The position numbers and the translations under genes were made by a program. A stretch of DNA of 64,000 nt, taken from positions 9,488,501-9,552,500 of the forward strand of contig JARWKL010000008.1 in assembly GCA_029961685.1 (NCBI GenBank), written 5' to 3'. Positions within the stretch are counted from its first letter, which is position 1; the number at the start of each line of letters is the position of its first letter. The notes below the pieces were generated by a model that saw nothing but the letters and a program-made list of their open reading frames with translations, was not told the DNA's origin and did not search any database. Source of the stretch: Aristolochia californica (Eukaryota; Streptophyta; Magnoliopsida; Piperales; Aristolochiaceae). This document shows positions 1 through 64,000 of this stretch, piece after piece.

Positions 1-787
1 AGAATTAAATATATTTCATCCATGTATAAATTCTCTTAATAAAATATAATTTTCAAAAGATAAATAATATGATATATTTCAGTCTCTGTCATTTGGCAGA
101 ACTAAGTACTGTTTCTCCCTTTTTTTCCAGAATGACCATTGACTCTTCCAAGATCAATATCTCCTTATAAAAAAATCATACTGAGAATTGGTTGAATAGG
201 TAATAAAATAGACTTACATATATTTCTTTTGATCTAGAATTATCCATATAAATTCTCTTTATTTATGGCATAAAATACCTTGGAATTTGAAGCTTTATGC
301 TGTTGCTCAAACCTCTTTTGCAATTTGGCCTTTGCTGCTTCAAATATTGATTTCTCTTTGTAGATAACTCAGATAAAAAATTGGTTGAATAGGTAAAAGA
401 ATATAATTACATATATTTTTTTGGATATATATTTCTCCATATAAAGTCTAGTTCTTGATAACATAAAATACCTCGAAAGTGGAAGTTTGCTCGAACCTTT
501 TCACAATCTGATCTTCGCTCATTCAAATATATATATATATATGTAGATAAATCTAATTAGAAAAAATAGTTTTTCTTTGGAAATTGGACTCAGATATATT
601 TTTGTCAATATATAGTTTTAAATATTAAAAGTTCAGTATAGAGGTGAAAAAGTCAAAGCAAACTACACGTGTATGGATTAAAAGAAAATCACTACGAACC
701 TAGACTTAGGGTTTTGGGTTTACAGAAAAGGATCTCATTATCTCTGTGGGTTGACCAAGTCAAGTCACAGAACCTGCTCTGATATCA
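1..787 (-). mobile_element. Internal region of non-autonomous copia-like element C1 (truncated by window edge)
   Basis: Read on the minus strand, this stretch aligns over nearly its whole length with 18267-19060, the leader of a second copy of the same element. It starts next to the LTR with a primer-binding site complementary to initiator tRNA-Met (TGATATCAGAGC, about 778-789). No protein-coding frame is present. AT-rich blocks ending in a conserved phrase (pyrimidine run, then ACCTATTCAACCAAT on minus) recur about every 200 bp, as in the other copy. The element is probably mobilised in trans. The rest lies left of the window. Confidence 0.7.
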
Positions 788-1154
788 TGTTGAATTTATG
801 GAAAACAAAAATACTTCATTGACTTCATTAACTTACTATAATCAAAGTACATGAACCTCTATTTATAATAGAGGAATGTAGTAGAGTCCAATTACAATAA
901 ATCTACCTTTGTCCCAATTACACCCAAACTCTAACACTTAAAGATATCATAGCATAATTAAATGACTCAATATAGATAAAAGACAAACCTAACTCAAACT
1001 AGAACTTTTCTAGGACATGACCATAAGATAAAGATTCCTTTGTGATTCCTTCTTGATCTTCCAACTTATGTGATAAGGATGCCAAGTTCTTATGTGCTTG
1101 GGGCCATCTTGTGGGCCTTCCTTGGTCATGTGGGCTTGGGCATATCTTCCAAAA
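788..1154 (-). repeat. 5' LTR of copia-like element C1
   Basis: On the minus strand the LTR begins TTGGAAGATATG and ends TTCAACA, immediately followed by the tRNA-Met-type PBS. It matches 17898-18266 along its length. The terminal CA expected near 1154 has mutated to AA. The right edge cuts into the protease region of chromovirus A1, so C1 inserted into A1. The other flank, and with it the duplication, lies outside the window. Confidence 0.75.
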
Positions 1155-4100
1155 GACAACAGCTCAGCATCTTCAGTTACAGATCCATCCACACCACCAA
1201 CCATGGTTTCATTGGCTAATGGGGAGCAAGTCCCTAGCTTCTGGATCAGCAAAGCAGTAAAATTTTCAATTGGTACGACTTTATTTCATTCAGAATTTTT
1301 TGTCATACGTTTTGCAGGAGTTGATATGGTGTCAGGCATTAAATGGTTACAATCATTGGGACCCATACTGTGGGACTTCTCTGTTTTAACTATGAACTTT
1401 GTATTGATCAAATGCCAAGTGCTATTATAGGGCAGTCAGGTGGACAAACCCCACCACCTTCATACCATTCACACACAAGACCAACCGGACAGCACTATCA
1501 AAAAACTTCTCGACGAGTTCTCAGACCTCTTCCATGAGGCTTCAAAAGTGCCTCCCTTGAGACACAGTGACCATAGGATCTATTTAAAACCATGTTATGA
1601 TGTGGTGGTAGTTCGGCCGTACCGGTATCCCCACCTACAGAAGGATGAAATCGAGCGACAGAGTTAGGTCATATTACAATAGGGCTTTATTAGCAGCAGT
1701 CACTCCCCTTTCTCTTCACCCATCTTGCTCGTGAAGAAACATAATGGCACATGGAGATTTTGTATCAATTATAGGGAGTTAAATGCTCAGACCGTGAGGG
1801 ATAAGTTCCCTATTCTGGTAGTGGAGGATTTCCTGGATGAAATACATGGTTTGTGGGTCTTCACTAAACTAGATTTATGCTTTGGATATCATCATCTTCG
1901 TATGCACCCCTCCGACATTGAGAAGACGGCCTTTCGCACACATCACGACCATTTTGAGTTTGTGGTCATGCCGTTTGGGTTATCAAATGCACCATCCACT
2001 ATTCAAGCACTAATGAATGAGGTATTTAGCAACTATCTTTGGAAATTTGTACTTGTTTCTTTGATGATATACTCATATACGACAAGTCTGAGGAAGAACA
2101 CTAAGCGCATTTACGGATAGTTTTTGAATTGTTACGAGCCCATCACCTCTATTTGAAGAAATCCAAATGCTCTTTTGTGGAATCACATATCGCCTATCTC
2201 GGCCATATTATATCACATGTGGGGGTCACTGTTGATCCCGAGAAGATTCAGGTAATTCATGATTGGCCACAACCTCAGTCTTGCTCAGCTTTGAGAGGAT
2301 TTTTGGGCCTAGCGGGATACTACCACAAATTTATTCAGAATTACTATCCCTTGGCAGCACCATTGACCAGTCTCTTCAAGAAGTATTCCTTTATTTGGAA
2401 TGATGAGGCCACATAGTCCTTTGAGGCCCTCAAACTAGCTCTTGCCTCCACACCAGTCCAACAACTTCCCAATTTTGAGGACTTATTTATGATTGAGTGC
2501 GACGCGTCCGGTGGGGGGCATTGAAGTCGTCTTACAATAGTAGTCACACCCCATTGCATATTTCAACAGGCAGTTGGCAACACATCATCACAAATTGGCA
2601 GCGTTTGAAAGAGAATTAAGCAGGTTGGCTAAGGCGGTTCAACACTGGTGTCCTTACTTATGGGGCCATGTATTTCTCATCCGTACTAATCATTACAGCC
2701 TTAAATTCTTGATTGAACATCGCCTCACAACTTGGCCATAGCAGCACTGGATCAATAAGTTGATGGGATTTGATTTTTCAGTTGAGTACCATTTGGGAAG
2801 ATTAAACAAGGCAACAAAGGCCTTGTCACGGCATTTTTAACACCAGCAGCTCATATATGCAATCAACCAGCCTCGTTTCCTCATCTTAGACTTGATGCGA
2901 GAGGCCCATGCCACTCTTCTTGTCCTACAAGAGATACACATAAAAGTTACAGAGGAGACAATGGATTCTAAGTGGTCTATCTAGGATTCCCATATTTGCT
3001 ACAAACAACGGATTTATCTACCACACACTTTCGAGTTGATTTCAGCCATCCTGTCTGCCTACCTTGACAACACACATGAAGTCATCCAAAAAACTTTGTA
3101 GCGTGTTTGAGCAGATTTTTATTGGCAAGCCATGAAGACCACCAAAGGCACATATGTCTCCGCATGTCATATATGTCAACGCAACAAAGCCAACCACTTA
3201 AGTCCAGCAGGTCTTCTACAACCTCTTGTACTCCCTACTGTTATGGTCCCTAGCCATGGATCTAGTTACTGGGCGAGGTATAGATGAATACAGCACATTA
3301 AGAGGGTTTGACTGACTGTAATGATCCAAGAACAACCTATTCTCTTTGCTGAATTCATTTCCCTTGAAAATGAGTTTCCTTTTCTTAATTATGGATGAAA
3401 CCAGAGAATCAATGGAGCTCCTTGATGCCCCAATGTGGAACCCCCTTTCTTATGACTCACAAAGGTAGGGTTTCCTCTACCATGCAATACCGGTACCTTA
3501 CATCAAAAGAAACAGAATTCTAATCTTCAATACTTGGAACAAGATTAAGAATTACCTCTTGAAGTCAACACCAATCCAGCAACCAGAATTCGTCCTCCTT
3601 CCTGGTTAGCTCACGCCAACCCTTCTCCCTTTCTGGAATTTTTGCGAAAGAGATGATCTTCTCTTGCAGCTCAGAAGAGAAAGGTGATTCCTCTTCCTTT
3701 TCCTTCCAAGATCTCCTCAAAGACTCCCCAATGGATGCAGCAAACCCCCAAGAGAGTTCATGCCAAGAACCCTAGAATAGGGAGCCTAGAAGGAACCTAA
3801 ATTACCCTATTTTATGCTAATTCCGAACTTGCTTTATTTCTCCATCCTTACCCTTTAAATAGGGTAATTAACATCAACATAGGTTAGGTTTATAAAACCC
3901 AATTCTACTCCTACCTTTAAGTCTTATTACAAATCAATAAAATTCAAAATTAAAAGCAACATAAATAATAAAAGTAAAGTAGATGACTCAGTGTTATTGA
4001 GTCCATAACACCTACACAAGTCTGGGCTAATATTTTGATGGACTTTGTCAAGGGTCTTCCATAGTCAGCTGGAAAATCAGTATTATTTGTGGTGGTTTAT

Positions 4101-5086
4101 CAGTTCTCCAAGTATGCACATTTTATTCATATGGCTCATCCATATGCAACATTACGAGTGGCACAGACCTTCCTGGAGCATATTGTCCGCTTACATGGCA
4201 TTCCAAAATCTATTGTCAGTGATCCGGATGCGGTATTTACCAGCACTTTCTGACAGGAACATTTTCGTCTGAGAGACACAAAGTTGAAATTTTCGTCCTC
4301 GTATCATCCCTAGACAGATGGCCAAACTGAGGTGGTTAACTGCACTGTCGAAATGTATCTAAGGTGCCTTGTGGGCAATCGTCCGAAACACTGGGTTCAA
4401 TGGCGACCGTGGGCTGAATATTGTTACAACACTTCATTCCACTCTGCCTTGCAATCCACTCCTTTCAATGTCCTCTATGGTAGGGATCCCCCTCGGCTAC
4501 TCTCTTATACTCCAGGGTCCATCCGCGTGGACGCTATTGATCAAATACTCATGGATCGCGATCAGGTATTACAAAATATTACAGAATGCCTATGGTGAGC
4601 TCAGGTTCGCATGAAAGATTTCTACGACAAGGGAGACCGAGACATCTTGTACGAGGTAGGGGACTACGTCTGGTTACATTTCCAATCGTACTGACAGCAG
4701 TCCATTGCAGGACCACCATGCCATAAGCTATCACCCAAGTACTTTGGGCCTTTCTCCATAATTCGACACGTGGGACCAGTGGCCTATCAACTACAACTTC
4801 TAGCCATAGCCAAGTTGCATAATATGTTTCATGTATCCCTTCTGAAACCATATACGGGATCATCACCCACATCCACTCCGTTCCTTCCACCAGTGGACAA
4901 CGGACAATTCATTCTTACACTAGCCGCGGTGTTATGCGCCTGTTTGGTCCATGACCAATGGGAGATTCTAGTCCAGTGGACAGCTACAGAACTAGATGCA
5001 CCAACATGGGAATAGTTGGACACCATCAAACAGGTCTACCCAACATACGAGCTTGAGGACAAGCTCTTTCTCCAAGGGGAGGCAGA
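1155..5086 (+). pseudogene. Chromovirus A1 pol remnant (protease, RT, RNase H, integrase, chromodomain-like tail)
   Basis: A decayed Ty3/gypsy polyprotein, 5'-truncated by C1. In order it holds the end of the protease domain (GIKWLQSLGPILWDF, about 1335-1385), RT (about 1720-2110, [17 protein letters not shown] and [12 protein letters not shown]), the RT connection and RNase H (2129-2860), and integrase (about 3060-4620, interrupted by a solo LTR). It ends with the GPF segment and a chromodomain-like WEILVQW (about 4960). A one-base deletion near 2050 breaks the frame at the catalytic FFDD of RT, and several stops follow. A polypurine tract (AAGGGGAGG, about 5074-5082) precedes the 3' LTR. 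A1 is inactive and is the most eroded A-family copy here. Confidence 0.85.
3239..4010 (-). repeat. Solo LTR, A-type chromovirus, inverted inside A1
   Basis: Starts TGTTATGGTCCC and ends GAGTCCATAACA. Read on minus it resembles the LTRs of the A family, with the GGGACCATAACA terminus. It is flanked on both sides by CCTAC (3234-3238 and 4011-4015), an exact 5-bp target-site duplication, and the A1 integrase reading resumes directly after it. No internal domain remains, so LTR-LTR recombination probably removed the body of a complete element. Confidence 0.88.
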
Positions 5087-5625
5087 TGTTGAGGACTCAA
5101 TAGCTAACCAAGTCATACAATGGAGGCGTACTGAGTTACAAAGTTAATAGCTTTCTTTCTATATTTTTTAAATTCGTTTTTATGCATTAACTCGGTTAAA
5201 TAGGGGCTGAGTTATATTATTAAACCCTAAAACTAGGGTGAACGTCAAGCCAACTTAGAGGGCAAGGGAATGAGAAAAAAGGCAAGTCTTGAATTAGTTT
5301 AAACAGGGTTTGGAGTTCTCCTTGAGGAGCTCTAGGGTTTGGAGGTCTCCTTGATGAGCTCTAGGTCAAGGTTCCCTCTTGACTCGGAATATATTTCTCT
5401 CCTATTGTGAGTGCTATTTTCCATTGATCCATACCGAAGAAGAGGGGAGTTTTTGCCCCTTTTCCGAGTTCAAATAGAGGCTTCAGCCTCCCCTCCATCA
5501 CCAACAGCCACAGAGGGGCTCTATCCTCCTTTCCGAGCTAATTTGAGGTCTCTCAATCCCCTTATCATGAGCAGCACTAGTAATAGTTTATCTCAGCCTC
5601 AAGGCCAGCAAGAAGAAGGTCAGGA
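5087..5625 (+). repeat. 3' LTR of chromovirus A1, truncated
   Basis: Begins TGTTGAGGACTC right after the polypurine tract and aligns with the LTRs at 37785 and 62791. The A1 polyprotein runs about 50 bp into it before a stop. The R/U5 part carries the short hairpin modules typical of this family (for example AGAGGCTTCAGCCTCT near 5474). It stops at 5625, where B1 begins, and the last part is missing. Confidence 0.82.
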
Positions 5626-6055
5626 TGTTAGGTTCTTCCCTTGCCATGGATCGAGTCACCCTTCTTTCCTCTCTTCCCTCCATGGATGATCTTGACGTTG
5701 GAAGAGAATTCCTATTTCTTGAACGAGTAATGGTGGAACTCAATTAGAATGAAGGAGCTTTGGAGGAAGCTCAACCTTGAACCTCAAAGGGAGAATCCGA
5801 CCTTGACCTCTGAGGGAGAATCAGACCTGTAAAATATAATTTTCTCAATACTTTTCTCTCTTTTCCTTCACGTCCCCCTAAATAGGGTTGAGGACGAAAA
5901 TACAAAGATGACCCATTAGGTCAAGTGGTTCACGCCACATTACACTGAACCAACCCAAAGTAAACCAAACCGAATTGAAATTACATGAAAAGTAAATTGA
6001 CATAATTTAATTCCTATGCCTATGGATAACTCGTGATGCTATGGAGTCCATAACA
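5626..6055 (-). repeat. 3' LTR of chromovirus B1
   Basis: On plus it runs TGTTAGGTTCTT to AGTCCATAACA, 430 bp, paired with 10458-10906. On the minus strand it follows the element's polypurine tract and the LELEDKLFLQGG end of the polyprotein, whose frame enters the LTR. The left flank (CAGGA) does not match the right flank of B1 (ACACG). Confidence 0.88.
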
Positions 6056-7260
6056 TCACGCCCCCTTGGAGAAAGAGCTTGTCCTCAAGCTCAAAGTATG
6101 GGTAGAGGGTGCGAAACGCCGCTAATGGCTCCCATGTCGTGTCACTGGGGTCAACATCTACCCATTGTACAAAGATCTCCCAATCACCCTGAATACGACG
6201 AGTTTGTAATACCTGTGCCGGGGTAGAAAGTACACGTCCCTCATGGAGTGGTGGCAGCGGGGTGTGCAGCAAAGGCGAATCACCGTGGAAGGCCTTTAAT
6301 TGTGAGACATGAAAGACGTTGTGAATTCTGGCCTTTGGCGGTAGCTGCAATATGTAGGCCATTGTCCCAATGCGGTCCATCACCTGAAAGGGACCATAAT
6401 ATTTTGGAGAGAGCTTGTGACGTTTGGAGGCTGTCAACGACAGCTGCCTATAGTGTTGGAGATGCAACCAAACATAATCTCCAGGAGAAAAGAAGACTTC
6501 CCGGTGCTTCTTGTCATAATATTGTTTCATAGAATGTTGTGCCTTCTGTAGATGAGTGCACACCTTAGTGATGAATGTGTCTCTTTCAGCTAATGATTGG
6601 TCCAAAGTGGCGACTTTAGAGGCCTCTGGTTCATAGGCTAAAAGATAGGGAGGTTCTCTACCATATACCACTTTGAATGGGGTTGTGCCGAGTGCGCTGT
6701 GGTAGGAGATGTTGTAATAGAACTCAGCCCAGGCGAGCCACTTAACCCACCTCTTAGGTGAGTCCCCCACGAAACAGCGGAGATACATTTCAATGGTTCT
6801 ATTGATGACCTCTGTCTGACCATTAGTCTGTGGATGGTAGGCTGAAGAAAAGGCTAATGTGGTGCCTTGTAACTTGAAGAGTTCTTTCCAGAAGGTAGTT
6901 GTAAAGATTGCATCCCTATCACTGGTAATTGAATTAGGCAGCCCATGTAATCCTACAATGTTATCCATAAAAAGTTGAGCGACCTGAGAAGCAGTGTAAG
7001 GATGTGCCAGAGGAATGAAATGCCCATATTTAGAGAAGCGATCCACCACTACAAGGATAACAAATTTACCCGACGAAGAGGGAAGTCCATCTATGAAGTC
7101 CATAGAAACATCAGACCAGACCTGTTACGGAAGCTAAAGTGGTTGGAGCAACCCTGCTGGACTTAATGTTTCAGCTTTATTCCGTTGACAAGTCTGACAA
7201 GCCGCCACATAATCAGCTATACTGTGCTTCATGCCCCTCCAATAAAACTCCCTACTGATC
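6039..7260 (-). pseudogene. Chromovirus B1 integrase with chromodomain-like tail
   Basis: The longest open stretch in B1 is about 354 codons (7103 down to 6039). It contains the integrase core (MDFIDGLP, SDRDAIF, and HPQTNGQTE carrying the third acidic residue), a GPF module (KYYGPFQVMDRIG), and a chromodomain-like end (WEIFVQW...TTWEP). All three DDE residues are present in this copy. Upstream, to about 7260, the HHCC zinc-binding part (HDSTHEG, CQTCQ) is readable, but stop codons separate it from the core. The final residues are encoded in the 3' LTR. It is a domain of a broken polyprotein. Confidence 0.85.
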
Positions 7261-9305
7261 CAGAAATATGTTTTCTGTCAGCCCTCATGTGTACTGTCAT
7301 GGAAGGAGGCCAAAATGCTGTTAATCAGAGGGGATGTGTGGTGTAGAAAAATTCTGTTTTTGTAGAGGACGAGATTGTCCTGAACCATCCAATGTGGTGC
7401 CGCTGTGCCCTGCTGGATATCCTGGCATAAGGAGATAATATCCAGGTACTGTTGTGCCTCTTCCTATATAGAATCCAACAAGAGTGCCCTGGGCTGACTG
7501 ATGGCGTGTAATTGCGGCTCTGGAACGTCCCGGCGAGATAAGGCATCAGCCCCTACATTCAAAGTTCCTGGTTTGTACTCGACAGAAAAGTCAAACACCA
7601 TAAGCTTACTTAACCACTGCTGTTGTGGTGAAGTAGTGAGATGCTACTCAAGAAGATACTTGAGGCTGCAATGATCAATGCGAATGAAAAAAGAACGTCC
7701 CAAAAGATAAGGGCGCCAATGCTGTATAGCTTTCGCCAATCCAATTAATTCCCTCTCATAAGCTGCCAACTTGTGGTGGTGTTGGCCCAGTTGACGGCTA
7801 AAATAAGCAATCGGGTGGCCCTGTTGGTGCAACACTGCGCCAATACCGCCCCCCGAAGCATCACATTCCACTACAAAAGACTCCTCAAAGTCGGGGAGTT
7901 GCAAAACTGGGGGAGATGATAAGGCGTCTTTCAATTGCTGAAAGGAATTAGTTGCTGTCTCTAACCAGGTAAAAACATTTTTCTTGAGGAGATTGTTGAG
8001 CGGAGTTGCAAGCTGGCCATAATTACGAATAAATTTTCTATAATATCCAACTAGGCCCAAAAATCCTCTTAAAGTTGTAATAGATGTAGGAATAGGCCAA
8101 TTTGTGACCGCTTGTATCTTACTCTGGTCTACCTTTACCCCTGATGCTGAAATAATGTGGCCCAAATATGCCACTTCTGATGTGCCCATAGAACATTTTG
8201 ACCGATTTAAAACCAAATGATGTGAACGTATAAGAGAAAATACCTGGTGAAGGTGCTGAAGATGTTCTTCCTAGCTGTTGCTATAGACCAAAATATCGTC
8301 GAAAAAGACCAATACATATTTTCTCAAGAGAGGGGAAAATACCTCATTCATGAGGGCCTGGAAGGTGGAAGGCGCATTTGACAGACCAAATGGCATTATG
8401 TGGAATTCAAAATGGCCATGATGCGTGCAGAACGTTGTTTTCTCCAAATCGAATGGATGAACTCGGATTTGATGATAGCCAGATTTCAAATCGAGTTTAG
8501 TAAAAATAGTAGCTCCATGTATCTCATCTAACAGCTCGTCCACCACTGGAATAGGAAATTTATATTTAATTGTATGGGCATTGAGTTGTCGGTAATCCAT
8601 ACAGAACCTCTATGACTTATCATGCTTGCGGACTAGTAATACCGGTGAAGAAAAAGGAGACCTGCTGGGCTGAATAATATCCTGTGCTAACATCTGCTGG
8701 CACTGCCTTTCAATCTCATCCTTCTGTATGTGAGGGTAACGATACGGACGTACCACTATAGGCTCGGTCCCCGTTTTTAAACGGATACGGTGATCACTGT
8801 GCCTAAGTGGCGGTAAGGCAGTAGGGTCTTGAAAGATATCCTCAAATTCTGTAAGTGAGATAACTTACATGTGTTTGTGGACTTGACTTGGGCAACCTGT
8901 AGTGTGTAGGTGAGTGGTGCTTGTGTACCATGCAATATAATCTGATGGTGGTCCTCTATAAAAGACATGGTCAGAGCTTGGAAATCCCATAGTATTGGTC
9001 CCAACGATTGTAGCCATTTAATGCGTAGCACCAAATCGAATCCTGATAGTGGAATTACCAAAAAATCTGCAACAAATTCATATCCCTCAAAATCAAAGTG
9101 TGTGGCTGGTGATATGCCTACACTAGTAATTTTAGCCCCATTGGCTACTGATACAGAAAGACCATTCTGTTGCTGTACTACTAACCCAAGTTGTTCTGTC
9201 GCCTGCTGACTAAAATTATGTGTACTACCCGAGTCAACAAAAGCCAGTAACTGTAAATGATGTAATTGGGCTTTAACCTGCATTGTGCTTGCACTGCGTA
9301 GACCA
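7261..9305 (-). pseudogene. Chromovirus B1 protease, reverse transcriptase and RNase H remnant
   Basis: Reading right to left: aspartic protease with the DSGSTHNF active site (about 9240), then RT (8600-8000) with a tyrosine-containing YHQIRVHP stretch, [12 protein letters not shown] as the catalytic loop, and LGHIISASGVKVD as the thumb. RNase H follows (8000-7640, ECDASGGGIGAVL, AYERELIGLAKA, IDHCSLKYLLE). The frame is broken by a stop after YSNS (about 8270) and by others. The order PR-RT-RH-IN is that of Ty3/gypsy. B2 at 25145-27041 is a better preserved copy of the same region. Confidence 0.85.
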
Positions 9306-10515
9306 ATCATAGCATGAAGGGAAATCTCTGGACCTTCTTGGTCAGTTTCCACAATTTCTTCTCCATCCTCCCACAGACATATACTGAATAATCGTTTGCA
9401 GTGGTGCCCAAAGACATACTGTTCATCACAGTTAAAATAGAGGCCCTTGGCCTTTCTCTGGTCCATTTCCTATCTAGTAAGTTTTTTGAAGTAAGGAGCA
9501 AGTGGAGCCGAATTAGAGATGTTTGGGCGTGGGGCTGCATTGTCTCTAAATCTTGGAGGTCCATAGGAAGGGTTTGGCGCAGAGGCATTGTGCCTCCCTG
9601 GCCAAGCTGGTTTTCTTACCAGTGACTCCTTTAGAACACGCTGCTTGTGCTCAATTGCCCTGGCTAAATTCATAGTGTGGTCTAAATCTTTAGGAGCATG
9701 TAATTCAACTTCTAAACGTAGAACTTCTGTCAAACCAGTAATAAAAATATGAACATACTGTGTGTGGCTAACAAACTGGTTTGTTCGGGCTAACCTTTCC
9801 TGGAAGGTCTTTTGGTACACCTCTAGTGTTCCAGTTTGTTTGTAATTGATTAATTCGCCCAATGGATTGCTACTAGCAGGAGGACCAAATCTTATCATGC
9901 AAGACTGTTTAAAAGTTGCCCAATCCCGAACCACTTGGTCATTTCGGAATTGGTGGTACCATAGAAGCGCTTCATCAAGCATGTGGTAGGCGGCCAAATA
10001 CACTTTCTCATCCGCAGGTGTTTTTTGATGGTAAAAGAACTGATCACACTTGGCTAACCAAATAAGGGTCCTTAGACCCATCATACGTAGGAAAGTCAAG
10101 TTTTAAATACGTGGGCACAGTGTTTGGTCCTTGAACGGCAGTCCCCAGATTGGAATGGTGTTGACGCATTGGTGGTTGTGGGGGAGGGAGGTGGTGGGTG
10201 GAATGGATGGTGTTCGACCGATGGAGAGTAGGCAGCTGGAGGATGGGCTCGTGTATCATGGTCCTCTTGTCGCTGGAGGAGAGCTTGGATGGCAGCATCC
10301 ATTGATTTTATTGCCTCACGCAAATCAGAGGTTGTTTGATGCACCTCTTCTAGGGCATGAGCCTGGTTATCTGTCCTTTGCCTATTATCTTCCACTAACT
10401 GTCTCAAATCGTCAGTGGAAGAGGAATCCCCAAGGGTGGACCTGTCTGATACCAAGATGTTAGGTTCTTCCCTTGCCATGGATAGAGTCACCCTTCTTTC
10501 CTCTCTTCCCTCCAT
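9306..10515 (-). pseudogene. Chromovirus B1 gag remnant
   Basis: Capsid-type Gag with KVYLAAYHMLDEALLWYH (about 10010-9960) and a zinc knuckle (FNCDEQYVFGHHCKR, about 9430). The N-terminal part contains RVTLSMAREEPN, encoded in the 5' LTR, and is read straight through the primer-binding site (LVSDRS). A deletion near 10060 shifts frames between the two gag segments, where B2 has a few more bases (KDPLIWLAKCDQF). The motif order matches the gag of B2 and of the A family. Confidence 0.8.
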
Positions 10516-10906
10516 GGGTGATCTTGACGTTGGATGAGAACCCTTGTTTCTTGAAGAGTAATGGTGGAACTCAATTTAGAATGAAGGAGCTTTGGAGGAA
10601 GCTCAACCTTGGACCTCAAAGGGAGAATCCGACTTTGACCTCTGAGGGAGAATCAGACCTGTAAAATATAATTTTCTCAATACTTGCCTCTCTTTTCCTT
10701 CACGTCCCCCTAAATAGGGTTGAGGACGAAAATACAAAGATGACCCATTAGGTCAAGTGGTTCACACCACATTACACCGAACCAACCCAAAGTAAACCAA
10801 ACCAATTAAAGTAAACCAAAACGAATTGAAATTATATGAAAAGTAAATTGACATAATTTAATTCCTATGCCTATGGATAACTCGCGATGCTATGGAGTCC
10901 ATAACA
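10458..10906 (-). repeat. 5' LTR of chromovirus B1
   Basis: 449 bp, TGTTAGGTTCTT to TCCATAACA on plus. The PBS (TTGGTATCAGACAG on minus, about 10441-10455) lies just left of it. The LTR holds two in-frame candidate gag start codons on minus, upstream of the PBS. It ends against a copia leader, with no duplication shared with the left end of B1. Confidence 0.88.
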
Positions 10907-11212
10907 ACACGTCAGATAGAATCTTCATCATCCCCATTGTGGTTTTCTTTGACGCCCCGTTGTAAGCAACATTCTTCAACAATGTTAACCGGACTACTCC
11001 CAACACCTACCTGTCTAGGAGATTCCACTAGTCATCTTTCATACCTTCTAATTTTATATCCAGAAGTGGTCTGTGCAACTTTTACTGTACAAATAATCTT
11101 CAATTTGCATCCTCTAGAATGCAAAATCCATACCATCGAACTTGTTGATTCCTAGGGTTGATCCTTCTCTATCAGTCATTGCTCTCAATCATGAACCAAT
11201 GCTCTGATACCA
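10907..11212 (-). mobile_element. Copia leader and gag start fragment, truncated
   Basis: On the minus strand the segment starts at 11212 with TGGTATCAGAGC, the copia-type PBS against initiator tRNA-Met, and runs into a short decayed leader and gag region. It is cut off at 10907 by the end of B1. It belongs with the LTR at 11213-11565. Confidence 0.55.
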
Positions 11213-11565
11213 TTTTTTAGGAATTAGATGGCCTAATTCCATGATTTATACATGTTCGCCTAGAGGTGAGACTACGTCTTGTCTTCCACTGTTGTATTAA
11301 TCTACTATAAAGATGAAATATTTTACAAGAAAAATTGCACACACTTACAAGTGTTTTTCTCTATCCTCTCTCATCCTCAACTAATGATGCTCCTTGAGAT
11401 GATGAGTGATCGAAACCTAATAGCGGTACCCCCAATGATAAAGAGAAAACTAGGGCAAACACTTTATAAGAGTAAAATTCCCAAACTGCCCTTAATGAAA
11501 CAACATCTAATATATCGTGGAGACTAATTCTGCGTAAGGCGTTGATTAAGGTCCACAACGTAACA
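11213..11565 (-). repeat. Copia E-type 5' LTR
   Basis: Aligns with the copia LTR at 58833-59267 (shared blocks GGAATTAGATGSCCTAATTCC, GAGGTGAGACTA and ATATATCGTGGA). On minus it begins TGTTACGTTGTGGACC and the PBS follows its 3' end. It is the 5' LTR of a copy whose body has been lost. Confidence 0.65.
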
Positions 11566-11695
11566 AGGACATAGTCTCACCATGAGGTGAACCTTTATAA
11601 ATTTTGTTTATATTTTTGGTGCTTGCTTTTTTCTTCTTCCCTAATGATTATTATTGCTCTTGTTAGCTTGGAATTAGGGTGTCTAATTCGAAACA
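11566..11695 (+). repeat. Inverted end fragment of a copia E-type LTR
   Basis: About 130 bp in the opposite orientation to the LTR just left of it: GGACATAGTCTCACC and TTGGAATTAGGGTGTC are the reverse complement of the 58833-58960 LTR end, finishing GAAACA. The two LTR pieces form a head-to-head pair. It is probably the remains of a second insertion or of a rearrangement. Confidence 0.5.
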
Positions 11696-13329
11696 ACTTT
11701 TGGCTGTGAGGTTTGAGTTTTTACTTGAGGTTTCCCTTGTACTTCATATGATTCTTTTTCATCTTCATCGTTGAAGTTTGATGCCAAGGTGGGTGTACCT
11801 AGTGATTTCACCATGTGAACTTTTTCCAATGATCGTGGGGTACTTGATGAAGATCTCTTCCAACTCTATGCAGCTTTCAATTTTGTATGTTCAAGCACAT
11901 CGGATTTGTGCTAAGTACTATTTTTATACCCAATAATCATAGTTATTTCTAGCACTGCTCAACAAAGATGTATAATGACTCAAATATACTTGAAGAAATT
12001 TATGGATGGGTGGGTAGGTAGGAAAGTAAATAACTCATTAAATCAAGAGTGACAATTAGGATTGTCGGATTAGTGCAAAAAATTGAACCACATGCATAAG
12101 TCTAAAGAGGCATCTAATCCATATTGATGAATTTAATATTTCCTTTAAACCTAAGTCCTAAGTTAGTCCTAAAACTTTAGGCAACTTTCAGAGGCATTTT
12201 GATCTTTTTTCTTTGTAGCAATGGGAGAAAGGCAATTTCCCAATTTTTATTCTGAATTGTCTATAGTTATAATGAGCTTGGTACACATAGTCGCCCAAAA
12301 GTTGTGTCTAATTATTACAATTTGGCTAACATGATTTGCATTTATATCAAATCACTAAGGGAAAGATAGTTTCTACTTTGACTTATGTTTTCTTAACCTC
12401 AGTCATTATCATAGATAGACCAAGGACTCTTGCAATGATAAGTATTTGAAATTTTGGGATCAAGGGCAAGAAATGTTAAGGGAGTCCAAGCTATGTTTAG
12501 GATCCACTTCTAGGATTATACTGATTTTGTTTCAGCTCAGGTCCTCTTAGGATAATTTTTCTTGACCAACAATTCATTGATCAAATTTCTCAAGTGAAAA
12601 GAAGAACTTGTAACAGTGGATGCTACTCAGAGTGTAGTTAGGTCTCATAGAATTCCTTAAATACAAGTTACGTAAGCTAACAAGCAATGATTTCAAATTT
12701 GCATACACAAAAGAAGGCTCTTGGACTCACTAAGAATTGGTCCTAAGTAGTTTGTATTACATTAGACAAACTTCATTTGCTTAGAGGGGGCATAATGATC
12801 TTCCTTCCTCCATCCTTCCTTTCAATGTTAAATAATGCTCTTTCTCACTTCCTTTTAGGATTATAAATCTCAATGTATTATCAATACTAAAGTATATCAT
12901 TTTGAGCAATAATGAGACTAAGTTCAGTTTTGGTTAGTTTACTATTGAGCATGTGAAAGTTCCTTAACCATGTTCTCATAGTATTACCCAAAACATTCAT
13001 AAGAATAACTTCTTTTGTAATTTTAAATTCTTAGTGAAGATCGAGCACATTCAACCATATATCAAGTACTTCACAAACTATCTAATCACCAAGCTTTGTA
13101 TAGAGTTGGTTTTAAAATTTTTGTTTGTTTTGTGAAGTTGATGCCGAATTTGTCAGTCATTTTTTCACAGTAAAAAAAAAAATTTAACTTTTGAAATAGG
13201 ACTTGAGATAGGAAAATTGATTCTTAGTTGGGACTCATAGAGCTCCCTAGATTTAAGTTGAGGACTCAATCTACTATCTAACTCAAGTCATAGCCCTCAA
13301 GATAAATGTTAGTTTTCAAATTATTAATT
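11696..13329. other. AT-rich stretch without recognisable genes
   Basis: No open frame with family motifs, no RNA gene and no LTR ends could be supported. The sequence has the texture of an old, decayed transposon body, possibly the pol or 3' part of the copia gag relic that follows on the minus strand. Confidence 0.4.
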
Positions 13330-13900
13330 CTTTAGCTTGGGACAAGCTTTCTAATGTTGAATGCATTTAGGTACCCAAATTTGTCTGGGTCCTAGATTTT
13401 TGATCAAGTTTAGAATACCATATGGTATCAAGGCTTGCTTCATCTTCTCTGGCTCAAACTTTCTTATTGAGCATTTAAAAACATAATGTCTGTGGTATCC
13501 TCAAACACATTATTTTGTGGGACATTTTGTGATATTTTTCATGCTCATCTTATGTATGAATGTTTAATGAGAGGCAGTTCTTCTTAAGGTTACTACATGG
13601 AACAATTCCAAGATTTTTATTTCAGCTATGCTCTTGTGAGATTTTAATATATCGTTTTCTTTTTGGAGTTCAAAAGCATGCTCACAAATTATACTCAATC
13701 CTTAATTTATTTTCATTTGAAGAGCCTATCTTGCATTTTTAACATTCAATGATGATTTCATCACTCTTTTAATCTTTTCAAATTTAGATAATCTTTCTTT
13801 TCTCAAAGCTTCAATCTTTTCTTCCTATCTGATCAGCTTCAAGGTATGATCCTTGTTTTCCTAAACCTTGATTTATATGTGTAATCTTCTTCCTGCACTA
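13330..13900 (-). pseudogene. Copia (SIRE/Maximus-like) gag linker remnant
   Basis: On minus, 13370-13480 reads KMKQALIPYGILNLIKN followed by LGPRQIWVPKC. This resembles the segment between the Gag zinc knuckle and the protease of SIRE-type copia elements, where GPKQ-WVPK is common. Upstream (13500-13830) a lysine- and glutamate-rich, coil-like region with many stops is compatible with the Gag coiled coil. No frame is open, and the assignment rests on the short motif. Confidence 0.4.
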
Positions 13901-15690
13901 GTTTCTCGACCCCTATAAACTAGTGGAATCTAGATTTCTATGTAGATAGCTGCAGGCCCCGATATAGTTGCTTCTACCTTTGGGAAGGGTTCTGGAAAAT
14001 AATACATGTGGTTTTATATCAATTGGGAACAAATTAAGTCCTGTCTTCTTCTACTACTAAACCATTACAATGATATAAACAAGGGGGGCCAGATTGCTGG
14101 TTCTCTCCAATCATAGAGAAATAAGTCTAGTTAGTTCAAAGAATTCTCTCCAAGAACTCTCTCATGAGCACACCAACATGTCACATTAGTGTTTGCCCCC
14201 ATGCCCCCTCCCTATCCCTCAATGTTAAATCAAATCTATAATTGTGGATGGTATGGGCCAGTTTAAGAAACGAATATGTGACCTATTGAGCAATGCCGGA
14301 CTTTTGAAAGCGGCTGAAGGCTCTCTTTTGTCTCATATCTCGTATAGGTAAAGATAAAGAAATTTTTGTCAAATAATTCGCTTGCTGATGAATCTGGCCA
14401 AGATAGGTTGGTGTCTGACAGCAGCAGATGCATAGATGAGGGCTGCCCAGGGAGCTCACATCACTTGTCAACTATCAACCAGTCTTTTCATCGAGCCAAA
14501 CCTCATGCTGATTATCTACTTGTCAGTTTTGTCCACTACAGATCTAAACTGCACTTGTTTAGCACCTGAAGTGCATGTGGGTGGATGATTATCTACTTGT
14601 CAATTTTGTTCACTACAGATCTAAACTGCACATGTTTAGCACCTGAAGTGCATGTGGGTGGATAAGGTTACTTTTGACTACTGAAGTGTGTGAAAGTGAG
14701 AGGGAGAGAAAGGGAGAGAGAGAGAGAGTGATTAGATGTGGTATTCTTATTTGTGGCTTGGAAGAAGACAACAAAACAACATTGCCATAGCTCTTTTTGA
14801 GTTTATGGAAGCTGGAACTCTTAGAAAAAGAATTATTAGTGGTTGTTATTGTCCTTATCATAACCATAATTATGCAAAATAAAACAATTAATTTTAAAAC
14901 TATTTGAAAATTTTTAAAATAAATATATCAAGTACAAGGTTTTATGTGAAAACTTAATAATTTTGATTAAATTTCAATATAGTCAAAGAAAAAAAGTATG
15001 GAATTATTTTAAATATATTTTCACCAAATAAACTAAAAAAATGAAACACATGGGGACATTGTGTTAGATTACAATTAAAATCTTTAGCTAGGTTATGTAA
15101 CAATGAAAATTCAGATTGTTGACAAGGATGTTTTGACGCTTAAAGGTATTTTCGTAATTTTATGATAGAAATGGGATTTCAGTTTTCAACAAAAACTATA
15201 ATAATTTATGCTTTAGCTATGTATAGTACATAACAATGCACATGAAATATTTGGAGGTATTTTTTTTCAATTTTATAATAAATGATTATCTTGGTCATTT
15301 TAAAGAAAGTCATAACTGGACCATATGAGTTGTCTTTATCTTAGAAATATATACATCTATATTTATATAGAAGCTTGATCCAATACGCAACCCGGTTTTG
15401 TGCAAAAAATACAAAATCAAGATTTATGGCAGTTCGATCTCGATCAACGGTGGAGGCGAAAAATCAGCTCCATTCTCCCACTCCTGCTTGCCTCTCGTTG
15501 CCTATTCTTTCCCACTCTTCTCGTTTTGCCCCGCTCACCTAATCGCTTGGCTAACCCATTCGGACTGTCGTTGTCGCCGTCTCTATCACCTCACCATTGT
15601 CTCGCCTTCGACCCTCAGATTTTTTGCACGAAATTAGGTTTCGTATTGTGTGTGTGTATATATGAAATTGTAAATAAAAGGTAACTTTCA
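13901..15690. other. Non-coding stretch with a tandem duplication and a GC-richer patch
   Basis: Contains the 77-bp duplication at 14510-14663, a short GA repeat near 14700-14730, and a GC-richer, CpG-containing patch at 15430-15640. The patch has overlapping short frames but no domain motifs; it could be a decayed LTR or a captured leader. No gene is supported. Confidence 0.35.
14510..14663. repeat. 77-bp tandem duplication
   Basis: Two adjacent copies (14510-14586 and 14587-14663), each starting GATTATCTACTTGTCA and ending GTGCATGTGGGTGGAT, with about three mismatches. It is probably a recent slippage or end-joining duplication in non-coding DNA. Confidence 0.9.
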
Positions 15691-15892
15691 TCATTTTAAT
15701 ATTTATATGTATTTTGGCCATTTTGGACAAGAAACCGAAAAGGGGGTTGAACATTCAATCTTAAGTTTACAAGTCTACTGGAGGTTTTAATAGTCCATTC
15801 AGCATTTCCAAGAGAGTCGTGGGTCTCTTCCTTTTCTCTAGGTGGCAAGCTGGGTATTTATGATGTATTTTCTCCACTAGCTTGAGGGGGAG

Positions 15893-16283
15893 TGTTGGAA
15901 GATGGGCTCAAGCCCACAAGCTCAAGGCTAGAAGCCCACACGTCAAAGGAGTGGCAAAGTGGTTATTTATGATATGTTCCATAAGGATGGCATGGATATG
16001 TAAATACATTATCTTAGTATGTCTTTTAATCTATTGAGTTGTAACCCCAAGGGCTTTGTAACACTATAAATAAGAGCATTAGCTAAGAGGTAAGCAATTT
16101 AATCCTTCTCCTCTATTTGGAAAAACGTCCAGCCACCCTCTCTTCTCTCTTGACGCATTCTCTCCTTCCCTTAATCCAAACTCTCCTCTCAAACGTCCTT
16201 CTCCTTTCTCCCTCTTCTCTCTCTTCTCTCCTTCTTCTTCCATGTTAACCTAGAGTCATTCTCATGGGGTCCTAACTTCTACA
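15893..16283 (+). repeat. Copia-type 3' LTR with polypurine tract
   Basis: Preceded by AGCTTGAGGGGGAG, the typical polypurine tract of Tork- or Retrofit-like copia elements, also found before the C2 3' LTR. The LTR begins TGTTGGAAGATGGGC and ends CTTCTACA, and holds a TATA-like CTATAAATAAG near 16066. Its 5' end resembles the C family, but the body differs. The internal region to the left is too decayed to read. Confidence 0.55.
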
Positions 16284-16884
16284 CTCTAGAACCAATGATC
16301 CACAAGGGACTAGATGACGCATGTACTACGGTCATACCTGAGTTTTATATGGTGGCAGTTGCAGTGGAAGAAAATCTAGTGTCTTGAGGTGTCAAGGATG
16401 ATGCTGTGGATGTCAATTGACTCAATCATTGAAGAAACTTCTAAATTTCTCCTTGAGTCTCATTAGTGGTCACTTTCTCACCTTCAAGGTCACTAGAGTA
16501 GGCTAATGCAGGTTTTCTAAATTTATCTCAGCATTTATCAAAAAAAAAAATGATTAGTTATTTCACAATGAATACATCTCCTATCACCTCTATCACCATA
16601 TCTATGACCACAATTTGAATTTTCTCAACCATGACCTCTTCCACCCCCTCCACGTCCTTTGGGAGTGTCACATCTAGTAGGGGTATAACTGAGATTGAGA
16701 GTTGTAGTTTCACTTATCTTAATTTTCTTCTCACCTTTATTCACTATTGCACTTTTAGCTTGAATACCAGATTAAATGCTTATCAAAAGTGGTCGCTTCA
16801 TCATCTGCCAGTATCTAAACCTGAGATTGCATCATTCTCTTGTTCAAGTCCTAGGAAACATGCTACTTGAATATAATTCTTTTC
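16284..16884 (-). pseudogene. Copia gag zinc-knuckle remnant
   Basis: On minus, around 16540-16640, a glycine- and arginine-rich stretch (KGRGGGGRGHG) is followed by RCIHCEITNH and DKC. This is the C-x2-C-x4-H-x4-C knuckle pattern of copia Gag, with one frame slip at an A run. With the gag N-terminus at 38675-38860 it may form one minus-strand copia gag split by the A2 insertion (17133-38625), since that N-terminus lies on the far side in the correct order. Confidence 0.5.
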
Positions 16885-17132
16885 TTTTCAAAGTTTATTT
16901 ACATTTGTAGTAAAATGATAAAATGCACTAATTTCCTGCAAGCCACCTCACATTTGCATAAAGTAGCAAGTAACAGAACGATTACCCCATGCACCCTAAA
17001 ATACTGGACCTAGAAATACACACTTTGGATAAATTGCTCTATTAAGATAAGATAGATTCCAGAGTAATTAACGAGTCACTAAATTTTGGTTCCATACTAT
17101 TAACGAGTTAAGTTATTACCTAACTGTCTTCT

Positions 17133-17897
17133 TGTTGAAGACTCAATAGCTCACCGAGTCACCCAAAAGAGGCGGCAATGACTCACTGTGTTAATTACTT
17201 TTAAATTTCATATTTTATATTGCTTTTGAGTATAGTTTTTCATTGAGTATGTAAGGATCCAGTTCGTAGGGGCAGAATTGTCAATTTAAGCCATAAAACT
17301 CTAATGACGTCAAACCCTATTTAGAGGGTAGAGAAAGAGAAGAAAGAGAAGCATTGAATTAGGTTAAACAGGGTTTGTAGTTCTCCTTGATGAGCTCTAG
17401 GGTTTTGGAGATCTCCTTGACGAGCTCCAGGTATAGTTTCTCTCTTGATTTGGATTTATTCTTTCCCCTTTTGAATTTTGTTTTGCATTGATCTTACCGA
17501 AGCCAAGAGGAAAGGGTGATCTCTGTTTCTGAGTTCAATCAGAGGTTGTAGCCTCTCCTACGTCTACAGCAGTAAGAGGGGGCTTCTCTCCTTCATTCCA
17601 AGCAAGGGTAGGGGTTTCCCCAATCCCCCAACCCGAGAGCAACCTCTAAAGAGGTTTTTCAGCCTCTAATCCAACAAGGCCAGGATTAGTGACACCTAAT
17701 CTCTCATACGTGAATAGCAGCACTTAGCCAAGTGGGTCCTTACCCTCTAGCAGTGAGCAACCAAGGGTTCAACCCCCTTACTGGCCGAGAGCAGCAAGGG
17801 TTCTCAACCCTTATCGAGAACAACCAAGAAAGGAGACTCCTTTTCATTCTTACCGAGAACAGCCAAATAAAAGCATTAGCTCTATTACAGTGCTGGA
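17133..17897 (+). repeat. 5' LTR of A2 (first part)
   Basis: Begins TGTTGAAGACTCAATAGC after the CTTCT duplication and is interrupted at 17898 by C2. The remaining 50 bp lie at 31639-31688, ending CCATAACA before the PBS (TTGGTATCAGAACAG). The gag start codon kept in the 3' LTR (ATGGCTAGG) is TTGGCTAGG here (31673). Confidence 0.9.
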
Positions 17898-18266
17898 TGT
17901 TGGAAGACAAGGCTCAAGCCCACATGACCAATGAAGGCCCACATATCCAAGAGTATTATAAGATGGGCCAAACGACCAAATAAGGCCTACAAGATGGGCC
18001 CAAGCCCATAAGGACTCAAGAAAGTATCTTTATCTAATGGTCACGTCCTAGAAGAGTTTTAGTTTGAGTTAAGTTTGAATTTTATCTATATTGAGTTATT
18101 TAATTATGCTAGGACTTATCTTTAAGTGTTAGAGTTTGGGTGTAATTGGGACAAGGGTAGTTTTATTGTAATTGGACTCTACTACCCTCCTCTATTATAA
18201 ATAAAGGTTCATGTACTCTAACTATAATAAATCAATGAAGTTTTTCTCTTTCCCATAAATTCAACA

Positions 18267-19873
18267 AGGTATCTGATCAGCTTCTGTGATTTGACGTGGC
18301 CAACCATAAGAGGTAATGTGATCCTTTTCTCTAAACCCTAAACCCTATGTCTAGGTTTGTAGTTTTTTTTAGTCCCTACACTCATATTTTCTTTGCAATT
18401 TTTACCTTTATACAGAGTTTTTCATATTGAAAAATATATATTGACGGAAATATATTTGAGCCTAATTTCCAAATAAAAACGATTTGCTCCAATTTTAATG
18501 AGAGAAGGTTAGATTGTAAAAAGGTTCGAGGAGCAGCAGCAATCTTCAGATTCCGATGTATTTTTTGCTATCAAGAACTAGACTTTATATGGAGAAATAT
18601 ATATATATATCAAAATAAATATATATAGCTCTATTCTTTTACCTATTCAACCAATTTTTTATCTGAGTTATCTACAAAGAAAAATCGATATTTGAAGCAA
18701 CAAAGGTCAGATTAAAAAAGAAGTTCGACCGGTAGCAGAAAGCCTCAACTTCCGATGTATTTTATATTATCAAGAAAGAGACTTTATATGGAGAATTATA
18801 TATCAAAAGAAAGATAAGTAAGTCTATTTTCTTACCTATTCAACCAATTCTCGTTATAATTTTTTTTATAAGGAGATATTGATCATGGAAGTCAATGGTC
18901 ATTTTGAAAAAATAGGAGAAACAATACTTAGTTCGGCCAGATGAAAGAGACCAAAATATATCAGATTATTTATCTTATAATAATTATATTTTATGAATTT
19001 AAGTTATACTTTGATGAAATTTATTTAAGTCTACTTTCATAAGGGAAAAATTTCATGTCAATCTGATCTATATTTAAATAAATATTGGCATTGGAAGAAT
19101 CAAAGGTCATGCTGGTATTCTGTTGTATTGAAAAATCCGAATTTATGCCCATTGTTTTGTATCACTTTTTGAGTTGATATATCAGAAAAATATCTCACTT
19201 CTCCATGGTTTGGGAGCTTATCTATGCATCTCTTTTATATGGGTTTATTGCTACATCTATGATATTTGGTTCAAGCTGGGATCACTGTCATTACCTCCCA
19301 GTTTGAGGGGGAGAAGTACAAGAAAGAGGTATTTTATTCCATATGTTGCAGATGAGTTTATGTGACCAAAATATTCAAGAAAATGGGAGTACAAAAGATG
19401 AAACTTTTGCATTTAAGAAAAAATATTTATATCGGATTATGCATATTTCATGGGTCCTTCTACATGGTTTATAATTTGGGTTCATGTTATATGTGTTGGA
19501 ATATGGTCGTGCTATATTCAACTACAGTTATTATGTCTCTTTGGTGACATTATTATTGAAGAAGAGGTCCATATCATCATTTATTTTACCCTGTCAAAAA
19601 AAAGATCACGGTTGGGAGTCCATGATGGAGGAACTTCATCCTTGTAAAAAATATCAAAATTATTTGTGGTTGGAAGTCCATGACGGAGGAACTTATTCTT
19701 TCATCTATGTTATACCCCCCTAAATTGGCCAACTGGGTTTCAAAGAAGAGAGCACCAACGTGAGGAGGAGTGTTGGAAGATTGGAGGACTGCCATTTTAT
19801 ATAAAAAAAATCTTATATATCATTTGCATCAAGCTGGGCGTTGATGTTCTCTCACCCCCAGCTTGAGGGGGAG
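18267..19873 (+). repeat. C2 interior with about 200-bp repeats
   Basis: Two units starting near 18505 and 18705 share the order (A/G)GTTCGA..AGCAG, TTCCGATGTATTTT, ATCAAGAA, GACTTTATATGGAGAA and TTACCTATTCAACCAAT. A third, diverged unit starts near 18880. A 32-bp phrase (GTTGGRAGTCCATGAYGG) is repeated at 19612 and 19669. No reading frame carries a recognisable domain. Confidence 0.65.
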
Positions 19874-19979
19874 TGTTATAAGATAGGGCTCAAGCCCACA
19901 CGACCAAGGAAGGCCCACATATCTAAGAGTATTATAAGAAGGGCCAAATGACCAAAGAAGGCCCACAAGATGGGCCCAA

Positions 19980-20811
19980 TGTTGTGGACTCAATAGCACA
20001 CCGAGTCACCCAAAGGAGGAGGCAATGACTCACGGAGTTCACTGGTTTAACTTTCATATTTTATATAGCTTTTAGTTTAATTTTTTATTAATTATGTAAT
20101 GAGCAAGGACGTAGGGGTAGAATTGGTATTTTTAGCCCTAAAACACTTATGACGTCAAAACCCTATTTAAAGGGTAAGGAAATAGAAAAAAGGCAAGTCT
20201 AGAATTAGGTTAAACAGGGTTTGGAGTTCTCCTTGATAAGCTCTAGGGTTGGGAGGTCTCCTGGACGAGCTCCAAGGTATGGTTCTTGATTTGATCCTTC
20301 ATTCTTATCATCTTTGAATTTTGTTTGTATTGAAATTATTCGAAATCAAGGGAAGAAGGGTTTTGAATACTCTTTTCCCAGTTGTGGGGCTTTACCCTCT
20401 TCCACGTTATAATAGTAAGAAGGAAGGGTTTTCCTTCAATCCGAGCAAGGAGGAGTTTGGGTTAGCTACTCAAGCAGCATATCAAAAGAGGCAGTTTTAG
20501 CCTCTTTTCCGAGTGTAGGAGGATTAGGGGATCATAACCTCTCTTACGTGGGCAGTAGCAGCCTTCAAGAGAGACTCTACCTCATTGACGTGAGTCTCAA
20601 AAAGGGGTTTCATCCGTCTTGGTCAAGAACAGCACAATTAGTCTTCTAATTTCATAGATGACTAAGAAAAGGAAACTCTTTTTCAAGCATCACGAAAACA
20701 GGAAGAGAAAAGGGAGTCTTTGCTTCATTACCGTGAACAAGAACCCTCATAACGTGCTGGATTCACAATTACCCCACCGAGTTACTAGATCCAAAGCTAG
20801 GGACCATAAAA
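19980..20811 (+). repeat. 5' LTR of A3
   Basis: TGTTGTGGACTCAATAGC to GGACCATAAAA, 832 bp. A TATA-like CTATTTAAAGGG lies at about 20163. The part downstream carries the hairpin modules (for example AAAAGAGGC..GCCTCTTTT near 20483). The PBS TTGGTATCAGAGAAG follows at 20815. Confidence 0.88.
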
Positions 20812-22330
20812 ACTTGGTATCAGAGAAGGGTAACACGGTGGAGAACAGCATGAATGAATTATGGGAGTTGGTGCTCAGAGGTCAGGCAAAGAGTGACAAA
20901 AAAAATTCACAAATCATGGAGATGTTTCCTAAAATAAATCTCGAGATTGAGAGACTGAATGGGAGGATGGATAGTATAACAACTAGTATAACGATTGGAA
21001 GGAACACAATTCTGGAACAAAGAGGAGAGGAAAATTCGCATAACAGAGGGGGAGACGAGTTTGTTGGGCGCACTAGTTTTCCTGGCCAGTAGGGCACTTC
21101 AACCAGGGAGGAGACACTGTACCCAGGTATACTAAACTTGATTTCCCTACTTTTAATGGGTCAAAAGATCCTTTGATTTGGTTGCATAGGTGTGAAAACG
21201 TTTTTAGCCATCAAAGAACAATAGCTAATGATATGGTGGGGTTGGCCGCTTTCCACTTACTGGGGGAAGCACAACTTTGGTATCATCAAGTTGAGTTGGA
21301 TAGATCATTGGTAGATTGGGAAGAGTTTAAATAATTATGCACTCTGCGTTTTGGTCCTCCAGCTCACAACAACCCTTTGGGGGATTTGGTGTTGTTACGC
21401 CAAACTGGTTCAGTGGAGCTCTATCAAAAATAGTTCTAGGAAAAATTAGATAGAGCGGGCCAAATGGTTTGGGTGGACCAGCAGGTCAATTTATTTATAG
21501 CAAGCCTTAATGAGTCCTTACGACTAGAGGCGGAGCTACATGCACTTGTCGACTTAGCCAAAACAATGAATCTCTCAGGCATTGGAACTTCGACAGAAAG
21601 TCCAGAACAGAAGACCAGCATGGCAAGGGGAATGGAGCACTTCCTTTACTTGGCAAGGACGATGAAATACTCCTCCTCAGGCATTTCATTTAGCATTACC
21701 ACCTCCGAGAAACAACATGGGTAATACTCTGACAGCAGACACGAGATCTAGTAATCCTCCTCAGTATATAAAAAAATTGACTGGTGCTGAGATGGCGAAA
21801 AGGCGGTCCAAGAATCTGTGTTACAACTGTGTTGAACAGTATCGGGCAGGTCACCAGAGCAAAAGATTGTTTTGGCTTGAAGTGGATGAAGCTTATAATC
21901 CAGATGATACGGATGATATTATAGAGGACCCACCTAAAATAACTTTGCATGCCATTACTGGGCAGAAATCTGCCAAAACTATGCAAGTCAGAGCTCAGGT
22001 CCTCTGTCAAGAACTTGTGGGACTAGTGGATTTGGGGAGTACCCACAATTTTCTTAGCTTAACTGCGGCTCAGCGTCTGCAGTTGTAGATCCTTCAACAT
22101 CTGACAACCACAGTGTCAGTGGCCAATGGGGAGAAAGTCCATAGCTACAGGATCAGCAAGGCGATAAATTTTTCCATTGGTACTACTTTATTTCATGTAG
22201 AATTTTTTGTCATTCCTCTGGCCGGATTTGATATGGTATTGGGCATTGAATGGTTACAAACTTTGGGACCCATTCTATGGGACTTCTTTGCTTTAACAAT
22301 GAGCTTTGTTTTGTGCGGTAGCCAAGTGCT
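20658..22330 (+). pseudogene. A3 gag and protease remnant
   Basis: The frame opens at 20658 inside the LTR, passes RVTRSKARDHKN at the LTR end and continues through the PBS as NLVSEKG into Gag. It stops at 21090 (TAG where A4 reads GGCCAGCCGG). Later frames give the capsid part (LLGEAQLWYHQVELD, near 21260), a zinc knuckle with its last Cys changed (CYNCVEQYRAGHQSKR, about 21820-21867), and a protease whose DSGSTHNF motif has become DLGSTHNF (about 22025). It is multiply broken and inactive. Confidence 0.82.
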
Positions 22331-23340
22331 CTTACAGGGGAGTCAAGTGAACAAACCCCATCACCTTCATTCTATGCATGCCCATGACATTACAGACAGC
22401 ACTCTTGAAAATCTTATTGACGATTTCTCCGACCTCTTCCATGAGCCTTCCGGGCTGCCTCCCATGAGGCACTGTGATCACCAAATCTGTTTGAAACCAG
22501 GGTCTGATGTGGTGGTTGTTCTACCGTACCGGTATCCACACCAACAAAAAGATAAAATCGAGAGACAGTGCCAGGCGATGTTACAATAGGGCCTTATTCG
22601 CAACAGTCGGTCCCTGTTCTCTTCACCCATATTGCTCGTGAAGAAACATGATGACACAAGGCGATTTTGTATTGATTATCAGGAATTAAACGCGCAGATA
22701 GTGAAGGATAAGTTCCCAATTCCAGCAGTGGAGGAGCTCCTAGATGAATTACAAAGGTCATGGGTCTTTACAAAATTGGACTTACGCTCTGGATATCATC
22801 AGCTTCGCATGCACCCCTCCAACATTGAGAAGACAGCATTCCGCACACATCACGGTCATTATGAATTTGTGGTCATGTCGTCCGGGTTATCAAATGCACC
22901 CTCAACTTTTCAAACACTGATGAATGAGGTATTTAGCACATATCTTCAGAAATTCATACTTGTTTTTTTTAATAATATACTCATATAAAGCAAGTCCAGA
23001 GAAGAGCATTTAGTGCATTTACGGATTGTGTTTGACTTATTATGAACACATCAGCTCTATTTGAATAAATTTAAATGCTCCTTTGCAGCATCTCATGTTG
23101 CGTACCTCAGCCACATTATATCACATGAGTGACCCCGTGAAGATTCAGGTAATTCGTGAGTGGCCACAACCTCAGTCTTGCTCAGCTTTGTACGGACTTT
23201 TGGGTCTAGTGGGCTATTATCGCAAATTCATTTGGAATTATGGTCCTCTGGCAGCCCCTTTGACAAATCTCCACAAGAAGAATTCCTTTCATTGGAACGA
23301 GGAGGCCACACAATCCTTTGAGGCCCTCAAAAGTGCTCTC
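22331..23340 (+). pseudogene. A3 reverse transcriptase remnant
   Basis: RT motifs run [29 protein letters not shown], then [13 protein letters not shown] (the usual MPFG is changed). The catalytic FFDD is FFNN (about 22966-22977), so both metal-binding aspartates are lost. After a frame break come the connection and thumb (GLLGLVGYYRKFIWNYGPLAAPLTN). The sequence stops at 23340, where B2 is inserted, and resumes at 28618. Confidence 0.85.
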
Positions 23341-23777
23341 TGTTAGGTTCTTCCCTTGCCATGGATCGAGTCACCCTTCTTTCCTCTCTTCCCTCCATGG
23401 TTGATCTTGACGTTGGAAGAGAAACCTTGTTTCTTGAATGAGTAATGGTGGAACTCAATTTAGAATGAAGAAGCTTTGGAGGAAGCTCAACCTTGGACCT
23501 CAAAGGGAGAATCCGACCTTGACCTCTGAGGGAGAATCAGACCTGTCAAATATAATTTTCTCAATACTTGCCTCTCTTTTCCTTCACGTCCCCCTAAATA
23601 GGGTTGAGGACGAAAATATTAGGTCAATTGGTTCACGCCACATTACACTGAACCAACCCAAATTAAACCAAACCAAATAAAGTAAACCAAACCGAATTGA
23701 AATTACATGAAAAGTAAATTGACATAATTTAATTCCTATGCCTATGGATAACTCGTGATGCTATGGAGTCCATAACA
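23341..23777 (-). repeat. 3' LTR of B2
   Basis: 437 bp, TGTTAGGTTCTT to GTCCATAACA on plus. Next to it is a run of 17 C (23781-23797), the expanded polypurine tract of the minus-strand element. The polyprotein frame enters the LTR and stops at 23729. Confidence 0.92.
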
Positions 23778-25120
23778 TCACCCCCCCCCCCCCCCCCTTG
23801 GAGAAAGAGCTTGTCCTCAAGCTCAAAGTATGGGTAGAGGGTGCGAAATGCCTCTAATGGCTCCCATGTTGTGTCACTGGGGTCAGCATCAGCCCATTGC
23901 ACTAAGATCTCCCAATCACCATGAATACGTCGAGTTTGTAATACCTGTGCCGGGGTAGAAAGTACACGTCCCTCATGGAGTGGTGGCAGCGGGGTGTGCA
24001 GCATGGGCGAATCACCGTGGAAGGCCTTTAATTGTGAGACATGAAAGACGTTGTGAATTCTGGCCTCTGGCGGAAGCTGCAATCTGTAGGCCACTGTCCC
24101 AATGCGGTCCTTCACCTGAAAAGGACCATAATATTTTGGAGAGAGTTTGTGACTTTTGGAGGCTGTCAACGACAGCTGCCTGTAGTGTTGGAGACGCAAC
24201 CAAACATAATCTCCAGGAGAAAAGAAGATTTCCCGGTGCTTCTTGTCATAATATTGTTTCATAGAATTTTGTGCCTTCTGTAGATGAGTGCGCACCTCAG
24301 TGATGAATGTGTCTCTTTCAGCCAATGCTTGGTCCAAAGTTGCGACTTTAGAGGCCCCTGGTTCATAGGCTAAAAGACGGGGAGGTTCTCTACCATATAC
24401 CACCTTGAATGGGGTTGTGCCGAGAGCACTGTGGTAGGAGGTGTTGTAACAGAACTCAGCCCAGGCGAGCCACTTAACCCACCTCTTAGGTGAGTCCCCC
24501 ACGAAACTGCGGAGATACATTTCAATGGTTCTGTTGACGACCTTTGTCTGACCATCAGTCTGTGGATGGTAGGCTGAAGAAAAGGCTAACGTTGTGCCTT
24601 GTAACTTGAAGAGTTCTTTCCAGAAGGTAATTGTAAAGATTGTATCCCTATCACTGGTAATTAAATTAGGCATCCCATGTAATCGTACAATGTTATCCAT
24701 AAAAATTTGAGCTACCTGCGTTGCAGTGTAAGGATGTGCCAGAGGAATGAAATGCCCATATTTAGAGAAACGATCCACCACTACCAGGATAACAAATTTA
24801 CCTGACGAAGAGGGAAGTCCATCTATGAAGTCCATAGAAATATCATACCAGACTTGTGACGGAAGTTGAAGCGGTTCGAGCAACCCCGCTGGACTTAATG
24901 TTTCAGCTTTATTCCATTGACAAATCTAACAAGCCGCCACATAATCAGCTATACTACGCTTCATGCCCCTCCAATAAAATTCCCTACTGATTCGAAAATA
25001 TGTTTTTTGTCGGCCCTCATGTGTACTGTCATGGAAGGAGGCCAAAAGGTTGTTAATCAGAGGGGATGTGTGGTGTAGAAAAATTCTATTTTTGTAGAGG
25101 ACGAGATTGTCCTGAACCAT
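23729..25120 (-). pseudogene. B2 integrase with chromodomain-like tail
   Basis: The HHCC zinc region (25120-24926, HDSTHEGRQKTY, DYVAAC) is separated from the core (24883-23729, 384 codons) by a TAG in the CxxC motif where the sister copy encodes Gln. The core keeps MDFIDGLP and SDRDTIF, but the third catalytic residue is Lys (HPQTDGQTKVVN) instead of Glu. A GPF module and a chromodomain-like WEILVQW..TTWEP follow. The C-terminus reads through a six-Gly run made by the expanded polypurine tract and ends DSIASRV inside the LTR. It is recently active by structure and dead by these changes. Confidence 0.9.
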
Positions 25121-25144
25121 CCAATGTGGTGCCGTTGTGCCCTG

Positions 25145-25580
25145 CTAGATATCCTTGCATAAGGAGATAATATCTAGGTACTGTTGTGCCTCTTCCTGTA
25201 TAGAATCCAACAAGAGAGCTCTGGGCTGACTGATGGCGTTTAATTGCGGCTCTAGAACGTCCCGGCGAGATAAGGCATTAGCCCCTACATTCAAACTTTC
25301 CGGTTTATACTTGACAGAAAAGTCAAACCCCATAAGCTTACTTGAGGCTGCAATGATCAGTGCGAATCAAAAAACAACGTTCCCAAAGATAAGGGCGCCA
25401 AAGGTGTATAGCTTTCGCCAATCCAATCAATTCCCTCTCATAAGCTGCCAACTTGTGGTGGTGTTGGCCCAGTTGACAGCTAAAATAAGCAATCGGGTGG
25501 CCCTGTTGGTGCAACACTGCGCCAATACTGCCCCTTGAAGCATCACATTCCACTACAAAGGACTCCTCAAAGTCGAGAAG
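25145..25580 (-). pseudogene. B2 RNase H remnant
   Basis: MECDASRGSIGAVLHQQGH, AYERELIGLAKAIHLWRPYL and RTDHCSLK give the RNase H fold. A 50-bp deletion after SLK, between AAGTA direct repeats that are both present in B1, removes the YLLE...QQQWL segment and shifts the frame. The next frame (25333-25145, FDFSVKYKPESLNVGANALSRR) completes the domain with the usual ADALSRR changed to ANALSRR. A TAG splits it from RT. Confidence 0.85.
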
Positions 25581-27041
25581 CTACAAAACTGGGGCTGATG
25601 ATAAGGCGTCTTTCAGTTGCTGAAAGGAATGAGCTGCTGTCTCTGACCAGGTAAAAGCATTTTTCTTGAGGAGATTGTTGAGAGGAGCTGCAAGCTGGCC
25701 ATAGCTACGAATAAATTTTCTATAATATCCAGCTAGGCCCAAAAATCCTCTTAAGGCTGTAATAGATGTAGGAATAGGCCAATCTGTGACCGCTTGTATC
25801 TTACTCTGGTCTACCTTCACCCCTGATGCTGAAATAACGTGACCCAAATATGCCACTTCTGATGTGCCCATAGAACATTTTGATCGATTTAAAACCAAAT
25901 GATGTGAACGTATAAGAGAAAATACCTGGTGAAGGTGCTCAAGATGTTCTTCCCAGCTGTTGCTATAGACCAAAATATCGTCGAAAAAGACCAATACATA
26001 TTTTCGCAAGAGGGGGGAAAATACCTCATTCATGAGGGCCTGGAAGGTGGAAGGCGCATTTGATAGACCAAATGGCATTACGAGGAATTCAAAATGGCAG
26101 TGATGCTTGCGGAATGCTGTTTTCTCCACATCTGATGGATGAACTCGGATTTGCTGATAGCCAGATTTCAAATTGAGTTTAGTAAATATAGTAGCTCCAT
26201 GTAGCTCATCTAATAGTTCGTCCACCATTGGAATAGGAAATTTATCTTTAATTGTATGGGCATTGAGTTGTCGGTAATCCACACAGAACCTCCATGACTT
26301 ATCATGATTGCGGACTAGTAATGCCGGTGAAGAAAAAGGAGACCTGCTGGGCTGAATAATACCATGTGCTAACATCTGCTGGCACTGCCTTTCAATCTCA
26401 TCCTTCTGTAAGTGAGGGTAACTATACGGACGTACCACTATAGGCTCGGTCCCCGTTTTCAAACGGATACGGTGATCACAGTGCCTAAATGGCGGTAAGG
26501 CAGTAGGGTCTTGAAAGATATCCTCAAATTCTGTAAGTAAGTGAGATAACTGGCATGTATTTGTGGACTGGACCTGGGCAACCTGTAGTGCGCAGGTGAG
26601 TGGTGCTTGTGTGCCATGCAATATAATTTGATGTTGGTCCTCTATAAAAGACATGGTTAGAGCTTGGAAATCCCATAGTATTGGTCCCAACAATTGTAGC
26701 CATTTAATTCCTAGCACCAAATCGAATCCTGATAGTGGAATCACCAGAAAATCTGCAACAAATTTATATCCCTCAATATCAAAGTGTGTGGCTGGTGATA
26801 TGCCTACACTAGTAATTTTAGCCCCATTGGCTACTGATACAGAAACACCATTCTGTTGCTGTACTACTAACCCAAGTTGTTCTGTCGCCTGCTGACTGAA
26901 GAAATTATGTGTACTACCCGAGTCAACTAAAGCCAGTAATTGTAAATGATGTAATTGGGCTTTAACCTGCATTGTGCTTGCACTGCGTAGACCAGTCATA
27001 GTATGAAGGAAAATCTCTGGATCTTCGTGGTTAGTTTCCAC
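25581..27041 (-). pseudogene. B2 protease and reverse transcriptase (486-codon open segment)
   Basis: The best preserved pol segment of the window. It has protease with LVDSGSTHNFFS (about residue 38), a linker to RPYSYPHLQKDEIERQC, and RT with [30 protein letters not shown] (the usual first catalytic Asp is Asn), [13 protein letters not shown], and the catalytic loop [12 protein letters not shown]. The thumb (LGHVISASGVKVDQSKI) and connection (GYYRKFIRSYG) follow. It ends at a TAG before the RNase H domain. It would be part of one Gag-Pol polyprotein processed by its own protease. Confidence 0.9.
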
Positions 27042-28325
27042 AATTTCTTCCTCTTGTGGTATTTCGTCTCCATCCTCCCACAGACATATACTGAATAATC
27101 GTTTGCAGTGGTGACCAAAAACATACTATTCATCACAATTAAAACAGAGGCCCTTGGCCTTTCTCTGCTCCATTTCCTGTCTAGTAAGTTTTTTGAAGTA
27201 AGGAGCAGGTGGAGCTGAATTAGAGATGTCTGGGCGTGGGGCTGCATTGTCTCTAAATCTTGGAGGTCCATAGGAATGGTTTGGCGCAGAGGCATTATGC
27301 CTTCCTGGCCAAGCTGGTTTTCTGACCAATGACTCCTTTAGAACACGCTGCTTGTGCTCAATTACTCTGGCTAAATTCATAGCGTGGTCTAAATCTGTAG
27401 GAGCATGTAATTCAACTTCTAAACGCAGAGCTTCTGTCAAACCAGCAATAAAAATATGAACATACTGTGTGTGGCTATCAAACTGCTTTGCTCGGGCTAA
27501 CCTTTCCTGGAAGGTCTTTTGGTACACCTCTAGTGTTCCAGTTTGTTTGTAATTGATTAATTCGCCCAATGGATTGCTACTTGAAGGAGGACCAAATCTC
27601 ATCATGCAAGACTGTCTAAAAGTTGCCTAATCCTGAACCACTTGGTCATTTCGAAATTGATGGTACCATAGAAGCGCTTCATCGAGCATGTGGTAGGTGG
27701 CCAAATACACTTTCTCATCTGCAGGTGTTTTTTTATGGTAAAAGAACTGATCACACTTGGCTAACCAAATCAATGGGTCCTTAGACCCATCATACGTAGG
27801 AAAGTCAAGTTTTAAATACCTGGGCACAGTGTTTGGTCCTTGAACGGCAGGCCCCAGATGGGAATGGTGTTGACGCATTGGTGGTTGTGGGGGCGGTGGC
27901 GGGTGGAATGGATGGTGTTCGGCCGGTGGAGAGTAGGCAGCTGGAGGTTGGGCTCGTGTATCATGGTCCTCTTGTCGCCGGAGGAGAGCTTGGATGGCAG
28001 CATCCATTGATTTTATTGCCTCATGCAAATCAGAGGTTGTTTGACGCACCTCTTCCAGGGCATGAGCCTGGTTATCTGTCCTTTGCCTATTATCTTCCAC
28101 TAACTGTCTCAAATCGTCAGGGGAAGAGGAATCCCCAAGGGTGGACCTGTCTGATACCAAGATGTTAGGTTCTTCCCTTGCCATGGATCGAGTCACCCTT
28201 CTTTCCTCTCTTCCCTCCATGGTTGATCTTGACGTTGGAAGAGAAACCTTGTTTCTTGAACGAGTAATGGTGGAACTCAATTTAGAATGAAGGAGCTTTG
28301 GAGGAAGCTCAACCTTGGACCTCAA
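27042..28325 (-). pseudogene. B2 gag, starting inside the 5' LTR
   Basis: The frame opens at 28325 in the LTR (a second ATG is at about 28220, a third at 28186), contains RVTRSMAREEPN and passes through the PBS as ILVSDRS. The region 28100-27930 looks like a coiled coil (NQAHALEEVRQTTSDLHEAI), followed by a proline-rich linker, the capsid part (KVYLATYHMLDEALLWYH, VYQKTFQERLA) and a knuckle (FNCDEQYVFGHHCKR, broken by a stop near 27128). A TAG near 27626 splits capsid. The position of RVTRSMAR upstream of the PBS is shared with the A family. Confidence 0.85.
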
Positions 28326-28612
28326 AGGGAGAATCCAACCTTGACCTCTGAGGGAGAATCAGACCTGTAAAATATAATTTTCTCAATACTTGCCTCTCTT
28401 TTCCTTCACGTCCCCCTAAATAGGGTTGAGGACAAAAATACAAAGATGAACCATTAGGTCAAGTGGTTCATGCCACATTACACTGAACCAACCCAAATTA
28501 AACCAAACCAAATAAAGTAAACCAAATCGAATTGAAATTACATGAAAAGTAAATTGACATAATTTAATTCCTATGCCGATGGATAACTCGTGATGCTATG
28601 GAGTCCATAACA
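28163..28612 (-). repeat. 5' LTR of B2
   Basis: 450 bp pairing with 23341-23777. It holds the gag start codons on minus, and a roughly 25-nt duplicated phrase (GATTCTCCCTYWGAGGT) near 28330-28370. Confidence 0.92.
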
Positions 28613-28617
28613 CTCTC

Positions 28618-30460
28618 GCCTCTGCCCCTGTTTTACATCTTCCAAATTTTGAAGACTTATTTGTGGTTGAGTGTGAAGCTTCTGGTAGGGGCATTGGGGC
28701 CGTCTTACAGCAGCAGTCATACCCCATTGCTTATTTCAGTCGGCAGTTGGCAGCTCGTCATCACAAATTGGCTGCGTATGAATGGGAATTAATCGGGTTG
28801 GCAAAGTCGGTCCAACATTGGCGGCCTTATTTATGGGGTCGTGCATTTCTCATACATACTGATCATTATAGTCTCATGTTCTTACTTGAACAATGCCTCA
28901 CGACTTTGCAACAACTGCATTGGATCAGTAAGTTAATGGGCTTTGATTTCTCGATTGAGTACCATGCGGGGAGATTAACAAGGCAGCGGATGCCTTGTCC
29001 AGGAGTTTTGAACACCAGCACCTCAGATATGCGGTCAGCCAACCTCGTTTCCTCATCCTAGACTTGGTGCGAGATGCACATGTCACTCTTCCTATCCTAC
29101 AGGAGCTCCACAGAAAGATTACAAAGGGACTATGGATTCTAAGTGGTCCATCCAGGATTCTCTTATTTGTTACAAACGACGGATTTACCTTCCTCACACA
29201 TCCGATTTGATTCCAGCCATTCTCTCGGCTTATCATGACACATGAAGGTATTCAGAAAAATTTGCAGTGCATTCGAGCCAATTTTTATTGGCAAGCTATG
29301 AAGACTTCCATTGTGACATATGTCTCAGTCTATTAGGTATGTCAACGCAACAAAATCGATCATTTGAGTCCAACAGGTCATCTACAGCCTCTCACCCTCC
29401 CTACCCAGGTATGGGCTGATATTTCGATGGACTTTGTTGAGAGTCTTCCACTGACAGCTAGAAAATCAGTTTTATTCGTGGTGGTTGATCGGTTCTCCAA
29501 GTATACCCATTTTATTCTGATGGCATCATGAGTGGCACAGACTTTCCTTTAGCATATTGTACGATTACATGGCATTCCAGAATCTATTGTCAGTGATTGG
29601 GACACGGTATTCACAAGCACTTTTTGGAGGGAACTTTTTCGTTTGAGAGGCACAAAATTGAAGTTCTCATCAAGGTATCATCCTCAAAAAGATGGCCAAA
29701 CCGAGGTGGTTAATCGCACCATCGAAATGTATCTACGGTGCTTTGTTATAGATCGTCTGAAGCACTGGATTCAATGGCTACCATGGGCTGAATACTGTTA
29801 CAATACTTCGTTCCACTCTGCTTTGCAATCCTTTCCTTTCAGGGTTCTTTATGGAAGGGATCCCCCTTGCCTTCTCTCTTATGCTAGAGGCTCCACCCGC
29901 GTGGATGCCATTGATCACACACTCATGGATCGAGATCAGGTATTACAGACTATTACAGACCACGTACAGTGGGCTCAAGATCGCATGAAGGGTGCCTACA
30001 ACCAGGGACACCGAGATGTTTCATACGAGATACGGGACTATCTTTGGTTACGCCTACGATCGTACTGCTAGTAGTCCATTGCAGGAACATCGCGCCATAA
30101 GGTCTCCCCCAAGTATTTTGGGTCTTTCTCCATTATTCGGTGCATGGGACAGGTGGCCTATCAAATACAACTGTCAGTCATGGCAAAGGTGCATGATGTG
30201 TTTCATGTCTCCCTCCTGAAACCATATACGGGATCACCGCCTACTTCCTCTCCATTCCTTCCTCCAGTGGACAATGGACACGTCATTCAGAGACCCTCTG
30301 CGATGTTACACGCCTGTTTGGTCGATGACCAATGGGTGATTCTAGTTTAGTGGATAGATACAGAACCTGAAGCAGCTACCTAGGAGCGGCTAGACAACTT
30401 CAAACAGATCTACCCAGCTTACGAGCTTGAGGACAAGCTCTTTCTCCAAGGGGAGGCAGA
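28618..30460 (+). pseudogene. A3 RNase H, integrase and chromodomain-like tail
   Basis: This is the continuation of A3 after B2. RNase H carries VECEASGRGIGAVLQQQ and RTDHYSL-type motifs (28655-28960). The integrase zinc region is frame-broken (29200-29390). The core has SMDFVESLP (about 29428), a decayed second-Asp region (SDWDTVF, about 29597) and HPQKDGQTEVVNRTIEMYL (about 29680), then a GPF-like segment and WVILV (30335). Multiple stops are present. The end, LEDKLFLQGEADV, leads into the LTR. Confidence 0.85.
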
Positions 30461-31300
30461 TGTTGTTGACTCAATAGCACACCGAGTCACCCAAAGGAGG
30501 AGGAAATGACTCACAAAGTTCACTAGTTTAACTTTCATATTTTATATTGCTTTCAGTTTAATTTTTCATTAATTATGTAATGAGAAAGGATGTAGGGGCA
30601 GAATTGGCATTTTTAGCCCTAAAACACTTATGACATCAAAACCCTATTTAAAGGGTAAGGAAATAGAAAAAAGGCAAGTCAGGAATTAGGTTTAACAGGG
30701 TTTGAAGTTCTCCTTGACGAGCTCTAGGGTTGGGAGGTCTCCTTGACGAGCTCCAAGGTATGGTTCTTGAATTGATCCTTCATTCTTATCATCTTTGAAT
30801 TTTGTTTGTATTGAGATTATTCAAGATCAAAGGAAGAAGCGTTTTGAATACTCTTTTCCGAGTTAAGGAGGGGCTTTAGCCTCTTCCACGATATATCAGT
30901 AAGAAGGAAGGGTTTTCCTTCTATCCGAACAATGAGGAAAGGGGTTTGGGTTAGCTACTTGAGCAGAATATCAAAAGAGGCAGCTTTATCCTCTTTTCCG
31001 AGTGTAGGAGGATTAGGGGATCATGACCTCTCTTACGTGGGCAGTAGAAGCCTTCAAGAGAGACTCTACCTCATTGATGTGAGTCTCAAAAAGGGGTTTC
31101 ATCCGTCTTGGTCAAGAACAACACAATTAGTCTTCTAATTACATAGAATTCTAAGAAAAGGAAACTCCTTTTCAAGCATCACGAAAATAGGAAGAGAAAA
31201 ATGAGTCTTTGCTTCATTACCGTGATCACGAACCCTCATAACGTGCTGGATTCACAATTGCCCCGCCAAGTTACTAGATCTATGGCTAGGGACTATAACA
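30461..31300 (+). repeat. 3' LTR of A3
   Basis: 840 bp, TGTTGTTGACTCAATAGC to GGACTATAACA, followed by the duplication CCCAA. It contains a TATA-like CTATTTAAAGGG near 30652 and the hairpin series at 30830-31230. Confidence 0.9.
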
Positions 31301-31305
31301 CCCAA

Positions 31306-31633
31306 GCCCATAAGAAGTAGGATCCACAATGATTACCATGAGCTGACATCCTTATCACATCAGTTGGAAGATCAAGAAGGACTCAAGAAAGTATCTTTAT
31401 CTAATGGTCACGTCCTAGAAGAGTTTTAGTTTGAGTTAGGTTTGTCTTTTATCTATATTGAGTTATTTAATTATGCTAGGACTTATCTTTAAGTGTTAGA
31501 GTTTGGGTGTAATTGGGACAAGGGTAGTTTTATTTTAATTGGACTCTACTACCTTCCTCTATTATAAATAGAGGTTCATGTACTCTAATTATAATAAATC
31601 AATGAAGTTTTTCTCTTTCCCATAAATTCAACA
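31306..31633 (+). repeat. C2 3' LTR, distal part
   Basis: Continues the LTR begun at 19874 and ends CATAAATTCAACA, followed by CTGGA. Compared with the 5' LTR of the same element it has an extra block of about 65 bp (31315-31380) that is partly present in C1. The LTRs of this family therefore differ by indels. Confidence 0.85.
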
Positions 31634-31688
31634 CTGGATTCACAAATCCCATGCCAAGTTACTTGGTCCTTGGCTAGGGACCATAACA

Positions 31689-32926
31689 AGTTGGTATCAG
31701 AACAGAGTAACACGGGAGAACCCAACAATGGTGAGTTAAAAGAGTTGATTGTTACTAACCATTGCGCCAAAAGACCGGTCTGTTAGCGAAGGTGCACCAT
31801 GCATATTAAAGACAAGTCATTCCGACATTGATGATGAGAGGGCAGCAGGCATAGGAAGAAAAACAAGCAGAGAATGAAAGAAAGTTTGCCATAATCATGG
31901 AGAAGTTAGAACAACTTCCAAATATTAATCTCCAGATTGATAGAATTTCTGGAATGATGGGAAATATTACGGTTGGAAGAAATTCAACCCCGGAGCAAAG
32001 AGGAGAGGACAACTCGTACAATGCGGGGGGGGGGGGGGGGACCAGTTTATAGGGCACACTTCCTTTCCTGGCCAAACGGGGTATTTTAACGAAGGAGGAG
32101 GCACAGTACCAAGGTATACAAAACTTGAATTCCCTACTTTTAATGGGTCAGATGACCCCATGATTCAGTTACATAGGTGCGAAAAAAATTTTACCCATTA
32201 GAGAACATCAGATATTGATAAGGTGGGATTGGCCGCCTTCAACATGCTTGATGAAGCACAACTCTGGTTTCATCAAGTAGAGTTGGATAGATTGGTGTTG
32301 GATTGGGAAGAATTTAAGGAATTATGCACTAAATGGTTCAGTCGTCCAACCCATAGTAACCTCTTGGGGGATTTGGTGTTGTTGCGACAAACGGGCCCAA
32401 TTGAACTATATAAAAAAAGTTCCAAGAAAAATTGGCATGAGCCAGTTGAATGCTTTGCGTAGACCAGCAAGTCAATTTATTTATGGCAGGCCTTACTAAG
32501 TCGTTAAGGTTAGAGGTGGAGCTCCACGCACCTGCTGACTTAGCTCGAGCAATGAATCTAGCTCGCACAGTGGAAATTCGACAAAAATTTCAAAACAGGA
32601 GACCAACTTGGCAAGGGGAATGGAACATTTCCAATAGTTGGCAAGGGAGGTTCAACACTAACCCTCATATAGCTTTTCCAGCAGGGCAATAGGTCAAAAA
32701 TCATCCCAGTACTACTCCTGCAGTAAATACATGGCCCAGCAACCCGCCCGCCCAGTATATTCAAAAATTAACTAGTGTGGAGATGGTTGAGCCTAGGGCA
32801 AAGAACTTATGTTACAACTGTGATGAACCATACAGGGCAGGCCATCAGTGTAAAAGGTTGTTCTGGTTAGAGGTCGATGAAATCACAGAATCACAACAGC
32901 TTGATGATCCTACTGATAGATGCCAG
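31689..32926 (+). pseudogene. A2 gag remnant
   Basis: Starts with the PBS (TTGGTATCAGAACAG). It shows the Gag order: a helical N-part (MEKLEQLPNINLQIDRI), a run of 18 G (near 32024-32041), KLEFPTFNGSDDP, LAAFNMLDEAQLWFHQVELD (about 32230) and a knuckle with all four ligands (CYNCDEPYRAGHQCKR, about 32810). Frame slips occur at the G run and near 32455. The sequence is interrupted at 32927, before the protease, by the LTR-tRNA insertion. Confidence 0.82.
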
Positions 32927-32930
32927 ATTC

Positions 32931-34445
32931 TGACATGAGAACTAGGTTAATTATAATTGAATAACCCTTATAATTGTGTTATAGGTGGTTATTTATCGAT
33001 TTTCACTTGAAACGTGCATTTATTGAATTTGACATTAATCATTGCTTATATTGCATATTTTTCTCTCCTGAATGATATTTCATTCCTTTTAGGGTTTATT
33101 TCTTCTTGAAATAATTTTTATGGATTTAATTATGGAATTTCAGGAGAATTTTGGTGGAGAAGAAAATATTTACCAAAATACCCTTAGTGAAAGGGAGGTG
33201 ATTTTTTAGGGCAAATCGTATTAAAACGAGAGCTCGTCGATGGAAATAGGGGGGTCGTTAACCGGAAAGAAGAGAGAAATAGGGGAGGTCGCTGACCGTT
33301 CGGAGGGGAGACCCGAGAAGGCTCCCTCCGAACGGCGTTCGTCACCGTCATCCACCACCATTCGGCAACCGAGAACAGACCCGAGGAGAAATCGAGAGAG
33401 TCTCCGTCGCAGTGAGTTCGATGCTGCCATTCTCTGCTCGCCAGGCCGAGAGGTCACTCGAGAGGGCTCCTTCGGCGCCGATTCCGCATTCCGACCATCC
33501 TCCGGCGTCGATTACCCATTTCCAACCATTTTTGAAGCTATTTCGACTCCGACCGAGATTCGAGAGAGCCGGTCAGAGGATTTTGGCTCCATTCCGTCAT
33601 CCGCCGGTTGTCACCTCCGTCCGTCGGCTTCTATCCTTCTTCGCCGGCGTCGTCTCTACTTCGGGCCACTCGCTCTTGCTACCCGAAGCCATCAATTTCG
33701 GGAAATTTCAGCACTCGTGAGAATGAGTCTGCTGCCCGAGCGAGAGCAAGGGGAAGGGGAGTAATTCGTCATTTTGGAATTTAATTTTTCTATAGTTTGA
33801 ACTTAGGTTTTGAATGTTTATTAAATATGATTTGATAATTAATGTTTATTGAATATTTGTTTTCCGGATATTTTATTAAATTAGCTAGTTAAGGTAGGAT
33901 TATAATTTAGATTGGATTTTGGTATTTTAATTCAATTTTTGTCTTTCACTTTATGCGCCCGAGAGGGGCTAGACGCAAGGATTGAGAAATCGGATTCATG
34001 ATTACGTGGCACTCGAGAGAGGCATGAATCACGGTAAAATCCAGAGTTGATAATTTTAGAATCATCACAATAGGAAATTGATTCTCTGCATTCTATTGTA
34101 ATCCGATCTCTGTCATTAACTCTAGGCACCCGAGAGGGGCTAGACGCAAGGATTGAGAATCCGGATTCATGGTTACGTGGCACTCGAGAGAGGCACGTAT
34201 CACGGTAAAATCCAGAGTTGACGTTTCCTATTGTGCAAGGAGTTAATTAGATTATTGCTTGATAATTTAGGATATAATTAGTGTTTAGTTCAGATTAATT
34301 CATCATATTTGGTTAGCCAAGTTGACTGAAGAATACACAAAATTCAATCCTCCCTGTGGATATGACCCTCGCTTACTGCTAGATTACATGAACGATTCGT
34401 ACGCTTGCGAGGTATAAAAGTCAATGTAACTCAAAATTCACATCA
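32931..34445 (+). repeat. Athila-type LTR with 171-bp-spaced internal repeat
   Basis: 1515 bp. The U5 end carries the Athila/Tat-like phrase CCTCCCTGTGGATATGACCC (34350-34370) and GTACGCTTGCGA. A GC-rich stretch at 33230-33760 is open for 174 codons without known motifs. A 92-bp unit (GAGAGGGGCTAGACGCAAGG to AATCCAGAGTTGA) occurs at 33957-34048 and 34128-34219. After 34445 the PBS TTTTTGGCGTCGTTGCC is complementary to the 3' end of tRNA-Asp. Confidence 0.75.
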
Positions 34446-34454
34446 AGTTTTTGG

Positions 34455-34526
34455 CGTCGTTGCCGGGGATCGAACCCGGGTCACCCGCGTGACAGGCGGG
34501 AATACACACCACTATACTACAATGGC
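34455..34526 (-). tRNA. tRNA-Asp(GTC)-like copy joined to the LTR primer-binding site
   Basis: On minus it folds as a 72-nt tRNA: acceptor GCCATTG with CAACGAC, A-box-like TAGTATAGTGG, anticodon arm CCCGC-CTGTCAC-GCGGG with anticodon GTC, T arm CCGGGTTCGATCCCCGG (intact B box), discriminator G, and then an encoded CCA (34452-34454). Plant nuclear tRNA genes do not encode CCA, so this was probably copied from mature tRNA. Two changes in the 5' acceptor strand (expected GTCGTTG) give two mispairs. Whether it is transcribed is unknown. TTTT follows on minus about 20 nt downstream. Confidence 0.8.
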
Positions 34527-34530
34527 GCCA

Positions 34531-37500
34531 GAAATTTCTCTGCATGCCATTACATAACAGAAATCTGCCAAAACTAACCAAGTCCAAACTCGGGTGATGG
34601 ACCAAGGCCTTGTCAGCCTTGTGGATTCAGGAAGTACACATAATTTTCTCAATTTGACCGCTACTCAACACCTTCAACTACAGATATTTCCACACTCAAT
34701 AGCAATAGTTTCGATTGCCAATGGAGAAAAAGTTCCTAGCTACTATATCAGCAAAAAAGTAAAATTCTCAAACGGCACAACTTTCTTTCTTTCAAAAATT
34801 TTTGTCGGGTTCAATATGGTATTGGGTATTAAATGGCTACAAAAATTAGGCCCTATTTTATGGGATTTTACTGCTTTAACTATGAGTTTTGAAATGGGCG
34901 GACAACAAGTACTATTACAGGGAAGTCACGTGCACAAGTCACATCACATTCATACGCTTCACACACAGGCCAATCCGGACAACAATATAGAACATCTCCT
35001 GGATGAATTCTCGAACTTGTTCCAAGAGCCCTCCGGGCTGCATCCCTTAAGGTACTGTTACCATTGGATATGTTTAAAACAAGGCTTAGAAGTGGTGGTC
35101 ATTCGACCTTATCGGTACCCACATCTCTAGAAAGATGAAATCGAAAGATAGTGCCAAGCCATGTTACAACAAGGCCTTATTTACAACAGTTGTTCACCAT
35201 TTTCATCACCAGTCCTCCTTGTTAAGAAACATGATGGTACATGACAATTTTGTGTCGATTATCAGGATTTGAATGCCCAAAATATGAAAGATAAGTTCCC
35301 TATTCCTATGGTAGAGGAGATTTTTGCACGGGTCATATATATTCACCAAATTGGATTTGCGCTCAAATATCATCAGGTTCGTATGCATCCAGAAAACATC
35401 GAGAAAACTGCCTTCCACACTCATCATGGCCACTTTGAATTTGTGGTCATGCCATTTGGGTTATCCAATGCACTATCCACATTCTAGGCATTAATGAACG
35501 AGGTATTCCACAACTATCTTCGCAAATTTTTACTTGTTTTCTTTGATGACATACTCATTTACAGCCAGTCCGAACCTCAACATTTAGAGCATTTAAGATT
35601 GGTATTTCGACTGTTACGTTCCCTTCAATTATATTTAAATAAATCTAAATGCTCATTTACGACATCACATGTGGCCTATCTCGGCCATATTATTTCCCAT
35701 GATGGGGTCACAGTTGATTTTGAGAAAATTCAAGCTATTGCCGATTGGCCGCAACCTATGAATACCTCTGCTTTGAGAGTGTTTTTGGGATTGGCAGGAT
35801 ATTACAGAAAATTTATCAGGAACTATGGACCGATAGCAGCACCATTGACAAATCTCCTCAAGAAAAATTCCTTTATTTGGGATGATCAGGCCACACGGCC
35901 CTTCTCATATCTCAAATTAGCTATTGGATTCGCACTAGTTCTGCAACTTTCCAATTTTGAAGATTTATTTGAGATCGAGTGTGACACATCAGGTGGGAGC
36001 ATTGGGGCCGTTCTACAGCAGCACTTTTACCCTATTGCATATTTTAGCTGACAGCTGGCAATACAACATCACAAATTGCCAGCATATGAACGCGATTTAA
36101 TCGGATTGGCCAAAGCTATCCAACATTGGAGACCATACTTATGGGACCGTGCATTTCTCATTCGCATTGATCATTACAGTCTTAAATATTTTCTGGAGCA
36201 GCAACTCACGACTTCTCCTCAACAACACTGGATCAGTAAATTGATGGGATTCGACTTTACAATGGAATACCGTGCTGGCAGGTTAAACAAGACGGTTGAT
36301 GCCTTGTCACGACGTTTGGAGACTCCGCCGCTTCTCTATGCTATCAGCCAACCTCATTTTATTCTATTAGACTTGGTCAAGGAGGAAAATGCCCGCAATC
36401 CGATTCTTCTCGATATGCACAAGAAAATTATAGAGGGGGCATTGGACTCTAGATGGACCATTCAAGATTCTCTTATTTATTACAATTTATGATTATATGC
36501 CCTACACACTTTGAATTTGGTTTCAGCCATCATCTCTGCATACCATGACAGCACTCATGAAGGCACCCAGAAAACATTGCATCGCATTCGAGCAGATTTT
36601 TATTGGCAGGCTATGAAGACCTCTATCGCAGCATATGTAACATCTTGTCCGATGTGTCAATGTAACAATGCCAAATACTTAAATCTCGTGGGTCTTCTGC
36701 AGCCTTTGGCACTTCCTACACAAGTGTGGGCCAAAATTTCTATGGATTTCGTTGAAAGTCTTCCCCAATCTTCTGGAAAATCGATATTATTTGTGGTGGT
36801 GGATCGGTTCTCCAAGTATGTTCACTTTATCCCCATGGCACACCCATATATAGCATCCAGAGTGGCACAGATATTTCTCGAGCATATTGTTCGTTTACAT
36901 GGTATTCCCGTATCGATTGTTAGTGATTATGATGCAGTCTTTACCAGCACATTTTGGCATGAACTGTTTTGTCTATGCAGCACCAAGTTGAAGTTCTCAT
37001 CATCCTATCATCCTCAAACAGACGGCCAAACATAGGTAGTTAATTGCACTATGAAAATGTATCTTTGATGTCTAGTGGACAATCGTCCTAAAAATTGGGT
37101 TCAATGGCTACCGTGGGATGAATATTGTTACAACACTTCCTTCCACACAGCATTACAGTCTACTCCCTTCAACATTCTATATGGCAAAGATCCTCCTCGT
37201 CTTCTCTCGTATACTCTGGGATCCACCCGTGTGGACTCTATTGATCAAGCACTCATTGAAAGGGACCAGGTGCTACAAAATATTTCGGCTCGCCTCCTCA
37301 AAGCACAAGTTCGTATGAAGGACTTCTACGACAAGGGACACTGGGATATCGCATACAAGGAAGGAGACTATGTCTGGTTACGACTCCATCCTTACCGCCA
37401 ACACTCACTAGCGGGGGACCACTGTGATAAACTTTCTCCAAAGTACTTTGGACCTTTCTCTATTATTCGACATGTCGGGCCAGTCGTCTATCAATTGCAA

Positions 37501-37784
37501 CTTCCCGCAATGGCTAAACTTCATCATGTGTTCCATGTCTCCTTACTTAAACCCTTTCAGGGACCACCTCCTTCATCAATTTTGTCCCTTCCTCTGGTGG
37601 ACAATGGACGGGTTATTCTTACTCCAACTACGGTATTGTGTACCCATCGTATTAATGACTAGTGGGAGATTCTAGTCCAATGGAAGGACACCAAACAAGA
37701 GGTTGGTACATGGGAACAGCTGGCCAAACATGTCTACCTAACTAACGAGCTTGAGGACAAACTCTTTCTCCATGGGAGGGCAGA
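34531..37784 (+). pseudogene. A2 protease, RT, RNase H, integrase and chromodomain-like tail
   Basis: The most complete A-family pol. It has protease with LVDSGSTHNFLN (about 34610), RT with [42 protein letters not shown] and [11 protein letters not shown] (about 35537-35570), thumb LGHIISHDGVTVD, and RNase H with ECDTSGGSIGAVLQQ and LEQQLTTSPQQ. Integrase has CPMCQCN, MDFVESLP and SDYDAVF. The third catalytic codon is TAG (37033-37035) in HPQTDGQT-VVN, where A3 has GAG, so one change removed both the residue and the frame. Other stops are at 36049, 36490 and 37660. The end (WEILVQWKDT..TWEQL) is chromodomain-like. Confidence 0.88.
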
Positions 37785-38625
37785 TGTTGAGGACTCTATA
37801 GCTCATTGAGTCACCCAAAGGAGGTGGCAATGACTCATTGAGTTAATTACTTTTAAATTTCATATTTTATATTACTTTAAGTATAGTTTTTTATTAAGTA
37901 TGTAAGGATCCAGGTCGTAGGGGTAAAATTGTTAATTAAGCCCTAAAACTCTAATGACGTCAAACCCCATTTAGAGGGTAGAAAAATAGAAGAAAGAGAA
38001 GCATTGAATTAGGTTAAATAGGGTTTGGAGTTCTCCTTGACGAGGTCTAGGGTTTTGGAGGTCTCCTTGACGAGCTCCAGGTATAGTTTCTCTCCTTATT
38101 TGGATTTATTCTTTCCCCTTTGGAATTCTGTTTTGCATTGAACTTACCAAAGCCAAGGGGAAAGGGTCATTTCTGTTTTCGAGTTCAATCAGAGGTTGTA
38201 GCCTCTCCTACATCCACAGCAGCCAGAGGAGGCTTCTCTCCTTCATTTCGAGCAAGGGTAGGGGTTTTCCCAATGGCCCAACCCAAGAGCAACCTCTAAA
38301 GAGGCTCTTCAGCCTCTAATCTAGCAAGGGCAGGATTAGGGACACTTAATCTCTCAGATGTGAATAACAGCACTTAGCCAAGAGGGTTCTTACCCTCTCA
38401 GCAGTGAGCAACCAAGGGTTCAACCCCCTTACTAGCCGAGAGCAGCAAGGGTTCTCAACCCTTACCGAGAATAGCCAAGAAAGGAGACTCCTTTTCATTC
38501 TTACTAAGAACAGCCAAAGAAACGGGACTCCTTTTCATCCCTTACTGAGAGCAACAGCTCTATTACAGTGCTGGATTCACAAATCTCACACCGAATTACT
38601 CGATCCATGGCTAGGGACCATAACA
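37785..38625 (+). repeat. 3' LTR of A2
   Basis: 841 bp, TGTTGAGGACTC to GGACCATAACA, followed by CTTCT. It has an intact gag start context (ATGGCTAGGGACC, about 38607), while the 5' LTR copy lost it. Hairpins at 38191-38540 are the clearest example of the module series, three consecutive ones being spaced exactly 33 nt. Confidence 0.92.
38191..38534 (+). repeat. Series of short hairpin modules in the LTR leader
   Basis: Stem pairs visible by eye: AGAGG-CCTCT (38191), AGAGGC-GCCTCT (38300), GATTA-TAATC (38334), AGAGGGT-ACCCTCT (38381), AAGGG-CCCTT (38414), AAGGGTT-AACCCTT (38447) and AAAGGAG-CTCCTTT (38480). Starts are 33 nt apart from 38381 to 38480. Linkers resemble TTACCGAGAACAGC. The stems differ in sequence but remain self-complementary. 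The same design, with other stems, is present in all A-family LTRs. Confidence 0.75.
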
Positions 38626-38630
38626 CTTCT

Positions 38631-39294
38631 GCCTCCCAATCTTATGTCATAGGATTAGGAAGATCATCCTTAAGTTACGTATTCTTTCTCTTTGCTTTCA
38701 AAAGCACATAGACAAATCTTGACCAATTCAAGTAGTTCTTCCCATTTAATTTCCTTGAAGTAATAATCTCCCTACCATTTATACCACAACCAAATAAGAC
38801 AATAACCAATAAACAACCACACCAAGAACAATCCATAAATACACTCGATTTACAAAACATAATCTACTCAAGTTCAGTTGGACCCGACACCCAGAAATCA
38901 ACCTTAGGGTATATGTCGCAAACCCTAGGAACCATACCTAAAACTTCAACAACAATTTGAATCAATTTGAGACCCAAAATAGTTCAACCCTTCCAAATAA
39001 TTATGTAGTTCAAGCATCACAAGACAAGTCTACCCAAATCCAAATCTGCTCTAAACCTAAGAAGAGATAGGAGAAACCCCTCTAAGAGCACAATAATACA
39101 TAATAATTGTTCAATAAGTTGTAGAAGTCATCGAACAAGTGGTTATGGCTGAAGAAAAAAGGGAAAGATCTTACTTTTACTCACTCATAAGAACATATCA
39201 ACAAAAACCATCTAGGAGAAGTCTTTGGCTTTAAAATAAAAAGAATAAAAATTTGTACAACTTCCCAAGCTCAATCTTTATCACTCTAATACCA
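38631..39294 (-). pseudogene. Copia gag N-terminus and leader remnant
   Basis: On minus, 38780-38690 reads ITSRKLNGKNYLNWSRFV followed by LKAKRK. This is the start of a copia Gag (consensus-like LNG-NY--W). The leader to the right has no further motif, and a PBS-like CATGGTATTAGAG on minus ends at about 39283-39295. The A2 insertion probably separated this from the gag knuckle at 16284-16884. Confidence 0.5.
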
Positions 39295-39698
39295 TGTAAA
39301 ATTGTAAAATCAATAAATAAAGAGAAAACGAAGATGAAATAAAAGGGAGAAAAGAGGGAGAAGAAGGTTGCTTGGAGAGTAACAACTGGTAGGGATCAAT
39401 TTGATCCCTAATCTCTTTATCAAATCAATTAAGTGGATTTAATCCCTAATCTCTTTATTATATCTCTTAAGTGAAAAGACAACTAAAGGATAAAATTACT
39501 TTTACTACATGCATTTGTTGTATATGTAACCATATAAAACAAAAAATAAAATAGAAAACATAATAAGGTTTATGTATCACTATTCTATTACCTCTGTAGC
39601 CAATATATATCATTAAGACACATGAGTAATAACCAAAATACCCCTAATTTCATATTTTCTTACAAGTTTCATCTTTTAGAGAACCCAAAAAGTTTACA
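39295..39698 (-). repeat. Putative copia 5' LTR
   Basis: It begins on plus with TGTAAAATTGTAAAATC directly beside the PBS-like sequence. The far end is uncertain: TTACA, the expected complement of TGTAA, occurs at 39660-39664 and 39694-39698. No partner LTR is recognisable in the window. Confidence 0.35.
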
Positions 39699-40160
39699 AG
39701 AAATTTTAGAAAAACAATTACGAATTAGAGTCTTTAAGAATTTTCATAAAAATAAAAAATAATTGTTAACTCTACGAAGTTGTTTGCGCATCGTTGAGGC
39801 CTGCTTCCATGACATCTTGAGAACAAAATTTAATTTATATTAAAATCAACTCGTCAAGAATTAGAAAAAATATATAAAAATGGAAGAAAATTCTAATAAA
39901 ATTTGGAAGAAGTGGATGATTACATTTTACACAAGCAATAATTCTTATTCAATAAACCCAAGACATCCCATGTACATCAATTATTTGTTTAAAACACATA
40001 AAATTGATGCAGATAATATCAATCAAAAAATAAGGTTAGACCCAATGAAATTTACAAAAATGGCAGGAACGGAATTCAGAACTTTTGTCATTCTTTATGA
40101 GAGAAAAAAAAGCTAGAAGTTTTAATACATATCCTTAAAACGGGTCTTATCAATCAACAT
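39699..40160. other. AT-rich intergenic stretch, nothing recognised
   Basis: Short AT-rich frames only. No motif, LTR end or RNA gene is seen. Confidence 0.4.
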
Positions 40161-43063
40161 TAGGGGTGGCATGAGCCGGTTCGCGAGTCACTCGAGTTCG
40201 GCACGATTCCAGCTAGATTCAATTTTTCTGGATCTCAAACCGAGTTCGAGATCTAGACAAGGCTCTTTTAAGTTATCGAGCCGAACTCGAACAAACCATT
40301 CTTCGGTTCAAAAGCTCGTGAGCTGGGTCATTTACTTTAGGAGACTCAACAACCAAGTGCCAGAATCGGGACGGGATGTCTCCGAGTTTCAACTCATAGA
40401 GTCAAAACTTATCACCAACTCACCCCATCCAGGTGAGCACATTTTGGCTTCCCTCTAGCTAGGTTTTTATAAGCCTTCCTCATAAGCCATTCTCCTTGTT
40501 TTACCTATGTGGGACTAATAAAACTCTTGTGAATAAAAGAATGAATAAAGAAAAAGAAAATAAAGGGAAAAAAGAAAAAATAAGGGAAGAAAAAAAAGAA
40601 AAAAATAGGAGAATAAGGAAAAAAATTGAAAAAAAAGAGGAGAGGAGTGAAGGAAAAATTAAAAATAAAAATATATATTGAAAATTTTAAATGAATTAAA
40701 ATTATAATTAATGTGCAAATTGAGTAAATAAATATAAATTATTTTATAAAACTATAAAAAAATAAGAGAAGAAAAAAGGAAAAAAGGAAAATTAAAAAAA
40801 TGGAGGAGAAGAGTGAAGAAAAAAATTAAAAAATATATTTAAAAATTTTAAATGAATTAAATTATATTTAATGTGAAATTGAGGAAATAAATATAAACTA
40901 TTTTATAAAAGTATAAAGAAAAAATAAGGAAATAAAAAAAATAAAAAAGGAAAATGAAAAAAATGGAGGAGAAGAGTGACAGAAATATATATATAATGTA
41001 TTTAAAAATTTTAAATGAATTAAAATTATGATTAATGTGAAAAAGGATGAAATAAATACAAAATATTTTATAAAAATATAAAGAAAAAATAAGGGAAGAA
41101 AAAAAGGAAAAAAGTAAAATGAAAGAAAAGGAGGAGAGAAAAAGGAAAAGAAAAATACATAAGAGTTGAAAGACAAAAGGAAAAAGGAAACAAATAGTAG
41201 GAAAAGGAGAAGAGTGAAGGAAAAAATTTTAAATTAAAATATATATTTAAAATTTTTAAATGAATTAAAATTATAATTAAAGTGAAAATGAGGAAAATAA
41301 AAAATAAACTATTTTATAAAAATATAAAGAAAAAAAGGTAGAAAAAGGGAAAATGGGAGAATAAGGAAAAAAAGGAAAATGAAAAAAATGGAGGAGAGGG
41401 AAAAAGGAAAAGAAAATTAAATAAGAGTTGAAAGACAAAAGGAAAAGGAAATTAAATAAGAGTTGAAAGACAAAAGGAAAAGGAAACAAATAGCAAGAAG
41501 AAGCGAAGAGTGAAGGAAAAAATTAAAATATATATTTTAAATTTTAAAATGAATTAAAAATATAATAAAAGTGAAATTTGAGGAAAATAAATATAAACTA
41601 TTTTATAAAAAAGTTATTTTTATACATGAGAAATATTTTGTTAATATTTTCTTGTACAATTGAGCCATGTTCTTAAATCATTGTTTTTAAATCTTTGTCT
41701 CAATTTGAAAGTTTCTCTTGTTCATAACTTAGCATATTTCAAGTCTTTGTGACTTGTGAGGGCTGAAAGGTCGAAACCAGATGAAAGTAAGGAGCAGTAG
41801 GTAAAGGAGATGAACTTGATCCTATTAATTGAGACTTGGTTATTAATATGGATTGTTAAGTAAATAATACTCATCTAGAATACCCTTTCAATTTAATTGA
41901 CCCATCACAAAGATAAATGTCCTGACATATAAAATAATTTGTAGTATTGGTAATAAAAATTTATTAAAAACGAAGTCATATTAGTGGTATTTTCAAGAAA
42001 TGTTGAAAAGACATTTTAGTAGAAATACGTTTCTAGGGACTATTAGTATCTCATGTTTTTTGGAAACATTTTACTAATTGGAAATTCTTATTAAAAAAAT
42101 CATATAATTTTCTAAGTAAGATGTTTCTACCATGATGGGCTAAAAAATCGTATATAATTTTTTTAATAAGTATTTGATAATTGATACTGTAATACTTTTA
42201 GCGTGAGGCAATTTTCATAGCAATTTTGTGTTTGACATTTTATTTGATTAAAAATTTATTGATAAATATAGTAATATATTAGATTGATTATTAATTTTTA
42301 TTTATTTCCTTGGAAGAGGCAATAAGAGGTCCATTTAACTTTCCTAAGAAAATTTTAAAATATTTTTTGTAATTTTCTAGTAAGTCACTAATAGTAATAG
42401 GATTTTATTTAAAAGTTTTTTGGAAATATATATCCTAGGAAAAACATTTCTAGTTTTTCCTAGAATATAAATTTTTAACCAGGGGCACTAAGGAAACCAT
42501 AGTAAATTTATGGCCAGATTCAGAAATTACAAAATAATCTAGACAACGTTTTGGGGTAAAAAATATTAATACTGGTGCGTTCTAATCCATTATCAAGATT
42601 CAATCTAAACTTCCCCTATCATTATTTTTTTTAAATGTATACATAATTTTATATATAATTTATTTGACATATATTTTAAGCAAAGTATTAAATGTAAGTT
42701 GAAGCTCAAACTCGGTTCAAATTATTAGGCTCGAGCTCGATTACAATTTTAGGCTCGAAGCTAAGGTTGGCTCGAGCTGGAGTTCGAAATATTTAAATCA
42801 AGATCACCTCGAACATAGGAAGGTCTGGGCTTGGCTTGATTTGATGCCACCCTTATGCCCAATTTTAAGTAGAGGTCATGCCCAATTTTATATAAAAGTC
42901 ATGCCCAATTTTATGTAAAATGTATGCATAATTTTATATATAATTTATTTGATATATACTTTTTGAAAAGTTTTAAATGAATGTTAAAATTCGGCTCGAA
43001 ATCGGTTAAAATTCTTGGGCTCGTGCTTGATAACAATTTTAGGCATACTTAATGCCACCCCTA
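40161..43063. mobile_element. hAT-like non-autonomous DNA transposon, copy 1
   Basis: Ends TAGGGGTGGCAT and ATGCCACCCCTA form terminal inverted repeats of the kind found in plant hAT elements. Subterminal CpG-rich stretches with repeated GAGCTCG/CGAGCCG motifs lie at both ends. No transposase frame exists. The flanks ATCAACAT (40153-40160) and ATTCAACAT (43066-43074) are an approximate duplication. The right terminal module occurs twice (42690-42850 and 42955-43063). A 620-bp interior block (42036-42655) is shared with copy 2 at 50750-51370. Confidence 0.6.
40690..41620. repeat. Purine-rich diverged tandem repeats inside the hAT-like element
   Basis: A phrase of the form (A)TTAA-GTGAAA-TGAGGAAATAAATATAAACTATTTTATAAAA recurs near 40690, 40857, 41020, 41267 and 41553, with A/G-rich filler of variable length (units about 165-290 bp). 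Long apparent frames rich in Phe on the minus strand are by-products of this composition. Confidence 0.75.
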
Positions 43064-44174
43064 AGATTCAACATGACATCTTGAAAAACTAAGGTAGCTC
43101 ACATTAAATTAGTTTCTCTAAGAATTAAGGGAAATTTGAGGTAAAATTCAAGTGAGTAAGATTGTTATTTATTTATAAGAAATGAAAATATGTTTATATA
43201 GTGTTTTTTTCTTGCCAAGATCATAGGGACATTTTATCCAGTTAAACATGATATAAACTCAAGAAAATTTCAATAAAAAACATTTTCATTTATTTGATGT
43301 GGCATCCGGTATATAGAATGGATAAAAGTAATGAAAATGATAGTCACAAAACAAGAAAAAAATACGAATTGCATCCAGATTACAGCTAGTCGACTGTAGC
43401 TGGCCTTCTTCCCAAATTTTACAACATAAAATTATCTGGTCCCGAGGTGTTGTATAAGCAGTTGAGTTGCAAGTCTTAGCAGCTGGAAGCTAATCCATGT
43501 ACACATCTGCTCAAGGTATCAATAATTCAGACACCCACTTAAGAGCTTTTCCCAAAACAAGCGAATTGTTAGCTTTCTTGACACCCAAAAACCATCCCAC
43601 TGAAGGCATGGCTATCACAACAGTGGCGAGTCAATTTTTGGCTATGGGATGGCAAACTGATTAGGATTGGCTATTGCAATTGAAATAGTCCTTACAGCAA
43701 GCTTACAGTAGTGGGAAACTACTCACTGTTACTGTCGCAAATTACACTCAATTACAGAGAAAACTGTCGGGAATACAAAGCAAATTTTGTTACAGAGCTA
43801 TGTCGAGAAAAAGAGTCAGGAAAGCCAACTTATCCCCTTTTGTTTCCATATTTTATGAATCAGCCAGGGTTAGCCATGCAATGGAATTCACAGGAAAAGC
43901 CTCAGTGACTTTTACCTACTGCTAAGCTTCACTGAAGACAAATTTAGAATCTAAGAGCACACATAGTCACTTAAGCATGCTTAAGCACAGACTAGCATAT
44001 TCCTCCGAAGCACATTCCCAATCCCTGTCAAATATATAATTTTGATTTCTTGTTCTTACTAATCTATACTTCGGTATTAGTATGACTTAGAATCGGTCTA
44101 AGATAGTCATCATATGCCATCTATACCTGCAAAACAAGACAAATTTCCCACTCCAAACAAGCTTCTAATCCACA
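43064..44174. other. Region downstream of MCM4 (probable 3' UTR and intergenic)
   Basis: No conserved coding frame. The part next to the MCM4 stop (44174 downwards) should hold its 3' UTR. The sequence is less AT-rich than the hAT-like element to the left, but no termination signal could be fixed with confidence. Confidence 0.4.
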
Positions 44175-48039
<3,865 letters not shown>

Positions 48040-49380
48040 GGCAGAGGAGAGGAGGCAGAGAGATACAGAGAAGTTCCGAGTTTGGACAGGGAAGAACCGA
48101 GGGCAGGAGAGAGCACTAAACTAACTAGAACAGAAATTTTGGCGGGAGAAGACGTTTCTCCCGCCAAAATTAAGGGGACAAGGGCAGGGGGCACGTGACA
48201 GATCTTGAGCAATCGAAACCGTTAAAAAGAGGGTTTCGGATGAGGAGGGTTTACTTGGATTGTGTCCAAAAAATGGAGTGTGAAGGGTGTGTAAATGAAA
48301 TATGGACACACTACTTCAAGTTCATACCATTTTGTTATATATCGTTTATTTTTAAAACAAGTAATCAAGTAAATAAATGGAAAAATAATATAATTTATTT
48401 TAAAATTTATGAATATCATAAAAAAATTTAAATGTTCACATAACCATGTTTTTAAATTACTGAATTACCCTTGCATATAACTGGGTAATCGAGTTGAAAT
48501 CATCTTTACCTATATTTTTTGTTTTATTCAATAAACTTTAAATGGATAATTGGATAAAATTACTTGAATACTAATTAGATAAGAATTTTTATTCCATTTT
48601 TAAATTTTATGATATGGAAAATGAAAAGTCGAGTAAAATAGTAAAATCGACACTCTTACCGACATACAGTATAATAATTTATATACTTTAATCGTGAAGC
48701 TCACATTGGAGACTTGAAAGTTTTGTGTATTTAAGATAACAACTAAATGAAACATCGTATGATGCGTATTACAAAAATCTCCTAGGTAAATAAATCGATT
48801 ATAGAAATTTTTTACAGAAATTTAACAATTCTTACTTTTCTTAAGATATTAAAAGCTATCTTCCTTTTATTTATAAAAATTGTTTCACTTTCTCCCTGCC
48901 CCCTCTTTAAAAAGTGTTAATTTATTGTATTATTTTCCCCTATTATTGGAGTCATAAAAGAAAAATAGAATAAATGTTACCCGTACCCTCCTTATGTGGG
49001 AAAAAGGTCTTTGATAGGTAAGATATTTGAAATTTTCAAGGGTGGAGATGGTACACCTTCTATATAAATTGATAATTCATAATTGATAATAATTTTTGAG
49101 TTACTAAGGAGGAAAAGTTTTAAATATATATTTAATATAATAATTGATAATGGATAGTAATTTTTGAGTTATTAAGGAAGGAAAATTTTAAGATTTTTTT
49201 ATAAAGATGAACACTTAAATAATAATTTAATATTTAATAATAAATAAAAGGTTAAGAGAGAGAGAGAAACCCTTTTTCGTATTAATGGATCGACCTTGTC
49301 GAACGGTTAATCAGTTTCGCCTCCTCTTCTCAGTGCCTTCGTTTACGAATTTGGGCAAGAGTATTGCAGATTCGATTGAA
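48040..49380. promoter_or_regulatory. Shared upstream region of divergent MCM4 and USP genes
   Basis: About 1.3 kb between the two start codons. The MCM4-proximal 140 bp carries the E2F palindrome. The remainder is AT-rich. It contains a direct duplication (ATAATTGATAAT..TTTTTGAGTTAYTAAGGA) at about 49074-49127 and 49138-49192 and a GA tract at 49255-49268 before the USP gene. No gene was found inside. Confidence 0.5.
48135..48171. promoter_or_regulatory. Perfect E2F inverted repeat upstream of MCM4
   Basis: Arms AATTTTGGCGGGAGAA (48135-48150) and TTCTCCCGCCAAAATT (48156-48171) are exact reverse complements around the 5-nt spacer GACGT. Each arm contains TTTTGGCGGGA, matching the E2F consensus TTTSGCGS. 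The element lies about 97 bp upstream of the ATG. Plant MCM genes are known E2F targets at G1/S, so this is the likely S-phase control element. Confidence 0.88.
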
Positions 49381-49975
49381 ATGGGTGGAGCTCGAAACAT
49401 CGGTTTCGCCCTTGACTTCTCTGTGAGCAGCAAGTGTGCCCTGAAATGGGCGATCGATCACTTGCTCGACAATGGAGACACCCTCCTCGTCATCCATGTC
49501 AGATCCGATCCCGGCATTGAAAATAAAAATCAGCAATGGGCAAAAACTGGAACTCGTACGTTTAATTCTTAACACCCTTGCGTCCATATTTTTCTTTTTT
49601 CTTATTTTTCTTCTTCTTCAAAAAAAAAAAAAACAATTTCCGTGGCTTTTTACGGACTCTGGCGATTGATCTGCGTAGCTCTCATCCCCCTGGTTGAGTT
49701 TCGAGAAAAGGAAACGATGCAGCAATACAGTCTGGAACTTGATATGGAAGTCCTGGACATGTTAGACACTGTTGCGAGGCAGAAACAGGTACAGCTTGTC
49801 TTCGGTGGTCGTGCAATGGTAATCGTGCTTATTCTTTTCATTTATTTCTTGTGCACTACAAAAGGTGACGATCGTGGCTAAGCTTTTTTGGGGAGATGCA
49901 AGGGAGAAGCTCCTGCAGGCCATTGATGACCTGGAGCTTGATTCATTGGTGATGGGAAGAAGAGGGGATCCAATG
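49381..49975 (+). CDS. Universal stress protein (USP/UspA-like), first three exons only
   Basis: Exons 49381-49555, 49679-49788 and 49865-49975 join in frame (132 codons, GT-AG introns). The start [14 protein letters not shown] fits plant single-domain USPs; an upstream in-frame ATG at 49285 would add 32 residues of no known family. [10 protein letters not shown] and TLLVIHV form the first alpha/beta unit, LDTVARQKQ and [20 protein letters not shown] the centre, and DSLVMGRRG the start of the nucleotide-binding loop. The last exon (the usual GLGTLQRVLLGSVS-like loop and final strand, about 25-30 residues) was not found within the window. Downstream is transposon DNA. It is either split by a very long intron or truncated. 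USPs are small cytoplasmic stress-responsive proteins, many of which bind ATP. Confidence 0.82.
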
Positions 49976-50157
49976 GTATCTATTATTGGAATGACTTATC
50001 TTTAATATGCATGTTACGCCTTCGCTAACAAATTGGTCTTTTGGCGCCATGGTTAGTAACATGGTATCAGAGCAGGTGGTCTCGAGTTCGAGTCTCGCTC
50101 CCCCCGTTTGTTTCGTCCCCGCATAAGTGGAACTTTATCTTTGGCCGTCCCCGTATA
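49976..50157 (+). other. USP intron sequence with an LTR-end/PBS-like scrap
   Basis: After a good splice donor (ATG|GTATCT) comes GTTAGTAACA directly followed by TGGTATCAGAGCAGG (about 50071). This looks like an LTR terminus plus a tRNA-Met PBS, followed by a B-box-like GAGTTCGAGTC. It may be a small retrotransposon or SINE remnant. Confidence 0.35.
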
Positions 50158-51370
50158 TAGGGGTGGCTTCAAACCGAGCCAGTTCGTGAGCCGGCTCGGT
50201 TCGGCTCGGTTCGATTCGTCATTTATCGAGCTTGAGCACCGAAATCGGCTCGTTTACCTTAACAAGCCGAACTCGACCGAATCTAGGTTCGGTTCATCGG
50301 CTCGAAATGAGTCAGATCGGTATGAATTGGTAACGGGATCGCGAGCGAGCAAGAGTGAGGGGGGGGGGGGGGGATTTTTCCTCCCCCCTCGTCACCGCCG
50401 ACCCCTCCCATTGGTCGCTGCTCGCCGGCTACCTCTGTGGCCGTTTGTTCTATTTCTTCCTCTCCTCACCGTCGCCTCTGTTTCCATCACCGCCGCTTCC
50501 GTCGCCGCCGACTTCGTCGTGGCCGTCATCCCCGACAATAGGTCCTCCCCGGTGCCGTAACCCCCTTCCCTTCGCATCGTCTCGGCGGAAAACCAGAACA
50601 GGGGAGAAATAATCTCCCCCTTCCTCGCGAGAAGATGGTCTCGCATGTGCTATTTCGCATGTGCGAGATCATAAAATTAAAAAAAATAAAAAAACTTTTT
50701 CCTTTCGAAAAAATTTAAAATAAATTTTATAGAAATAATTTTCTATAAACTATTAGTGTCTCATGTTTTTTTAAACATTTTTCTAATTGAATTTTTTTAT
50801 TAAAAATTATATAATTTTCTAAGTAAGATTTTTTGTACCAAGATGGGGTAGAAAACTGTATATAAATTTTTTTTGAATAAGTATTTAACAGTTGATGTTG
50901 TAATACTTTTAGCATGAAGCAATTTTCATTGCAATTTTGTGTTTGATATTTTATTTAATTAAAAATTTATCGATAAGTATAATAATATATTAGATTGATT
51001 ATTAATTTTTATTTATTTCCCTAGAAGAGACAATAAAAGGTCCATTTAACTTTCCTAAGAAGATTTTAAAATATTTCCTGCAATTTTCTAATAAGTCACA
51101 AATAGTAATAAGATTTTATTTAAAGGTTTTTTTTGGGAATATGTATCATAGGAAAAATATTTTTAGTTTTTCCTATAATATAAATTTTTATCTAGGGGCA
51201 CTAAGGAGGCCATAATAAATTATGTCCAGATTCAAAAATTACAAAACAAGCTAGACAACAATTGGAGTAAAAATATTAATATTGGTGCATTTTAATCCAT
51301 TATTGAAATTCAATCCTGAACCTCCCCTATCATTATATTTTTTAAAAATGTATGCATGATTTTATATATA
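50158..51370. mobile_element. hAT-like non-autonomous transposon, copy 2, truncated
   Basis: The left end TAGGGGTGGCTTCAAACC and subterminal CGAGCCGGCTCGG-rich stretch resemble copy 1. From 50750 to 51370 it aligns with 42036-42655 of copy 1. The right inverted repeat is missing; homology stops where LTR-like sequence begins. A 15-G run (about 50357) is followed by a 250-bp GC-rich, CpG-rich segment (50380-50640) absent from copy 1, which could be captured host DNA. Confidence 0.6.
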
Positions 51371-51570
51371 GACTACTGATCAATACTTGTTTTCATTCCA
51401 TCACTTGACGCCCTAAATAGGTCAAGGAAAACATCAAAGGTTCTATAATTACAATTAGACCCTTATGGAATTTCAAATTACAATTAAACCCCTAAGGTAC
51501 TGAAATACAAGTTTACTCCATCTCTTCTCTTCTCCTGTTAGCCACTCGTGATGCTATGGAGTCCATAACA
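51371..51570 (-). repeat. Diverged B-type LTR end fragment
   Basis: Ends ACTCGTGATGCTATGGAG followed by TCCATAACA, the same as the B1 and B2 LTR termini, and contains a weak match to their CCTAAATAGGGTTGAGGA stretch. The rest differs. It separates hAT-like copy 2 from the Athila gag. Confidence 0.5.
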
Positions 51571-53806
51571 ATTTTCCAGCTTCAATGGCTACCAACATTC
51601 GAAAAAAAATTGTGGTGTAAGGCAGCATAACGGAGAGTCCCTACACGAATATTGGGAACGTTTCAAGAAATTATGTGCAAGTTGCCCCCATCATCAGATT
51701 AGTGAGCAGCTTCTTATCCAGTATTTCTACGAGGGTCTTCTACGCTCTGATAGGAGCATGGTTGATACTGCTAGTGGAGGAGCTTTGGTGGATAAAACTC
51801 CTAAGGCTACGAGAAACTTGATTGTAAATATGGCGACCAATTCTCAACAATTTGGCACTAGGCTTGACCTTTCATCTAAGAATGTTAATGAGGTAAATAT
51901 TTTCTCCCTTGAACAACAAATTACGAGTCTAACTTCTCTTGTTCGTCAAATGGCTATAGGTAATACGCAAACAATGAAGGCTTGTGGGATTTGTTCAGTA
52001 GTACGACATCCAACCGATATGTGCCCAACTATTCAAGAGGAGTCCACTAAGCAAGTGAATGCGGTGGGTGGTTTTCCTGGACAACCACAAAGGAAGTATG
52101 ATCCCTATTCAAACACGTATAACATGGGATGGAGGGATCATCCCAACATTAGCTATGGGAATCCACAAGTTAATCAGCCCGTGACTCAAAATCACCCAAG
52201 TTACTAGCTATATAGGCAGCCATATCCCCCTAGACAACAACCGGGCCAAACTTCCAATTCGGGTATGTCTTTAGAAGATACTGTTAAATCTCTTGCCTCT
52301 AATAATTTGCAATTTCAATAGAAGACAAGGGCCAATATTCAAAGTTAAGAGAATCAGATGGGTCAGATGGCAACTGCAATTAGTCGCCTAGAGGCCCAAA
52401 GTTCGGGTAAATTACTCTCTAAAATGGTAGTAAATCCAAGAGAAAATGCAAGAGCTTTCATTTTGAGAAGTGGTAAAGAAGTTGAGATTCCGGTAAAGGC
52501 AGCCCCTGCATCGTTAGAGGAAGAAAAGAAGAAAAATATCGTTGTAGACAAGAACATTCCAAATGACGATGATGTACCTATGCGTAATTTTCCACCTATT
52601 TATGATTATAAACCACTTCCTCCTTTTCCTCAGGCTTTGGCAGATTCTGGAAAAGATGAGCAAAATAAAGATTTATATGAGACTTTCCGTAGATTTGAGT
52701 TAAATATTCCACTTTTAGATGCTATTAAAAAGTGCATCGTTATGCTAAATTCCTGAAAGAACTGTGCACAATTAAAAGGAAACAGAAACTTAAAGGATGT
52801 GAGATGGTGAGAGTAGGGGAGAATGTTTCTGCAATTATTCAAAGAAAACTCCCTACGAAGGGCAAAGATCCATGTATGTTTACTATCCCTTGTATGTTAG
52901 CTAACATCGGATTTGAGAAGGCCATGGTAGATTTAGGAGCTTCCATTAATGTCATGCCATATTCTATATATGCTTCTTTGAAACTTGGACATGTGAATAA
53001 AACTGGTGTTGTGATTCAATTGGTTGATAGATCTAATGCTTATCCTAAGGGTGTAGTTGAAGATGTTCTTGTGCAAGTTAATGATTTGATTTTTCCTACT
53101 GATTTCTATGTGCTTGATATGGAAAATGGTGACCAAACTACACCTTTTTGTTAGGAAGACCATTCATAAAGGCATCCAAGACTAAGATAGATGTTCATAG
53201 TGGCACACTTACAATGGAATTTGATGGTGAAATTTTTAAGTTTAACATTTATGATGTCATGAAATATCCTAGTGATGATAATCCTATTTATTCTATTGAT
53301 GTGATTGATTCTTTTGCATAGGAATTTTTTGAATTTGATGGAAAAGATGAATTGGAAGTTGCCATTAGTAAGCATCTTGAGAAAGAGAATGAGGAGTTAG
53401 TTTTGAGTTCTGGTTTGCAGGAAATTGTTCCAGCATTGAATGATATTCCACAGTTACAGCAATCAGGTAATGTTCTTTATATTACATTACCAATTTCTAA
53501 TGAGAGGCCTTTACCCTCTGTTTTGCAAGCTCCCACTCTAGATTTGAAACTTCTCCATAGTCACCTCAAGTACGTGTTTCTTGGAGATGGAGTAACGTTA
53601 CTAGTGATCATCTTCAGTAAACTTAGTGCACCACAAGAAGAAAAGCATGTGCAGGATGAACTTTATTTGCAAGAAACGTTCCTTGATGAGCAATTGCTCG
53701 CCGCGAGTGTGACATTACCTTTGTATAAGAATATTGTAAATTATTTTGTTATTAATATGTTACGTCCCGGTTTGTCTAGGGCTCAAAGAGATAAGGTCAA
53801 GAGTGA
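51571..53806 (+). pseudogene. Athila-type gag-protease with internally deleted pol
   Basis: Gag: ESLHEYWERFKKLCASCPHH, a knuckle-like CGICSVVRHPTDMCP (about 51980), then AFILRSGKEVEIP and YKPLPPFPQAL. Protease follows with MVDLGASINVMPYSIYASL (about 52923) and LLGRPFIKASKTKIDVHSG, ending in LHSHLKYVFLGD and SAPQEEK (53636). At once comes ETFLDEQLLA...IVNYFVINMLRPGLSRAQRDK, which belongs before the Athila integrase. The whole RT-RNase H region (some 2-3 kb) is therefore missing. There are stops at 52205, 52318 and 53320 and a frameshift near 52735. The order and motifs are those of the Athila lineage. Confidence 0.82.
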
Positions 53807-55435
53807 TGCCAAATTGATCGGTGCAAAACTGCAAGTGCACAGTATCGAAATTTTATAGTAAAGTGATGAGAAGAGTATCGTCCTCAGGGATTGGTAACTT
53901 ACCTTTGACAAATACCGAAATTATACTAATCTAAATTTTATCTAGAGAAATCACAAAGATGTTTGTAATTGCAATTCAAAATAAAATCAATTCAAAGAAA
54001 AATACGCAAAGGAAAAGAAAAATGATGTTTGAAGATCAAATTAATGGGAAAGAAAAATTCTAGGAAATCGATTTCACCTAATTCCTCACTATGCTTTACT
54101 CATCTAACTAATTTAATTCTTTCTATTTACTAGTAAATCTCTAATTCATCCAAAAGCCTCTTTCGATAGTCAATTGGAAATTATTCTTATTCATCATTTT
54201 ACACAGGAGTATGCAAATTGATAAAGCAAGAAAGCAATAAGACTAATGATTTAAATACTACATAGGTTTATACAAGTCTTTCAATCTTTATATTTACCTA
54301 TGCCAAAATATTCAAGATCTATCCTATAATTTCTTCTTTCGACAGCAAATCATAAGATTAAAATCATCTAATTAATGGCCAGTTAACTAGAAGCAATAAA
54401 CTCAGAATATATCAGATAAACAAAGAAAGAATTACTTTTAATTATCATCGAAAATCAAGCATAGTTCAGAACTAATTACATCGTTTTCCTAGAATTAATA
54501 AAATTTAGTTCATGCTAAAAATTATATTTAACATAAACGAATTCACCATAATTATTCTGAGAATAATGGAATGAAAATGAACACTAAAAAATAGTCCTCG
54601 CGTCGCAGCTCTCTGTTTCTCTTCCGTCTTCGCAGTCGTAGTTCTCAGTCCCCGCGTTACAGTCGCTCTGTTTCTCTTCAGTCTTCGCAGTTTCCGTTAT
54701 CAGTCCCCTCGTCGCAGCTCTTTTTCCACCAACACCAGGAAAATATTCACTATCCTTCTCTCTCGTCTGCGCCCGTCTATATCCCAGCCTCCTCGCAGTG
54801 CGTCGACTTTTTTTCCCAAAACAGATCGCCCAAAATCTCTATCCCTTCCGTAGTTATTTTTCGTCTCTTGATCTGCGATCCATTCTGATTCTCCTTGCTA
54901 TTTTTCGGAAGTCTCCCTGGATTTAATTCCGAGTTTGGTTTACTGAATCCGAGTTTGTCTCGAATTTTCGATGTCCCACGCTGTTCGGGAGCGAGCATTG
55001 CGGAGAGGAAGATCATGAAAAATCAGATTTCCTAAAGTTAGGAAACCTGATTTAAATTTCTGGTTCAATCAGCTGCCAAGTCTCGGACCAGACCTTGCCG
55101 GGTCAACAGCGAACCGGCTACTCTTCTTGCTGCTGTCGAGCCGCACCTGTCAACTAAGTTGACTCGGGCCAACTCGGTCCGAGTCAACTCAGTGGGTCAG
55201 CTCGACTTGGGCCACTTATTTTTATGCCTCGGTATACGTGTCTTTAGCATCTTGAAAAATATCAAACTTGATCTTTATCCTCAAATTACATCGGTAAAAT
55301 TTAGATCTTTATTTTCTTCAAATCTGACATAAAATTTAAATAACAACAATGAAACCTAAAATCAATGTAAATAAATAAAATTAGACTAAGTTTTAAAGTA
55401 AAGAGGTGATAAAATATATTAAATTATGCAAGTCA
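53807..55435. repeat. Unclassified AT-rich repeat inserted in or replacing Athila integrase
   Basis: Starts near TGCAAAACTGCAAGTGCACA and GAGTATCGTCCTCAGGGATTGG, phrases common at the ends of plant retrotransposons. It interrupts Athila coding at KSDAK. A stretch of about 60-bp repeats (CTCTGTTTCTCTTCMGTCTTC) lies at 54600-54720. No coding domain was recognised. Confidence 0.4.
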
Positions 55436-55683
55436 ACACAAATACTGTGTGGGATGACCCATAATTATGGAAGCATTGAGTCGAGCCAATGACAATAAAC
55501 AAAGGCACTGCTTGGGAGGCAACTCAAGGGGAGTTCGTTCTTTTTTCTCTTTATTTTCACATTTATAATTTGGTTATTTTTGCCTTCTCTTCATATTTCA
55601 CCTTACATTGGGGACAATGTAAGTTCTAAGTGTGGGGGAGAGGATTTAGGTTGTGTTTCAATTCTTTTTTTTTTAAAAAATAA

Positions 55684-55746
<63 letters not shown>

Positions 55747-57022
55747 TACAAAAAAAATCTTTGTATTTTGTGGTTTTTTATGATTTTTGGTTGTGTATGT
55801 TATGAGCAAGATTAAATTAGGCTCTTGAATTCATAACATGATTGAATAAGTAATATTCCAACTGAGAATGAATTAGTCTAGTTATTTTCTTTGAGGATGG
55901 TAGTGACTAAGTTTGGTAGACAAAAGCCGGTGGGATTTTGAGCCTTTAAACTGACACGTCCATATCAGTCTCACTATTTTATTTCATGAGAGATAATCTT
56001 CCTTGGATTTGTTTCTCTAGAACTTGCTTTGATTCTCTTTGAGGTCACATTGACACATGCATGCATGAACATGATTAAGGCCCTCTTTGTTATAAGCTAC
56101 ATAAGCCAAATAACCTACCTTGCAATTAAGTTTTTCCCTTTTGTTGAACCCCTATGAGATTTATTGGTTTTTTTTTTTGTTTTTTTGTGTGAACCCACGT
56201 TACAAGCTTTAAACCTGAAAAAAAAAGAAAAAAAAACCTTTACCCAAGCCGTAGAGCTAGTGGAGCATTGTTCATCATTATGGTTCATATGGGTGTGAGT
56301 GCGGGGGAATCTCGATTTGTGGTATGGCTATGACTGGTCAAATGGAACATGTTTGCATCCTAAATTCATGAGTTCCATTGTTAGTAAAAAAAAAAGTGAA
56401 GAGAAAAAGAAAAGAAGAAAGAATGTGATGGTGGGAATGCCTTTTAAAGTTACAAATTGTCCGTGTTCATAATTCTTCCTAAAATTCCAAGAAAGGGGTC
56501 TATTTATACGAGATAGATACAAATTGAAGAAGATGCTGAGTGGAGTGATTGGTTTTACATGCCTAATATATTCGAGCTTGAGTTGATTCATTTTTGCTCC
56601 ACTAGTTTCGATGGCTTTTGAGCTATATTCCCAAATATTTCCCACCTTGATCCTAAACCTTGTTACAACCCTTGAAAAGTCCTTATGATTTGTGTTATGC
56701 ATGTGATCTAACTGGTGGAGAATGAGAAGATATGCAAGCCTATGGTAGATCATTTTCATCGGAGTGAATTTGAGAGAAACACATACCCTTCAAACACATG
56801 AGAGTCGAGTGTTTATTTCTGTGAGGGTCTACTTATTTAGTTTACTCCGTCTTTGAATGAAAATACTTACTAAGTAATTGTAAGTTGTTTAAGAATTTTT
56901 TTCATGATATTTTATGAGTTTTGAAGAATTTGGTTGTTTTTTGTTGATGGCGTTACAACCTTGGTGTTTTTGGGAAAGTGAGTTTTGCTCGAGGACGAGC
57001 AAAAGCTAAGTGATGGGGAATT
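55436..57022 (+). mobile_element. Athila 3' non-coding region
   Basis: It begins with the phrase typically found after Athila integrase (GTCGAGCCAATGACAATAAA, then CTGCTTGGGAGGCAACTCAA, about 55484-55525) and ACATTGGGGACAATGTAAGT (about 55605). It ends with CGAGGACGAGCAAAAGCTAAG and the polypurine tract GATGGGGAA (about 57012). No env-like frame is intact. Confidence 0.6.
55684..55746. repeat. TAA trinucleotide microsatellite
   Basis: About 20 uninterrupted AAT/TAA units. They produce meaningless poly-Ile/poly-Asn frames on both strands. Confidence 0.95.
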
Positions 57023-58280
57023 TGATGAGAATGCAAAATGTCATATTTTTATTCCTTGATGCTTAGGCTTTTATAATTATTTGGTACCTAAATATACTCC
57101 TTATTCTTATAATTTGATTTAGGATGCAATTGGAAGCGTTAAGTGCAAAACGAAGTTAGTTGTTCGATTCTGGACAGTTTTGACATTGCTTCATAATTTG
57201 GGCATAACTCTCTCATCCGAGCTCTGATGGAGATAATTCAAGATGATATGGAATTAAAAGAAAACTTTATACAAATTTTATGTTTAAAGTTTTGAGCAAT
57301 ACTGGCTTTATCTAGGTATAAACCTAGGTTGAATTTGTGGCACGTGCATTGTGACCCAAACTGGATGCACGAAAAGAAAAACCTTAAACCGGGAGAAAAA
57401 AGGGGAATAAAAAGGAGAAAAGGAGTTCAGTGCCCCACACCTCTTTTTCTCTTCTCCAGCTTTCCTCTCTCTTTTCTCTATTTTTTTCTTCATATTTCTT
57501 CATGGCCCTGCGTGGCTAAACTTTCAGACTTGGTCAAAGGAAACTGAAGCCTCGATATCAATACAACTGTGTGATTTGATTTATTTTCATCATTCAATTT
57601 ATGTTTTGAGTATCCGATGTTCTTCTAAAATTTTCTTTCATGATTGTCTCGTTTATTACTTAGCAGGCCTACTAGTTTATTAGTTGTTGCATGCTACTGC
57701 AAGGTTAGATGTCAAATCTGTAATTGTTGATCTCTCTAACTTGTGAAGCAATCAAGATTTGATGATTTGCTGCGTCAAGAATTATTAGATCTTGAGAAGA
57801 ACGCTGGACTAAATTAAATGCAGTCGCTTGTGCTTGTGTTGTTTAGCTTCATTGATCTCTCTAATCCTTAAGGCTACTGCTGGATTAAACCTTTAGCGCT
57901 TGTCTTGGGTTGTTTGGTAGTTAGAGTTAATTGAATCGCTTGTTTTCTAATTAACTATGAAAGGAGATATAGGAAGATAGTTACAACGGTGAATATTCAA
58001 GTGAAAATTTATATATGCTTGCATTGGTGATCGGTTGAGAAATTTTGACGGTGGATGTTGACTTAGACCAAGGTTTGTTCTTTTGATTGATTTTGATTCT
58101 TTTAATTTGAATTGTTTCTAAGTTTTTTTTTAAAGTGTTTTTGTTATACACAAACCCCAACCCCCCACCCCCTTCCATCCTTGTTCACGGAGCATAAAAG
58201 TAGGCTAATCACTCTTCGTGGGATCGATCCTTACTCACACTGCTACATATATTTTTAGGAGTATAGGTTTTATTTTTGGT
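57023..58280 (+). repeat. Athila 3' LTR (right edge approximate)
   Basis: It starts TGATGAGAATGCAAAATGTC after the polypurine tract. The U5-like end holds TTCGTGGGATCGATCCTTACTCAC (58217-58240, read here in two parts: TTCGTGGGATCG, ATCCTTACTCAC), resembling the U5 of the LTR at 32931-34445. The exact 3' border was not fixed because no second LTR is available. Confidence 0.6.
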
Positions 58281-58832
58281 TGCCTACGATAGCACACCGC
58301 TTTCACTCCTAGTGTACTTTTGAATGCTATTACTTGTAATTATTTTACTTTGAAACAATGTAATTAGTACACAATTTTTTGAAACATTTCAAATTATATA
58401 TGATATGGCCTTGAGCCTCTTTTTGTTATTACTTGTGCATTTAATTCCTTATCTTTTTTAAAAAAAACTAGAAAGGGTTTAAAAATGGTAAGTTGGACCT
58501 AATGACCTTAGCCACACAAAATACTATAAAAATCTGCTAAAAATTATCTAATTAAACTGTGCAAAGAATAAGGGGGACCATATGCTAAATTTGAACAATC
58601 AATTTGACTCCAACCCTTAGGGAGGTGTAAATTTATATTTCTTCCAAGTTAGGTTTTGTCATTATAAAAAAATGGGGATATTTTTTATCGTAGGTTAACT
58701 CCCATGTTGCTTTTGATGATAACAAAACTTAATTGATCTAACAATATGTAAACATAAGTATTTCAGAAACTTCACCTTCAAGAGTCAATGTATCTCAAGG
58801 TCTAAAGCTTTAAATTGGTCAAGAATACACAA
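58281..58832. other. Non-coding stretch between Athila and copia LTRs
   Basis: AT-rich. A phrase GTTGCTTTTGATGATAACAA (58715) resembles sequences in SIRE-like copia LTRs, but no end could be defined. Confidence 0.3.
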
Positions 58833-59267
58833 TGTTTGGAATTAGATGCCCTAATTCCAAACTAACAAGTGCAATAATATTAATCGTGGAAGAAAAGAAA
58901 AACATGCACGAAAAAACACAACAAGATTGATGCAGGTTCACCTCAAGGTGAGACTATGTCCTATCTTTCATCGTGGCAGTAATATACTATAAAGATGAAA
59001 TACTTTACAAGAGAAATCGCACACACTTACAGGTGTTTTGCTCTAACATCTCTTGGGTCATAACTTGAGATGGTCTTGAGATGATGAATGATGAAAAACC
59101 CTAATAGAAGAGTCCCAATTATAAAAAGAAAACTAAGGCAACCGTGACACAAGAGTGAAATCCCTAAATTGCTCCAACTAAAACAAAAGTCAATATATCG
59201 TGGACCTTAGATAGCGATCCACATACCGACTTGGTGAAAGGCATTAATTAGACTCCACAACTTAACA
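58833..59267 (-). repeat. 3' LTR of copia element E
   Basis: TGTTTGGAATTAG to CAACTTAACA on plus, 435 bp. On minus it follows the polypurine tract AAGTGGGAGATTG (59268 upward), the classical copia form. A diverged relative is at 11213-11565. Confidence 0.85.
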
Positions 59268-62200
59268 ATCTCCCACTTGGAGACTAATCCATCATCAATA
59301 TCTCCTCTACAGCGACAACAACTTCTCAATCCTTAGAGAGAAGTCCAATTGAAATTGCACACAACTTCAGTTTCTCAATTGTAACAATATTTCTCAACAT
59401 ATCTATTGGTTCTGACTCCTTTGAATCTTCTCAAGTGCAAATACTCCATCCTCAAGAGCTGATCTAATGAAGTGGTAACATACTTGTATGTGATTTGTTC
59501 TGGCATGATAAATAGGGTTCTTCTCTAAATTAATAGCACTTTGACTATCACAATACAACACATTCTTCCCATGTTTAAGATCTAATTCCTCCCAGAAAGA
59601 TTGCAACCATACTATCTCTTTGCTGGCTTTGGTCATAGCGACAAATTCTGCCTCAATAGTGGAAAAAACAACTATCTTTTGTAACTTAGAGATCCAACTA
59701 ATTGTTGTACTACCCATGTTGTATTCATATCCAGCGGTACTCTTCCTGCAAGTAATGTCTCCAGCCATGTTAGCATCTACATAACCATGTAATTCCAAGT
59801 CTGACTTTTTGAAACATAAGGCTAAGTCTGCAGTACCTCTCAAATACATGAGAACCCACCTCACTGCTTCCCAATGTTGTTTTCCCGAATTAGTCATATA
59901 TCTGATCACAAATCCCACTGTATGAGCTATAATCTAGTGCACATCATGGCATACATGAGATTGCCAATAGCAGAAGCATAAGGCACATTGGTCATGTAGG
60001 CTTGCTCCTACTCTGTAGAAGGTGACTGCTCCTTAGATAACCTAAAGTGACTAGGCAAAGGAGTACTCGTTGGTTTTGCATAATTCATGTTGAATTTGCT
60101 CTACACCTTCTTCACATATTCTTCTTGTGATAGTTTCAAGACATCAATATCCCTAGTAATCCTCATCCCAAGGATTTGTTTTGCAGCACCCAAATTCTTC
60201 ATTGCAAACTTCTTGGACAAATCCATTTTTAACTTATCTATTTCCTATTTGCAAGCACCTACTATCAACATATCATGAACATATAGCAGTAGAATGATGT
60301 AGGAGTCATCAAGCTTCTTCACATAACAACAATGATCCACCTGACACCTCAAGAAACCAATACTACTCATAAAAGTGGCAAACTTCTTGGAGCCTATTTA
60401 ATACCATACGAGCTCTTTTAAAGTTTGCACAACATTTACTCCTTTCCACGTGCTTTGAAACCCTCTGGCTGCATCATATAAATTTCTTCCTCCAAATCAC
60501 CATAAAGAAAAGTTGTCTTTACATCCAACTACTCCAAGTGCAAGTCTTCATTTCTCACTATCCCAAGCATGGTTCTAATAGTAGTCAATTTCACTACTAG
60601 AAAAAAAATCTCAATGCAGTCAATGCATTCTTTTTGTTGAAAGCCCATTACTAGCAGTCTTGTCTTTTACCACTTGTTGCCACCATGTTCATCTTTTATT
60701 TGGTACACCCATTTATTCTGCAAGGTCTTCTTCCATTTTGGTAGCTCGGTCAACTACCATGTCTGATTGGATAATAGTGAATCCATCTCATCCTTCATGG
60801 CTTGCTATCACTTGGTTGATTCATCAACTTACAGGGCTTCTCATAACTCTCTGGTCTACCTTTATCAGTCAAAAAAATATAATTCAGAGTAGGGGAGTAC
60901 CTCTATGGCGGTCTGCTAGTTCTGGCAGATCATTGGAGTTCAGTGACATGAATGTTCTGATTTATTTCTAAGGGTGTGTTTTCTTTGTCTTCCTGAGCAA
61001 TATTCTCCATCTCAATAACTGGAAAATCTCTCACCAGAATCACTTCAGACTTATTGGTTTCATCACTTGTGCTCTCAGACTCTAATCTCAACATGTCTTT
61101 ATATAGGGCACCTTCATTGAAGATCACATCCTTGCTCCTCATCCAAGAAGTGATAATCAAACTCGATACCACCATAGGCAATAAAGAAACATATCTTAGA
61201 TTTAGCAACAAGTTTACTTCTAACAACAAAATCAACATGAATATAAGAAACACAACCAAAAAATTTCAAGAAGGAAAGGTTTACATCTTTGCTGCTCCAA
61301 ACTTCTTCTGGTATTTTGAAATCCATTGGTGTTGAGGGACCTCTATTGATCAAATAGGCAGTGGTGCTAATTGCCTCAAACCAAAACATTTTTGGCAATC
61401 CCGCATGTAATCTCATGCTCCTAGCATTCAAGTTCAAAGTTTTGTTCATCCTCTCAGCCACACCATTATGTTGAGGTTTTCCAAGAATGGTCTTCTTCAA
61501 CTTGATTTCATTATCGACACAAAACTGCTTGAAATCATCCTCTATGTATTCTCCCCAATTATCTGACTACTGACTAGTGACACTTCACCTTCAAATTTGT
61601 CTCGTTCTCAACAGTTTCTCTCCATCACTTGAAGGTATGAAAGACATCAGATTTCTTTTTTAGGTAATAAACTCATACCTTTTTGCTTCCATCATCAATA
61701 AATGCCACATAGTATTTAGAAGCACCAAGGGAGGTAATAGTTGAAGGCCCCCACCATCTGTGTGAACCAACTCTAATTTTGCTGTCTTTTTGGTCCATTC
61801 CAACCATAGAAAAGCTAACCCTTTTCCACTTGCCAAAAATAAAACCTTCACACAAACTGTTGTTTATAGTTTTCAATCCTGGTAGCTTTCCTTTGGACTA
61901 AAACACTTTCATTCCCTTTTCATTCATGTGACCGAGCCTATAATGTGACAAATCAGAATCAGTAACAGTACCTGCAACTGCAACTGTGTCTCTGCAACTG
62001 GAAGTGATGTAAAGCGTTACAGCCTTAACCATGGCTCCTTTAGTGACTTTCCAGGAGCACCATTAAAAGTCACATTATGACCTCCATCATCAAGCTGCCC
62101 TACTGAGATCAGATTACGCATCAATTTTGGTACATGTCTAACCTCGTAAATTTTCCACTCTGACCTGTTTGACATCCTCAATTTGACATTAACAATACAG

Positions 62201-62300
62201 ACAATATCCAAAGGTTCTCTATCAGCAAGATACACCTTCCTGTGATCTCCAACAACATAATTCTCCATGATCTCACGGCCTGAAGTGGTGTGAAAAGAAG
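59268..62300 (-). pseudogene. Copia element E pol remnant (Tork/Tnt1-like)
   Basis: Reading right to left: pre-integrase linker (VPKLMRNLISVGQLDDGG, about 62130; CEGFIFGKWKRVSFS, about 61845), integrase with LVHTDGGGLQ-type and YYVAFIDDGS motifs, and its distal part (QHNGVAERMNKTL, LHAGLPKMFWFEA, LKFFGCVSYIHVDF, 61500-61114). RT follows with catalytic loop LLLYVHDMLIV (about 60270), where the first Asp of YVDD is His. RNase H (59918-59403) has YVDANMAGD, TIEAEFVAMTKA and YCDSQSAINLEKNPIYHARTNH. Frames are broken between domains. Gag and the 5' part are missing because an A-type LTR cuts in at 62301. Confidence 0.85.
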
Positions 62301-62790
62301 TGTTATGGTCCCTAGTCATGGATCGAGTCACTCGGCATGGGATTTGTGAATCCAGCACTATAAGTGAGTGGCTGGTCTTGGTAAGGAAGAAGAAAAACCC
62401 TTTCTTTGTGTTGATCCCAGATTGGAGGAAAACAACTCTCTTTATGAAGCTAGGGTGCTGTTTTAGGGTAATGGCAGAGAGCCCTTACTGGTGTGCTCGG
62501 ACAGGAGGAGAAAGACTCCCCTTTTGATCACGGAAAAGAGGGTTTGGAACCCTCTTGGTTGCTGCTCATGATAGGGCTGGAAAGCCTCTATCTTGTATAA
62601 CTTTTGGCTCATGTATTAGGGGTTCCCTTACTTTCTTCTTTCTATCCTTGATGCTGCAATTACTTGTACCAGTGCTGCTCATGATAAGAGGATTGAGAAT
62701 CCTCAATTCTTGCTCGGAAAGGAGGGTAGAGTCCCTCTCTTGCTGCTGATGATGAAAAGTTGTTTGAACTCGGAAAAGGGACAACAACTC
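62301..62790 (-). repeat. A-type chromovirus LTR, R/U5 part, inverted
   Basis: On minus it ends ATGACTAGGGACCATAACA (the LTR terminus with the gag start region) and carries the RVTRSM coding phrase. Hairpin modules are clear (AAGAGGGTTCCAAACCCTCTT, as two arms near 62540). The U3 part is absent where A4 starts at 62791. The LTR end joins copia E at 62300. Confidence 0.75.
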
Positions 62791-63535
62791 TGTTGTGGAC
62801 TCAATAGCACAACGAGTCACACAAAGGAGGAGGCAATAATTCACTGAGTTTATTAGTTTAAATTTCATAGTTTATATTCCTTTAAGTATAATTTTTCATT
62901 AATTATGTAATGAGTAAGGACGTAGGGGCAAAATTATCATTTTTAGCCCTAAAACACTTTTGACGTCAAACCCTATTTAAGGGTAAATAAATGGATAAAT
63001 GGCAAGTATTGAATTAGGTTAAACAAGGTTTGGAGTTCTCCATGATGAGCTCTAGGGTTGGGAGGTCTCCTTGACGAGCTCCAAGGTATGGTTCTCTTGA
63101 TTTGAGTTTTATTTCTTCTCTCTTTGAATTTTGCTTTGCATTGAGAGTGTCCAAGGCAAAGGAAGAGGGGTTTGATTACTGTTTTTCGAGTTCAAGGAGG
63201 GGCTTTAGCTGCCTCCATGCTTACAGCAGGAAGAGGGACGAATTTACCTTCCATCTGAGCAAGAAAAGGGAAGCCTTGATTCCTTAATCGAGCAACACCA
63301 CTAAAAGAGGCAGCTTTAGCCTCTAACCGAGTAACGGAGGGTTAGGGAGTCCTAATCTCTCCTTTGTGGGCAGCAGCAACCATTCTAGAGGGTCACTACC
63401 CTTTTGGACGTGAGTAGCAAAAAGGAAGGAAAAAGGGGAGTTCTTTTCTTCATTGCATGATCAAAAACCCTAATATAGTGCTGGATTCACAATTACCTCG
63501 CCGAGTTACTAGAACCATGGCTAGGGACCATAACA
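62791..63535 (+). repeat. 5' LTR of chromovirus A4
   Basis: 745 bp, TGTTGTGGACTCAATAGC to GGACCATAACA, followed after CCT by the PBS TTGGTATCAGATCAG. It has a TATA-like CTATTTAAGGG near 62974, and a gag ATG at 63517 within the LTR. Confidence 0.9.
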
Positions 63536-64000
63536 CCTTGGTATCAGATCAGGGTAACACGATAGAGATCAGCAACAATGATTTAAGGGAGTTGATGCTC
63601 AGAGGTCAGGCAGAGAATGACATAAAATTTGCTCAATTCATGGAGATGTTCCGTAAAATTAATCTCGATATGGAGAGATTGAATGGAAGAATGAACAACA
63701 TAACAACTGGTCTAGTGACTGGAAGGAATACAATTCTGAAACAAAGAAGAGAGGACCACTCACATAATAGAGGGGGAGATGAGTTTGTTGGGCGGTCTAG
63801 CTTCCCTGGCCAGCCGGGACACTTCAACCAGGGAGGAGGTACCGTACCCAGGTATATTAAACTTGATTTTCCTACTTTTAATGGGTCAAAAGATCCTTTG
63901 ATTTGGTTGTATAGATGTGACAATTTTTTTAGCCATCAAAGAACAACAGCTAATGATAGGGTAGAGTTGGTTGCTTTCCACTTTGGTATCAGCAAGTTGA
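63517..64000 (+). pseudogene. A4 gag start, frame-shifted, runs off the window
   Basis: From ATG 63517 the frame crosses the LTR end and PBS (MARDHNTLVSDQGNT) and continues to VPRYIKLDFPTFNGSKDP and HQRTTANDRVELVAFHF. At about 63980 a 19-bp stretch present in A3 (between two ACTT repeats) is missing. This removes LLGEAQL and shifts the frame before the WYQQVE part. The rest is outside. Confidence 0.82.

Follow-up and report, generated by a model that had tools for sequence, protein, structure and literature searches.

Read-through of the tRNA-Asp primer by an Athila-like retrotransposon and its putative genomic traces in Aristolochia californica

Results and Discussion

An LTR in Aristolochia californica is joined, through a short spacer, to an antisense copy of tRNA-Asp(GTC) that includes CCA and lies flush with the primer-binding site (PBS). 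This block occupies positions 32914-34526 of the window, the 64,000-nucleotide stretch analysed here (C500:9488501-9552500 of a 660-Mb assembly). Comparable junctions recur across the genome as separate events, and reverse transcriptase very likely read through its tRNA-Asp primer past A58. With a probability of roughly 0.75, the whole explanation comprises this read-through, ectopic transfer of the extended product at other loci and, in the window, its direct capture by end joining.

Structure of the insertion in the window

The initial annotation had described an LTR joined to an antisense, CCA-bearing tRNA-Asp at the PBS. This is borne out by ARAGORN, which called tRNA-Asp(GTC) at 34452-34526, and by Rfam RF00005, which matches 34455-34526 at 49.8 bits. 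The site is laid out as follows.

32860..32913, + strand: left host flank (older LTR element), with terminal bases CCTAC; aligned with 20 genomic paralogues and 1 in the window
32914..34445, + strand: Athila-like LTR, TGAT...ATCA, delimited by comparison with family copies
32922..32926, + strand: GCCAG, LTR positions 9-13 by comparison with family LTR starts (the target duplication of the initial annotation)
33846..33853, + strand: candidate R end or poly(A) site in the LTR, suggested by locus L043, where the LTR match ends here and A12 follows
33923..34221, + strand: 128-bp tandem duplication within the LTR (copies 33923-34050 and 34094-34221, 88%)
34446..34451, + strand: AGTTTT spacer from LTR to PBS, identical in the 7 family copies compared
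34452..34469, + strand: 18-nt PBS against the tRNA-Asp 3' end including CCA, 1 mismatch (34457), stopping before A58
34452..34522, - strand: copy of mature tRNA-Asp(GTC), CCA to nt 5, 2 mismatches in 71
34523..34526, - strand: TGGC, tRNA nt 4-1 carrying two changes or, alternatively, filler bases
34527..34600, + strand: right host flank; GCCAG is host ACCAG with one change, and 9-13 host bp are gone before it

The block sits within another LTR element, both flanks belonging to one older host element. A paralogue of this host lies in the window itself, where 20883-21890 and 21937-23311 align to 31864-32881 and 34532-35896. We take 17133-17871 and 37785-38522 for the outer LTRs of the host element. 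They differ by a K2P distance of 0.097, which at an assumed rate of 1.3e-8 substitutions per site per year corresponds to about 3.7 My, an upper bound on the age of the window insertion. The inserted LTR belongs to a family that we take to be of the Athila lineage. A tRNA-Asp PBS is typical of Athila and is present in this family, and the domains Retrotrans_gag, Asp_protease_2, RVT_1, RT_RNaseH and rve were found piecewise in five related loci.

Host bases are missing at the insertion and none are duplicated

The LTR starts with TGATAGATG in six of the seven other copies compared, the seventh (L003) having altered first bases. The window LTR therefore starts at 32914, its first base, and not four bases after the start of the insert as initially annotated. 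Consequently, the left GCCAG, which had been read as one half of a 5-bp target duplication, lies inside the LTR. Among 24 distinct LTR starts collected, 22 open with TG and 12 carry GCCAT at positions 9-13; GCCAG occurs there solely in the window. In 20,000 trials with both edges placed at random, the 5-mer at the right edge had a second occurrence no more than 20 bp from the left edge in 4.6%, and the presence of GCCAG on both sides is due to chance.

The original target can be read from paralogues of the host flank, 20 of which were retrieved out of the 39 others among the best 40 of 721 candidates. All 20 carry GATGATCCTA or a close variant, separated by 11-14 bases (14 in 18 paralogues) from CCAG or a similar motif. 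Of these intervening bases, the window keeps a single C upstream of the LTR and no more than one in front of CCAG, and TGA (3 bp) at the left junction is common to host and LTR. Compared with every paralogue, 9-13 host bp were thus deleted and nothing was duplicated; a 5-bp target duplication, the hallmark of integrase, was not found against these 20 sequences. The unfilled site would be predicted to read TGAGGAGGATCC between CCTAC and ACCAG. A deletion of this size without duplication fits end joining, not integrase. A candidate CCTAC/ACTAC duplication was ruled out by the host-paralogue alignment. Formation of a solo LTR by recombination was also rejected: PBS and tRNA come after the terminal CA and there is no flanking duplication. 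The earlier suggestion that this LTR insertion did not arise through LTR-LTR recombination is probably right.

The tRNA copy extends past A58

The left end of the inserted piece is the first base of U3. At the other end, the complement of CCA (TGG, 34452-34454) shows that the PBS derives from mature tRNA, and the copy runs 53 nt beyond A58. The match is secure up to nt 5 (34522), and not to nt 1 as initially proposed: TGGC at 34523-34526 has two mismatches to CGAC, the corresponding four bases of tRNA-Asp genes; of 20 gene-like matches, all 20 have A as the third of these bases and 19 have C as the first. For the window, the sequence supports copying past A58 to nt 5 and does not demonstrate the complete copy of the mature tRNA claimed initially; complete copies reaching nt 1 occur at L041 and L045, and one reaching nt 2 at L034.

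Genome-wide, the copies end at 12 tRNA positions (nt 39, 29, 22, 19, 17, 16, 15, 13, 8, 5, 2 and 1), and two D-loop variants of the tRNA are both represented. None of 22 gene-like tRNA-Asp matches inspected (1 of 23 left out) carries CCA. Read-through is well supported by this difference in CCA and by the variety of end points. The normal PBS of the family has 18 nt and ends immediately before A58. Opposite A58, T is found at 15 of 17 places (14 of 16 events) and A at two (L042 and L045). The tRNA-Asp of A. californica presumably bears m1A58, and m1A is frequently read by reverse transcriptase with insertion of A; T in 14 of 16 events fits an unmodified tRNA and a clean bypass alike.

LTR-tRNA junctions arose repeatedly

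Three patterns were used to survey the genome. A 26-mer spanning the PBS and T-arm, with as many as 3 mismatches allowed, detected 22 places, 17 with CCA and 5 gene-like without it. Since L036 and L039 are one segmental duplication, the 17 CCA-bearing places represent 16 events. The second pattern gave 39 places, namely 16 of the 17 CCA-bearing ones (all but L045) plus 23 that are gene-like. The third, which required an exact family LTR-PBS and a base other than G directly after it, matched 11 places: eight known read-throughs, two ordinary copies with one change, and L108/L110, which switches to internal sequence straight after the 18th nucleotide. The count of 16 events is a lower bound, as strongly diverged junctions escape all three patterns. 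The window LTR family lies directly upstream of the tRNA in 14 of the 16 events; at L043, the LTR is interrupted at an A12 run upstream of the tRNA. L042 and L045 have different repeats upstream, also present in the window, which we take for other candidate LTR families. Viral contigs yielded 0 matches to the PBS context and 0 to the read-through sequence.

Among the seven family copies compared, five leave the tRNA after 18 nt and continue into GGCACGTATTAAG or a near form, as the initial annotation expected, and the other two are themselves read-throughs. Within the best 40 of 1719 copies found by BLAST, a score ranking that favours copies extending beyond the 18-nt PBS, three do so (the window, L002 and L006). 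Complete elements with an internal LTR-tRNA block, named beforehand as the refuting case, do occur, but with differing tRNA lengths or junctions. Given that these differ every time, the junctions arose as separate events and not as one inherited block.

Most same-family events are rearranged elements

Nine of the 14 same-family events continue from the tRNA into internal sequence of the element's own family, once in antisense (L034). Sense internal sequence follows at differing points in L033, L036/L039, L037, L038, L040, L044 and L046, with entry in gag, protease, reverse transcriptase, RNase H, the 3' part or once more the PBS. L041 has a complete tRNA copy followed by ~17 extra bases, 3' internal sequence, the polypurine tract (PPT) and just 40 bp of the LTR. 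One 18-nt segment of this locus is similar to the 3' end of a different tRNA. Simple strand transfer explains neither the antisense sequence of L034 nor the 40-bp right LTR of L041.

The far ends were compared for the events other than L034, L042 and L045. Exact 5-bp duplications flank L033 (TGGAC), L040 (CCTAC), L041 (CCTAT), L044 (GTAAT) and L046 (GTGAA), and at L037 four of five bases match. No 5-bp duplication was found at the outer ends of L036/L039, which lies in a tandem array, and the right LTR of L038 is shortened. Other LTR-tRNA junctions thus exist, as the initial annotation anticipated; they end at varied tRNA positions, and the 5-bp duplications, where present, flank longer elements as a whole. 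The K2P distances of LTR pairs, some compared over partial length, are 0.012 (L033), 0.033 (L037), 0.050 (L036), 0.066 (L044) and 0.068 (L040), and read-through events were therefore scattered over time. Junctions share 3-5 bases with the acceptor in L044 (CTTA), L033 (CCAC), L037 (CGC) and L108 (GGGGA), although the count for L033 and L044 varies with the copy chosen as acceptor. Three of the seven junctions have no shared bases and carry extra ones instead (~15 in L036, 6 in L040 and ~17 in L041); these, like the lack of a 5-bp duplication at L036/L039, speak against the mechanism proposed below.

Five pieces lack a second LTR

No second LTR accompanies the pieces in the window, L031, L032, L035 and L043, which look like captured incomplete reverse transcripts. 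L031 is a bare LTR-tRNA between a 190-bp duplication of its flank, and L032 shows a slight alteration of its target within a tandem array. L035 consists of a 5'-truncated internal part, PPT, LTR and tRNA between 9-10-bp repeats (AACCGTGCA), with no LTR in the 7 kb upstream. In L043, the LTR ends in A12 before the tRNA, and no duplication was found at its flanks. None of the five has a clean 5-bp duplication, as would be expected if the tRNA end is not an integrase substrate. Two candidates were set aside: a GTTTGG repeat at L032, excluded from the counts as a duplication because sister repeats suggest a small deletion, and a tRNA-like left flank at L008, which we read as host coding sequence.

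Proposed mechanism and alternatives

The structure, the copy of a mature tRNA, the repetition in separate events and the target deletion are direct observations. Plus-strand synthesis from the polypurine tract of an Athila-like element would copy U3-R-U5 and the 18-nt PBS and then pass A58 into the annealed tRNA-Asp, ending around nt 5 in the window. The tRNA-derived 3' tail would be unable to pair with the minus-strand PBS, so that normal second-strand transfer would fail. In other events, the tail may have been attached to a different part of the cDNA of the same element, an ectopic second-strand transfer yielding rearranged or internally deleted elements that could still be inserted by integrase. 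Over-extended plus-strand strong-stop DNA would often have led to such transfer. At the window site, end joining would have captured the LTR-tRNA molecule as such in a break of the host element, with loss of 9-13 bp and TGA microhomology at the left junction. From these structures we infer the order of the steps, an undermodified or bypassed m1A58 and end joining.

The main rival to direct capture is a complete LTR-tRNA-internal-LTR element that was inserted normally and subsequently lost all sequence beyond the tRNA 5' end, including the right LTR, the duplication and ~10 host bases. Such elements exist (L033, L037, L040, L044 and L046), and host bases are missing on the right side of the insertion point alone. 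However, it would take a coincidence for a loss of several kilobases to begin where the tRNA copy ends and to halt within 13 bp of the insertion point, and L031 is likewise a bare LTR-tRNA between duplicated host sequence; we consider this history unlikely. It is more improbable still that an element with the tRNA at its right end was inserted and then reduced to LTR-tRNA by LTR-LTR recombination: L035 does have this layout between short repeats, but the window lacks a target duplication and no LTR precedes L035 over 7 kb.

Insertion of the LTR-tRNA molecule by integrase, as the initial annotation proposed, would account for GCCAG at both positions; with the left copy inside the LTR and the bases missing from the window kept by all 20 paralogues, it is refuted for the window site and hardly credible. 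A tRNA-Asp gene adjoining an unrelated LTR by chance would agree with the tRNA prediction alone. It is refuted by the CCA, the PBS in register, the flanks belonging to one host element and 16 more places of the same kind in the genome, and we give it practically no weight.

Relation to known systems and significance

Primer read-through itself is already described for HIV-1: the plus-strand strong-stop product P1 on unmodified tRNA-Lys3 is a read-through, extension past A58 occurs in TRMT6-mutant cells, and the full read-through product is described as unsuited to normal transfer (PMC13191261). As here, U3-R-U5-PBS is prolonged into the tRNA past A58, whereas that product is described in vitro and in mutant cells, and the plant copies derive from tRNA-Asp, are fixed in the genome and make the outcomes of transfer visible. 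HIV-1 2-LTR circle junctions, as reported, also carry tRNA primer sequence at the U5 end of the cDNA, but the circles are unintegrated, while ours are chromosomal insertions and complete elements (PMC5618025). Plant Helenus TRIM elements, LTR elements with a tRNA-like sequence, generate 5-bp duplications; their tRNA-like sequence is described as inherited and within the LTRs, in contrast to the antisense copies of variable length at the PBS, outside the LTR (PMC10886601). Helenus identity was rejected for the window, which has one LTR with the tRNA outside it. An ordinary solo LTR likewise lacks the internal region, but the window piece continues beyond the terminal CA into PBS and tRNA and lacks a duplication. 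Among the open-licence papers listed by our searches, screened mostly by title, we found no report of genomic LTR-tRNA read-through in plants and no such genomic fossils.

Somewhat tentatively, the A58 stop on tRNA-Asp may be leaky for Athila-like elements in A. californica, with read-through and ectopic transfer a standing route to rearranged or internally deleted copies, and the A at L042 and L045 a fossil of misincorporation at m1A58. tRNA gene finders may mistake such copies for genes, as ARAGORN did at 34452-34526. Each LTR-tRNA locus is a frozen reverse-transcription intermediate that preserves both the point at which tRNA copying halted and the destination of the new end. What the A58 stop does in plus-strand transfer, as known from HIV, would thereby become testable in plant retrotransposons, and some LTR-only or internally deleted copies, usually attributed to recombination, gain a concrete origin.

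Possible template switches and exits at other loci

Among the genomic loci with CCA-bearing tRNA-Asp copies, three separate events (L036, L040 and L046) share an exit from the tRNA at nt 13, in the D arm. At the right junction of L032, tRNA nt 29 is followed by GGCGCCGTT; the complement of the tRNA begins with these bases, which suggests a backward jump inside the tRNA template. In L041 (C500:24867100-24870800), the 18-nt TGGCGACTCCACTGGGGA lies just past the tRNA copy and separates its tRNA 5' end from internal sequence; this stretch resembles the 3' end of a different tRNA as far as A58 and may stem from a second template switch. At L043 (C500:32400000-32403200, at about 2092-2163), the LTR ends in A12 and the CCA end of the antisense tRNA-Asp copy directly adjoins it, an arrangement that looks like the outcome of tRNA priming on the element RNA's poly(A) tail.

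Surroundings and possible Pol III signals of the window copy

LTR elements are nested one within another at 17133-38522 of the window.

LTR pairs of the nested elements (window positions)
17133-17871 and 37785-38522, outer pair
19979-20809 and 30460-31298, inner pair
23341-23777 and 28163-28612, third pair, within the inner pair

The acceptor stem of the window tRNA-Asp copy looks damaged. On the minus strand of 34401-34526, the copy retains a B-box-like GGTTCGATCC, and TTTT occurs within ~20 nt downstream of CCA; because of these two signals, a short Pol III transcript from this strand is conceivable.
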